Assembly (NCBI GenBank): GCA_025463565.1
Contig: JAODAT010000053.1
Coordinates: 1 to 40,014, forward strand
Reading direction: 5' to 3'
Source of the DNA: Microbacteriaceae bacterium
GTDB taxonomy: Bacteria; Actinomycetota; Actinomycetes; Actinomycetales; Microbacteriaceae
Length of the DNA: 40,014 nt
The position numbers were made by a program, and so were the translations under genes. This document shows positions 1 through 40,014 of the stretch, one piece after another. How positions within the stretch are numbered: position 1 is the stretch's first letter; each line of letters starts with the position of its first letter. The notes below the pieces were generated by a model that was not told the origin of the DNA, made no database searches, and saw only the letters and a program-made list of their open reading frames with translations.

Positions 1-281
1 AGGGCGAAGTAGACCACGACCGCGACCAGCAAAAACTGGATGACCGCGGCGATGACCGCGCCGAAGTACAGGATCGCCGGTGTGCCGCCACCAAGCGCGG
101 GGATCGACACCGGCAGGGCTTTGGCCAGCGAGGTCGCGTTGAACAGCGCGCCGATGAGCGGATTGAAGATGCTCGTCACGATCGCGTTCACGATGCCCGT
201 GAATGCGGCCCCGATCACGACGGCGACCGCGAGGTCGATGACATTGCCGCGGAGGATGAACTCCTTGAATCCCTTGATCAT
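1..281 (-). CDS. mscL: Large-conductance mechanosensitive channel MscL (3' end outside window)
   Basis: Pentameric membrane channel that opens under high membrane tension to release solutes during hypo-osmotic shock. The 93 visible residues begin [20 protein letters not shown], the strongly conserved MscL N-terminal helix and start of TM1. An Asn/Ile/Phe-rich stretch (FNPLIGALF) and an Ala/Val-rich second membrane segment follow. MscL is usually about 130 residues, so roughly the last 35-40 lie beyond base 1. The ATG at 281 has no Shine-Dalgarno sequence, but a TACGGT box sits 7 nt upstream, so a leaderless mRNA is likely. It lies 20 bp downstream of the FmdB-like gene on the same strand. Family identification is confident; the leaderless start is inference. 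Confidence 0.95.
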
Positions 282-288
282 GGCACCC

Positions 289-294
289 ACCGTA
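289..294 (-). promoter_or_regulatory. Putative -10 box (TACGGT) of mscL, leaderless
   Basis: TACGGT on the minus strand ends 7 nt before the mscL ATG and fits the actinobacterial TANNNT -10 pattern. No ribosome binding site lies between, so transcription would start at or next to the ATG. No clear -35 is seen. Confidence 0.4.
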
Positions 295-301
295 CCGACG
301 A

Positions 302-592
302 CTAGGAGGCAGCGGAACCGCTATCCGACTTCTTCGGCTCCGCTTTTTTCTCCGGCTTCGGAGCCTTGTCGGCCTTCTCGGTCTTCGGTGCTGCTGCGGG
401 GGCGGTCGATCCGCTGCCGCTGTCGTTGTGATAGAAACCGGAGCCGTTGAAGGTCACGCCGATGCTGTTGAACACCTTGCGCAGCTGCGGTTCACCGCAG
501 TTCGGGCACACCGTCAGCGAGTCGTCGGTGAACGACTGGTACTGGTCGAACTCATAGCCGCAGTTGGCGCACTTGTACGAATAGGTGGGCAC
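302..592 (-). CDS. FmdB family zinc-ribbon protein
   Basis: A 96-residue protein starting [20 protein letters not shown], the hallmark of the FmdB/CxxC regulatory family. Two CxxC pairs (Cys8/Cys11 and Cys29/Cys32) should bind one zinc ion. The C-terminal half is a low-complexity Ala/Pro/Lys/Glu tail (about residues 60-96), common in actinobacterial members. The start is set at the GTG at 592: the family begins exactly at PTYSY, and an AAGGAA ribosome site lies 6 nt upstream. It follows the 5-formyl-THF cyclo-ligase gene by 26 bp and precedes mscL by 20 bp, a common actinobacterial order. Its biochemical role is unknown; a regulatory role was proposed for the founder next to formamidase genes. 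Confidence 0.9.
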
Positions 593-618
593 TGGGGTTT
601 TCCTTAACGGTAAAGAAT

Positions 619-1197
619 TCAGAAGTCGATGATCGCGCTCGGCGTCACGGCCCCGTCGACACGCTTGTCGTGGACCTCGCTCGGAACGCTGTCGACCAGT
701 TCGCGGTCGAAGATCACAGCATAGACCGGCGGGCACTTCTCCATCGAGCCGAGGGTGCGGTCGAAGTAGCCGCGACCCCAGCCCATGCGCATGCCGGTGC
801 GATCGACCGATGCCGCGGGCACGACGATCAGGTCGACGTCGTTGATCGCGTTGGGGGCCAGCAGTTCGCCCACCGGCTCTGGCATTCCGAACAGGCCCTC
901 GCGCTCGGTCTCGCCATCGCCACGGGTCCAGTCGAGCAGACCGTCGTCGCGGGAGATCGGGAACAGCAGGCTGACGCCTTCGGCCTCTGCCCAGTTGAGG
1001 AACGGGCGGATGTTCGGCTCGTCATTTGCGGGGAGATAGGCGGCCACGGAACGGGCGCCGAGCCTGACGACCAGGTCGCGCAGGTGCACGGTGATGAGGT
1101 CCGTGTCGCGCTCGCGCTCGGTCGACGTCATGATGCGCCGGCGCTCGCGGAGTTCGGCGCGCAGTGCACGCTTCTGGTGGCTCACGTCACCGCTCAT
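619..1197 (-). CDS. 5-formyltetrahydrofolate cyclo-ligase
   Basis: Converts 5-formyl-THF to 5,10-methenyl-THF using ATP, recycling a storage folate. The 192-residue length is normal for the family. Diagnostic features are a basic N-terminal region (HQKRALRAELRERRR) and the ATP/folate-binding signature GMRMGWGRGYFDRTL at about residues 135-149. LFPISRDDGLLDW near 78-90 and PAASVDRTG just before the signature also fit. Three start codons lie in tandem (TTG at 1203, ATG at 1200, ATG at 1197). I chose 1197 because a TATCCT -10 box ends exactly 6 nt upstream and no ribosome site is present, matching the leaderless pattern of this genome. It diverges from galU, and its -10 overlaps that of galU. 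Confidence 0.93.
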   Translation of the reverse strand: MSGDVSHQKRALRAELRERRRIMTSTERERDTDLITVHLRDLVVRLGARSVAAYLPANDEPNIRPFLNWAEAEGVSLLFPISRDDGLLDWTRGDGETEREGLFGMPEPVGELLAPNAINDVDLIVVPAASVDRTGMRMGWGRGYFDRTLGSMEKCPPVYAVIFDRELVDSVPSEVHDKRVDGAVTPSAIIDF

Positions 1198-1203
1198 CAT
1201 CAA

Positions 1204-1213
1204 AGGATAACCT
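1204..1213. promoter_or_regulatory. Overlapping divergent -10 boxes: galU (+) and 5-formyl-THF cyclo-ligase (-)
   Basis: The near-palindrome AAGGATAACCTT (1203-1214) contains TAACCT on the plus strand (1208-1213), 7 nt before the galU ATG. On the minus strand it contains TATCCT (1204-1209), 6 nt before the ATG at 1197. One 10-bp site could thus serve as the -10 for two leaderless genes facing opposite ways. Neither gene has a ribosome site. Confidence 0.5.
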
Positions 1214-1220
1214 TGGGACC

Positions 1221-2114
1221 ATGGCGTTCCACATCACCAAGGCGGTCATCCCTGCTGCAGGGCTCGGAACGCGTTTTCTTCCCGCGACCAAGGCGATGCC
1301 GAAGGAGATGCTGCCGGTCGTCGACAAGCCAGCTATCCAGTACGTGGTGGAGGAGGCGGTGGCCGCCGGTCTCACCGATGTGCTCATGATCACGGGCCGC
1401 AACAAGACCGCGCTGGAGAACCATTTCGACCGCATCGGCGAGCTCGAAGCCACCCTCTTGCAGAAGGGTGACATCGAGCGCCTGCGCAAGGTCAACTACT
1501 CCACCGACCTGGCCGAGGTGCACTACCTGCGCCAGGGCGACCCGCTGGGTCTCGGGCACGCCGTACTGCGGGCCAAGATGCACGTTGGCGACGAGCCGTT
1601 CGCCGTGCTGCTCGGTGACGACATCATCGACGAGCGTGACGTGCTGCTGTCCCGCATGATCGAGGAGCAGGCGTCGCGCAACGCGACCATCGTCGCGCTG
1701 CTCGAGGTCGACCCGAAGCTCACCCACCTGTACGGCATCGCGACGGTGGAGGCGACGGATGACGACGACGTCGTTCGCATCACGGGGCTCGTCGAGAAGC
1801 CATCGACCGAGGAGGCACCGTCGAACTATGCCATCATCGGTCGCTACGTTCTGCGCCCGGAGATCTTCGACATCCTGGAGCACACGCCGCCGGGCAAGGG
1901 CGGCGAGATCCAGCTGACGGATGCGCTGCAGACCCTCGCGGCCAACCCCGACATCGCGGGCGGCGTGTACGGGGTGGTGTTCCGCGGCCGTCGCTACGAC
2001 ACCGGTGACCGGCTCGACTACATCAAGGCGATCGTGCAGCTGGCCGTCGATCGCGACGACCTCGGGCCAGACCTGCGCCCGTGGCTGAAGACCTTCGCGG
2101 AGGGGCTCGACTGA
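1221..2114 (+). CDS. galU: UTP--glucose-1-phosphate uridylyltransferase
   Basis: Makes UDP-glucose from UTP and glucose-1-phosphate for envelope glycans, trehalose and nucleotide-sugar synthesis. The 297-residue protein opens with the nucleotidyltransferase signature PAAGLGTRFLPATKAMPKEM (residues 11-30), containing the nucleotide-binding loop and conserved Lys. VVDKPAIQYVVEEAV follows, as in bacterial GalU. Other family motifs are LGLGHAVLRAK, AVLLGDDII and the GEIQLTDAL segment near residue 235. The start is the ATG at 1221, because the protein then begins just before the conserved beta strand and a TAACCT box lies 7 nt upstream. Only one base separates its stop from the acetyltransferase ATG, so the two are co-transcribed. 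Confidence 0.96.
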   Translation: MAFHITKAVIPAAGLGTRFLPATKAMPKEMLPVVDKPAIQYVVEEAVAAGLTDVLMITGRNKTALENHFDRIGELEATLLQKGDIERLRKVNYSTDLAEVHYLRQGDPLGLGHAVLRAKMHVGDEPFAVLLGDDIIDERDVLLSRMIEEQASRNATIVALLEVDPKLTHLYGIATVEATDDDDVVRITGLVEKPSTEEAPSNYAIIGRYVLRPEIFDILEHTPPGKGGEIQLTDALQTLAANPDIAGGVYGVVFRGRRYDTGDRLDYIKAIVQLAVDRDDLGPDLRPWLKTFAEGLD

Positions 2115-2115
2115 C

Positions 2116-2772
2116 ATGGCCATCGCGGTTCCGACCCTGCGTGACGAGCGGATCACGATCCGGCCGATCCGGCTGAGGGATGCCCGCTCTCTCGAGCGTG
2201 AGCTGCTCGATAACCGCGGCTGGCTTCGCAAGTGGGAGGCGACCAACCCGCACGGTGCGATGTCGTTCGACGTGAGGTCGAGCATCCGCAGCCTGCAGGC
2301 GAATGCGCGCGCGGGCCTCGGGCTGCCCTTCGCGGTCGAATACGACGGCCAGTTTGCCGGCCAGCTGAACGTGTCGAGCGTCACCTACGGGTCTCTCTCG
2401 TCGGCCACGATCGGCTACTGGGTTTCTGAGCGGTTCGCGGGTCTCGGGCTCACGCCGACCGCGGTGGCGCTGGCCAGCGACTACTGCTTCTTCCAGGTGG
2501 GGCTGCACCGCATCGAGATCTGCATCCGGCCGGAGAACGCGCCGTCACTCCGCGTGGTCGAGAAGCTCGGTTTCCGTTACGAGGGCCTGCGCCGGCGCTA
2601 CATCCACATCAACGGCGACTGGCGCGACCACTTCTGTTTCGCCCTCGTCGCCGAGGAGCTTCCGGTCGGCGTGCTGCGCCGCTGGCACGACGGCAAGGTG
2701 CCGGAGGGTGCCGGCTCGGTGCCGGCCGCGGATCGGGCCGCGGCGCTCCAGCCCGGAACACACCCGCGCTAA
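2116..2772 (+). CDS. GNAT N-acetyltransferase, RimJ/RimL-like
   Basis: A 218-residue acetyltransferase of the GCN5-related family, RimJ/RimL subgroup, which acetylates N-terminal amines of ribosomal or other proteins using acetyl-CoA. The N-terminus TLRDERITIRPIRLRD is typical. The acetyl-CoA loop corresponds to GYWVSERFAGLGLT (about 100-113), and PENAPSLRVVEKLGFRYEG (about 138-156) is the standard C-terminal GNAT motif. It starts one base after the galU stop and is translationally coupled to it. The last 30 residues are low complexity. The protein substrate cannot be told from sequence; the galU-acetyltransferase order is common in actinobacteria. Confidence 0.9.
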   Translation: MAIAVPTLRDERITIRPIRLRDARSLERELLDNRGWLRKWEATNPHGAMSFDVRSSIRSLQANARAGLGLPFAVEYDGQFAGQLNVSSVTYGSLSSATIGYWVSERFAGLGLTPTAVALASDYCFFQVGLHRIEICIRPENAPSLRVVEKLGFRYEGLRRRYIHINGDWRDHFCFALVAEELPVGVLRRWHDGKVPEGAGSVPAADRAAALQPGTHPR

Positions 2773-2798
2773 ACCCCGCTTTAATCACGCGCGGCTCG

Positions 2799-2804
2799 TA
2801 GCGT
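2799..2804 (+). promoter_or_regulatory. Putative -10 box (TAGCGT), leaderless gene at 2811
   Basis: TAGCGT ends 6 nt before the ATG at 2811; only AGAACC lies between and there is no ribosome binding site. This fits the leaderless pattern seen elsewhere in the window. Confidence 0.45.
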
Positions 2805-2810
2805 AGAACC

Positions 2811-3704
2811 ATGCCAGCGGACGGGATCGGATCGAGCGTCATCATCGCGGTCGCCGCCGTGCTCTGGCTCGCCTACCTGGTGCCGAGCTGGTTGCGCCGC
2901 CGCGAGTACCTCTCGACCGAACGCAACGCCCTGCGCCTGCAGCAGACCCTGCGCGTCATGGCGGAATCCGGCGAGATGCCGCAGGTGATCCACGCCGAGA
3001 ACCTTGCCCGCGCGGCCGTGCAGCAGGAGCAGGTGCTGCGCAAACGCCAGCAGCGCGAGGCTGCCATCGAGAAAGCCCAGGTGCGGGCTCGGGATGCTGC
3101 GCTCGAGCGAGCTGCGGAGCGCCGTCTCGCCGAGGTGCAGGTCGAGGCTCTTCCCGGCACCCTCGCGGCCGGGCGGCTGCGCCGCTCCCGGGCCATGACC
3201 TCCGTGGTGCTTCTTGCCTCTCTCGTCGCCGGAGGGTTCGGCGTGAACCTGCTGGTGGCATCCGGAGAGTGGCTGCTGCTGGCCTCGAGCACCGTCGTCG
3301 CCCTCGGCTCCTTCGTCATGCTCGGCCAGATGGCCGGCGTCTCGCGGGCCCGCGCGCACGCCGCTCGCGGAGTGTCGGCTCTCGCCTCGGTGGCTGAGCC
3401 CGTCGAAGCGCCCATTCGTCGGGTCGTTCGCCGCGAACCCTGGACTCCGGTCCCCGTGCCGAAGCCCCTCTATCTCTCGCGCCCCCAGGCGGCGCGCGCC
3501 ACCGACGCCGAGCTCCAGGCTGCTGCCGAGCTGCGCCAGGCGGCCGCGGATGCCGAGCGAAAGCTCCGCGAGGCCCACGAGGCACCGGAGGTGCGCCCGT
3601 TGCGCCCCGCTGCGGTGTCGCGCTTCGCCTCCATGGGGATCGTCGACCCCGCCGCAACCGGCACCCCCGATCTCGACGCCGCGCTGGCGCGCCGCCGCGC
3701 GTAG
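2811..3704 (+). CDS. Membrane protein of unknown function with charged coiled-coil region
   Basis: A 297-residue protein I cannot name. Visible parts are an N-terminal membrane segment (about residues 7-25, IIAVAAVLWLAYLVPSWL) and a long Arg/Glu/Gln/Ala-rich helical stretch (about 60-120) that could form a coiled coil. Two adjacent hydrophobic segments follow (about 128-150 and 153-176), then a Pro/Ala/Arg-rich, probably disordered C-terminal half with a second short helical run (about 225-250). The topology suggests a membrane anchor with a cytoplasmic coiled coil. The codons for AEPVEA (near residue 198) coincide with a 16-nt repeat also found in the terminator at 3945. It is a separate leaderless unit after the galU operon. 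Confidence 0.8.
   Translation: MPADGIGSSVIIAVAAVLWLAYLVPSWLRRREYLSTERNALRLQQTLRVMAESGEMPQVIHAENLARAAVQQEQVLRKRQQREAAIEKAQVRARDAALERAAERRLAEVQVEALPGTLAAGRLRRSRAMTSVVLLASLVAGGFGVNLLVASGEWLLLASSTVVALGSFVMLGQMAGVSRARAHAARGVSALASVAEPVEAPIRRVVRREPWTPVPVPKPLYLSRPQAARATDAELQAAAELRQAAADAERKLREAHEAPEVRPLRPAAVSRFASMGIVDPAATGTPDLDAALARRRA
3394..3409 (+). repeat. 16-nt repeat CTGAGCCCGTCGAAGC inside a coding region
   Basis: CTGAGCCCGTCGAAGC here and CTGAGCTCGTCGAAGC at 3945-3960 differ at one base. The core resembles the GAGCTTGTCGA arm of the long palindromes at 25.6 and 32.7 kb. It encodes part of AEPVEA in frame. Confidence 0.5.
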
Positions 3705-3754
3705 TCAATTTTCTCGTGGCGGGGGATACGCGCTCTCGCGGCGGCCGCAGTGCG

Positions 3755-3784
3755 TCGCGGCGGGATTTCTGCCTCCCGCCGCGA
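3755..3784 (+). terminator. GC-rich hairpin after the membrane protein gene
   Basis: Perfect 11-bp inverted repeat TCGCGGCGGGA / TCCCGCCGCGA with an 8-nt loop, 50 bp downstream of the stop at 3704. There is no T-run after it, so it is a weak terminator candidate or only an mRNA-stabilising hairpin. The rest of the 150-bp gap before the tRNA is GC-rich and shows no gene. Confidence 0.35.
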
Positions 3785-3833
3785 GGTCGTCAGACCGCCG
3801 CGAGACGGATTCGGGATGACCTTCCCGAGGTGA

Positions 3834-3839
3834 TAACGT
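3834..3839 (+). promoter_or_regulatory. Putative -10 box (TAACGT) of tRNA-Ala
   Basis: TAACGT lies 14 nt before the first base of the mature tRNA, which would give a short 5' leader of about 7 nt. No convincing -35 is visible. Confidence 0.35.
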
Positions 3840-3853
3840 AGCTACGCACTTAA

Positions 3854-3926
3854 GGGCCCTTGGCGCAGTTGGTCGCGCGCCTCGTTCGCATCGAGGAGGT
3901 CAGGAGTTCGAATCTCCTAGGGTCCA
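3854..3926 (+). tRNA. tRNA-Ala (anticodon CGC)
   Basis: A full cloverleaf can be drawn. The acceptor GGGCCCT pairs with AGGGTCC, including the G3-U70 wobble pair that is the alanine identity element, with discriminator A. The D-arm stem is GCGC/GCGC. The anticodon stem CCTCG/CGAGG encloses loop TTCGCAT, giving anticodon CGC, which reads GCG. The T-arm stem AGGAG/CTCCT encloses TTCGAAT. The 3' CCA is not encoded. A terminator hairpin follows 9 nt downstream. Confidence 0.95.
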
Positions 3927-3935
3927 CTGGTGTCG

Positions 3936-3976
3936 CCCCGGTCTCTGAGCTCGTCGAAGCAGACCGGGGCTTTCTC
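3936..3976 (+). terminator. Intrinsic terminator of tRNA-Ala
   Basis: CCCCGGTCT pairs perfectly with AGACCGGGG (9 bp), followed by CTTTCTCTTT. The 16-nt loop is the repeat CTGAGCTCGTCGAAGC, so the repeat has become the loop of the terminator. Confidence 0.75.
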
Positions 3977-4175
3977 TTTGCCCTCGGCGATGCTGGATGT
4001 TCGCGAGCTACGTGCGGACGGTTGTGTCCCCTGTGACACGTCACGAGTAGGTCACATCAACCCGCCTGAAGAGCTGAGAGAGAATCACGTTACGAGCGTC
4101 AACCCTGTCGAAATGGAGTTATTGTTCGGTGTGGCCATCCGGTAGGGTGGCGATCCATCACCTCGCGGGGGAATC

Positions 4176-5189
4176 ATGAACATGACTGGGATGTCTCGCG
4201 GGAGGGCAACGGTCCTCGCCGCGATTGCGGTGGTTGGTATCGGTGTTTTGACGGGTTGCACTGGTGGTTCCCAGCCCCCGACTCACACGGCTCTGACCAC
4301 GAGGTCTGCGGGCGCATATTACGAGTCGACGAGCTGCGACCTCGATGCCGCTGAGCACACGTTCTCTGTCGCCCTCCTCAACGCCGAGCAAAGCACCGAG
4401 AGTACGGGGGCGGATCTCGACAGCCTGAAGGGGGCGGCGCTCAGCTATCAGGAGGTCTCCCGCGCAGCGGTGATTCACCTAGGTGACCCGACGGTGGTCT
4501 GGCCGCCATCAGTTCGCAAATCGATTGTGGTGCTCACGAAGGAGCTTCGGGCCACGATCTCGCCCCTGGGCGAGATGGCGGCCGGGAAGCAGATGACCGA
4601 CGAGCAGGCCGGCTACAAGGATCTTCCGGACAACTCCGGAGCTGCCGCCGCAGTCAAGGCCATTCGCTCGAAACTCGGTTTATCAGCCGACCCGTCTGGC
4701 TCGTGCTCCGCGTCCAAGCCGGCCGCGATCACCGCCCCGCCGGCGACGGGCATTGCGATCAAGGGCACCGGATACAGCTTCCATGCCCCCGCAGGTTGGA
4801 CACTTCCAAAGACGGCGACGAAGGCGGATTCCTACGCCATTTCCGCCGTGCCCGACGCGGAGGGCGCCTACGACACCGTCAACGTTCTCCTCGCCACGCC
4901 GAACAGCGACACATTCGATGAACAGGAGCAAAAGGCTGCCCAATACCTTGAACAAGTCGAGGGGGCCACTCAGGTCAAGATCCGGCCCCGCGTAGAGATC
5001 GCAGGTGAAACGAGCGTGCACATCTCATCACTCCAAACCCACCAAGGCATCACCGAATGGTCGGAGCAGTACGCGGTGACACACGGCGGAACGAACTTCA
5101 CCATCACCTTCAATTTTCAACAGAGCGAGTCACAGAACGCTCGCGAAGCGTTAGGGGAATCGGTACTCGCCAGCTGGAGCTGGAGCTGA
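4176..5189 (+). CDS. Orphan secreted lipoprotein of unknown function
   Basis: A 337-residue lipoprotein. A lipoprotein signal peptide ends in the lipobox LTGC with Cys28 as the lipidated residue. The middle (about 35-180) is mostly helical with no motif I recognise. The C-terminal third begins with GTGYSFHAPAGWTLP (about 197-211) and ends in beta-rich sequence. This resembles the small PsbP/LpqN-like domain of actinobacterial lipoproteins, but that match is only by eye. A GCGGGGGA ribosome site precedes the ATG at 4176, and a TAGGGT at 4143-4148 could be its -10. It stands alone between the tRNA-Ala and a gene-free stretch, so it may be an acquired gene. Confidence 0.75.
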   Translation: MNMTGMSRGRATVLAAIAVVGIGVLTGCTGGSQPPTHTALTTRSAGAYYESTSCDLDAAEHTFSVALLNAEQSTESTGADLDSLKGAALSYQEVSRAAVIHLGDPTVVWPPSVRKSIVVLTKELRATISPLGEMAAGKQMTDEQAGYKDLPDNSGAAAAVKAIRSKLGLSADPSGSCSASKPAAITAPPATGIAIKGTGYSFHAPAGWTLPKTATKADSYAISAVPDAEGAYDTVNVLLATPNSDTFDEQEQKAAQYLEQVEGATQVKIRPRVEIAGETSVHISSLQTHQGITEWSEQYAVTHGGTNFTITFNFQQSESQNAREALGESVLASWSWS

Positions 5190-5526
5190 CCCCGCGCTCA
5201 CCCACTCCTCCAAGTGCGCTGCACCGGGGATGCCCTCGCGACGGTGTACGAATTCGATCTGCGGGACGCCCGTTTTGGCCCACGTCAGGAGTTCGCATCG
5301 CGATCAATCTCGGGCCAGCAAGATTCGATCGCCGTCGCCCTTCTCCGCGCGAACCAGCTGGGCGGGCCCAAATAGCGCAATTCCGTGACCTTGGGAGATA
5401 GTTCGAACTTCGTCCCCGCCAACATGCCGTCCAGGTGAAAAAGCTGATCAACCGCGACTACTCGAGACCAAGCGACTGAACTCTGGGGTCAAGTTCGAAC
5501 ACAGTCGCCTTAGGTCCACCAGTGAC
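5190..5526. other. Gene-free stretch with tRNA-like debris
   Basis: I see no credible gene here. Two stretches resemble the 3' ends of tRNAs. At 5391-5421 a GTTCGAAC loop is followed by CCCCGCCA, which can pair with GGCGGG at 5361-5366. At 5485-5522 an AAGTTCGAAC loop is followed by TTAGGTCCACCA, like an acceptor end with CCA. Neither folds into a full cloverleaf. The second resembles the 3' part of tRNA-Ala at 3896-3930 (shared AGTTCGAA and AGG-TCCAC), as expected of an old attachment-site duplication or a broken tRNA. This is inference. Confidence 0.35.
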
Positions 5527-5563
5527 ACGACGCCCGACTCGACACGCGTCGGGCGTCGTTTTT
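5527..5563 (+). terminator. Strong intrinsic terminator
   Basis: A perfect 12-bp stem (ACGACGCCCGAC / GTCGGGCGTCGT), 9-nt loop and TTTTT tail. It directly follows the tRNA-like debris ending near 5522, the place a tRNA terminator would occupy. On the plus strand it would also stop transcripts from the lipoprotein gene. Confidence 0.85.
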
Positions 5564-5621
5564 GGTTTCTCAGCGATTCCCAGAGTCAGCGTCGCGATTG
5601 TTCTGTGCTGCGCACCAGAAC

Positions 5622-6842
5622 TCAACCCGCGGCGACCGACTGGTTCCGAAGAGGCGCCGCCTCTTCCGTGCCGTCGCTGATGGCTTCCAATCGTTCCGGT
5701 GAGAGCGCATGTTCGATCGCCAGGATGCTCGCACCAGCGACGCCGGCCTCGGTGCCCGAATGAGACAGTTCGATAGTCAGATGTTGCGTCGCGAGCGGCA
5801 TCGAGCGCGCATACACGACCTCGCGGATCCCCGCCATCAGATGTTCGCCTGCCTGGGAGAGCGAACCGCCAATGGAGATGAGGGAAGGGTTCATCACGCT
5901 GACGATGGTGTTCAGCACCTGACCCACATCGCGCCCGGCCTGCCGGATTCCCTGGATCGCAGTGAGGTCGCCGTCGCGAGCCAGTGCGATCACATCCGCG
6001 ATCGTCTCAACATCCAGACCGGCCCTCCGCATTTCCGCCGCGATTGCCGGCCCGCCCGCGATGGCTTCGAGGCATCCGGTGTTTCCGCACCTGCAGGCGA
6101 TCCCTGCTCCGCGCGCGACTGCGATGTGACCGATGTCTCCGGCTGTGCCGTCTTCGCCTCGTTGAAGCCGGCCGCCGCTGATGATTCCGGAGCCGATACC
6201 GGTAGCGACCTTCACAAACACCATATTCTCCGGTTCAGGAGTCCGAGTCGCGCGCTCGCCCAGCGCCATCACGTTCACGTCGTTGTCCACAAGAACAGGC
6301 ACCGGAAAATGCTCTTGGATGGTTCCTGGCACGTCGTATCCGTCCCAGCCGGGCATGAGTGGGGGCTTAGACGGTCGACCGCTTCTGTGCTCGACGGGCC
6401 CCGGCAAACCGATGCCGACGGCGATGAGTTCGGACTGTAGGCGCCCTATCTGTTTCAACAGCTCCTTTGTCGTCTCGACGAGCTCCTCGAGAACCCGGCG
6501 GGGGTCATTGCCGATTTGACCCTCTTTGTGCACTTTGGCGAGCGTCGAACCAACCAGGTCGGTTATGGCGATGGTGGTGTGAGTGGCCCCGATATCCGCC
6601 GCAACCACAAGGCGCGCACTGGGGTTGAACGCGATGCGCGCCGATGGCCGTCCGCCCGTAGATGCAGCGTCCGAAACGGGGATCAGGAGCCCGAGATCGC
6701 GCAGTGCGTCGATTCGGAGCCCGATCGTCGATCGAGCCATGCCCGTAAGGGATGCCAGCTCCGCGCGCGTTCTCGGTGTCCCGTCCCGCATGAGCTGAAA
6801 CAACTCGTACGCCCCGAACCCCAGTGCCGATTTTGTGATCAT
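5622..6842 (-). CDS. ROK family transcriptional regulator
   Basis: A 406-residue sugar-responsive regulator. The N-terminal winged helix (about residues 25-55, TRAELASLTGMARSTI as the helix-turn-helix) is followed by a ROK (repressor, ORF, kinase) domain. The phosphate-binding strand is ADIGATHTTIAITD (about 82-95). The zinc motif has His239, Cys250, Cys252 and Cys257 (CRCGNTGC). GIGLPGPV and NDVNVMALGE are typical ROK segments. The ATG at 6842 has GAGGCGGG just upstream. It is divergent from the catabolic operon starting at 6985, and the 142-bp gap holds an inverted repeat also present before the second operon. It probably represses both until a sugar or cyclitol binds. Catalytic sugar-kinase activity is unlikely but not excluded. 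Confidence 0.93.
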   Translation of the reverse strand: MITKSALGFGAYELFQLMRDGTPRTRAELASLTGMARSTIGLRIDALRDLGLLIPVSDAASTGGRPSARIAFNPSARLVVAADIGATHTTIAITDLVGSTLAKVHKEGQIGNDPRRVLEELVETTKELLKQIGRLQSELIAVGIGLPGPVEHRSGRPSKPPLMPGWDGYDVPGTIQEHFPVPVLVDNDVNVMALGERATRTPEPENMVFVKVATGIGSGIISGGRLQRGEDGTAGDIGHIAVARGAGIACRCGNTGCLEAIAGGPAIAAEMRRAGLDVETIADVIALARDGDLTAIQGIRQAGRDVGQVLNTIVSVMNPSLISIGGSLSQAGEHLMAGIREVVYARSMPLATQHLTIELSHSGTEAGVAGASILAIEHALSPERLEAISDGTEEAAPLRNQSVAAG

Positions 6843-6933
6843 TCCCGCCTCGCCCGGTACATGTGATGTCGATAGTAAACGTTCTGATGCGTCCAGATTG
6901 GACTACGTCGGGCTTATGACACAGAGTAACCAT

Positions 6934-6978
6934 CTTTTGCCACTGATTTGACAAAAGTCTAATCGGTCATGTCATACT
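6934..6978 (+). promoter_or_regulatory. Operator and promoter of the first catabolic operon
   Basis: Inverted repeat CTTTTGCCA (6934-6942), 6-nt spacer, TGACAAAAG (6949-6957), matching at 8 of 9 positions. It overlaps a -35 TTGACA (6948-6953), which is 19 nt from a -10-like CATACT (6973-6978). The -10 ends 6 nt before the ATG at 6985, which has no ribosome site. The same TTGACAAAAG, 19-nt spacing and CATACTT recur at 14495-14526. A repressor here would block RNA polymerase; the ROK protein is the obvious candidate (inference). Confidence 0.7.
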
Positions 6979-6984
6979 TCCGTC

Positions 6985-8133
6985 ATGCACTTTACCAAGG
7001 TCGACGCCGACCTTCCCCAAGTTCGAGCGGCATTCGTGGGCGGCGGCTTCATGGCTCGAGTGCACAGCCGCGCGAGTAGAGCCGCCGGAGCTCGTCTGGT
7101 CGGTGTTTCTTCCTCATCCGCGCTCAGGGCCCGTACTGCAGCGGAAGAGCTTGGTGTGGAGGGCTCCTATGACTCGCTGGACGACCTTCTTGCGGACGAA
7201 TCCGTCGACGTGGTGCACGTATGCACTCCGAACTCGACGCATGCGGCGATCGTGCGGTCGATCGTGTCGGCAGGCAAGAGTGTGATTTGCGAAAAGCCCT
7301 TAGCCGTTTCTGTACTCGAAGCGTTGACGCTTGTCGACGAAGCGGCCGCAGCAGGGGTGGTTGCGGCCGTTCCGTTCATCTATCGGTTTTACCCGATGGT
7401 TCGCGAGGCACGGAGTCGAATTCGAAATGGCGAGTTGGGGCGCGTCCTCACCATTCAGGGCAGCTACACGCAGGATTGGTTGCTGTCCCCTGACGACTAC
7501 GACTGGAGAGTCGACGAAAACATCGGCGGCCCGTCACGTGCCTTCGCGGACATCGGCTCACACCTCTGCGACCTCCTCGAATTCGTACTCGGGGATCGGA
7601 TCATCAGCCTGAGCGCCACGACCGGCCGGGCGTTCGAGCACCGCGGCCAGAATAGAGCGGTCGCCACGGAGGACATCGTCACCGTGATTTTCGAAACCGA
7701 ACGCGGTGCGCTCGGCACGCTGATGGTCAGCCAGGTTTCTCCCGGTCGCAAGAACCGGCTCGCCTTCGAGATCGCCGGGACAGAGGCGAGCGTCGGCTTC
7801 GACCAGGAACAGCCGGAGACCCTGTGGCTCGGGGGCCGGAGCGTGTCGCAGCAGCTCGTCCGTTCTCCTGGTGCGCTTCATCCCGAGGCCGATCGATTGA
7901 ACGTGCTGCCTGCCGGGCATCCGCAGGGGTATCAGGACGCGTTCAACGCGTTCGTCGCTGACGTCTATTCGGGCATCCGAAGCGGCCAGCTGGCCGAAGG
8001 AGTTCCCACATTCGCGGACGGACTCCGCGCAACAACACTTACGGCCGCCGTACAGCAATCCGCCAGACAGCTCAGCTGGATGGCCGTGGGCGCCGCGAGC
8101 TCGGCGAACGCCGAGAGATCCCTATCCATCTAG
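6985..8133 (+). CDS. Gfo/Idh/MocA family oxidoreductase
   Basis: A 382-residue NAD(P)-dependent dehydrogenase of the glucose-fructose oxidoreductase / inositol dehydrogenase / MocA family. The Rossmann loop is GGGFMA (19-24), the catalytic-loop Lys lies in CEKPLA (102-107), and the substrate-site pair Asp189/His193 lies in AFADIGSHLCD. Members oxidise a ring hydroxyl of sugars, cyclitols or glycosides. It is first in the operon and probably translated from a leaderless mRNA (no ribosome site; -10 six nt upstream). It shares the TQDW/LQDW region and overall fold with the second dehydrogenase at 19202 but is clearly not a recent copy. The exact substrate is unknown. Confidence 0.92.
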   Translation: MHFTKVDADLPQVRAAFVGGGFMARVHSRASRAAGARLVGVSSSSALRARTAAEELGVEGSYDSLDDLLADESVDVVHVCTPNSTHAAIVRSIVSAGKSVICEKPLAVSVLEALTLVDEAAAAGVVAAVPFIYRFYPMVREARSRIRNGELGRVLTIQGSYTQDWLLSPDDYDWRVDENIGGPSRAFADIGSHLCDLLEFVLGDRIISLSATTGRAFEHRGQNRAVATEDIVTVIFETERGALGTLMVSQVSPGRKNRLAFEIAGTEASVGFDQEQPETLWLGGRSVSQQLVRSPGALHPEADRLNVLPAGHPQGYQDAFNAFVADVYSGIRSGQLAEGVPTFADGLRATTLTAAVQQSARQLSWMAVGAASSANAERSLSI

Positions 8134-8153
8134 ACATCAAGAAAGGCAACACC

Positions 8154-9575
8154 ATGATTCGACCACAAAGTCGTGCGTTCAGATCACGCATCGTGGCGGC
8201 TGCGGCACTTGTCGTTGCAACGACATTGGCAGTGACAGGATGCTCGGCATCGTCCTCGTCGCCGGACGCGAACGCGGCGAAACCGAAGACGCTTCGCCTT
8301 CTCTACACGACGGACGAGGCGAACGCGGCCGCCCTGGCCACGCTCGTTCCCGAGTTCAAGAGCAAGTTCGGCATCGACCTGAAGATCGACAACCAGCCGT
8401 ACGATGCACTGCAGCAGAAGGTGTTCTCGGAGTTCGCCTCCAAGAGCAGCTACTACGACGTCGTCGTAGTCGACACTCCCTGGGCACCAGCCTTGGTGCG
8501 TGACCTCGAGCCCCTCAGCAGCTACCTGGACAACGCCAAGCTCAACCCCGGAAGCCCGCAGTCTGACCTCACCGACTTCATTCCGAAGGTGTTGTACGAC
8601 ACGTCCGTCTACAACGCGTCAGCGCCGATCAAGCAGTACCCGAACCCGACTCAGAAGCCGAATCTCGGGTCGATCACCAAGGCTGGATTCGACATCTACG
8701 GCCTGCCCATCCAGTCGAACGTGGCGGTGATGGCCTACCGCAGTGACCTGTTCAACGATCCGGTTCAGAAGGCGAACTTCAAGGCCAAGTACGGCCGTGA
8801 CCTGACTGTTCCGAAGACTTGGGACGAGTACGCGCAGGTCGCCGCCTTCTTCACCCAGCCCGACAAGAAGCTGTATGGCACGACGGTAATGGCCGGTGTC
8901 GGAGACTGGGCCACCGACGACTTCAAGACGCTCCTGGCGTCCTACGGTGGTGACGGAACGCTGGTGGACAAGAACATGAAGCCTGCGTTTGACAGTCCCG
9001 CCGGACTGAAGGCACTCACCTACTACGCAAAGCTGGCGCAGAGCGGCGATGTACCGCCCGGCAGCACGTCTGCTGACTGGGGCACCACGGCTGATTCGTT
9101 CGATAACGGACTTACCGCGATGACGATCAACTATCACGACCTGAAGCTCGCCGACACGGTGAAGGGCGAGATCGCCTACGCACCTGTGCCGAGCGCAACT
9201 GCCGCAGGCCCTCACTTCGGAACCTGGATGCTCAGCGTCAACAAGTACTCGAAGAACAAGGCCTGGGCATACCGTGCGATCAGCTGGTTGACGGCCTCGC
9301 AGCAGCAGATCTCCATGACGAAGGAATCGCTGCACCCGAGCCGCACGTCCGCGTACGCGGCGATCGGCAGCGACAACCCGCTTGCCTCGTTCTATGACAC
9401 GCTCGGAAAGTCGCTGGCGGTCGGGGTCGGGCGCGCCCGACTCACCAACTACACCGAGGTGAGCCATGAGGTCGCGGTCGCTGTGAACAATGCGGCGACG
9501 GGCGCACAGACCCCGCAGCAGGCGATCGACTCTGCGTCGCAAAAGGTGGCAGCTCTCATCAAGTCAGGCAGCTAG
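8154..9575 (+). CDS. Sugar ABC transporter substrate-binding lipoprotein (family 1)
   Basis: A 473-residue extracellular binding protein that delivers a carbohydrate to the two permeases downstream. The signal peptide ends in lipobox AVTGC with Cys30 lipidated, then a Ser-rich linker. The body matches the MalE/UgpB-type family: a LRLLYTTDE strand, then YYDVVVVDTPWAPALV (about 98-113) and FGTWMLSVNKYSKNKAWAYR (about 356-375), the usual near-C-terminal family segment. It has an AGAAAGG ribosome site and lies 20 bp after the dehydrogenase. The family handles oligosaccharides, polyols and glycerol phosphodiesters, so the ligand stays open. Confidence 0.92.
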   Translation: MIRPQSRAFRSRIVAAAALVVATTLAVTGCSASSSSPDANAAKPKTLRLLYTTDEANAAALATLVPEFKSKFGIDLKIDNQPYDALQQKVFSEFASKSSYYDVVVVDTPWAPALVRDLEPLSSYLDNAKLNPGSPQSDLTDFIPKVLYDTSVYNASAPIKQYPNPTQKPNLGSITKAGFDIYGLPIQSNVAVMAYRSDLFNDPVQKANFKAKYGRDLTVPKTWDEYAQVAAFFTQPDKKLYGTTVMAGVGDWATDDFKTLLASYGGDGTLVDKNMKPAFDSPAGLKALTYYAKLAQSGDVPPGSTSADWGTTADSFDNGLTAMTINYHDLKLADTVKGEIAYAPVPSATAAGPHFGTWMLSVNKYSKNKAWAYRAISWLTASQQQISMTKESLHPSRTSAYAAIGSDNPLASFYDTLGKSLAVGVGRARLTNYTEVSHEVAVAVNNAATGAQTPQQAIDSASQKVAALIKSGS

Positions 9576-9621
9576 CCCAACCGTTCGAAGCTGGATCTGA
9601 TCGACCACCGGGAGAAATGAA

Positions 9622-10605
9622 ATGGAAACAACCGCTACACCTTCGCGCTCCGTTCGGAAGGTCGGCGGTGTCGGATCGGCCCGACGCCAGCACTCTGGCG
9701 CCGGGCCGGTTTCGGGACGTCGGCGGCGCGATGGCGCTCGGGTGGTGCCATGGATCTACCTCGCGCCTGCCATGATCGTGCTGCTCGCGCTGACCGTCGC
9801 CCCTGCGGTCTTCATCTTCTACTCGGCGTTCCGCAACGACAACATTCTGGGCGGCGTGGGCCGGTTCGTCGGATTCGACAATTTCGTTCAAGCCGTGACG
9901 GACAGTTCGAACCAGCATTCGTTTCTCGTCACAATCGGTTTCGTGGTCGTGGTCGTCATCCTCGAAATGGTGCTGGGATTCGCGCTGGCACTCCCACTGG
10001 CCGCTCAGACGCCGGCGAACCGCGTCGGCGCCGCTCTGATGCTCCTTCCATTCGCCGTCACTCCTGCTGTGGCGGCCATGATCTTCAAGCAACTCCTGAA
10101 CCCCAACTATGGATGGGTCGGCTATTACCTGGGCGAGTTGGGTATCGCAAAGGGAGCTGATCTCCTGGGCAATCCGACGACCGCGTGGATGATGCTCGTT
10201 ATTCTCGATGTCTGGCAATGGACACCGTTCATCACGCTGATTCTCATGGCAGGCCTGCAGGCACAGCCGATCGAGCCGCGTGAAGCCGCACTGGTCGACG
10301 GTGCCACGCCCTGGCAGATGTTCCGGCACATCACGCTTCCCGCCATGGCGCCGTTCATCGCGATCGCAGCCGTGCTGAGGACCATCCAGGCGTTCAAAAC
10401 GTTCGACCCGTTCAAGATACTGACGGGCGGTGGCCCGGGAGAATCCACCGAGATCATCAACCTGGGCATCTTCCGGGTCGGGCTGCAGAGCTTCAACATC
10501 GGCCTCGCCTGCGCGATGGGCGTGCTCTTTCTCATTGTCCTGTCCCTGTTTGTGCCCGTCATGTTGCGGCTCATCGGCCGCCGCGCCGATCCAGAGGAGA
10601 TGTGA
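9622..10605 (+). CDS. Sugar ABC transporter permease (MalF/UgpA type)
   Basis: A 327-residue inner-membrane subunit. After a polar, Arg-rich N-terminal extension of about 42 residues come six predicted membrane segments, starting with WIYLAPAMIVLLALTVAPAV. The EAA loop that docks onto the ATPase is EAALVDGATPWQMFRHITLP (221-240). A GGGAGAAA ribosome site precedes the ATG. The stop TGA overlaps the ATG of the next permease by one base, a sign of tight coupling. No ATP-binding gene accompanies this permease pair, so it must borrow a shared ATPase, as MsiK-dependent systems do in actinobacteria. Confidence 0.93.
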   Translation: METTATPSRSVRKVGGVGSARRQHSGAGPVSGRRRRDGARVVPWIYLAPAMIVLLALTVAPAVFIFYSAFRNDNILGGVGRFVGFDNFVQAVTDSSNQHSFLVTIGFVVVVVILEMVLGFALALPLAAQTPANRVGAALMLLPFAVTPAVAAMIFKQLLNPNYGWVGYYLGELGIAKGADLLGNPTTAWMMLVILDVWQWTPFITLILMAGLQAQPIEPREAALVDGATPWQMFRHITLPAMAPFIAIAAVLRTIQAFKTFDPFKILTGGGPGESTEIINLGIFRVGLQSFNIGLACAMGVLFLIVLSLFVPVMLRLIGRRADPEEM

Positions 10606-11462
10606 TGTCATCGCCATTAACCGGCACGACCGGATCAAAGGTGCGGGGAGTCGTGGGCCGAGCGTTCCTGTGGCTGTGGCTCGTAATCGGACTCATTCCC
10701 ATCCTGTTCATGCTGCTCACGTCCATCAAGCCGGCCGGCATCGCGAACTCCATACCGCCCGTCTGGCTGTTCACCCCGACCGTCAGGAATTATGCGTCCG
10801 TGCTCTCCGGGGGGAGCGGACATTCGGAGGGCTTCGGCCAGCTGCTTTTCAACAGCGCTGTCGTGAGCCTCGGCGCGACCGTACTGGCGATCGTGCTGGC
10901 GGTGCCGGCGGCCTACGCACTGTCGATGCGAGCATTTCGGGCACGAAAGAGAGTGTCTGGATGGATTCTCTCCACCTACATGTTCCCGCCGATCGTCGCC
11001 GTGATCCCGATTTTCGTGTTCGTCGGGCAGCTCGGCCTCATGGACACCTATGCCGCGCTCATCGTTCCCTATGCGGCCTTCAACCTGCCGATCGTGATCT
11101 GGATTCTGCGGAGCTCGATCCTGCAGCTCCCGTTCGAAATCCAGGAGGCCGCGATGGTGGATGGCGCGTCGAGCTGGAACGTGCTTCGCCGCATCATCCT
11201 GCCTTTGCTCGTACCGGCGATCGCCACCGCGGCAGTGCTGACCATCGTGCTCTCGTGGAACGAGTTTCTGTTTGCGCTCTCGTTGACGCGCAGCGATGCG
11301 AAAACCGCGCCGGTCGGCCTCCAGGAATTCACCGGCATGTATGGCACCGACTGGGGCAACATCACCGCCGCGGCAACCATGATCGTCGCGCCCATTCTGG
11401 TTCTCATGGTCGTTCTGCGCAGGCAGATGGTCGCAGGACTGAGCTTCGGAGCGGTCAAGTAA
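10605..11462 (+). CDS. Sugar ABC transporter permease (MalG/UgpE type)
   Basis: A 285-residue partner of the preceding permease. It has six predicted membrane segments, the first being FLWLWLVIGLIPILFMLLTS (21-40). The EAA docking loop is EAAMVDGASSWNVLRRIILP (181-200). The ATG at 10605 was preferred over the GTG at 10602 because GAGGAG then sits 5 nt upstream and the start overlaps the previous stop as TGATG. It ends 21 bp before the alcohol-dehydrogenase-like gene and is part of the same operon. Confidence 0.93.
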   Translation: MSSPLTGTTGSKVRGVVGRAFLWLWLVIGLIPILFMLLTSIKPAGIANSIPPVWLFTPTVRNYASVLSGGSGHSEGFGQLLFNSAVVSLGATVLAIVLAVPAAYALSMRAFRARKRVSGWILSTYMFPPIVAVIPIFVFVGQLGLMDTYAALIVPYAAFNLPIVIWILRSSILQLPFEIQEAAMVDGASSWNVLRRIILPLLVPAIATAAVLTIVLSWNEFLFALSLTRSDAKTAPVGLQEFTGMYGTDWGNITAAATMIVAPILVLMVVLRRQMVAGLSFGAVK

Positions 11463-11483
11463 ATGCAAGAAAGGAAGAATCAC

Positions 11484-12512
11484 ATGCAGGCTGTGTTGCT
11501 CCCGGGAGACAAGCGCGTCGTAGTGACCACGGTGGAGGTGCCGGCCCTTGGAGCGCATGACGTGCTCGTCAAGACCAAAGCCTCCGCAATCTGTCGTAGC
11601 GACATGAGTCTCTATTACGGCAATCCGATCGTCGGCGGAGAGGACGCAGGGCGGGGATCCATCGTGCCGGGACACGAGGCTGCCGGCGAGGTCGTCGAGA
11701 TCGGTTCAGCGGTGACGGGAGTCGCCGTGGGCGATCGGATCGCGAGCTACCTCGCACTCGGATGCGGCGCGTGCGAGTACTGTGCCAGCGGATACCTGAT
11801 GCTGTGTGCCAACTGGAAATGCTTCGGTTTCGACGTCGACGGAGGCGACGCGGACTACTTCGTGCTGCCGGAGCGCAACTGCCTTCCGCTTCCCTCGCAG
11901 CTGTCCTTCAAGGCGGGCGCGGTAATGACCGACATGATCGGCAGCCAATTTCACATTCAAAAGCAATTGGGCGTCAGCGGCGGCCAAACGGTAGCGGTAT
12001 TCGGCCTCGGCCCGATGGGTTCGGCAGCGGTGCTCATCGGCAAGGCTCTTGGCGCCCGTGTCATCGCGGTCGATGTCGTCGACCATCGACTGAACCAGGC
12101 ACAGGAACTCGGCGCGGACGAGATCATCAACAGCGCTGCAGTCGATGCCGTAGACCGCATTCGTGCTCTGACCGGCGGTCGCGGGGCGGATATCTGCATC
12201 GACTGCTCGGGAAATCCGGCAGGCCAGAACTCAGCTCTCGATGCCGCAGCGAAGCTCGGGTCGGTCGCGTTCGTCGGAGAATCCCGAGCCACGGAGATTC
12301 GTCCGAGCGAACAGATTCTCAGGAAGCTGCTGACCGTCGTCGGAGGCTGGTATTTCCCGCTGGGCGATTGGGCGGCGATCGTGCGTCTGGTGCTTGAACG
12401 CCAGATCCCGGTCGAGAAGCTGATCAGCCATGAGTTCGCCATCCAGGATGCGGAAGAGGCATTCAGGGCCTTTGACAACCGTGAGACGGAGAAGGCGGTA
12501 TTCACGTGGTGA
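11484..12512 (+). CDS. Zinc-dependent medium-chain alcohol/polyol dehydrogenase
   Basis: A 342-residue MDR-family dehydrogenase. Catalytic zinc ligands are Cys37 and the GHE motif (His64, Glu65). The structural zinc is held by Cys94, Cys97, Cys100 and Cys108 in the classical spacing. The NAD-binding loop is GLGPMG (174-179), with acidic Asp at the end of the following strand (IAVDVVD) favouring NAD over NADP. Relatives include sorbitol, threonine and inosose dehydrogenases. The start is the ATG at 11484, with AAGGAAG 6 nt upstream, rather than an upstream ATG at 11463. In this operon it probably performs a second oxidation of the imported compound, analogous to IolM of the Thermotoga inositol route (inference). 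Confidence 0.92.
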   Translation: MQAVLLPGDKRVVVTTVEVPALGAHDVLVKTKASAICRSDMSLYYGNPIVGGEDAGRGSIVPGHEAAGEVVEIGSAVTGVAVGDRIASYLALGCGACEYCASGYLMLCANWKCFGFDVDGGDADYFVLPERNCLPLPSQLSFKAGAVMTDMIGSQFHIQKQLGVSGGQTVAVFGLGPMGSAAVLIGKALGARVIAVDVVDHRLNQAQELGADEIINSAAVDAVDRIRALTGGRGADICIDCSGNPAGQNSALDAAAKLGSVAFVGESRATEIRPSEQILRKLLTVVGGWYFPLGDWAAIVRLVLERQIPVEKLISHEFAIQDAEEAFRAFDNRETEKAVFTW

Positions 12513-12543
12513 CCCGGCGGATCCGACACAGGGAGGAACAGCA

Positions 12544-13404
12544 ATGATCAAGTACGGCGCGGAACTTGTTCCTTACCATGACTATGGTTTCGAGGAGTCC
12601 GTCAGGGCGCTTGCCGAAATGGGATTCCGCCACATCAATCTCTGGTCATCGGCCGCGCCTCTTGCTCACCATGTCAATCCCGGGGACGACCCCCGGGACA
12701 TCCTGTCCGTGCTGGACAAGTACAAGATGAGTCCCTCCGGCCTCACCGTTTACGGCAAGAGCCAGGACGAGATCCTGGAGCGGGTCGAGTTCGCTTCCGA
12801 ACTCGGCATCGACACCATCATTTTCGATTGCGAGGCGGATTATCCAGACTTCGTCTCACACTTCCTGCCACCGATCGTCGAGGCCGCGGCTGCCCGCGGA
12901 ATCAGGGTCGCCGTGGAGAATCACCTCACTGTCCCTTTCTCTTCGGACTTCGAGTCGGGAGCCAATGAAGAGAATCGCTGGAGCGAGGGGGTGGACAACC
13001 TGGCCCAGATAAAGAGACTCATCCGCGACATCGACCATCCATCGCTCGGAGTCTGCATAGCGCCGCCGCACTTGTGGGTTGAGCAGGAATCGATCACCGA
13101 GGTCATCACCTTCCTCGCTGAGCGCAAGAGGCTGTTCTATTACTACATCTGGGACATCGATCGCAGCTACGCTCACGGTGTCGACGGTCTCAACTTTGGA
13201 CCGGGAGACCAGCAATTGCCGCGACCGGATGGCACCCTCGACCACGCCGTGCTTCTCGGAGCGCTCCGTCGAGTCGGCTACGACGGGGTTGCCAGTCTGA
13301 AGTGCCACGGCACTGCGGGCTGGAGCTTCGAGCAGATCAACGATCAGATTACGAAGTCCGATTCGTACGTGCGGTCAAGCATGGTGCGTGCCGAGATCGT
13401 GTAA
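12544..13404 (+). CDS. Divergent TIM-barrel isomerase/epimerase-like protein
   Basis: A 286-residue protein of the xylose isomerase-like / AP endonuclease 2 superfamily. The repeating barrel pattern shows ([35 protein letters not shown]). The usual metal site is largely changed. Glu125 (AVENH) is present, but the barrel-6 Asp is Ala173 (IAPPHLW keeps His176), the barrel-7 His is replaced by Tyr (YYYIWDID), and the barrel-8 Glu is Lys253 (SLKCHG). Compare the canonical neighbour at 13419. It may use an altered metal site with Asp204/Asp206/His255, or be metal-free. The ribosome site GGGAGG is 7 nt before the ATG. It sits between the MDR dehydrogenase and a canonical family member. Confidence 0.85.
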
Positions 13405-13418
13405 ATGAAGGAGCCGAC

Positions 13419-14438
13419 ATGAGTGATTCGCCTGGGAAGCACCCGGTGACCCTGTTCACTGGACAGTGGGCAGACCTGTCATTGGAGGAGGTAGCACGTC
13501 TCGCGTCCGGGTGGGGTTACGACGGCCTCGAAATCGCGGCGTCGGGCGACCACCTGGATCTGGAACGCGCGGACGAGGATGACTCCTATCTGGCTTCCCG
13601 TCTCGAAATCCTTGACCGCCACGGTCTCGGCGTGTTCGCGATCTCCAATCACCTCACCGGTCAGGCGGTGTGCGACGACCCCATCGACTTTCGCCACAAA
13701 GCGATCGTGAGGCCCTCTACCTGGGGCGACGGCGTACCCGAGGGCGTGCGCCAGCGTGCGGCTGAAGACATGAAGCGTTCGGCCCGGGTCGCACGCAAAC
13801 TCGGCGTGGATGTCGTGGTCGGTTTCACCGGCTCAAAAATCTGGCCCTATGTCGCCCAATTTCCTCCGGTTCCGCCGCCAGTGATCGAGGAGGGTTTCGA
13901 GGACTTCGCCGCTCGGTGGAATCCGATACTCGATGTGTTCGATGGCGAGGGAGTCAGGTTTGCCCATGAAGTCCATCCTTCGGAGATCGCCTACGACTAC
14001 TGGTCGAGCGTACGAGCGTTGGAGGCAATCGGCCACAGGAGCGCGTTCGGATTCAACTGGGATCCCAGTCACATGATGTGGCAGGACATCGATCCCGTGG
14101 GATTCATCGTCGATTTCAAGGACCGCATCTATCACGTGGACTGCAAGGACACCCGCCTCCGGCCGCGCAACGGCCGCGCTGGAGTGCTCGGCTCGCATCT
14201 GCCCTGGGGTGATCCGCGCCGAGGCTGGGATTTCGTCTCGACCGGGCACGGCGATGTGCCATGGGAGGACGCGTTCCGCGCGCTCGAATCGATCGGCTAT
14301 GCGGGGCCGATCTCAATCGAGTGGGAGGACGCCGGCATGGACAGGCTGCACGGGGCTGCCGAGGCGATCGGATTCGTGCGCTCCCTTCTCTGGCCGCGAC
14401 CGTCGTCGTCTTTCGACGCAGCCTTCGCCAACCAGTAG
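13419..14438 (+). CDS. Sugar isomerase/epimerase-type TIM-barrel enzyme
   Basis: A 339-residue member of the same superfamily with an intact metal site: Glu184 ([12 protein letters not shown]), Asp215 and His218 (NWDPSHMMW), His239 (IYHVDCKD) and Glu301 (ISIEWEDAG). Such proteins isomerise or epimerise keto-sugars, dehydrate inososes, or eliminate the aglycone from 3-keto-glycosides. They are often encoded beside Gfo/Idh/MocA dehydrogenases. AAGGAG lies 5 nt before the ATG at 13419, which begins 14 bp after the previous stop. It is the last gene of the first catabolic operon. The reaction is inferred only from family and context. Confidence 0.9.
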
Positions 14439-14481
14439 GCCGTCTCACGCTGCTTCCGGTCGGGTGGCGACCGCACGTCCA

Positions 14482-14525
14482 TTTATGTCAAAAGTTGACA
14501 AAAGACTGATGCGGACTGGCATACT
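14482..14525 (+). promoter_or_regulatory. Operator and promoter of the second catabolic operon
   Basis: TTGACA (14495-14500) and CATACT (14520-14525) are separated by 19 nt, exactly as at 6948-6978, and the flanks TTGACAAAAG and CATACTTC are shared. Half-site TTTATGTCA (14482-14490) faces TGACAAAAG (14496-14504) with a 5-nt spacer (6 in the first copy). The sequence also forms TGTCAA-AAG-TTGACA. The likely transcription start is near 14532, leaving a leader of about 100 nt. Confidence 0.7.
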
Positions 14526-14531
14526 TCTACC

Positions 14532-14598
14532 AACAGGCGAGATTAAGCATCGTGCACAGCAAGCAAATGATGTGAGTGCATGACAGCCATCGCCTGTT
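14532..14598 (+). promoter_or_regulatory. Structured 5' leader before the second binding-protein gene
   Basis: Two nested perfect or near-perfect helices: AACAGGCGA (14532-14540) with TCGCCTGTT (14590-14598), and TCGTGCAC (14550-14557) with GTGCATGA (14576-14583, one G-U pair). The outer helix begins at the predicted first transcribed base. No T-run follows, so it is not a simple terminator. The ribosome site AAAGGAGA (14622-14629) lies outside the fold. It could protect the mRNA 5' end or be a ligand- or protein-responsive element. No known riboswitch class is recognised. Confidence 0.45.
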
Positions 14599-14635
14599 AA
14601 GAGTGATTCCGACTCATATTCAAAGGAGAATATTC

Positions 14636-15802
14636 ATGAAAAAACCACTTGCTGTCGCGACGATTGCTGTCGCGCTCGTCGTTGCCGTGGCGGGGTGTTC
14701 GACATCGGGGAGCTCCACCACCACGGGCGGCTCCCAGTCGTCGGCTGCGGTGAAGAAAGCCGAGAAAGCGCTCGCCGCAATCGGCCGCGGTCAGGTCCTC
14801 AGTAAGGGACCGCACGGCGAAACCGCCTCACCGGCGTCATCGGCCGATATCACCGCAGCTGAGGTCGACAAGGTCAAAGCCCTCAACGCGACCGCCGCGA
14901 TCGTCATGCACTATGGCGGAAACGACTGGGCGACCGCGCAGATCGCCGGCCTCAAGAGCGAGTTCGGCAAACTGGGCATCAAGGTAATCGCAACCACCGA
15001 TGCCGACTTCAAGCCGGACAAGCAGGTCTCCGACATCGAAACCGTGATGACTCAGAAGCCGAGCATCATGGTTTCCATCCCGACGGATCCGGTTGCGACC
15101 GAGTCCGCGTACAAGGCGGCCGCTGCCGCCGGCACAAAGCTGGTCTTCATGGACAACGTGCCGAACGGCATGACGGCAGGTAAGGACTACGTCTCCGACG
15201 TCTCGGCTGACAACTACGGCAACGGCGTCGTCTCCGCATATGAGCTGGCGAAGGCGCTCGGCGGTAAGGGGAAGATCGGCGTCATCTTCCACCAGGCGGA
15301 TTTCTTCGTGACCAAGCAGCGCTATCAGGGCTTCAAGGACACGATCACCAAGGAATTCCCCGACATCAAGATCGTCGAGTCGAAGGGAATCGCTGGGCCT
15401 GATTTCGCAGGCGACGCACAGGGCGCGGCCGGGGCGATCCTGACCAAACACCCTGACCTCGCCGCGATCTGGGCAGTGTGGGACGTGCCGGCCGAAGGCG
15501 TCATGGCCGCGGCCCGAGCTGCCGGCCGCACCGATCTCAAGATCGCGACGGAGGACCTCGGAACGAACGTGGCGATTGCGCTGGCCAAGAACCAGCTGGT
15601 GGTTGGGCTGGGCGCGCAGCGACCGTTCGACCAGGGCGTGACGGAGGCTCGTCTCGGTGCGCTGGCGTTGCTCGGGAAGACCGTACCGGCATACGTCGCC
15701 GTGAACGCGCTTCCGGTCGACCACTCGAACGTACTGCAGGCGTGGAAGACCGTGTACCACGCAGACCCGCCTGCCGACCTTCAAAACTCCTACAAGAAGT
15801 AG
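14636..15802 (+). CDS. Substrate-binding lipoprotein, RbsB-like (sugar ABC importer 2)
   Basis: A 388-residue binding protein of the ribose/galactose type (periplasmic-binding-protein fold 1). Lipobox VAVAGC with Cys21, then a Ser/Thr/Gly-rich linker. The core begins ATAAIVMHYGGNDWATAQIAGL (about 83 onward) and contains DKQVSDIETVMTQKPSIMVSIPTDP and VGLGAQRPFDQGVTEA, which are typical of this family. An AAAGGAGA ribosome site lies 6 nt before the ATG at 14636. It is first in an operon with an RbsA-type ATPase and RbsC-type permease, so it should feed a monosaccharide or cyclitol into them. The long structured leader is unusual. Confidence 0.93.
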   Translation: MKKPLAVATIAVALVVAVAGCSTSGSSTTTGGSQSSAAVKKAEKALAAIGRGQVLSKGPHGETASPASSADITAAEVDKVKALNATAAIVMHYGGNDWATAQIAGLKSEFGKLGIKVIATTDADFKPDKQVSDIETVMTQKPSIMVSIPTDPVATESAYKAAAAAGTKLVFMDNVPNGMTAGKDYVSDVSADNYGNGVVSAYELAKALGGKGKIGVIFHQADFFVTKQRYQGFKDTITKEFPDIKIVESKGIAGPDFAGDAQGAAGAILTKHPDLAAIWAVWDVPAEGVMAAARAAGRTDLKIATEDLGTNVAIALAKNQLVVGLGAQRPFDQGVTEARLGALALLGKTVPAYVAVNALPVDHSNVLQAWKTVYHADPPADLQNSYKK

Positions 15803-15807
15803 AACCC

Positions 15808-15838
15808 GTGGGGCGCGGCCTCAGCGGCCGCGCCCCAC
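15808..15838 (+). other. Strong intergenic hairpin between binding protein and ATPase
   Basis: A perfect 13-bp GC-rich stem (15808-15820 with 15826-15838) and 5-nt loop, 5 bp after the stop at 15802 and with no T-run. Such hairpins often guard the 3' end of binding-protein mRNA so that it is more abundant than the downstream ATPase and permease. It may cause partial termination. Confidence 0.7.
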
Positions 15839-15855
15839 CACGAAGGGAACCTTCA

Positions 15856-17373
15856 ATGACGGCAGGCGAGAACCTGATCGAGATGCGGGCCATCTCCAAG
15901 TCCTTCAGCGGAACCCCCGTACTGAGGAATGTCGACTTTTCAGTGCTGAAGGGTGAAATCCACGCCCTCGTCGGCGGCAACGGCGCGGGCAAATCGACCC
16001 TGATGAAGATATTGCAGGGCGTCTACCAGCCGGACGAGGGTGAGATCCTGGTCGGCGGTCGCGCCGTGAACATGGGGTCCATTCAGGATGCCCGGGCCGC
16101 AGGAATCGGCATGGTCTTCCAGGAATTCAGCCTGGTCGCAACCCTCACGGTCGCCCAGAACATCTTCCTCGGCGTTGAACCTCTTCAGGGCATGCGCCTA
16201 ATCGATGACCGCGAAGCAGTCCGGCGCGCGGTGACAATCTTTGCCGATATGGGAGTCGATCTCGACCCGCGGACGGAACTCTCGCATCTCGGCACCGCCT
16301 ACTGGCAGTTGACGGAGATTGCCAAGGCTCTCGCGCAGGAGGCGAAGGTGCTCATCATGGATGAGCCGACGGCGAGCCTGGCGCAGCAGGAGACAGAAGC
16401 ACTGTTCGCGCTCCTGGCGCGACTGAAGGAGCGCGGCATTGCGATCGTGTATATCTCGCACCGGATGGACGAGGTGTACCGCATCGGCGACCGCATCACG
16501 ATCCTCCGAGACGGCACCAGATTTCTGACCGCAGCCGTCTCGGACACCACGCCGGAACAAATAGTCGAAGGAATCGTCGGCAGAAAGATCGAAGGGCAAC
16601 TCACCTACCGTGAGCGGCCCGGAATAGCGCAGGAATCGTCTCCGGTATTGCTCGAGGCACGCGATCTGGTCGCAGGAACCAGGGTGCGAGATGTGTCGTT
16701 CGCGTTGCGCGCAGGCGAGATCGTCGGTATCGCCGGTCTGATGGGCAGCGGCCGTACCGAACTTCTGAGAGCCCTGTTCGGAATCGACAGGCTCCGGCGC
16801 GGAGAGGTGCAGGTTCGGGGAAAGAAGATCGACCTTTCGAAACCCAAGAAGGCCATCGCGGCAGGGTTGGCGCTCATCCCCGAAGATCGCCGGGCGCAGG
16901 GCCTGGTTCTCGACCACTCGGTCATCGATAACCTCCTGCTTCCCCTGCTCGATCAGATCGAGCGGGGCCCATTCCTCGACATGCGCGCCGGAAATACGTT
17001 GGCGGCCGCCCTTATCGCGAAGTTCGCTATCAAGACGTCTCGCCCCCAGCGCGCGGTGCGATTGCTCTCCGGCGGCAACCAGCAGAAGGTCGTACTCGCC
17101 AAATGGTTGGGGACCAACCCCGATGTTCTGCTCCTCGACGAACCGACGGCGGGGGTGGACATAGGCACCAAGAGCGAGATCCTCGAGCAGATTCGCGAAC
17201 TCGCGAATGCGGGAAAGGGCGTCATCGTCGTCTCTTCGGAGTACCCGGAACTTCTCGCTGTAAGCGACCGGGTACTCATCATGCGCGCCGGCGCGATCGT
17301 CGCAGATCTCAAGCGAAGCGAGATCGCCGACGAGGAATCCCTTCAACTGATAGTCCAAGGAGTGACAGAGTGA
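15856..17373 (+). CDS. Sugar ABC transporter ATPase with two nucleotide-binding domains (RbsA-like)
   Basis: A 505-residue fused ATPase. Domain 1 has Walker A GGNGAGKST (40-48) and Walker B VLIMDE (165-170). Its ABC signature, normally LSxGQ, reads LGTAY (145-149), an unusual change before QLTEIAKAL. Domain 2 has the degenerate Walker A GLMGSGRTE usual for this family (294-302), signature LSGGNQQ (404-410) and Walker B VLLLDE (424-429). It powers import through the RbsC-like permease, whose GTG start overlaps this gene's last four bases (GTGA). The start is the ATG at 15856. The size is normal for the family. Confidence 0.94.
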   Translation: MTAGENLIEMRAISKSFSGTPVLRNVDFSVLKGEIHALVGGNGAGKSTLMKILQGVYQPDEGEILVGGRAVNMGSIQDARAAGIGMVFQEFSLVATLTVAQNIFLGVEPLQGMRLIDDREAVRRAVTIFADMGVDLDPRTELSHLGTAYWQLTEIAKALAQEAKVLIMDEPTASLAQQETEALFALLARLKERGIAIVYISHRMDEVYRIGDRITILRDGTRFLTAAVSDTTPEQIVEGIVGRKIEGQLTYRERPGIAQESSPVLLEARDLVAGTRVRDVSFALRAGEIVGIAGLMGSGRTELLRALFGIDRLRRGEVQVRGKKIDLSKPKKAIAAGLALIPEDRRAQGLVLDHSVIDNLLLPLLDQIERGPFLDMRAGNTLAAALIAKFAIKTSRPQRAVRLLSGGNQQKVVLAKWLGTNPDVLLLDEPTAGVDIGTKSEILEQIRELANAGKGVIVVSSEYPELLAVSDRVLIMRAGAIVADLKRSEIADEESLQLIVQGVTE

Positions 17374-18353
17374 GCAATCCAGCAACCGGAACACCCGATA
17401 GGGAGACGTCGACGAGCGTCCTCCGTCGTCTCGCGGCTATCGAATGGCGTCGCTACGTCATCTATATCGGCTTCGTCGTCGTCTTCATCTTCTTCGCGGT
17501 ACTGCTCGGGAACGATGGATTCCTCAGCCCCACGAACCTGCTCAACATCTTGCGCCAGACATCGACCATCATGGTGATTGCGGTCGGGATGACCTACGTC
17601 ATAGCCGCGGCCGAGATCGATCTCAGCGTGGGCTCCATTGCGGGCCTGTCCAGCGTCGCAGCAGCCATGGCCATCTCCCAGTGGGGGATCGTGCCCGGTG
17701 TGCTCGCGGGTCTCGCGGTGGGTGTCGTAGTCGGAGCAATCAACGGTTCTCTTGTGAGCCTGCTCGGGATCCCTTCGTTCTTGGTGACTCTCGGGATGAT
17801 GGGGGTCGCTGTCGGCGTAGCCCAGTGGATAACGAACTCTGCTCCCCAGCCGATCCTTGACGACACATTCAACTTCGTCTTCGGATCGGGCAATTTCGGC
17901 CCCGTTCCCAGCCTCGTGGCGTGGGCAGCCGTTTTCGTCGTCGTCGGCACCATCGTGCTTCGCCGTACCCGGTTCGGCCGACAGGTGCTGGCAACGGGCG
18001 GTAATCGATCGGCCGCTGACTTCACTGGCATCAACACGAGGCGCATCAAGTTCCAGGTGCTCATGCTCTCCGCGCTTGCGGCAAGCGTTGCGGGCATGCT
18101 CTACGCGGGCAGACTGCAGTCCGGTCGTTTCCAATGGGGCGATGGCGATGAGCTGTCCGCGATCGCCGCCGTGATTCTCGGCGGGACGAGTCTGTTCGGC
18201 GGGAGCGGCACGGTCATCGGCACGGTCTTCGGAGCCCTTCTGATCGGGCTCATCAACAACGGCCTGATTCTGGCAGGACTCGACAGCAGCCAGCAGCAAA
18301 TCGTCCGCGGCGCCATCATCATCCTCGCCGTGGCGCTTGCCCGCAAGAAGTAG
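17370..18353 (+). CDS. Sugar ABC transporter permease (RbsC-like)
   Basis: A 327-residue membrane protein of the branched-chain amino acid/ribose permease fold, with about 8-10 hydrophobic segments beginning at YVIYIGFVVVFIFFAVLL. Family landmarks are MTYVIAAAEIDLSVGSIAGL (about 74-93), GNRSAADFTGINTRRIK (about 211-227) and AVILGGTSLFGGSGTVIGT (about 267-285). The GTG start at 17370 has AAGGAG 7 nt upstream and overlaps the ATPase stop, so translation is coupled. Together with the preceding two genes it makes a complete importer. Confidence 0.94.
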   Translation: MSNPATGTPDRETSTSVLRRLAAIEWRRYVIYIGFVVVFIFFAVLLGNDGFLSPTNLLNILRQTSTIMVIAVGMTYVIAAAEIDLSVGSIAGLSSVAAAMAISQWGIVPGVLAGLAVGVVVGAINGSLVSLLGIPSFLVTLGMMGVAVGVAQWITNSAPQPILDDTFNFVFGSGNFGPVPSLVAWAAVFVVVGTIVLRRTRFGRQVLATGGNRSAADFTGINTRRIKFQVLMLSALAASVAGMLYAGRLQSGRFQWGDGDELSAIAAVILGGTSLFGGSGTVIGTVFGALLIGLINNGLILAGLDSSQQQIVRGAIIILAVALARKK

Positions 18354-18377
18354 CCGCGGACGCGAAGGGAAATTACA

Positions 18378-19205
18378 GTGCAATTCGGATACTGCTCGAA
18401 TACCTGGGGCACCCTCGCGGGTTCAGCTGCCGGCGTGACGAGCGTCAAAGACCTCTTCTACGAGATCGACGGGTCGCTCGATCGAGCGGTCGACGACATC
18501 GCGGAGGCGGGATTCACGGGCCTCGAATTGTTCGACGGCAATCTCGTGCGGCTTGCCGGCAGCCGGGATTCGTTCGTCGATCGAATAGCGCAGGCAGGAC
18601 TCGAACTGGTCAGCGTCTACACGGGAGCAAGCTTCGTATACCAGGACGCGCTCGATGACGAGATGCATAAGGTTCGAAGGGCGATCACCCTTGCCGCGCA
18701 GTTCGGCGCCTCGCGTCTGGTTGTCGGCGGCGGAGCTCCCCGCGCTGCGGGAACCCGACCCGACGATTACGAACGTCTGGGCAGAGCGCTCGACCGGGTC
18801 ACCTCGATAGCTGAGGATGCTGGGCTGAGCGCAAGCTTCCACCCGCATCTGGGGACCATCGTCGAGTCGCCCGACGAACTGGAACGCCTGATGGTGCACA
18901 CCAGAATCGGGTTCTGCCCGGACGTGGCCCATCTAGCGGCCGGCGGCGGAAATCCGGTTGCGATTATTCGGCGATTCGCGGACCGCATCACTCACGTGCA
19001 TGTGAAGGATCTGCAGACCGAACCCTTCGAATTCCGCCCACTGGGCGAAGGCGAGTTGGACATGGCGGCCATCGTCAATGCAGTGCGCGAGAGCGGCTAT
19101 GACAGCTGGCTCATGGTCGAACTCGATTCGTACGACGGTGACCCCAAGGTCGCCGCACAGATTAGCAAGCAATACCTCGACGAGATCGTGGCTGACAGAA
19201 AGTGA
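18378..19205 (+). CDS. IolE/IolI-like TIM-barrel isomerase or dehydratase
   Basis: A 275-residue xylose isomerase-like barrel protein. Likely metal ligands are His155/His157 (FHPHLGTIVES), Asp182/His185 (CPDVAHLA), His206/His208 (ITHVHVKDLQ) and Glu248 (MVELD). The HPHLGT, HVHVKD and PLGEGELD segments are the ones seen in inosose dehydratase IolE and isomerase IolI. This makes a keto-inositol or related keto-sugar a reasonable substrate, though not proven. It starts at a GTG with GAAGGGAA upstream. Its stop overlaps the next gene by 4 bases (GTGA), so it is tightly coupled to the dehydrogenase. Confidence 0.9.
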   Translation: MQFGYCSNTWGTLAGSAAGVTSVKDLFYEIDGSLDRAVDDIAEAGFTGLELFDGNLVRLAGSRDSFVDRIAQAGLELVSVYTGASFVYQDALDDEMHKVRRAITLAAQFGASRLVVGGGAPRAAGTRPDDYERLGRALDRVTSIAEDAGLSASFHPHLGTIVESPDELERLMVHTRIGFCPDVAHLAAGGGNPVAIIRRFADRITHVHVKDLQTEPFEFRPLGEGELDMAAIVNAVRESGYDSWLMVELDSYDGDPKVAAQISKQYLDEIVADRK

Positions 19206-20383
19206 CTACAGTGCAAAACCTCAATGTGGGACTTATCGGCGGTGGCTTCATGGGCAAAGCCCATTCGCTGGCTTACGCCGCGATGCCGATGTTCTTTTGG
19301 CCGGCGCCGGCCATGCCCGTTCGCCGGACGATAGCCGAGGCGACACCCGAGTTGGCGGCCGAAGCAGCACAGCGCTTCGGATTTCAGAACTCGACCGCCG
19401 ATTGGCGCCAGATAATCGACGATCCGGACATCCAGGTCGTCGATATCGCAACTCCCAATCACCTTCACGCGGAGATCGCTATCGCGGCCGCCCAGGCAGG
19501 CAAGCACATCATCTGCGAAAAGCCCTTGGCCCGGACCGGGCACGAGGCAAAGGCCATGTACGACGCGGTGAAGGATTCCAATGTCGTGCACATGGTCGCT
19601 TTCAACTACCGTCGCACGCCCGCGGTCGCACTAGCCAAGAAGTTCATCGACGAGGGCGCTCTCGGACGAATTCTGAACTTTCGAGGAACCTATCTTCAGG
19701 ACTGGAGCGCGGACCCCAATGCCCCGTTGTCCTGGCGGTTTCAAAAATCGCTTGCCGGATCGGGCGCGCTCGGCGACACCGCGACCCACGTCATCGATCT
19801 CGCGCGGTACCTGGTCGGAGAGTTCAGCCAGGTGAATGCCCTGGCATCGACCTGGATACCCGACCGGCCGGTTCAGTCCAGTGGGGCGGACAGTCTCGGC
19901 AATGTGCAGGCAGTCGATGGGCCGCGGAAGGAGGTCGACGTGGACGATGAGATCATGACGATGATCCGCTTCGCCGGAGGTGCCGTTGGATCAATCGAAG
20001 CGACGCGCAACGCGTACGGGCGGAACAACTACCTCACTTTTGAGATCCACGGCACGGAGGGCAGTGTCGTATTCAACTACGAGCGACGAGACGAGCTTCA
20101 AGTGCACTTCGCGTCGGACCCCGCGGACAGGAGCGGTTTCAGGACCATATACACCGGCCCGGCACATCCTTACGGGGGAGCCCTGTGGCCCATCCCAGCA
20201 CTGGGTATCGGTTACGGCGAGACGAAGATCATCGAAGCGCACGACTTCTTCGAGGCGATTATGGGAAGCGGAACCGTCAGCCCGAATTTTGCTGACGGTT
20301 ATCAGGTCGCACTCATCGATGACGCCATCCTGGAATCCGTCTCGACCGGAAAGTGGGTCGACGTCGCCACGGTGGTCGACTAG
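19202..20383 (+). CDS. Gfo/Idh/MocA family oxidoreductase (second copy)
   Basis: A 393-residue NAD(P)-dependent dehydrogenase. The Rossmann loop is GGGFMG (13-18), the catalytic Lys is in CEKPLA (105-110), and Asp192/His196 lie in GDTATHVIDL. The C-terminal region (YGGALWPIPALGIGYGETK) is typical of a large uncharacterised subgroup next to TIM-barrel isomerases. The GTG at 19202 overlaps the isomerase stop; a GTG at 19211 is a possible alternative. Last gene of the second operon, it ends in a 4-bp convergent overlap with the AraC-type gene through the palindrome CTAG. Likely to oxidise the imported compound or reduce a keto-intermediate. Confidence 0.92.
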   Translation: MTTVQNLNVGLIGGGFMGKAHSLAYAAMPMFFWPAPAMPVRRTIAEATPELAAEAAQRFGFQNSTADWRQIIDDPDIQVVDIATPNHLHAEIAIAAAQAGKHIICEKPLARTGHEAKAMYDAVKDSNVVHMVAFNYRRTPAVALAKKFIDEGALGRILNFRGTYLQDWSADPNAPLSWRFQKSLAGSGALGDTATHVIDLARYLVGEFSQVNALASTWIPDRPVQSSGADSLGNVQAVDGPRKEVDVDDEIMTMIRFAGGAVGSIEATRNAYGRNNYLTFEIHGTEGSVVFNYERRDELQVHFASDPADRSGFRTIYTGPAHPYGGALWPIPALGIGYGETKIIEAHDFFEAIMGSGTVSPNFADGYQVALIDDAILESVSTGKWVDVATVVD

Positions 20384-21372
20384 ACAGGCATACCCCTCAT
20401 CGTGTCGGACGGCTGTTCGGAGAACCGGCGACGGTAGCTGGCGGCGAATCGACCGAAGTGGGTGATGCCCCATCGTGCTGCGACTTCGGTGACTGTTACC
20501 GAACCCGGTTCGGCATCCGAAAGCTCCTGGTGTATCTGTTCGAGGCGCAGCTGGCGGAGGTACGCCATCGGGCTGGTGCTCATCGACCTGCGAAATCCCT
20601 CCTGGAGGCTGCGCACACTGACAGCTACATTGCCCGCCAGTTCGGAGACCGTCCATGCGTGCTCCGGCCTGGCCCGCAGCAGCTCCACCGCGTGCGCCAC
20701 GGGTCGCGGTCCGGCGGGGGCGACGGACGAACCGAGGGCCGCGGAGTAATTGTGTGGTTGAGCCAACAAGAGAGATCCGATCAGCACCTGCTCAAGGCGC
20801 TGCGAGGCGAGAGGATGTCGGAGCAGCCCGCTTTCGTTGTTCGACTCGAGATCGATCAGGCGGAGTGTGTGAAGCACTGTGCGGCCAGGTCCCGTCGTCA
20901 GGTCCATTTCGGTGGAGAACACCAGCGGTTCGACGACGCTGGAACCGAGGAGACTTTCCAGTTCGAGATCCAGTTCCGAGCGAGGGATCATCAGCGACAC
21001 CTGGGCAAAGTGCTGATCGCAATCCAGGTCGGCGGGATAGCCCGGCTGGAACACCGCGGCAGTCCGGGGTGTTCCGTAGACGGGCGCGTGCCTGCCTTCT
21101 CGCATGATGGCTCGGCCCGTCACGGGGATGTCGACGTGGTAATTCGTCGCTTCGCTGGTGCGAATCTGAATGGCATCCCCAAATCGAAGGTAGCCCGCGG
21201 TTACTCGACCCACCGTGATGACGTTCAGGCTGAGGTCCACCGCAGTGGATGCCGAGGTCGAGGGAAAATCCAGCGGCAGGAAGACTTCGCTGAGCACCTG
21301 TCGTGCGTGGTCGATGTCGTCGGACGCTCCGGCCGGGTGACTCTTGAACATCTCACTCGTGACGTGTGGCAC
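20380..21372 (-). CDS. AraC family transcriptional regulator
   Basis: A 330-residue regulator. The N-terminal half (about residues 20-190) matches the AraC-binding-like cupin domain (HARQVLSEVFLPL, then YHVDIPVTGRAIM). The C-terminal AraC/XylS DNA-binding domain lies at about 225-325, with WTVSELAGNVAVSVRSLQEGFR and TVTEVAARWGITHFGRFAASYR as its two helix-turn-helix units and RFSEQPSDTMR at the end. I chose the GTG at 21372 rather than the GTG at 21402: a consensus-like TATACT lies exactly 6 nt upstream, and the shorter protein fits the family. It is convergent with the catabolic operon and divergent from the SGNH/GAF gene. A role in either is possible. Confidence 0.9.
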   Translation of the reverse strand: MPHVTSEMFKSHPAGASDDIDHARQVLSEVFLPLDFPSTSASTAVDLSLNVITVGRVTAGYLRFGDAIQIRTSEATNYHVDIPVTGRAIMREGRHAPVYGTPRTAAVFQPGYPADLDCDQHFAQVSLMIPRSELDLELESLLGSSVVEPLVFSTEMDLTTGPGRTVLHTLRLIDLESNNESGLLRHPLASQRLEQVLIGSLLLAQPHNYSAALGSSVAPAGPRPVAHAVELLRARPEHAWTVSELAGNVAVSVRSLQEGFRRSMSTSPMAYLRQLRLEQIHQELSDAEPGSVTVTEVAARWGITHFGRFAASYRRRFSEQPSDTMRGMPV

Positions 21373-21378
21373 CCGCAG

Positions 21379-21384
21379 AGTATA
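21379..21384 (-). promoter_or_regulatory. -10 box TATACT of the AraC-type gene, leaderless
   Basis: TATACT on the minus strand is 6 nt before GTG 21372 with no ribosome site between. It lies inside the extra reading frame that a start at 21402 would require, which argues for the shorter protein. Confidence 0.5.
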
Positions 21385-21537
21385 GGGCTCCCGTCTGGGC
21401 ACGGTTGGGGTACTGCGTGGATTCCTCTTCCGCGCAAAGTGGATGTTCGACCGCGTCAGGCGGATTTCGCGGCCGGCCAGGCCGACTTACTTTTGAATGC
21501 ATCGGTGGCCAGACGGCCGTCGAGATGCGAGGAGTCG

Positions 21538-22776
21538 ATGGACAAGCCATCACGTTGGTTCACCGTCCCACTTCTGCGAGCATGGGTCGCCTCGAAGACG
21601 GAAGAGGTCAACCGCCTCCCGCGTCCCCGCGACCTGCCGGAGTCCCACTCGATCGGGTTCAACAGCGATCGCGTACTTATCTTCGGGGGAGGTCCCGCGG
21701 TCGGGTGGGGTGTCCTCAGCCATGAGGTCGCACTTCCCGGTGCCCTTGGTCGTGCGCTGTCACGTCAGACGGGTCGTGGGGCGACTGTGCAGGTGACGGC
21801 CATTCCGCGGCTGAAGGTCGGCTCAGCCGTCACCGCGCTCAGCGAAATCAAGCTGCATCGGTATGACGCGGTGGTCGTGACCCTGGGCGTGAACGACGCC
21901 GGAGCGTTAACGGCGCTCGCGTCCTGGCGACGCGACCTGACCAGCACGCTGCACGAGATACTCCAGCGGTCATCGCCGGTCGCGCGGATTTTCGTGGCCG
22001 GCGTGCATCCGATTCGTTCGATACCCGTCTACGACGGTCCGTTGGGTTCAATTGCAGACGCACACGCCCGAAAGATGAACGCTATCTCAGCAGAACTGTG
22101 CAGCCCGCTGTCCCGGGTGACGTTCGTGCCGTTGACGGCGCCCGAGGACTGCGGCGACCTTCGGTTCCGCGACGCGATGTCGTATCGGCACTGGGCCGAG
22201 GAGCTCGCAAGACCCATGGCGCCCCAACTGGATGCCGCGCGCCGTGTGACCGACTTCGACCGCACGCCAGGGAGCGAAGCGGGCTTCGATTCCCCGGAGG
22301 CGAGGGAAGCGGCTGTCGTGGAACTCGGAATTCTGAGCGACGATCGACGCTGGCACTTCGACGACGTCGTCGCCCGCGCCTGCGCGACCTTCGGGGTGCG
22401 ATCGGCCACGGTGAGCGTTATCGATTCGGATCACCTTGTTCATAAGGCGCAGGTGGGCGATGTACCCCAGCTGATCATGCTCGGTGCTTCTTTTACCGGG
22501 CGTGTGATTCACGAGCGGGACGGCATGATGGTACCGGACGCGACTGCGGATGCCCGATTCCGGAATCTTCCGCACGTGGCCGGTGAACCTTACATCCGGT
22601 TCTATGCCGGATTCCCCCTGGAGGGCCGCGACGGAAGCCGGATCGGCACCCTGAACGTCTTCGATCCTGCGCCACAGCTCCCGGATGACTCCTCGGGGTT
22701 GTCCCTTCTCCGCCAGTTCGGTCTCATGGCACAGGCCGAGATACGTCGGGGAGGGGATCGGCGACCGACGGTCTGA
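21538..22776 (+). CDS. SGNH-hydrolase-like protein fused to a GAF domain
   Basis: A 412-residue two-domain protein. Residues about 45-240 follow the SGNH/GDSL hydrolase layout, but block I, normally GDS, reads GGGPAVG, so the nucleophilic Ser is missing. Block III is GVND and a His lies in YRHWAEE near the end. Residues about 270-405 form a GAF domain (ACATFGVRSATVSVIDSDHL, FYAGFPLEGRDGSRIGTLNV). No output domain follows. GAGGAG sits 3 nt before the ATG at 21538. The frame stays open upstream, opposite the AraC gene, but that part looks antisense. The role is unknown; a ligand-sensing protein is plausible. Divergent from the AraC gene with a 165-bp gap. Confidence 0.82.
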   Translation: MDKPSRWFTVPLLRAWVASKTEEVNRLPRPRDLPESHSIGFNSDRVLIFGGGPAVGWGVLSHEVALPGALGRALSRQTGRGATVQVTAIPRLKVGSAVTALSEIKLHRYDAVVVTLGVNDAGALTALASWRRDLTSTLHEILQRSSPVARIFVAGVHPIRSIPVYDGPLGSIADAHARKMNAISAELCSPLSRVTFVPLTAPEDCGDLRFRDAMSYRHWAEELARPMAPQLDAARRVTDFDRTPGSEAGFDSPEAREAAVVELGILSDDRRWHFDDVVARACATFGVRSATVSVIDSDHLVHKAQVGDVPQLIMLGASFTGRVIHERDGMMVPDATADARFRNLPHVAGEPYIRFYAGFPLEGRDGSRIGTLNVFDPAPQLPDDSSGLSLLRQFGLMAQAEIRRGGDRRPTV

Positions 22777-22788
22777 TTCAATGACCCT

Positions 22789-23826
22789 ATGAAAGCGGTA
22801 CCGAAGGCGAGCCCGGGTGACAGGGTCGCCATCCTGTCCCCGGCGTTCGCGGCACCCGCGGTGTCCGAGGCCATCCACGAGCAGGCCATGCGGCGCCTCA
22901 CCGAAGCGACCGGCCTGATCCCCGTCGAGTATCCGACCACCCGGAAGCTGGGCGCGAGCGCCGCTGACCGCGCGGCCGACGTGACTGCCGCGTTCGCCGA
23001 CCCCAGCATCCGGGCGGTCCTCGCCACGATCGGCGGTGACGACCAGGTCACCGTCATCCCGCACATCGACGCCGACGTTCTCGCCGCGAACCCGAAACCG
23101 TTCCTCGGGTACAGCGACAACACCAACCTGCACACGCTGCTCTGGACACTCGGGGTGCCGAGCTTCTACGGCGGCTCAACGCAGGTGCACCTCGGCCCGG
23201 GCCCGCACCTCGACGACATTCACCTGCGATCGCTGAAGGCGGCCCTGCTCGACGGCGGGAGCATCGAACTTGCCGAGCCGGGGGAGTCCGAGGACTTCGG
23301 CGTTCCGTGGACGGATCCGCGCTCACTGGTCGAGTTCGGCACGCGTGAGCCGACCGACCCGTGGGCGTGGGCCGGCCCGAGCACCGTCGCAGAGGGGCCG
23401 ACCTGGGGCGGGTGTATCGAGGTGATCGACCAGATCGCGGTGGCCGGACGGATGCCTGCGGTTGCCAACCTCGAGGGCGCCATCCTCCTGCTCGAAACGA
23501 GCGAGGAACTGCCGAGCGCGACCGACGTGATGCGCTGGGTGCGAGCGCTTGGCGAGCGTGACCTGCTCGGCGCGGCGGCGGGCGTGCTCGTCGGCCGCCC
23601 CGCGGTGAGCGAACTCGGCTCGCCGGTGCCTGACGCGCACGAGCGTGCCGAACTTCGAAAAGCCCAGCGCGATGTGATCATCGAGCAGGTCGCCCGCTAC
23701 AACCCCGAGGCAGTGGTCTGCGTAGGCGTGCCGTTCGGGCACACCCGCCCGCAGTGGATTGTGCCGCACGGCGGCCGCATGAGGCTCGACGGCATCACCA
23801 GGACAGTGACCGCCGACTACAGCTGA
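22789..23826 (+). CDS. S66 family peptidase (LD-carboxypeptidase / MccF-like)
   Basis: A 345-residue serine peptidase. The S66 catalytic triad is visible as Ser109 (LGYSDNTNLHT), Glu236 (ILLLETSEE) and His318 (VPFGHTRPQW). Family members cut L,D-bonds in peptidoglycan tetrapeptides or, in the MccF branch, aminoacyl-nucleotide antibiotics. SDNT with a long middle segment (AWAGPSTVAEGPTWGG) leans toward the MccF-type branch. There is no signal peptide, so it acts in the cytoplasm. It begins 13 bp after the SGNH/GAF stop with no ribosome site. A weak TTCAAT sits 6 nt before the ATG and could be a -10. Convergent with the carboxylase gene, 4 bp apart. Confidence 0.92.
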   Translation: MKAVPKASPGDRVAILSPAFAAPAVSEAIHEQAMRRLTEATGLIPVEYPTTRKLGASAADRAADVTAAFADPSIRAVLATIGGDDQVTVIPHIDADVLAANPKPFLGYSDNTNLHTLLWTLGVPSFYGGSTQVHLGPGPHLDDIHLRSLKAALLDGGSIELAEPGESEDFGVPWTDPRSLVEFGTREPTDPWAWAGPSTVAEGPTWGGCIEVIDQIAVAGRMPAVANLEGAILLLETSEELPSATDVMRWVRALGERDLLGAAAGVLVGRPAVSELGSPVPDAHERAELRKAQRDVIIEQVARYNPEAVVCVGVPFGHTRPQWIVPHGGRMRLDGITRTVTADYS

Positions 23827-23830
23827 CGGC

Positions 23831-25585
23831 TCAGTCGCCGATGTCGAGCAGCACGGTGCCCGAGGCCACCGTTGCGCCGACGACAGCCGTGATGTTCTTG
23901 ATCGTGCCGTCTTTGTGGGCGACGATCGGTTGCTCCATCTTCATGGCCTCGAGCACGACAACCAGGTCGCCCTTCACGACGGCCTCACCATCGGTCACCG
24001 CGAGCTTCACGATCGTCGCCTGCATCGGCGCCTTGACGGATGCCCCGGTCGCCGACGAGACGGCCCCGGTTCCCGATCGCCGCCGGGGCGGCGCGCCCAG
24101 GGTGTCGCTCGACGCGGCTTTGCCGAGCCTGGCGGGAAGCGACACCTCGATGCGCTTGCCGTTCACCTCGACGACGATGCTCTGACGGGCGGCCGGCGCC
24201 GCGGCATCCGGAAGCGATCCGCTCCACGGTTCGATGTCGTTGACGAAGTCGGTTTCGATCCAGCGCGTGTATATCGAGAACGGGGACGTGGTGAAGGCCG
24301 GGTCGCGCACGATCTTGCGGTGGAACGGGAGCACGGTGGGGAGCCCGGCGATCTCGAATTCATCGAGAGCGCGTCGCGAGCGCTCGAGCGCATCTTCGCG
24401 CGAGGAACCGGTGACGATGAGCTTCGCGAGCAGCGAGTCGAAGGCGCCGCTGATCACATCGCCGGTGGTGACACCGCTGTCGACGCGCACGCCGGGACCG
24501 CCGGGGAAACGCAGTGCGCTGACCGGCCCGGGGGAGGGCAGGAAGCCGAGCCCGGGGTCTTCGCCGTTGATGCGGAACTCGAAGGAATGGCCCTCGGCAA
24601 CGGGATCGTCGTAGTCGAGCTTTCCGCCCTCGGCGATACGGAACTGCTCGCGTACCAGGTCGATGCCGGTTACCTCCTCCGACACCGGGTGCTCCACCTG
24701 CAGGCGGGTGTTCACCTCGAGGAAGGAGATCGTGCCGTCTTTGGCGACCAGGAATTCGCAGGTGCCGGCGCCGACATAGCCGACCTCTTTGAGGATGGCC
24801 TTCGACGAGGTGTACAGCAGCGCGTTCTGCTCGTCGGTGAGGAACGGCGCGGGCGCCTCCTCGACCAGCTTCTGGTGGCGGCGCTGCAGCGAGCAGTCGC
24901 GCGTGGAGATGACGACGACGGTGCCGAAGCTGTCGGCGAGGCACTGGGTCTCCACGTGGCGTGGCTCGTCGAGGTATTTCTCGACGAAGCACTCGCCGCG
25001 GCCGAACGCGGCGATCGCCTCGCGGGTGGCCGACTCGAACAGCTCGGGGATCTCCTCGCGGGTGCGCGCGACCTTAAGCCCGCGACCGCCGCCGCCGAAC
25101 GCCGCCTTGATGGCGACCGGCAGGCCGTGGATGTCGACGAAGTCGAGCACCTCCTGGGCGCCGGAGACGGGGTTGAGGGTTCCGGGTGCGAGCGGTGCGC
25201 CCACCTTCTCGGCGATGTGGCGCGCGGAGACCTTGTCACCGAGCTTCTCGATCGCGTCGGGCGACGGGCCGATCCAGATCAGGCCGGCGTCGATGACGGC
25301 CTGGGCGAACTCGGCGTTCTCGGCGAGGAAGCCGTAACCCGGGTGAACCGCGTCGGCACCGGAGCGCCGGGCGACGGAGAGCACCTTGTCGATTCGGAGG
25401 TAGGTGTCGGCACTGGTTGAGCCCTCGAGCGCGTACGCCTCGTCGGCGAGCTTGACGTGGCGGGCATCCCGATCCTGGTCGGCGTAGACCGCGACGGAGG
25501 TGATGCCGGCGTCTTTCGCCGCCCGGATCACGCGAACGGCGATCTCGCCTCGGTTGGCGACCAGGACCTTCGTGATGCGGGGCAT
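23831..25585 (-). CDS. Acyl-CoA carboxylase alpha subunit (biotin carboxylase + biotin carrier)
   Basis: A 584-residue biotin-dependent carboxylase subunit. The biotin carboxylase part (about 1-450) starts [18 protein letters not shown] and has the Gly-rich ATP loop [11 protein letters not shown] (about 160-170) and [15 protein letters not shown]. The C-terminal biotin carrier has the attachment motif EAMKMEQ with Lys549, 35 residues from the end. It charges biotin with CO2 for the beta/epsilon subunits at 33.2-35.1 kb, making malonyl- or methylmalonyl-CoA for lipid synthesis. The biotin is attached by the ligase at 35190. The ATG at 25585 has a TAGGCT -10 box 8 nt upstream, inside the end of maf. 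Confidence 0.95.
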
Positions 25586-25593
25586 AGTAAGTC

Positions 25594-25599
25594 AGCCTA
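25594..25599 (-). promoter_or_regulatory. Putative -10 box TAGGCT of the carboxylase alpha gene
   Basis: TAGGCT on the minus strand ends 8 nt before the ATG at 25585 with no ribosome site. Its TAG is also the stop codon of the upstream maf frame. The same hexamer plays the same part before purE at 38193. Confidence 0.4.
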
Positions 25600-26322
25600 T
25601 TCGTTCGCGGAGGTCACCTTTTGGCTGAGAGGTACAAAACAAGTGGGTCGAGCTTGTCGAGACCTCACCAGCGACCGACTACGGCGAGGTCTCGACAAGT
25701 TCGACCCCCGTCTCGACCAGAGTGAGGGCCACTCCACTCCGAAGCGGAGTGCGAGCGAACGCAGCGTCGCGAGCGACAGCCCGACGACCGCGTGCGGGTC
25801 ACCATCGACGCCCGTGATGAAGGGCGCACCGAGGCTGTCGATGGTGAACGCCCCGGCGACCTCGAGCGGCTCGCCGGTGGCGATGTACGCGTCGACTTCG
25901 GCGTCCGAGATGTCGGGAGCGAAGGTGACGGCCGCCGTCGAGACGGCGCCTTCCGCACCGCGGACGGCGCCGCCACGGTGGTCGACCAGCCAGTGGCCGG
26001 AATGGAGGTGTCCGGTTCGTCCGCGCTGCAGCATCCATCGTTCCCGCGCCACCGCGGGCAGGTGCGGCTTGCCGTAGACGATGCCGTCGAGCTCGAAGGC
26101 GGAGTCCCCACCGAGCACGAGACCGTCGATGTCGGGTGAGAGCACGGCCTCGGCCTTCAGCCGGGCCAGCAGCAGCACCATCTCCGTCGGCGAGAGCGGC
26201 CCGGCCGTCGCGATCGCCCCCTCCTCATCGACGTTCGACGGCAGAACGACCGGCTCGATGCCGGCGGCGCGCAGCGTCGCGAGTCGAGCGGGAGATGTCG
26301 AAGCGAGGTAGAGACGGGTCAC
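25597..26322 (-). CDS. Maf-like nucleoside triphosphate pyrophosphatase with repeat-derived tail
   Basis: A 241-residue protein. Residues 1-200 are a Maf house-cleaning pyrophosphatase: LYLASTSPARLATLRAAGI at the N-terminus, then PTEMVLLLARLKAEAV and VLGGDSAFELDG with the catalytic acid, and AGAFTIDSLGAPFITGVDGDPHAVVGLS. Such enzymes hydrolyse non-canonical or modified NTPs to NMP plus PPi. The usual length is about 200-215. Here roughly the last 40 residues (RRGSNLSRPRRSRSLVRS and beyond) are encoded by a palindromic repeat and look non-functional. The GTG at 26322 is preceded by GAGGAA; no in-frame ATG lies nearby. Located between the carboxylase alpha gene and a divergent methyltransferase. 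Confidence 0.88.
   Translation of the reverse strand: MTRLYLASTSPARLATLRAAGIEPVVLPSNVDEEGAIATAGPLSPTEMVLLLARLKAEAVLSPDIDGLVLGGDSAFELDGIVYGKPHLPAVARERWMLQRGRTGHLHSGHWLVDHRGGAVRGAEGAVSTAAVTFAPDISDAEVDAYIATGEPLEVAGAFTIDSLGAPFITGVDGDPHAVVGLSLATLRSLALRFGVEWPSLWSRRGSNLSRPRRSRSLVRSRQARPTCFVPLSQKVTSANE
25645..25707. repeat. Long palindromic repeat, copy 1
   Basis: Two 22-nt arms (25645-25666 and 25686-25707) match at 21 of 22 positions around a 19-nt loop. Each arm carries GGGTCGAGCTTGTCGAGACC or its complement. The arm sequence is shared with copy 2 at 32701-32771. It lies inside the 3' end of maf. Confidence 0.85.
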
Positions 26323-26370
26323 TGGTTCCTCATGTAGCAGTCCTGTGAAAGATGGGGCACGCTTGGGGGC

Positions 26371-27615
26371 ATGGGTGAATGGCTGGGCAGGCAGGTCGAG
26401 ATCGAGGTTACCAACATCGCTCACGGCGGTATCTCGGTTGGCCGACTCGACGGACGTGTGGTGTTCGTCAGCGACGCGATCCCCGGGGAGACCGTGCTTG
26501 CCCGCATCTCGGAGGACTCCAAGAAGTCGTTCTGGCGTGCCGAGACGGTGAGCGTGCTGTCGGCGTCCCCGCATCGGCGTCCGCACATCTGGGGCGCGGC
26601 ATCGCTCGACCGTGATCCCGATGACCGCGCCGGCGGCGCCGAATTCGGCCACATCGCCATCGATCACCAGCGTGAGCTCAAGCGGCAGGTTCTCGCCGAC
26701 TCGCTTCAGCGCATGGCCCACGTCGAGCGCGACGTGACCGTCGAGCCGCTGCCCGGCGCCGAAGATGGCACCGGATGGCGCACCCGGGTGCGGCTGCACG
26801 TATCGGAAGACGGAACGCCCGGCCCGTACGCCGCGCGGTCGCACCGCGTGATCCCCGTCACCAACCTGCCACTTGCGACAGCGGAAGCGCAGACCATCGC
26901 ACCGCTCGACGAGACCTTCGCGGGCGTTGACCACATCGACGTCGTCGTGCCGTCGACGGGCAACGCGTTCGTGCTGCAGGGGAGCGCCGACCGCCGTGAG
27001 AAGCCCAAGCGCCAGAACATCGTGGAGCGGGTGGGCGATCGGGACTTCCGGCTGGATGTCCGTGGCTTCTGGCAGGTTCACCGTCACGCCGCGGAGACCC
27101 TCACCCGTGCAGTACAGGACGCCATCGACGACACCCGCTTCGACGCGCGCGCGGCCAACCTCGACCTCTACGGCGGCGTCGGCCTGCTGGCGGCCGCGGT
27201 GGGCGACCGGTTCGGCAACCACCTGCGGATCACGACGGTTGAAAGCGACAGCCAGGCCACCGACCACGCTGCGGAAAACCTCGCCGAGTGGGTGGGGGCA
27301 TCCGCGGTCACCGGTCGGGTGGAGAACTACCTGCGCGACCTCGCCCGAACGGCGGGGCCCGCCGAGCGGGAGCGACTGCGGCAGGGAACCGTCGTGCTCG
27401 ACCCGCCACGGTCGGGCGCGGGGATCGCAGTGGTCGAGCAGCTCGTCGCCCTGTCGCCGCAGCAGCTGGTCTACGTCGCCTGCGACCCCGTTGCACTGAG
27501 CCGGGACGTCGCGCTGTTCGCCGAGCGCGGCTACGAACTTACGCGGCTGCGCGCGTTCGACCTGTTCCCGAACACACACCACGTGGAGGCCGTCGCAACG
27601 CTCGCGCGCGCCTAG
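26371..27615 (+). CDS. TRAM-domain RNA methyltransferase (TrmA/RlmD-like)
   Basis: A 414-residue class I SAM-dependent RNA 5-methyluridine-type methyltransferase. The N-terminal TRAM domain is at about 1-60 (VEIEVTNIAHGGISVGRLDGRVVFV). The methyltransferase domain has LDLYGGVGLLAAAVG (about 263-277), LDPPRSGAG and the catalytic Cys371 in YVACDP, ending in DLFPNTHHVEAVATL. The iron-sulfur Cys cluster of RlmD is absent: the matching segment (SPHRRPHIWGAASLDRDP) has no Cys, as in many actinobacterial members. The target is likely U in tRNA or rRNA, position unknown. Starts at the ATG at 26371; convergent with the DUF2207 gene, 3 bp apart. Confidence 0.9.
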   Translation: MGEWLGRQVEIEVTNIAHGGISVGRLDGRVVFVSDAIPGETVLARISEDSKKSFWRAETVSVLSASPHRRPHIWGAASLDRDPDDRAGGAEFGHIAIDHQRELKRQVLADSLQRMAHVERDVTVEPLPGAEDGTGWRTRVRLHVSEDGTPGPYAARSHRVIPVTNLPLATAEAQTIAPLDETFAGVDHIDVVVPSTGNAFVLQGSADRREKPKRQNIVERVGDRDFRLDVRGFWQVHRHAAETLTRAVQDAIDDTRFDARAANLDLYGGVGLLAAAVGDRFGNHLRITTVESDSQATDHAAENLAEWVGASAVTGRVENYLRDLARTAGPAERERLRQGTVVLDPPRSGAGIAVVEQLVALSPQQLVYVACDPVALSRDVALFAERGYELTRLRAFDLFPNTHHVEAVATLARA

Positions 27616-27618
27616 CGG

Positions 27619-29565
27619 CTACCAGCTCCCGCCGCCACCGCCACCCCCGCCGCCTCCGCCCCCGCCGGAGAAGCCGCCGCCACCGCCGAAGCCCGAGCTG
27701 CCGGTCGATGCAGGGGTTGAGGTGAGGGTCGAGGCCGCCATCGCGTCGAAGCTGCCCATCGCATCGCCGATCGACGCGATCGATCCCATCGACCCGGCCA
27801 GGTAGCCGGCGGCGAACATGGTGCCATTGGATGTGTACCAGTCGGGGTTCTGGGTGTACTTGCCCTCGGCGGCCAGCTGCTTGAAGACGCCGGCCCAGTG
27901 ATCCGCCTCACCGAAGGCGATCGCCCACGGCATGTAACGGCTGAAGACGTCGTCGGTCTCTTCGAACTTGATCTGGTCGGCCTCAGCGGTCGCGATGTAC
28001 TCCTTGAAGCCCTGCAGCTGAAGGAACAGCGCGTGCCCGGTGGCGCTGCGTCTCGCCGCCTTGCTGGAGCGGCGAAGCGCGATGAACGAGCCGACGAATG
28101 CGCCGACCGGGATGAGCACCCAGGCGTTTTCGAAGAAGAACTGCATCACGATGAAGAGCGCCACCGACGCGACGATCGTCCACACCAACAGGGGGTGGGC
28201 GCGGTTCAACTTGTCGATGAAGTACTTCTGGGCGTTGATCCAGGTGTCGAGGGTGCTGGTGATCGAGCGCATGTTGCTCGCGAAAGTGTTGTTGAGGCTC
28301 GACAGGCTGACGCTCTTGGCGCCGCCCGCAAACAGGTCGGCGAGGAGCAGCGACTCGTGCGGAAGAAGCAGTGCCGCCTCGGGGGTGCCCGGTCGCGCGG
28401 TGGTCGCCTTCTGGGCTGCCTTTTCCGGCGTCGCGGTGAGCGTGTAGTCCTTCGCCTTGTGGCGGTTGCCGCCGTCGACCTCGTCGATGGTGAGGTAACC
28501 GCGCACGGCCAGGCTGATCATCGTCGCCGTGATGTCCACCGGTTTGCGCGCCTTGGTGAGAATGGTGTTCGCGGCTCCGACCGGCACGCCGTCCGGTGGG
28601 GTGTAGTACACGATGATCGTCTCGCCTCGCGGGGCCTTGCCCACCGTGGCGGTCGCGGCATCCGCGGGAATCGTCCCTGGGGTGACCCCGCTGAACTCCT
28701 GGTCGCGAGACCGCCAGGCGATCAAGGCGCCGAAGATGACGGGTATGCCGATGACCAGCAGGATTCCGGTGAGCCAGTTGCCCGGGTTCCAGAACGGGTC
28801 GGGTCCGTCGTTAGAGCCGCCCGTGACCGGTGAGGCATCGGCCGGCAGGGACGGCTTCAGCACCGGCTCCGTGTTCGCGATGGTCCCGTCCGGAAAACCG
28901 GTGTCGATCGTCAGCCCGCTGCCGGCCTCCAGAGTCGACGCGGCGAAGGTCGCGGTGGTCCCCGATTTCTCGGCCGACGTGCAGTGATCGCTCGTGCCGG
29001 TGACCCCCGCAAAGCAGACGACGGCGGCGACAGGCCCGGGCCCCGACACCGTGACGGTGGTCTTATCAATGGGGATCTGCCACTGGTCGCCTGTGGCATT
29101 CCAGAAGAACTCGTCGAGATAGCTGCCGTCGGTCTGCTTCGCGCGGTTGAGGGCGCCGGAGATGTCGTACTGCAGCACGTAGGTCTGTTTGCCGCTGGTG
29201 TTCGCGTTCGCGTTGCCGACCCGTACCTCCAGGTAGTTCAGCAGCGACGTGGAGAACAGGGCGGATGCCCCGGTGGGGCTGGAGACCTTTATGTTGCTGT
29301 ACCCGTAAACGCGGTCGGTGCCCGCGGTATCGGTATCGAAGCGTGAGGCGAGAAACCGGTCGATACCGTGTCGGTCGCTGGTGTCGCCGAAGTCGTAGTG
29401 GATCGTCTCCTTCGCATGCACCGTGCCGTCTTTGTGCAGCGTGTAGCTGATCGCGAAGTCGTCGATCTGCTCTTCCTCGGAACCGGAGCTGCCGGCCGAG
29501 CATCCCGCAAGGCCGAAAACGGCAAGGGCGGCGACGACGGCGACTTTCAACACACGGACTCGCAT
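27619..29565 (-). CDS. DUF2207-type membrane lipoprotein with Gly-rich tail
   Basis: A 648-residue surface membrane protein. The signal peptide ends in lipobox GLAGC with Cys22, unusual for the family. A beta-rich extracellular domain (about 35-230, starting DFAISYTLHKDGTVHAKETI) matches DUF2207. A membrane segment follows (about 258-280, GILLVIGIPVIFGALIAWR), then a cytoplasmic winged-helix-like region and two membrane segments (about 470-520). The tail ends in a run of Gly (FGGGGGFSGGG, then more Gly, SW), a known DUF2207 feature. The function is unknown. Expression is probably leaderless from TAGAGT 6 nt before the ATG. Divergent from the response-regulator operon, which it could share signals with. 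Confidence 0.88.
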   Translation of the reverse strand: MRVRVLKVAVVAALAVFGLAGCSAGSSGSEEEQIDDFAISYTLHKDGTVHAKETIHYDFGDTSDRHGIDRFLASRFDTDTAGTDRVYGYSNIKVSSPTGASALFSTSLLNYLEVRVGNANANTSGKQTYVLQYDISGALNRAKQTDGSYLDEFFWNATGDQWQIPIDKTTVTVSGPGPVAAVVCFAGVTGTSDHCTSAEKSGTTATFAASTLEAGSGLTIDTGFPDGTIANTEPVLKPSLPADASPVTGGSNDGPDPFWNPGNWLTGILLVIGIPVIFGALIAWRSRDQEFSGVTPGTIPADAATATVGKAPRGETIIVYYTPPDGVPVGAANTILTKARKPVDITATMISLAVRGYLTIDEVDGGNRHKAKDYTLTATPEKAAQKATTARPGTPEAALLLPHESLLLADLFAGGAKSVSLSSLNNTFASNMRSITSTLDTWINAQKYFIDKLNRAHPLLVWTIVASVALFIVMQFFFENAWVLIPVGAFVGSFIALRRSSKAARRSATGHALFLQLQGFKEYIATAEADQIKFEETDDVFSRYMPWAIAFGEADHWAGVFKQLAAEGKYTQNPDWYTSNGTMFAAGYLAGSMGSIASIGDAMGSFDAMAASTLTSTPASTGSSGFGGGGGFSGGGGGGGGGGGGGSW

Positions 29566-29571
29566 GTGCAG

Positions 29572-29577
29572 ACTCTA
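29572..29577 (-). promoter_or_regulatory. Putative -10 box TAGAGT of the DUF2207 gene
   Basis: TAGAGT on the minus strand is followed by CTGCAC and then the ATG at 29565, a 6-nt gap without ribosome site. Confidence 0.45.
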
Positions 29578-29633
29578 TCCGCTGCACTGTGCCCCAGCCA
29601 TTACCATGGTGCGAGAGAGAAGCGGGTGTGATC

Positions 29634-30338
29634 ATGGAGCAGACGACGGTGGATGCGACGGATGCGGCAGTGAAGCCGACCGGCGTGAGGGTGTCCGTCG
29701 TGGATGACCACGAATCGGTTCGCCTGGGGCTCAAGGCCGCGTGCATCGAAGCCGGCTTCGATTTCGTGCTCGCCGCGGCCTCGGTCGACGAGTTCGTCGC
29801 CAACCTGAACGGTCGCGAGAACGACGTGGTGGTGCTCGACCTGTCGCTCGGCGACGGCTCGACCGTCACCGAGAACGTGAAGCGGGTGATGGCCACCGGT
29901 TCAGCCGTGCTCATCCATTCCATCGCCGACCGGGTCGCCTCAGTGCGCGAGGCGCTCGCCGCCGGTGCCGCCGGCGTCATCCCCAAGTCATCCGCCACGA
30001 AGACCGTCATGTCCGCTGTCGAGACGGTGGCCCGAGGCGACGTGCTGAACAACCTGGAGTGGGCGACCGCGATCGACGCGGACCGCGACTTCGCCAAGGC
30101 GCAGCTCGGTCGCCGGGAGCGGGAGATCCTGCACCTCTACGCTTCCGGACTTCCGCTCAAGCTCGCGGCCCAGCAGCTGGGTATCGGGTACTCGACGGCA
30201 CGCGAATACCTCGACCGCATTCGCGTGAAATATGTGGAGATCGGCCGCCCGGCGCCGACCAAGGTCGACCTGCTCCGCCGCGCCGTCGAAGACGGCATCC
30301 TTCCGGGCCTGGACCCGGACGGCGGCGATGCCCGCTAG
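29634..30338 (+). CDS. Response regulator with LuxR-type DNA-binding domain
   Basis: A 234-residue two-component response regulator. The receiver domain (about 18-140) has the acidic pair Asp24/Asp25 (VVDDHESVR), the phospho-acceptor Asp69 (VVVLDLSLGDG) and the conserved Lys in GVIPKSSA. The LuxR-like helix-turn-helix (about 160-205) reads REREILHLYASGLPLKLAAQQLGIGYSTAREYLDRI, with a short extension. The start is the ATG at 29634; a TACCAT at 29602-29607 may be its -10. It overlaps the kinase gene by 11 bp, so the two are a pair. The target genes are unknown; the divergent DUF2207 gene is one candidate. Confidence 0.92.
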   Translation: MEQTTVDATDAAVKPTGVRVSVVDDHESVRLGLKAACIEAGFDFVLAAASVDEFVANLNGRENDVVVLDLSLGDGSTVTENVKRVMATGSAVLIHSIADRVASVREALAAGAAGVIPKSSATKTVMSAVETVARGDVLNNLEWATAIDADRDFAKAQLGRREREILHLYASGLPLKLAAQQLGIGYSTAREYLDRIRVKYVEIGRPAPTKVDLLRRAVEDGILPGLDPDGGDAR

Positions 30339-31653
30339 CCAGGCCTCCGCCGGCCCGGTAAGCGCGCAGGGATCGGCAACCGCGCGCGGATCGGTGGCGG
30401 CTCGGCAGCCCAACCAGGCGCGGCAGCCTCGCAATCCGATCAGCCGCAGGCTGATCGAGACGGTTGTCGCACGCTCCGTCGCCATCTTCGGGCTGGTGTT
30501 CGGAGCGCAGACCTTCCCGGTGGTGCTCGGGCAGATGGGCCAGGTGCAGCCGGTCTGGGGCTGGGTCTTCGCGGGCGTTCTCTACGGCGCTCTCTTGATA
30601 TCCGTGGCCGCCTCGATGGCTCGCCGGCTGGTGCGCTTCGTCAACACGTTCATCGCCATCGTGTTCCTCGTCGAGATGGTGGCCTGGCCGCTGGTCCAGA
30701 CCGACCAGTCGAGTGTGGCCGCCGACCGGCCGTGGCTCTGGTATCTCTGCACCGTCGCCACGGCGACCGCCGCCGTCGCGTTCTCCACCTGGGTCGCCAC
30801 CGGCTATCTCATCCTCACCCCGGTCGCCTACGGAATCATCCGGCTCACGCCGTCCGGCGGCGGAAAGTCGCTCGCGTCCGCTTCGCTCGACGTGGCATAC
30901 GCGATCATCCTCGGCGGCGCCGTGCTTCTTATCATCACCCTGCTGCGCCAGGCCTCCGGTTCGGTCGACAACGCGCAGTCCACCGCGCTCGACCGCTACG
31001 CGCACGCTGTTCGCCAGCATGCGACCGAACTCGAGCGCGTGCAGGTGGACTCGATAGTCCACGACAGCGTGCTCACCACCCTGCTCTCCGCCGCACGCGC
31101 TTACTCGCCCGAAGCGAAGGAGCTGGCCGCCAGCATGGCGAAGAACGCAATGGGGCATCTGCGCGATGCCGCCGCCGCGGCCCCCGATGACGATGCCGTC
31201 GTGAGCATGAGCCAGCTCGCACATCGCATCGTCGGTGCCACGGCGACGCTCTCCGCGCCGTTCGAGGTGCGCACCCACGACATCGACGGTGGCACGCTAC
31301 CGGTGCAGTCGGCCGAGGCCGTCTACTCGGCGGCGGTCCAGGCGATGGTCAACAGTCTCCAGCACGCCGGTGATGGCGACAACGTGAAGCGCTGGCTGGC
31401 GGTGAGCGGGCTGGCCGACGACGGCATCCAGGTGGATGTCGGCGACACCGGTGCCGGATTCTCCGTCGAGTCCGTGCCGATCGAGCGCCTCGGGTTGCGG
31501 GTCTCCATCTTCGAGCGTGTCGCCAATGCGGGCGGCCTGGTCGAGATCGACTCCGCGCCGGGTGAAGGCACCATCATCACGATCCGCTGGCCCAACCCGA
31601 GACCCCAGCCGACCAGCGATTCGTTCCTCGAAGCCGAGGGAGTGACCCGATGA
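30328..31653 (+). CDS. Membrane sensor histidine kinase
   Basis: A 441-residue kinase. After a polar N-terminal stretch (about 1-40) come about six membrane segments (45-215). The phospho-acceptor is probably His245 in DSIVHDSVLTTLLSA, the HisKA_3-like HD motif used with LuxR-type regulators. The ATPase part has AMVNSLQHAGD (N-box), DVGDTGAGFS (G1) and RLGLRVSIFERV, then GEGTIITIRWP. The ATG at 30328 lies inside the regulator's end. The stop overlaps the next start as ATGA, giving a three-gene coupled operon. There is no extracellular sensor domain; the membrane part itself may sense envelope state. Confidence 0.9.
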   Translation: MPASQASAGPVSAQGSATARGSVAARQPNQARQPRNPISRRLIETVVARSVAIFGLVFGAQTFPVVLGQMGQVQPVWGWVFAGVLYGALLISVAASMARRLVRFVNTFIAIVFLVEMVAWPLVQTDQSSVAADRPWLWYLCTVATATAAVAFSTWVATGYLILTPVAYGIIRLTPSGGGKSLASASLDVAYAIILGGAVLLIITLLRQASGSVDNAQSTALDRYAHAVRQHATELERVQVDSIVHDSVLTTLLSAARAYSPEAKELAASMAKNAMGHLRDAAAAAPDDDAVVSMSQLAHRIVGATATLSAPFEVRTHDIDGGTLPVQSAEAVYSAAVQAMVNSLQHAGDGDNVKRWLAVSGLADDGIQVDVGDTGAGFSVESVPIERLGLRVSIFERVANAGGLVEIDSAPGEGTIITIRWPNPRPQPTSDSFLEAEGVTR

Positions 31654-32693
31654 TCAGCGTTCCCCGCTACCTCATCGTCGGCCTCGCCGCGGTGTTCTCC
31701 GCGTACCACGTGCTGCTCGCCACCGTCTCGCTCTGGGTACCCGCCGACAAGGGCCCATACATCGCGGCGATGGCGCTGTTCGCAATCGCGACCGCGATCA
31801 GTCTCTGGCCGTCGAAGAAGGCGCGGATGCCGGTCTGGATGGCCGCATTCGACGTCGCGATCGCCCTTGTGGTGCCGCTGCTCGTCACGAGTGTCGTGCA
31901 CAAGGTGCCGCCGGACAGTTATGCGGCGTGGCACACGGCGGCGATCGGCACGCTGATGGTGATCGTGTCGACCCGCCGGCGACAGTGGTTCGCCTGGGTG
32001 GGCATCGGCATCCTCATCATCGAGACAGTTGTCTGGTCGGGTTTCGCCGGCCTCGTGACCTATGGGGTGATCGGCAGCACCGTGTGGGTGGCGATCGCGT
32101 TCGCGTTGTCGCTTTCGCTGGCGAGCGCCGACCGGGACGCCCGGCAGTACGCACTGGCCGAGCGCGAGGCCGTCGAGTGGCGTGCCGCCCAGGAGGCGCA
32201 CGTGTCGGAGCGGCAGTTCCGTCTGGGGCAGACCAGCCGCATGGCGCTGCCCATGCTCAGGCAGATCGTCGCATCGAACGGCGAGCTGAGCGAAGGCCAG
32301 CGTCTCGAATGCATCTACCTCGAGGGAGCCATTCGTGACGAGATCCGCGGGCGCAAGCTGCTGAACGACCGGGTGCGGGAACAGATCATGATCGCGAGGC
32401 GTAAGGGCACCATCGTCACGCTGCTCGACGAGGGTGGTCTCGACGACCTGGACGACGACGACCTGGAGCGTGTGCTCAACCGACTGGCGGAGGCCATTCG
32501 CGATACGGAGACGCAGAAGCTCATCGTGCGGACGGTGCCGGAGGGCTCGGACACGGCCATCACCGTCGTCGGGCTCAGCTCACTCGATGACGGGCATTCC
32601 AGCGCGCTGGGGCACCATCCGGAGAACGACGAGGATGACGAGGACCGCGTCGACCTCTGGCTGGAGATCCCGCGCGCGCTGGTCAGCGCCTAG
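31650..32693 (+). CDS. Membrane protein resembling a kinase without catalytic motifs
   Basis: A 347-residue protein. About five membrane segments (about 7-150) are followed by a long helical stretch (about 155-215, ADRDARQYALAEREAVEWRAAQEA) and a C-terminal domain. Its helices and spacing (LGQTSRMALPMLRQIVASNG, LEGAIRDEIRGRKLLNDRV) resemble a histidine-kinase dimer and ATPase region, yet no HD/HE phospho-acceptor and no clear N or G boxes are seen. An Asp-rich patch (LDDLDDDDLE) lies near 270. Overlaps the kinase gene by 4 bases and is likely a partner that modulates or dimerises with it. The family is not named with confidence. Confidence 0.8.
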   Translation: MISVPRYLIVGLAAVFSAYHVLLATVSLWVPADKGPYIAAMALFAIATAISLWPSKKARMPVWMAAFDVAIALVVPLLVTSVVHKVPPDSYAAWHTAAIGTLMVIVSTRRRQWFAWVGIGILIIETVVWSGFAGLVTYGVIGSTVWVAIAFALSLSLASADRDARQYALAEREAVEWRAAQEAHVSERQFRLGQTSRMALPMLRQIVASNGELSEGQRLECIYLEGAIRDEIRGRKLLNDRVREQIMIARRKGTIVTLLDEGGLDDLDDDDLERVLNRLAEAIRDTETQKLIVRTVPEGSDTAITVVGLSSLDDGHSSALGHHPENDEDDEDRVDLWLEIPRALVSA

Positions 32694-32700
32694 AGCCAAA

Positions 32701-32771
32701 AGCGGGTCGAGCTTGTCGAGACCTCACCGACGAGCAACCTGCTGGTGAGGTCTCGACAAGCTCGACCCGCT
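32701..32771. repeat. Long palindromic repeat, copy 2
   Basis: A perfect 28-nt inverted repeat (32701-32728 with 32744-32771), 15-nt loop, beginning 7 bp after the stop at 32693. The arms include the same GGTCGAGCTTGTCGAGACC core as copy 1 at 25645. AAAA just before the left arm would give a T-run for minus-strand transcription, so it could act as a terminator from the right. Confidence 0.88.
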
Positions 32772-32789
32772 GTTGCGCATTAACGGGAA

Positions 32790-32817
32790 AACGGACCGGC
32801 CTCGAGGCCGGTCCGTT
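32790..32817. terminator. Perfect GC-rich hairpin (12-bp stem)
   Basis: AACGGACCGGCC and its complement around TCGA. No T-run follows on the plus strand; CCCGTTAATGCG flanks the other side. Probably part of the end of the signalling operon. Confidence 0.45.
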
Positions 32818-32826
32818 CCAAGTCCC

Positions 32827-32861
32827 GGGTCAGGACGATAACCCGAATATCGTCCTGACCC
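32827..32861. terminator. Second tandem hairpin (13-bp stem, 9-nt loop)
   Basis: GGGTCAGGACGAT (32827-32839) pairs perfectly with ATCGTCCTGACCC (32849-32861). It follows the previous hairpin by 9 bp. Unlike in sequence to the 28-bp repeat. A weak terminator or RNA-processing block. Confidence 0.45.
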
Positions 32862-33230
32862 GCCCCCAATTCATTAGCCCGCTTACCCTAGTCGGCTAAT
32901 GGTTGGTGGTGTAACTCGATGAGAGACACCTAGCACCATCAATAGTGCAATGAACAGACCGTATCGCATAGTCATCTCTTTGGGGGACCGTCGGGGGACA
33001 AAAACGTACCCCAAATGTAAAAAACGGACCGAGAAACGCCGATATACCGGGGATTTGGCTGCGGATACAGGGGTACAACGAGGGGTAGACAGACGATTAC
33101 GCGCGCTCACCGTCGCGCCAGATGCTGTATCAGTCGAGTTTGCAACGGAATCAGTCGTATTTTGGCAGTGGGGCTTCGGGTTCCGAAGAAAGCCACCCGT
33201 TTGGGGGCCATTTCGCCAAAAAATAGGGCG
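32862..33230. other. AT-richer gene-free stretch, possible relic
   Basis: About 370 bp with visibly more A/T than its neighbours. It contains the direct repeat GGGGGACCG-TC-GGGGGAC (32982-32999) and TTTGGGG (32979-32985) facing CCCCAAA (33009-33015). Short open frames exist on both strands but none has a ribosome site, family motif or typical codon use. I see no gene I can support. The composition suggests inserted or decayed foreign DNA. Confidence 0.4.
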
Positions 33231-33508
33231 CTATGCGGAAAAGCTGCGCCAGGCGCCGTAGCCGGGGGTCAGAGTCTCGCGGATCGAACGCTGCGACCGC
33301 TGCCAGGCGGACATCCCGCGCCCCCGCCGCGCGTCGTCGCCCTGCTCCTCGATCATCGCCTCGATGACCGCGGTAACGGCGGCGAGCTCCTCGGGCGAGG
33401 GGTTGCCCGAAATGACCGTGAAGCTCGCATCGAGCCGAGCAGGCACAGCCTGCTCGGAGCTGGCGTCGCGGCGAAGGTCCACCGGGCCTTCGCTTTCAGC
33501 TCCAGCGC

Positions 33509-33512
<4 letters not shown>
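33231..33512 (-). CDS. Acyl-CoA carboxylase epsilon subunit
   Basis: A 93-residue small subunit that stabilises and activates actinobacterial acyl-CoA carboxylases. The core [22 protein letters not shown] (about 30-51) is the family signature, followed by a basic linker and a conserved C-terminal [21 protein letters not shown]. The GTG start at 33512 overlaps the last codon of the beta subunit (GTGA), so the two are translationally coupled. This subunit is only known from actinobacteria and supports the taxonomic call. The acidic N-terminal third varies among species. Confidence 0.88.
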
Positions 33513-35122
<1,610 letters not shown>

Positions 35123-35172
35123 GGCTTCACTTTATCGTTGACGGTTCCGCCGATCGGGTGGCGGATGTCTAC

Positions 35173-35184
35173 AAGGTTAACCTT
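35173..35184. promoter_or_regulatory. Palindromic -10 region between carboxylase beta gene and birA
   Basis: AAGGTTAACCTT is a perfect 12-bp palindrome. On the plus strand TAACCT (35178-35183) is 6 nt before the birA ATG, giving a leaderless mRNA. On the minus strand the same hexamer would start a transcript with a leader of about 45 nt for the carboxylase gene. It closely matches AAGGATAACCTT before galU. Confidence 0.5.
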
Positions 35185-35189
35185 GGACT

Positions 35190-35990
35190 ATGCACCTTCC
35201 CCGCAGCGCGGCCCTCGCGTCCAGCCTTACCGTTCTCGACGAATGCGGCTCCACGAACAGCGAACTAGTGGCGCGGGCGGCGGTTTCGCCCGACTTCGCG
35301 GTGCTGGTGACCGACAGCCAGACGAGCGGTCGCGGGCGGCTCGGCCGCGAATGGGTGGCGCCGCCCGGTCGCACGATCGCGATCTCCGTGCTCCTGCGCC
35401 CCGTGCAGCCGGACGGCTCGCCGCTTCGGATCGAGCAGTTCGGGTGGTTGCCGTTGATCGCCGGGCTGGCGATGACCCGGGCGATCGCACCGATCGTGCC
35501 CGCACACAACGTCACCCTCAAGTGGCCGAACGACGTGCAGGTCGACGGGCTGAAGGTGTCCGGGCTGCTGGCGGAACTCGTCGGGCAGGCAGCTCCCGAT
35601 GCACCGGGTGCTGTGGTGATGGGCGCCGGGGTCAACCTCACGTTCGAGGCGGCAGAGCTGCCGACGTCGGCCGCGACATCCCTCAGCCTGAACGACGCGG
35701 TAATGCCGGCCGACGAGCTGGCGGACGCCGTGCTCTCCGGCTACCTGGAGGAACTCCGACGGTTGGTCGACGACTTCCTGCAGCACGGTTCCGGCGGCGC
35801 CGAATCGCTCATTGCCGAGCTCTGCAGCACACTCGGCCAGCGCGTGCGGGTGGAACTGCCGGGCGGCGACATGCTGCTCGGAACGGCGGTGGATGTCGAC
35901 GAATCCGGGCGCCTGCGCGTTCGCGACTCCAAAGATGGAGCGGTGCAGGCTGTCGCGGCCGGAGACGTGACCCACCTGCGGTATGAATAG
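35190..35990 (+). CDS. birA: Biotin--[acetyl-CoA-carboxylase] ligase
   Basis: A 266-residue biotin protein ligase that attaches biotin to the carrier Lys of the carboxylase alpha subunit. STNSELVAR (21-29) begins the catalytic domain; SGRGRLGREW (46-55) is the biotin/AMP loop and LKWPNDVQVDGLKVSGLLAEL (110-130) contains the catalytic Lys region. A small C-terminal SH3-like domain follows (about 215-266). No N-terminal DNA-binding domain is present, so it is a group I enzyme that cannot itself repress genes. It stands back to back with the carboxylase beta gene, a sensible pairing of enzyme and modifier. Confidence 0.94.
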   Translation: MHLPRSAALASSLTVLDECGSTNSELVARAAVSPDFAVLVTDSQTSGRGRLGREWVAPPGRTIAISVLLRPVQPDGSPLRIEQFGWLPLIAGLAMTRAIAPIVPAHNVTLKWPNDVQVDGLKVSGLLAELVGQAAPDAPGAVVMGAGVNLTFEAAELPTSAATSLSLNDAVMPADELADAVLSGYLEELRRLVDDFLQHGSGGAESLIAELCSTLGQRVRVELPGGDMLLGTAVDVDESGRLRVRDSKDGAVQAVAAGDVTHLRYE

Positions 35991-35993
35991 CTC

Positions 35994-36554
35994 ATGTCGA
36001 CCGATGAGCAGTCAGGTGAGCGCGTCATCGCGCGGCTGCGCCCGCACGCTCGCGCGCTGTTCTGGCCGTCGATCGTGCTGATCGGCGCCGTCGGCGCGAT
36101 GGCCTACTTCTACGGAAGCTTCGCCGACACCTGGCAGAACCTCGCCGTGCTGGCCGGCGGGCTGCTGCTGATCTTTCTGCTCTGGCTGCTTCCGCTGCTG
36201 TCCTGGCTCGGCAAGCGCTACATCATCACCACCCGGCGGATCGTGCTGCGGAGCGGGTTCTTCATACGGGTGCGCCAGGAACTCCTGCACAGCCGTGGCT
36301 ACGACGTGACGGTGCGGAAAACGGGCTTGCAGTCGTTGTTCGGCAGCGGTGACGTGCTCATCAACACGGGACTCGAGAATCCGGTGCGCCTGCGTGACGT
36401 GCCGTCCGCAGACCTCCTGCAGTCGGCGCTCCACGACCTGATGGAGCGTAACCTCAACCCGATCGCGGCCCGCCGCCAGTCCGAGGCGTCACGCAATCCG
36501 GAACTCGCGCGCGACCAGAACCCGGATGAGACTACGGCGTGGGGGACTCGCTGA
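35994..36554 (+). CDS. PH-domain (bPH2) membrane protein
   Basis: A 186-residue protein with two membrane segments (about 23-43 and 50-72) followed by a bacterial PH-like domain (about 75-150): RYIITTRRIVLRSGFFIRVRQELLHSRGYDVTVRKTG and GDVLINTG. Such proteins are common beside birA in actinobacteria; their role is unknown. The C-terminal 35 residues are polar. It starts 3 bp after birA and ends 23 bp inside the convergent GtrA gene. Confidence 0.88.
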   Translation: MSTDEQSGERVIARLRPHARALFWPSIVLIGAVGAMAYFYGSFADTWQNLAVLAGGLLLIFLLWLLPLLSWLGKRYIITTRRIVLRSGFFIRVRQELLHSRGYDVTVRKTGLQSLFGSGDVLINTGLENPVRLRDVPSADLLQSALHDLMERNLNPIAARRQSEASRNPELARDQNPDETTAWGTR

Positions 36555-37008
36555 CCTCTTCCTGGTCGGCGCGCAGGTCTTCGGTGCGCTCGTCGCTGAA
36601 CACCCAGATGCGGTAGAGCCAGAACCGGAACGCGGTGCCGAGAACGAGCCCGATGACGTTGGTCGAGATGTTGTCGGCGAGCAGTGACGTAAAGCCGAGC
36701 AGATAGTGCGACACCCACAGGCAGGCGACTCCGATGAGAAGGCCGCCGCCGCTGACCAGCGCGAATTCGAAGCCCTCCCGCACGATGTGCGGTCGCCGAC
36801 GATCGCGGAAGGTCCAGAACCGGTTACCGATCCAGTTGGCGATGATCGCCAGCACGGTGGAGATGACCTTGGCGAGGATCGGACCGTGCGGAACGGTGTC
36901 GGGCGAGAGCAGCGTCGTCCTCAGCAGGTTGAAGACGCCAACATCGATCACGAAGCCGACGGCGCCGACGAGACCGAATCTCACCAGCTGGGCGACAAGC
37001 CTGCGCAC
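36532..37008 (-). CDS. GtrA family membrane protein
   Basis: A 158-residue protein with four hydrophobic segments. The first (LVRFGLVGAVGFVIDVGVFNLL, about 10-31) and NRFWTFRDRRRP (about 64-75) are GtrA hallmarks, as is the final RFWLYRIWVFSDE. GtrA proteins help move undecaprenyl-linked sugars across the membrane for cell-wall or polysaccharide glycosylation. The GTG at 37008 was chosen because GGGGAG lies just upstream; longer readings add non-family sequence. Convergent overlap with the PH-domain gene is 23 bp. Divergent from purK. Confidence 0.9.
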   Translation of the reverse strand: MRRLVAQLVRFGLVGAVGFVIDVGVFNLLRTTLLSPDTVPHGPILAKVISTVLAIIANWIGNRFWTFRDRRRPHIVREGFEFALVSGGGLLIGVACLWVSHYLLGFTSLLADNISTNVIGLVLGTAFRFWLYRIWVFSDERTEDLRADQEEVSESPTP

Positions 37009-37072
37009 GCGTCTCCCCAGGTATAGGCAAGGATTGAGTTCCGCTGGGATTCTAATTCGTTGTGAGGTAATG

Positions 37073-38200
37073 ATGCTGACAGTCGGTGTGATCGGTGGTG
37101 GACAACTCGCCCGCATGATGATCCCGCCCGCGATCGAGCTCGGTATCACCCTGCGCGTGCTCGCCGAAAACGAAGGAGAATCGGCCGGACTCGCCGTCAC
37201 CCAGCTCGGCGACTACCGGAACGCGGCGGATGTCCTTCGTTTTGGGAAGAGCGTGGACGTCGTGACGTTCGACCACGAGCACGTTCCCCAGGATGTGCTG
37301 CGCGCACTCGTCGACGCCGGCGTGCGGGTGCGGCCCGCCCCGGAGGCCCTCCTGTTCGCGCAGGACAAGCTCGCGATGCGGGAACGGCTGGGCGCCGCCG
37401 GGCTGCCGATGCCGGAGTGGGCGCGGGTCACGTCCGCGGCCGACCTCGACGCGTTCCTCGCGGACAACGGCGGTCGGGCGGTCGTGAAGACAGCCACCGG
37501 CGGATACGACGGGCACGGGGTGCGCGTGGTGTCATCGTCGGCCGAGATCTCCGATTGGCTCGAGCGCGGTGACGTGCTGCTCGCCGAAGAGCTGGTCGAA
37601 TTCCGTCGGGAGCTCGCCCAGCTGGTCGCTCGCCGCGACTCGGGCGAACTGGTGGCATGGCCGTTGGCGGAGAGCGTGCAGCGCGACGGGGTCTGCGCTG
37701 AGGTGATCGCCCCAGCCCCGCGAACCGGGGGGCGCGCCGCCGAGCTGGCCGAGAGCATCGCGCGCACCATTGCGGACGGCCTCGGTGTCACCGGGGTGCT
37801 CGCGGTGGAGCTGTTCGAGACCACGGACGGTCGCCTGCTGATCAATGAACTCGCCATGCGCCCGCACAACACCGGGCACTGGACGATCGACGGCGCCGTG
37901 ACCAGCCAGTTCGAGCAGCACCTGCGTGCGGTGCTCGACCTGCCGCTCGGCGACACATCCACGCGCGAACCGTGGTCGGTGATGGTGAACATCCTGGGCG
38001 GCCCAGTGACGGGCACGATCGATGACCGATACGCATCCGCGTTCGCCGACCAGCCGGCGGCGAAGGTGCACGCGTACGGCAAGGCGCCGAGGCCCGGCCG
38101 GAAGGTCGGCCACGTCACCGCGGGCGGGTCGGACCTCGACGACGTCGTCGCGCGTGCGCGTGCCGCTGCCGCCCACTTCGGCGGCGGCGCTTTAGGCTGA
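37073..38200 (+). CDS. purK: N5-carboxyaminoimidazole ribonucleotide synthase
   Basis: A 375-residue ATP-grasp enzyme that makes N5-CAIR from AIR, ATP and bicarbonate in purine synthesis. The N-terminal nucleotide-binding strand [27 protein letters not shown] and the ATP-grasp segment [15 protein letters not shown] (about 140-154) are diagnostic, as is [16 protein letters not shown] (about 259-274). GTGAGG 5 nt upstream picks the ATG at 37073 over that at 37070. The product goes directly to PurE, encoded next. The end carries the putative -10 of purE. Confidence 0.96.
38193..38198 (+). promoter_or_regulatory. Putative -10 box TAGGCT of purE, leaderless
   Basis: TAGGCT ends 7 nt before the purE ATG and overlaps the purK stop. 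No ribosome site is present, so purE may have its own leaderless transcript in addition to read-through. Confidence 0.4.
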
Positions 38201-38205
38201 TCAGC

Positions 38206-38700
38206 ATGTCCAAGCCGCTCGTTGCCGTCGTCATGGGGTCGGACTCCGACTGGCCGGTGATGGGCGACGCCGTCGCGGTGCTCACCGAATTCGGAATCGC
38301 GTCGGAGGTGGAGGTGGTCTCGGCCCATCGCACCCCCGAGAAGATGATCGCCTTCGGCAAGGGCGCCGCGGATCGCGGACTCCGCGTGATCATCGCCGGG
38401 GCCGGCGGTGCAGCCCACCTTCCTGGCATGCTCGCGTCTGTGACCACGCTGCCGGTGATCGGGGTGCCCGTTCCGCTCGCGAAGCTCGACGGCATCGACT
38501 CGCTGCTGTCCATCGTGCAGATGCCGGCCGGCATCCCGGTGGCCACCGTCTCGATCGGCGGGGCGCACAATGCGGGCCTGCTGGCGGTGCGCGTGCTCGC
38601 CAGCGGGGATGCCGCGCTCACGACCGCACTGGCGGCATACGCCGGTCGCCTCGAAGCCCTGGTCGCCGAGAAGAACGCGGCCCTCAAAGCCACGCTGTGA
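38206..38700 (+). CDS. purE: N5-carboxyaminoimidazole ribonucleotide mutase
   Basis: A 164-residue class I PurE that converts N5-CAIR to [14 protein letters not shown] (10-19), SAHRTPEKM (39-47) with the catalytic His, and [12 protein letters not shown] (64-75) are the conserved active-site segments. It lies 5 bp after purK, and its stop overlaps the GTG of the LCP gene (GTGA). Confidence 0.97.
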
Positions 38701-40014
38701 GCACGGCTAACGTCGTCCGCTACCCGGACACCGCTTCTCCCCGCGTCATGCGGGCCAGGGCCTGGTGGCTGGTCGCGCTCAATGTGCTCATCCCCGGCTC
38801 CGCGCAGCTCATCGCCGGCAACCGGCGACTCGGGCGTTTCGGGGTCTCCACCACCTTCGTGCTGTGGGCGCTCGCGGTGGTTTCGCTTGTCGTCTGGCTG
38901 GTTTCGCGCACGACCGTCTACGCGGTGATCACCAACGCCGTCGGCCTCACGGTGCTGCAGGTGCTGCTCGCCGCATACGCGATCCTCTGGATCGTGCTCA
39001 CCCTCGACACGCTGCGGCTCACGCGCCTGGTGAAGACCGGGTCGGTCGCCCCCGCGATCGCCGCGATCGCCATCGTCGCACTGGTGGTCACGGCCGGAGC
39101 GGCCGGTTACGGCGCCGTGTCAGCGGGCGCCGCGCGGTCAGCGGTGTCGAAGATCTTCGCCGGGCAGAACTATGCGGCTCCCGTGAACGGGCGGTACAAC
39201 ATCCTGCTGCTCGGCGGCGACGCCGGACCCGACCGTGAGGGCCTGCGCCCCGACAGCACCTCGGTGGCGAGCGTCGACGCGACGACCGGCGCTGTGACGC
39301 TCATCGGCATCCCCCGCAACATGGAGCAGATCCAGTTCGCCGCCGGCTCGCCGCTCTACGGTCCCTTCCCGAAGGGCTACGTCTGCGGCGACCAGTGCCT
39401 CATCGACTACCTGTACACCTACGCCGAAAATAACCCGAACCTCTACCCGAAGGCGACGTCGGAGGGCTCGAGCCCCGGCATCGAGGCGATGCAGGATGCC
39501 GCGGAAGGCGTGACGGGCCTGAAGATCCAGTACTACGCGCTCATCGACATGCAGGGCTTCTCCGACCTCGTCGACGCGCTGAACGGCGTGACCATCGACG
39601 TGCCCGCCGCCCTCGCATACGGGCCGGTGACCGCCACGAAGCCTTACGGCACCTTCGCGGCGGGCACGCAGCACATGAACGGCTATCTCGCGCTCTGGTA
39701 TGCGCGTTCGCGCTACGACGGCAATGACTACCAGCGGATGGCCCGCCAGCGGCAGGTGCAGGAGGCGATCATCAAGCAGTTCCAGCCCGCGATCGTGCTC
39801 ACCAAGTTCCAGGACATCGCCGCCGCAGGCGCACAGGTGGTCAAGACCGACATCCCGTCGGGCATGCTTAGCCACTTCATCGACCTCGGTGATCGCGGGC
39901 GAAAGCTCCCGGTGCAGCAGCTCGAGCTGGTGCCGCCCACCTTCGATCCCGCACACCCCGACTACACGGCCATCCACGCGGCCGTCGCCGGAGTGACCGC
40001 GACCGCGTCCCCGA
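38697..40014 (+). CDS. LytR-CpsA-Psr (LCP) family cell-wall ligase, 3' end outside window
   Basis: The frame runs from GTG 38697 off the end of the window (439 codons visible). Several hydrophobic segments (about 20-155) precede the LCP domain, which starts with [10 protein letters not shown] (168-177) and [15 protein letters not shown], then [10 protein letters not shown] (about 205-214), and later [21 protein letters not shown] with the conserved Arg residues that bind the polyprenyl phosphate. LCP enzymes attach teichoic acids, arabinogalactan or capsule to peptidoglycan. Multiple N-terminal membrane segments instead of one are seen in actinobacterial members. GTGA overlap with purE indicates co-transcription. 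Confidence 0.93.

Follow-up and report, generated by a model that had tools for sequence, protein, structure and literature searches.

A candidate 5'-terminal mRNA stem and a Shine-Dalgarno-presenting hairpin in the predicted leader of a sugar ABC-transporter operon from a Microbacteriaceae bacterium

Two sugar operons with a common promoter pattern

The window, by which we mean the whole 40,014-nucleotide stretch of Microbacteriaceae DNA that was analysed, carries two sugar operons, and the features of the second operon, its leader and its putative regulator are collected in Table 1. The first operon codes for Gfo/Idh, SBP_bac_1 transporter, dehydrogenase and isomerase-like proteins. Downstream of the second operon there is a frame at 20353-22776 with GDSL lipase and GAF domains, which seems an odd pairing. 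Orthologues of the second operon are found in two Cryobacterium genomes (Cryobacterium sp. HLT2-28, locus L142, and C. tepidiphilum, locus L143), where the binding protein is 80-83% identical to that of the window and the gene order is largely kept, with an additional Gfo/Idh gene between the permease and the isomerase. Among the 12 other genomes of the genus, the binding protein has a match at E <= 1e-40 only in G002, at 33-35% identity. This poor representation in the genus, together with the close Cryobacterium relatives, suggests that the operon (14636-20383) was possibly acquired horizontally.

Table 1. Positions of the regulatory features, predicted RNA helices and genes discussed in the text.
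Feature	Positions	Strand	Basis or remark
ROK-family regulator	5622..6842	-	ROK domain; HTH match below cut-off; divergent from first operon
Twin promoter, first operon	6948..6978	+	same pattern as second-operon promoter; predicted leaderless, ATG 6985
Inverted repeat TGTCAAAAGTTGACA, candidate ROK-type operator	14486..14500	.	overlaps -35; putative binding
Promoter TTGACAAAAG-N15-CATACT, second operon	14495..14525	+	-35 14495-14500, -10 14520-14525, 19-nt spacer
Predicted +1	14532	+	7 nt after CATACT
Outer helix, 5' arm	14532..14540	+	AACAGGCGA; sequence and fold
Inner helix, 5' arm	14550..14557	+	TCGTGCAC; sequence and fold
Inner helix, 3' arm	14576..14583	+	GTGCATGA; one G-U
Outer helix, 3' arm	14590..14598	+	TCGCCTGTT; sequence and fold
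Small 4-bp hairpin GAGT/ACTC	14601..14615	+	between stem and SD hairpin; minimum free energy fold
Hairpin ATATTC-(AAAGGA)-GAATAT, SD in hexaloop	14616..14633	+	fold; same geometry in both Cryobacterium orthologues
Substrate-binding protein (Peripla_BP_4), first gene	14636..15802	+	ATG 14636; lipoprotein by signal peptide (by eye)
ABC ATPase frame (ABC_tran, two stretches)	15478..17373	+	true start probably near 15.8 kb
Permease (BPD_transp_2)	17103..18353	+	domain match
Sugar isomerase/epimerase-like (AP_endonuc_2)	18378..19205	+	domain match
Gfo/Idh/MocA oxidoreductase	19202..20383	+	domain match

The promoter pattern TTGACAAAAG-N15-CATACT has only two exact matches in the organism's own genome (88% complete), one ahead of each operon, and with at most one mismatch it occurs in 4 of 398 family genomes, its own included. 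A consensus promoter scanner reported no promoter, as the 19-nt spacer of the second-operon promoter lies outside its range of 16-18 and the -10 element reads CATACT. In the first operon the ATG is located 7 nt after CATACT, which places the first base of that hexamer 12 bp ahead of the start codon. Leaderless genes, which are frequent in Actinobacteria, are reported to be marked by a TA-like signal about 12 bp before their start codons (PMC3160421), and the mRNA of the first operon appears to be leaderless. When the 7-nt spacing of the first operon is applied to the second, the predicted +1 falls on 14532, the first base of the outer helix; the distance from -10 to transcription start reported for C. 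glutamicum is 3-11 nt (PMC3890552). The original prediction that a helix starts at +1 gains support from the twin-promoter rule, and the +1 itself is still a prediction. The leader so defined would be 104 nt long and end in a hairpin that presents the Shine-Dalgarno sequence (SD).

A scan for the TGTCAAAAGTTGACA repeat found it perfect on the plus strand and with 3 mismatches on the minus strand, while the first promoter of the window and the C. tepidiphilum promoter both carry CTTTTG-N12-CAAAAG across the -35 element. Judged by sequence, the latter is closer than TGTCAAAAGTTGACA to the T-rich/A-rich repeat organisation described for ROK sites (PMC4856308). Both hallmarks of a ROK-regulated operon, a ROK gene nearby and a T/A-rich inverted repeat at the promoter, are found here, with binding itself predicted. 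In HLT2-28 a ROK homologue (65% identical) is directly divergent from the SBP operon, and no ROK gene was matched in the stretch examined from C. tepidiphilum. Sugar control of the second operon is therefore plausibly transcriptional and exerted via a ROK repressor, and the two mRNAs, the one leaderless and the other with a long leader, might be driven by a single regulator.

The stem at the predicted mRNA start

The 9-bp perfect helix and the 8-bp helix that it was said to enclose are both present, with nine perfect pairs between 14532-14540 and 14590-14598 and eight between 14550-14557 and 14576-14583, the inner helix having a single G-U at 14552/14581. The predicted fold of the 67 nt from 14532 to 14598 has a minimum free energy (MFE) of -25.9 kcal/mol and a z-score of -4.24, a value equalled by 0 of 200 dinucleotide shuffles, and it has the thermodynamic stability looked for in a stabilising stem-loop. 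When the segment is extended to 14532-14640 the z-score is -3.68 and 1 of 200 shuffles is equally good. Taken by itself, the 9+8 bp nesting is commonplace at this scale, with 23 register matches at 7 places within the 40-kb window and a mean of 4.85 register matches in 20 shuffled windows. What sets this stem apart is where it begins, as only 1 of 5000 shuffled leaders has a perfect 9-bp helix that starts within nt 1-3, in a test chosen after the stem had been seen. The position of the helix at the predicted +1 is probably beyond chance, a result that hangs largely on the predicted transcription start.

Other features of the leader agree with the original prediction. No terminator-like site (a G+C-rich hairpin followed by a T run) occurs within 14300-14800, as expected from the reported lack of a terminator tail, and the impression that the stem belongs to no recognised RNA class is matched by Rfam, where nothing around the leader exceeds its gathering threshold. 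The sole match at that threshold in the window is a tRNA elsewhere, and the three matches around the leader have E-values of 8.7-9.9 and lie far under their gathering scores. Pairing between the long stem and the SD is absent from both the MFE and the centroid structures.

The two Cryobacterium orthologues retain CAAAAG-N15-CATACT with the same promoter spacing, and by eye their leaders can be aligned with that of the window at the ribosome-binding site (RBS) only, with no covariation demonstrable helix by helix. We compared how strongly nt 1-8 of each leader are paired. In the window leader their pairing probability is 0.97 (0 of 300 shuffles equal). The leader of C. tepidiphilum opens, exactly at the equivalent +1, with a different hairpin of 9 bp and the probability is 1.00 (1 of 300 shuffles equal), and in HLT2-28 the hairpin at +1 is weak, with a probability of 0.80 and a fraction of 0.18 of shuffles equally good. 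Candidate long-range pairs, TTGCCGA/TCGGCAA in C. tepidiphilum and GATGTCGC/GTGACATC in HLT2-28, were considered as a helix shared by these leaders and rejected, as they start upstream of the predicted +1 and are absent from the MFE structures.

The comparison was widened to 80 orthologous loci kept of 214 relatives found. A mechanical promoter rule, which also misses HLT2-28, gave a promoter in 18 of the 80 leaders and none in 62, and 7 of these 18 show pairing of nt 1-8 at or below the 0.05 level. A set of 14 leaders was then assembled from the window, HLT2-28 and 12 of the 18 rule-positive leaders, leaving out two whose promoters were judged spurious (L051 and L100) and four near-duplicates (L074, L093, L097 and L101). 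At the predicted +1, pairing of nt 1-8 scored at or below 0.05 in 5 of the 14 (4 of 13 without the window), with a median of 0.115; at offsets of 4 to 44 in the same leaders, 0-2 leaders per offset did so and the medians were 0.29-0.71. Overall the data favour a +1 stem that is kept as a shape and not as a sequence or a conserved RNA fold.

Readings of the stem

The reading that we prefer, with a probability of roughly one in two, is that 14532-14598 is a 5'-terminal stem that stabilises the mRNA of the sugar ABC-transporter operon. It is favoured by the stable fold, the twin promoter, a helix that begins at the predicted +1 and the raised +1 pairing in part of the orthologous leaders, and such an element would be expected to look like this, constant in shape at the 5' end and free in sequence. 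In this scheme the second operon would probably be repressed by the ROK regulator at its promoter, which would give sugar control, and once transcribed the mRNA would have its 5' end buried in a duplex and be attacked poorly by 5'-end-dependent decay enzymes of the RNase E/J type. Slowed decay would then keep the abundant binding-protein mRNA stable, and the separate downstream hairpin would display the SD in a hexaloop, with a presumed effect on translation. Four leaders with no raised pairing at +1 (L082, L083, L089 and L094), two in which the +1 stem overlaps an operator-like palindrome (L043 and L073), the weak +1 hairpin of HLT2-28, the 62 orthologues left promoterless by the mechanical rule and the lack of helix-by-helix covariation count against this scheme. 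RNase E is reported to cleave a base-paired 5' phosphate end more than 10-fold more slowly in vitro (PMC3997798), and the ompA leader, whose stem is described as nonspecific in sequence, to lengthen half-life in E. coli (PMC7148126). The same source describes an M. smegmatis sigA 5' UTR that gives a shorter mRNA half-life than a synthetic UTR, and thus a long actinobacterial leader need not stabilise. As in E. coli ompA and papA and B. subtilis aprE, the stem is predicted to lie at or near the mRNA 5' end and upstream of a separate ribosome site, the likeness to papA and aprE being the one conveyed by the titles of the papers on them. It differs from all three in being longer, two-tiered and actinobacterial, and in that both +1 and stabilisation are predicted here.

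The main rival, which we regard as somewhat doubtful, is chance, in which a GC-rich leader simply folds strongly and the stem has no function. The 7 places in the window with the same nested geometry, set beside the mean for shuffled windows, speak for it, as do the conservation of the stem neither as sequence nor as architecture and the weak +1 stem of one orthologue; a start exactly at the predicted +1, the z-score of the fold and the +1-specific pairing in the orthologous leaders all run against it. Decidedly less probable is a protein-binding or attenuation leader, in which a protein binds the stem or an alternative fold controls read-through or translation. Such a role would suit a leader that is long and structured and precedes a regulated operon, and in each of the Cryobacterium leaders the strand around +1 could pair with either of two partners, of which one is in the MFE structure. 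Against this stand the missing terminator, the stem left unpaired with the SD and the lack, by eye, of a conserved loop sequence.

We consider very improbable that the element acts in the DNA, as an operator pair, a repeat or a recombination site. It is indeed a long inverted repeat, but a 211-bp query covering the leader matches its own genome (88% complete) only once, on which ground a repeat or mobile element was rejected, the regulator-type repeat sits at the promoter instead, and neither arm recurs by eye in the Cryobacterium leaders. An integron attC-like site was suggested by the AAC...GTT ends and discarded: the attC core is RYYYAAC/GTTRRRY, which the flanks do not fit, and Rfam gives no support. 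Least probable of all is a riboswitch sensing the transported compound. Its nested stem, its position and the sugar operon behind it are what such an RNA would have, but no Rfam match reaches the gathering threshold, no core outside the RBS is common to the two same-spacing orthologues compared, no expression platform was seen, and the ROK regulator already there could explain sugar control. Among the functions first proposed, a stabilising cap is the best supported, a protein-binding leader, though conceivable, gains no support, and a sensing RNA finds no backing in Rfam or in a conserved core. A leader peptide was also dismissed by eye, as there is just a 6-codon frame at 14580 plus an in-frame GTG at 14576 with no SD.

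If the stabilising stem holds, it would exemplify, in a high-GC actinobacterium, a 5' stem whose shape is kept in the leader of a regulated operon, and this operon and its twin, which has a promoter of the same pattern and is predicted to be leaderless, would form a natural pair for measuring the effect of a leader.

A Shine-Dalgarno hexaloop at binding-protein genes

The conserved part of the leader is the hairpin at 14616-14633, which did not feature in the original prediction and is a more novel lead than the stem. The window and the two Cryobacterium leaders have in common ATATTC-ANNGGA-GAATATTC-ATG (14616-14638), which forms a hairpin of 6-7 bp with a six-base loop; the window version is computed at -2.4 kcal/mol at 37 C and -6.0 at 15 C. 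The same loop with different arms is seen at other transporter genes, at L142, L143, L002, L098, L231, L273 and others. Outside its own genome the 211-bp leader query gave short matches only, the best of which (27 nt, in G036) is the RBS of another lipoprotein-like gene.

We then asked how frequent such hairpins are at SBP genes of families PF13407 and PF01547 from 30 related genomes, chosen without regard to the hairpin. Of 135 SBP loci, 80 were places at the top of the family match lists and new to the locus set, and at 55 the gene was taken as the best central frame, which is wrong in some, with the lipobox rule serving as a filter. Removal of 28 without a GGA SD plus lipobox and of 4 duplicates left 103. 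Arms of at least 3 bp that flank NNNGGA with no extra loop base were found at 22 of these 103 starts, relative to a permutation mean of 4.6 (0 of 1000 permutations as high), where the arm permutation ignores relatedness and the p-values for the SD hairpin are approximate. In the same register, arms of at least 4 bp occur at 9 starts (null 1.4) and of at least 5 bp at 4 (null 0.4). The excess persists after removal of similar proteins (17 of 89 starts, null 3.7, 0 of 2000 as high) and among starts with an AGGAG SD (16 of 46, null 3.7), where the second pair of the 16 hairpins is T-A in 10, A-T in 4 and C-G in 2. As computed here, the arms around the SD hexaloop covary at SBP genes of related actinobacteria.

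As a control we used Gfo/Idh genes, taking 29 of 30 PF01408 loci (L356 was skipped, its strand not being listed) and 40 more, of which 27 of the 69 had no GGA SD and 42 were used. Only 2 of these 42 have the hairpin (null 1.3; Fisher p 0.014 versus all SBP starts), and among AGGAG starts only, 1 of 12 (p 0.09). Among 20 other registers, arms of at least 3 bp are in excess at p <= 0.05 for x=4,y=1 (13 versus 4.4) and x=5,y=2 (7 versus 3.2), which is explained by the same arms being counted one and two pairs further out; register x=0,y=2 at 5 bp or more (2 versus 0.3, p 0.02) is an isolated cell with no such explanation.

Over 400 kb from each of G005 and G036, the 137 gene starts surveyed showed no overall enrichment of SD hairpins. 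In 800 kb of two relatives, lipoprotein-like frame starts, a class defined by pattern, had the hairpin in 8 of 30 cases (null 1.5), of which three (L167, L179 and L181) look by eye to be false genes, and other strong-SD starts had it in 12 of 188 (null 12.0). When the start rule was relaxed, the hairpin occurred at non-lipoprotein genes in 29 of 391 cases at 3 bp or more, versus 21.3 (p 0.06), and in 15 at 4 bp or more, versus 8.2 (p 0.012), so there may be a weak signal outside lipoproteins.

With its GGA placed in a six-base loop and overlapping the SD, the hairpin is reminiscent of CsrA/RsmA sites. The consensus CsrA/RsmA loop is ANGGAN, with GGA centred in the hexaloop, whereas the window loop is NNNGGA closed directly by G. 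In the CsrA register (GGA centred, x=2,y=1) 4 of 103 SBP starts were seen versus 3.9 expected, and a CsrA reading of the hairpin was rejected for this misfit of register. No CsrA was found in the organism's own genome (88% complete), while 16 of the 30 related actinobacterial genomes searched, including those of L326 and L327, have a homologue. Hairpins of at least 3 bp occur at 15 of 56 SBP genes where the genome has CsrA versus 7 of 47 in the rest, a group in which some genomes are incomplete and one row is unlabelled. The presence of CsrA is thus no clear guide to how often the hairpin occurs. The short AU-rich stem at the SD, computed to be more stable in the cold, is also like a fourU or ROSE thermometer. 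Such thermometers hold the SD in the stem and have a U-rich anti-SD arm; here the SD is mostly in the loop and there is no U-rich anti-SD arm.

A wider proposal, which we offer tentatively and think unlikely to hold in full, is that in Microbacteriaceae and allied actinobacteria the mRNAs of sugar- and solute-binding proteins present their SD in an NNNGGA hexaloop on a freely covarying 3-7 bp stem, and that a dedicated factor or sRNA recognises it and so defines a nutrient-uptake regulon controlled after transcription, with the 5' stem as the stability half of the leader design. Hairpins of this kind, recurring at binding-protein genes, would add a directly testable layer to the control of nutrient uptake. 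In the open-licence literature, searched by titles and the openings of abstracts, no description of an SD hairpin at an actinobacterial transporter or lipoprotein gene turned up.

Elsewhere in the window, just after a frame that ends at 32693, there is a perfect 21-bp inverted repeat at 32701-32771, with arms at 32701-32721 and 32751-32771, which accounts for 13 successive 9-bp registers.
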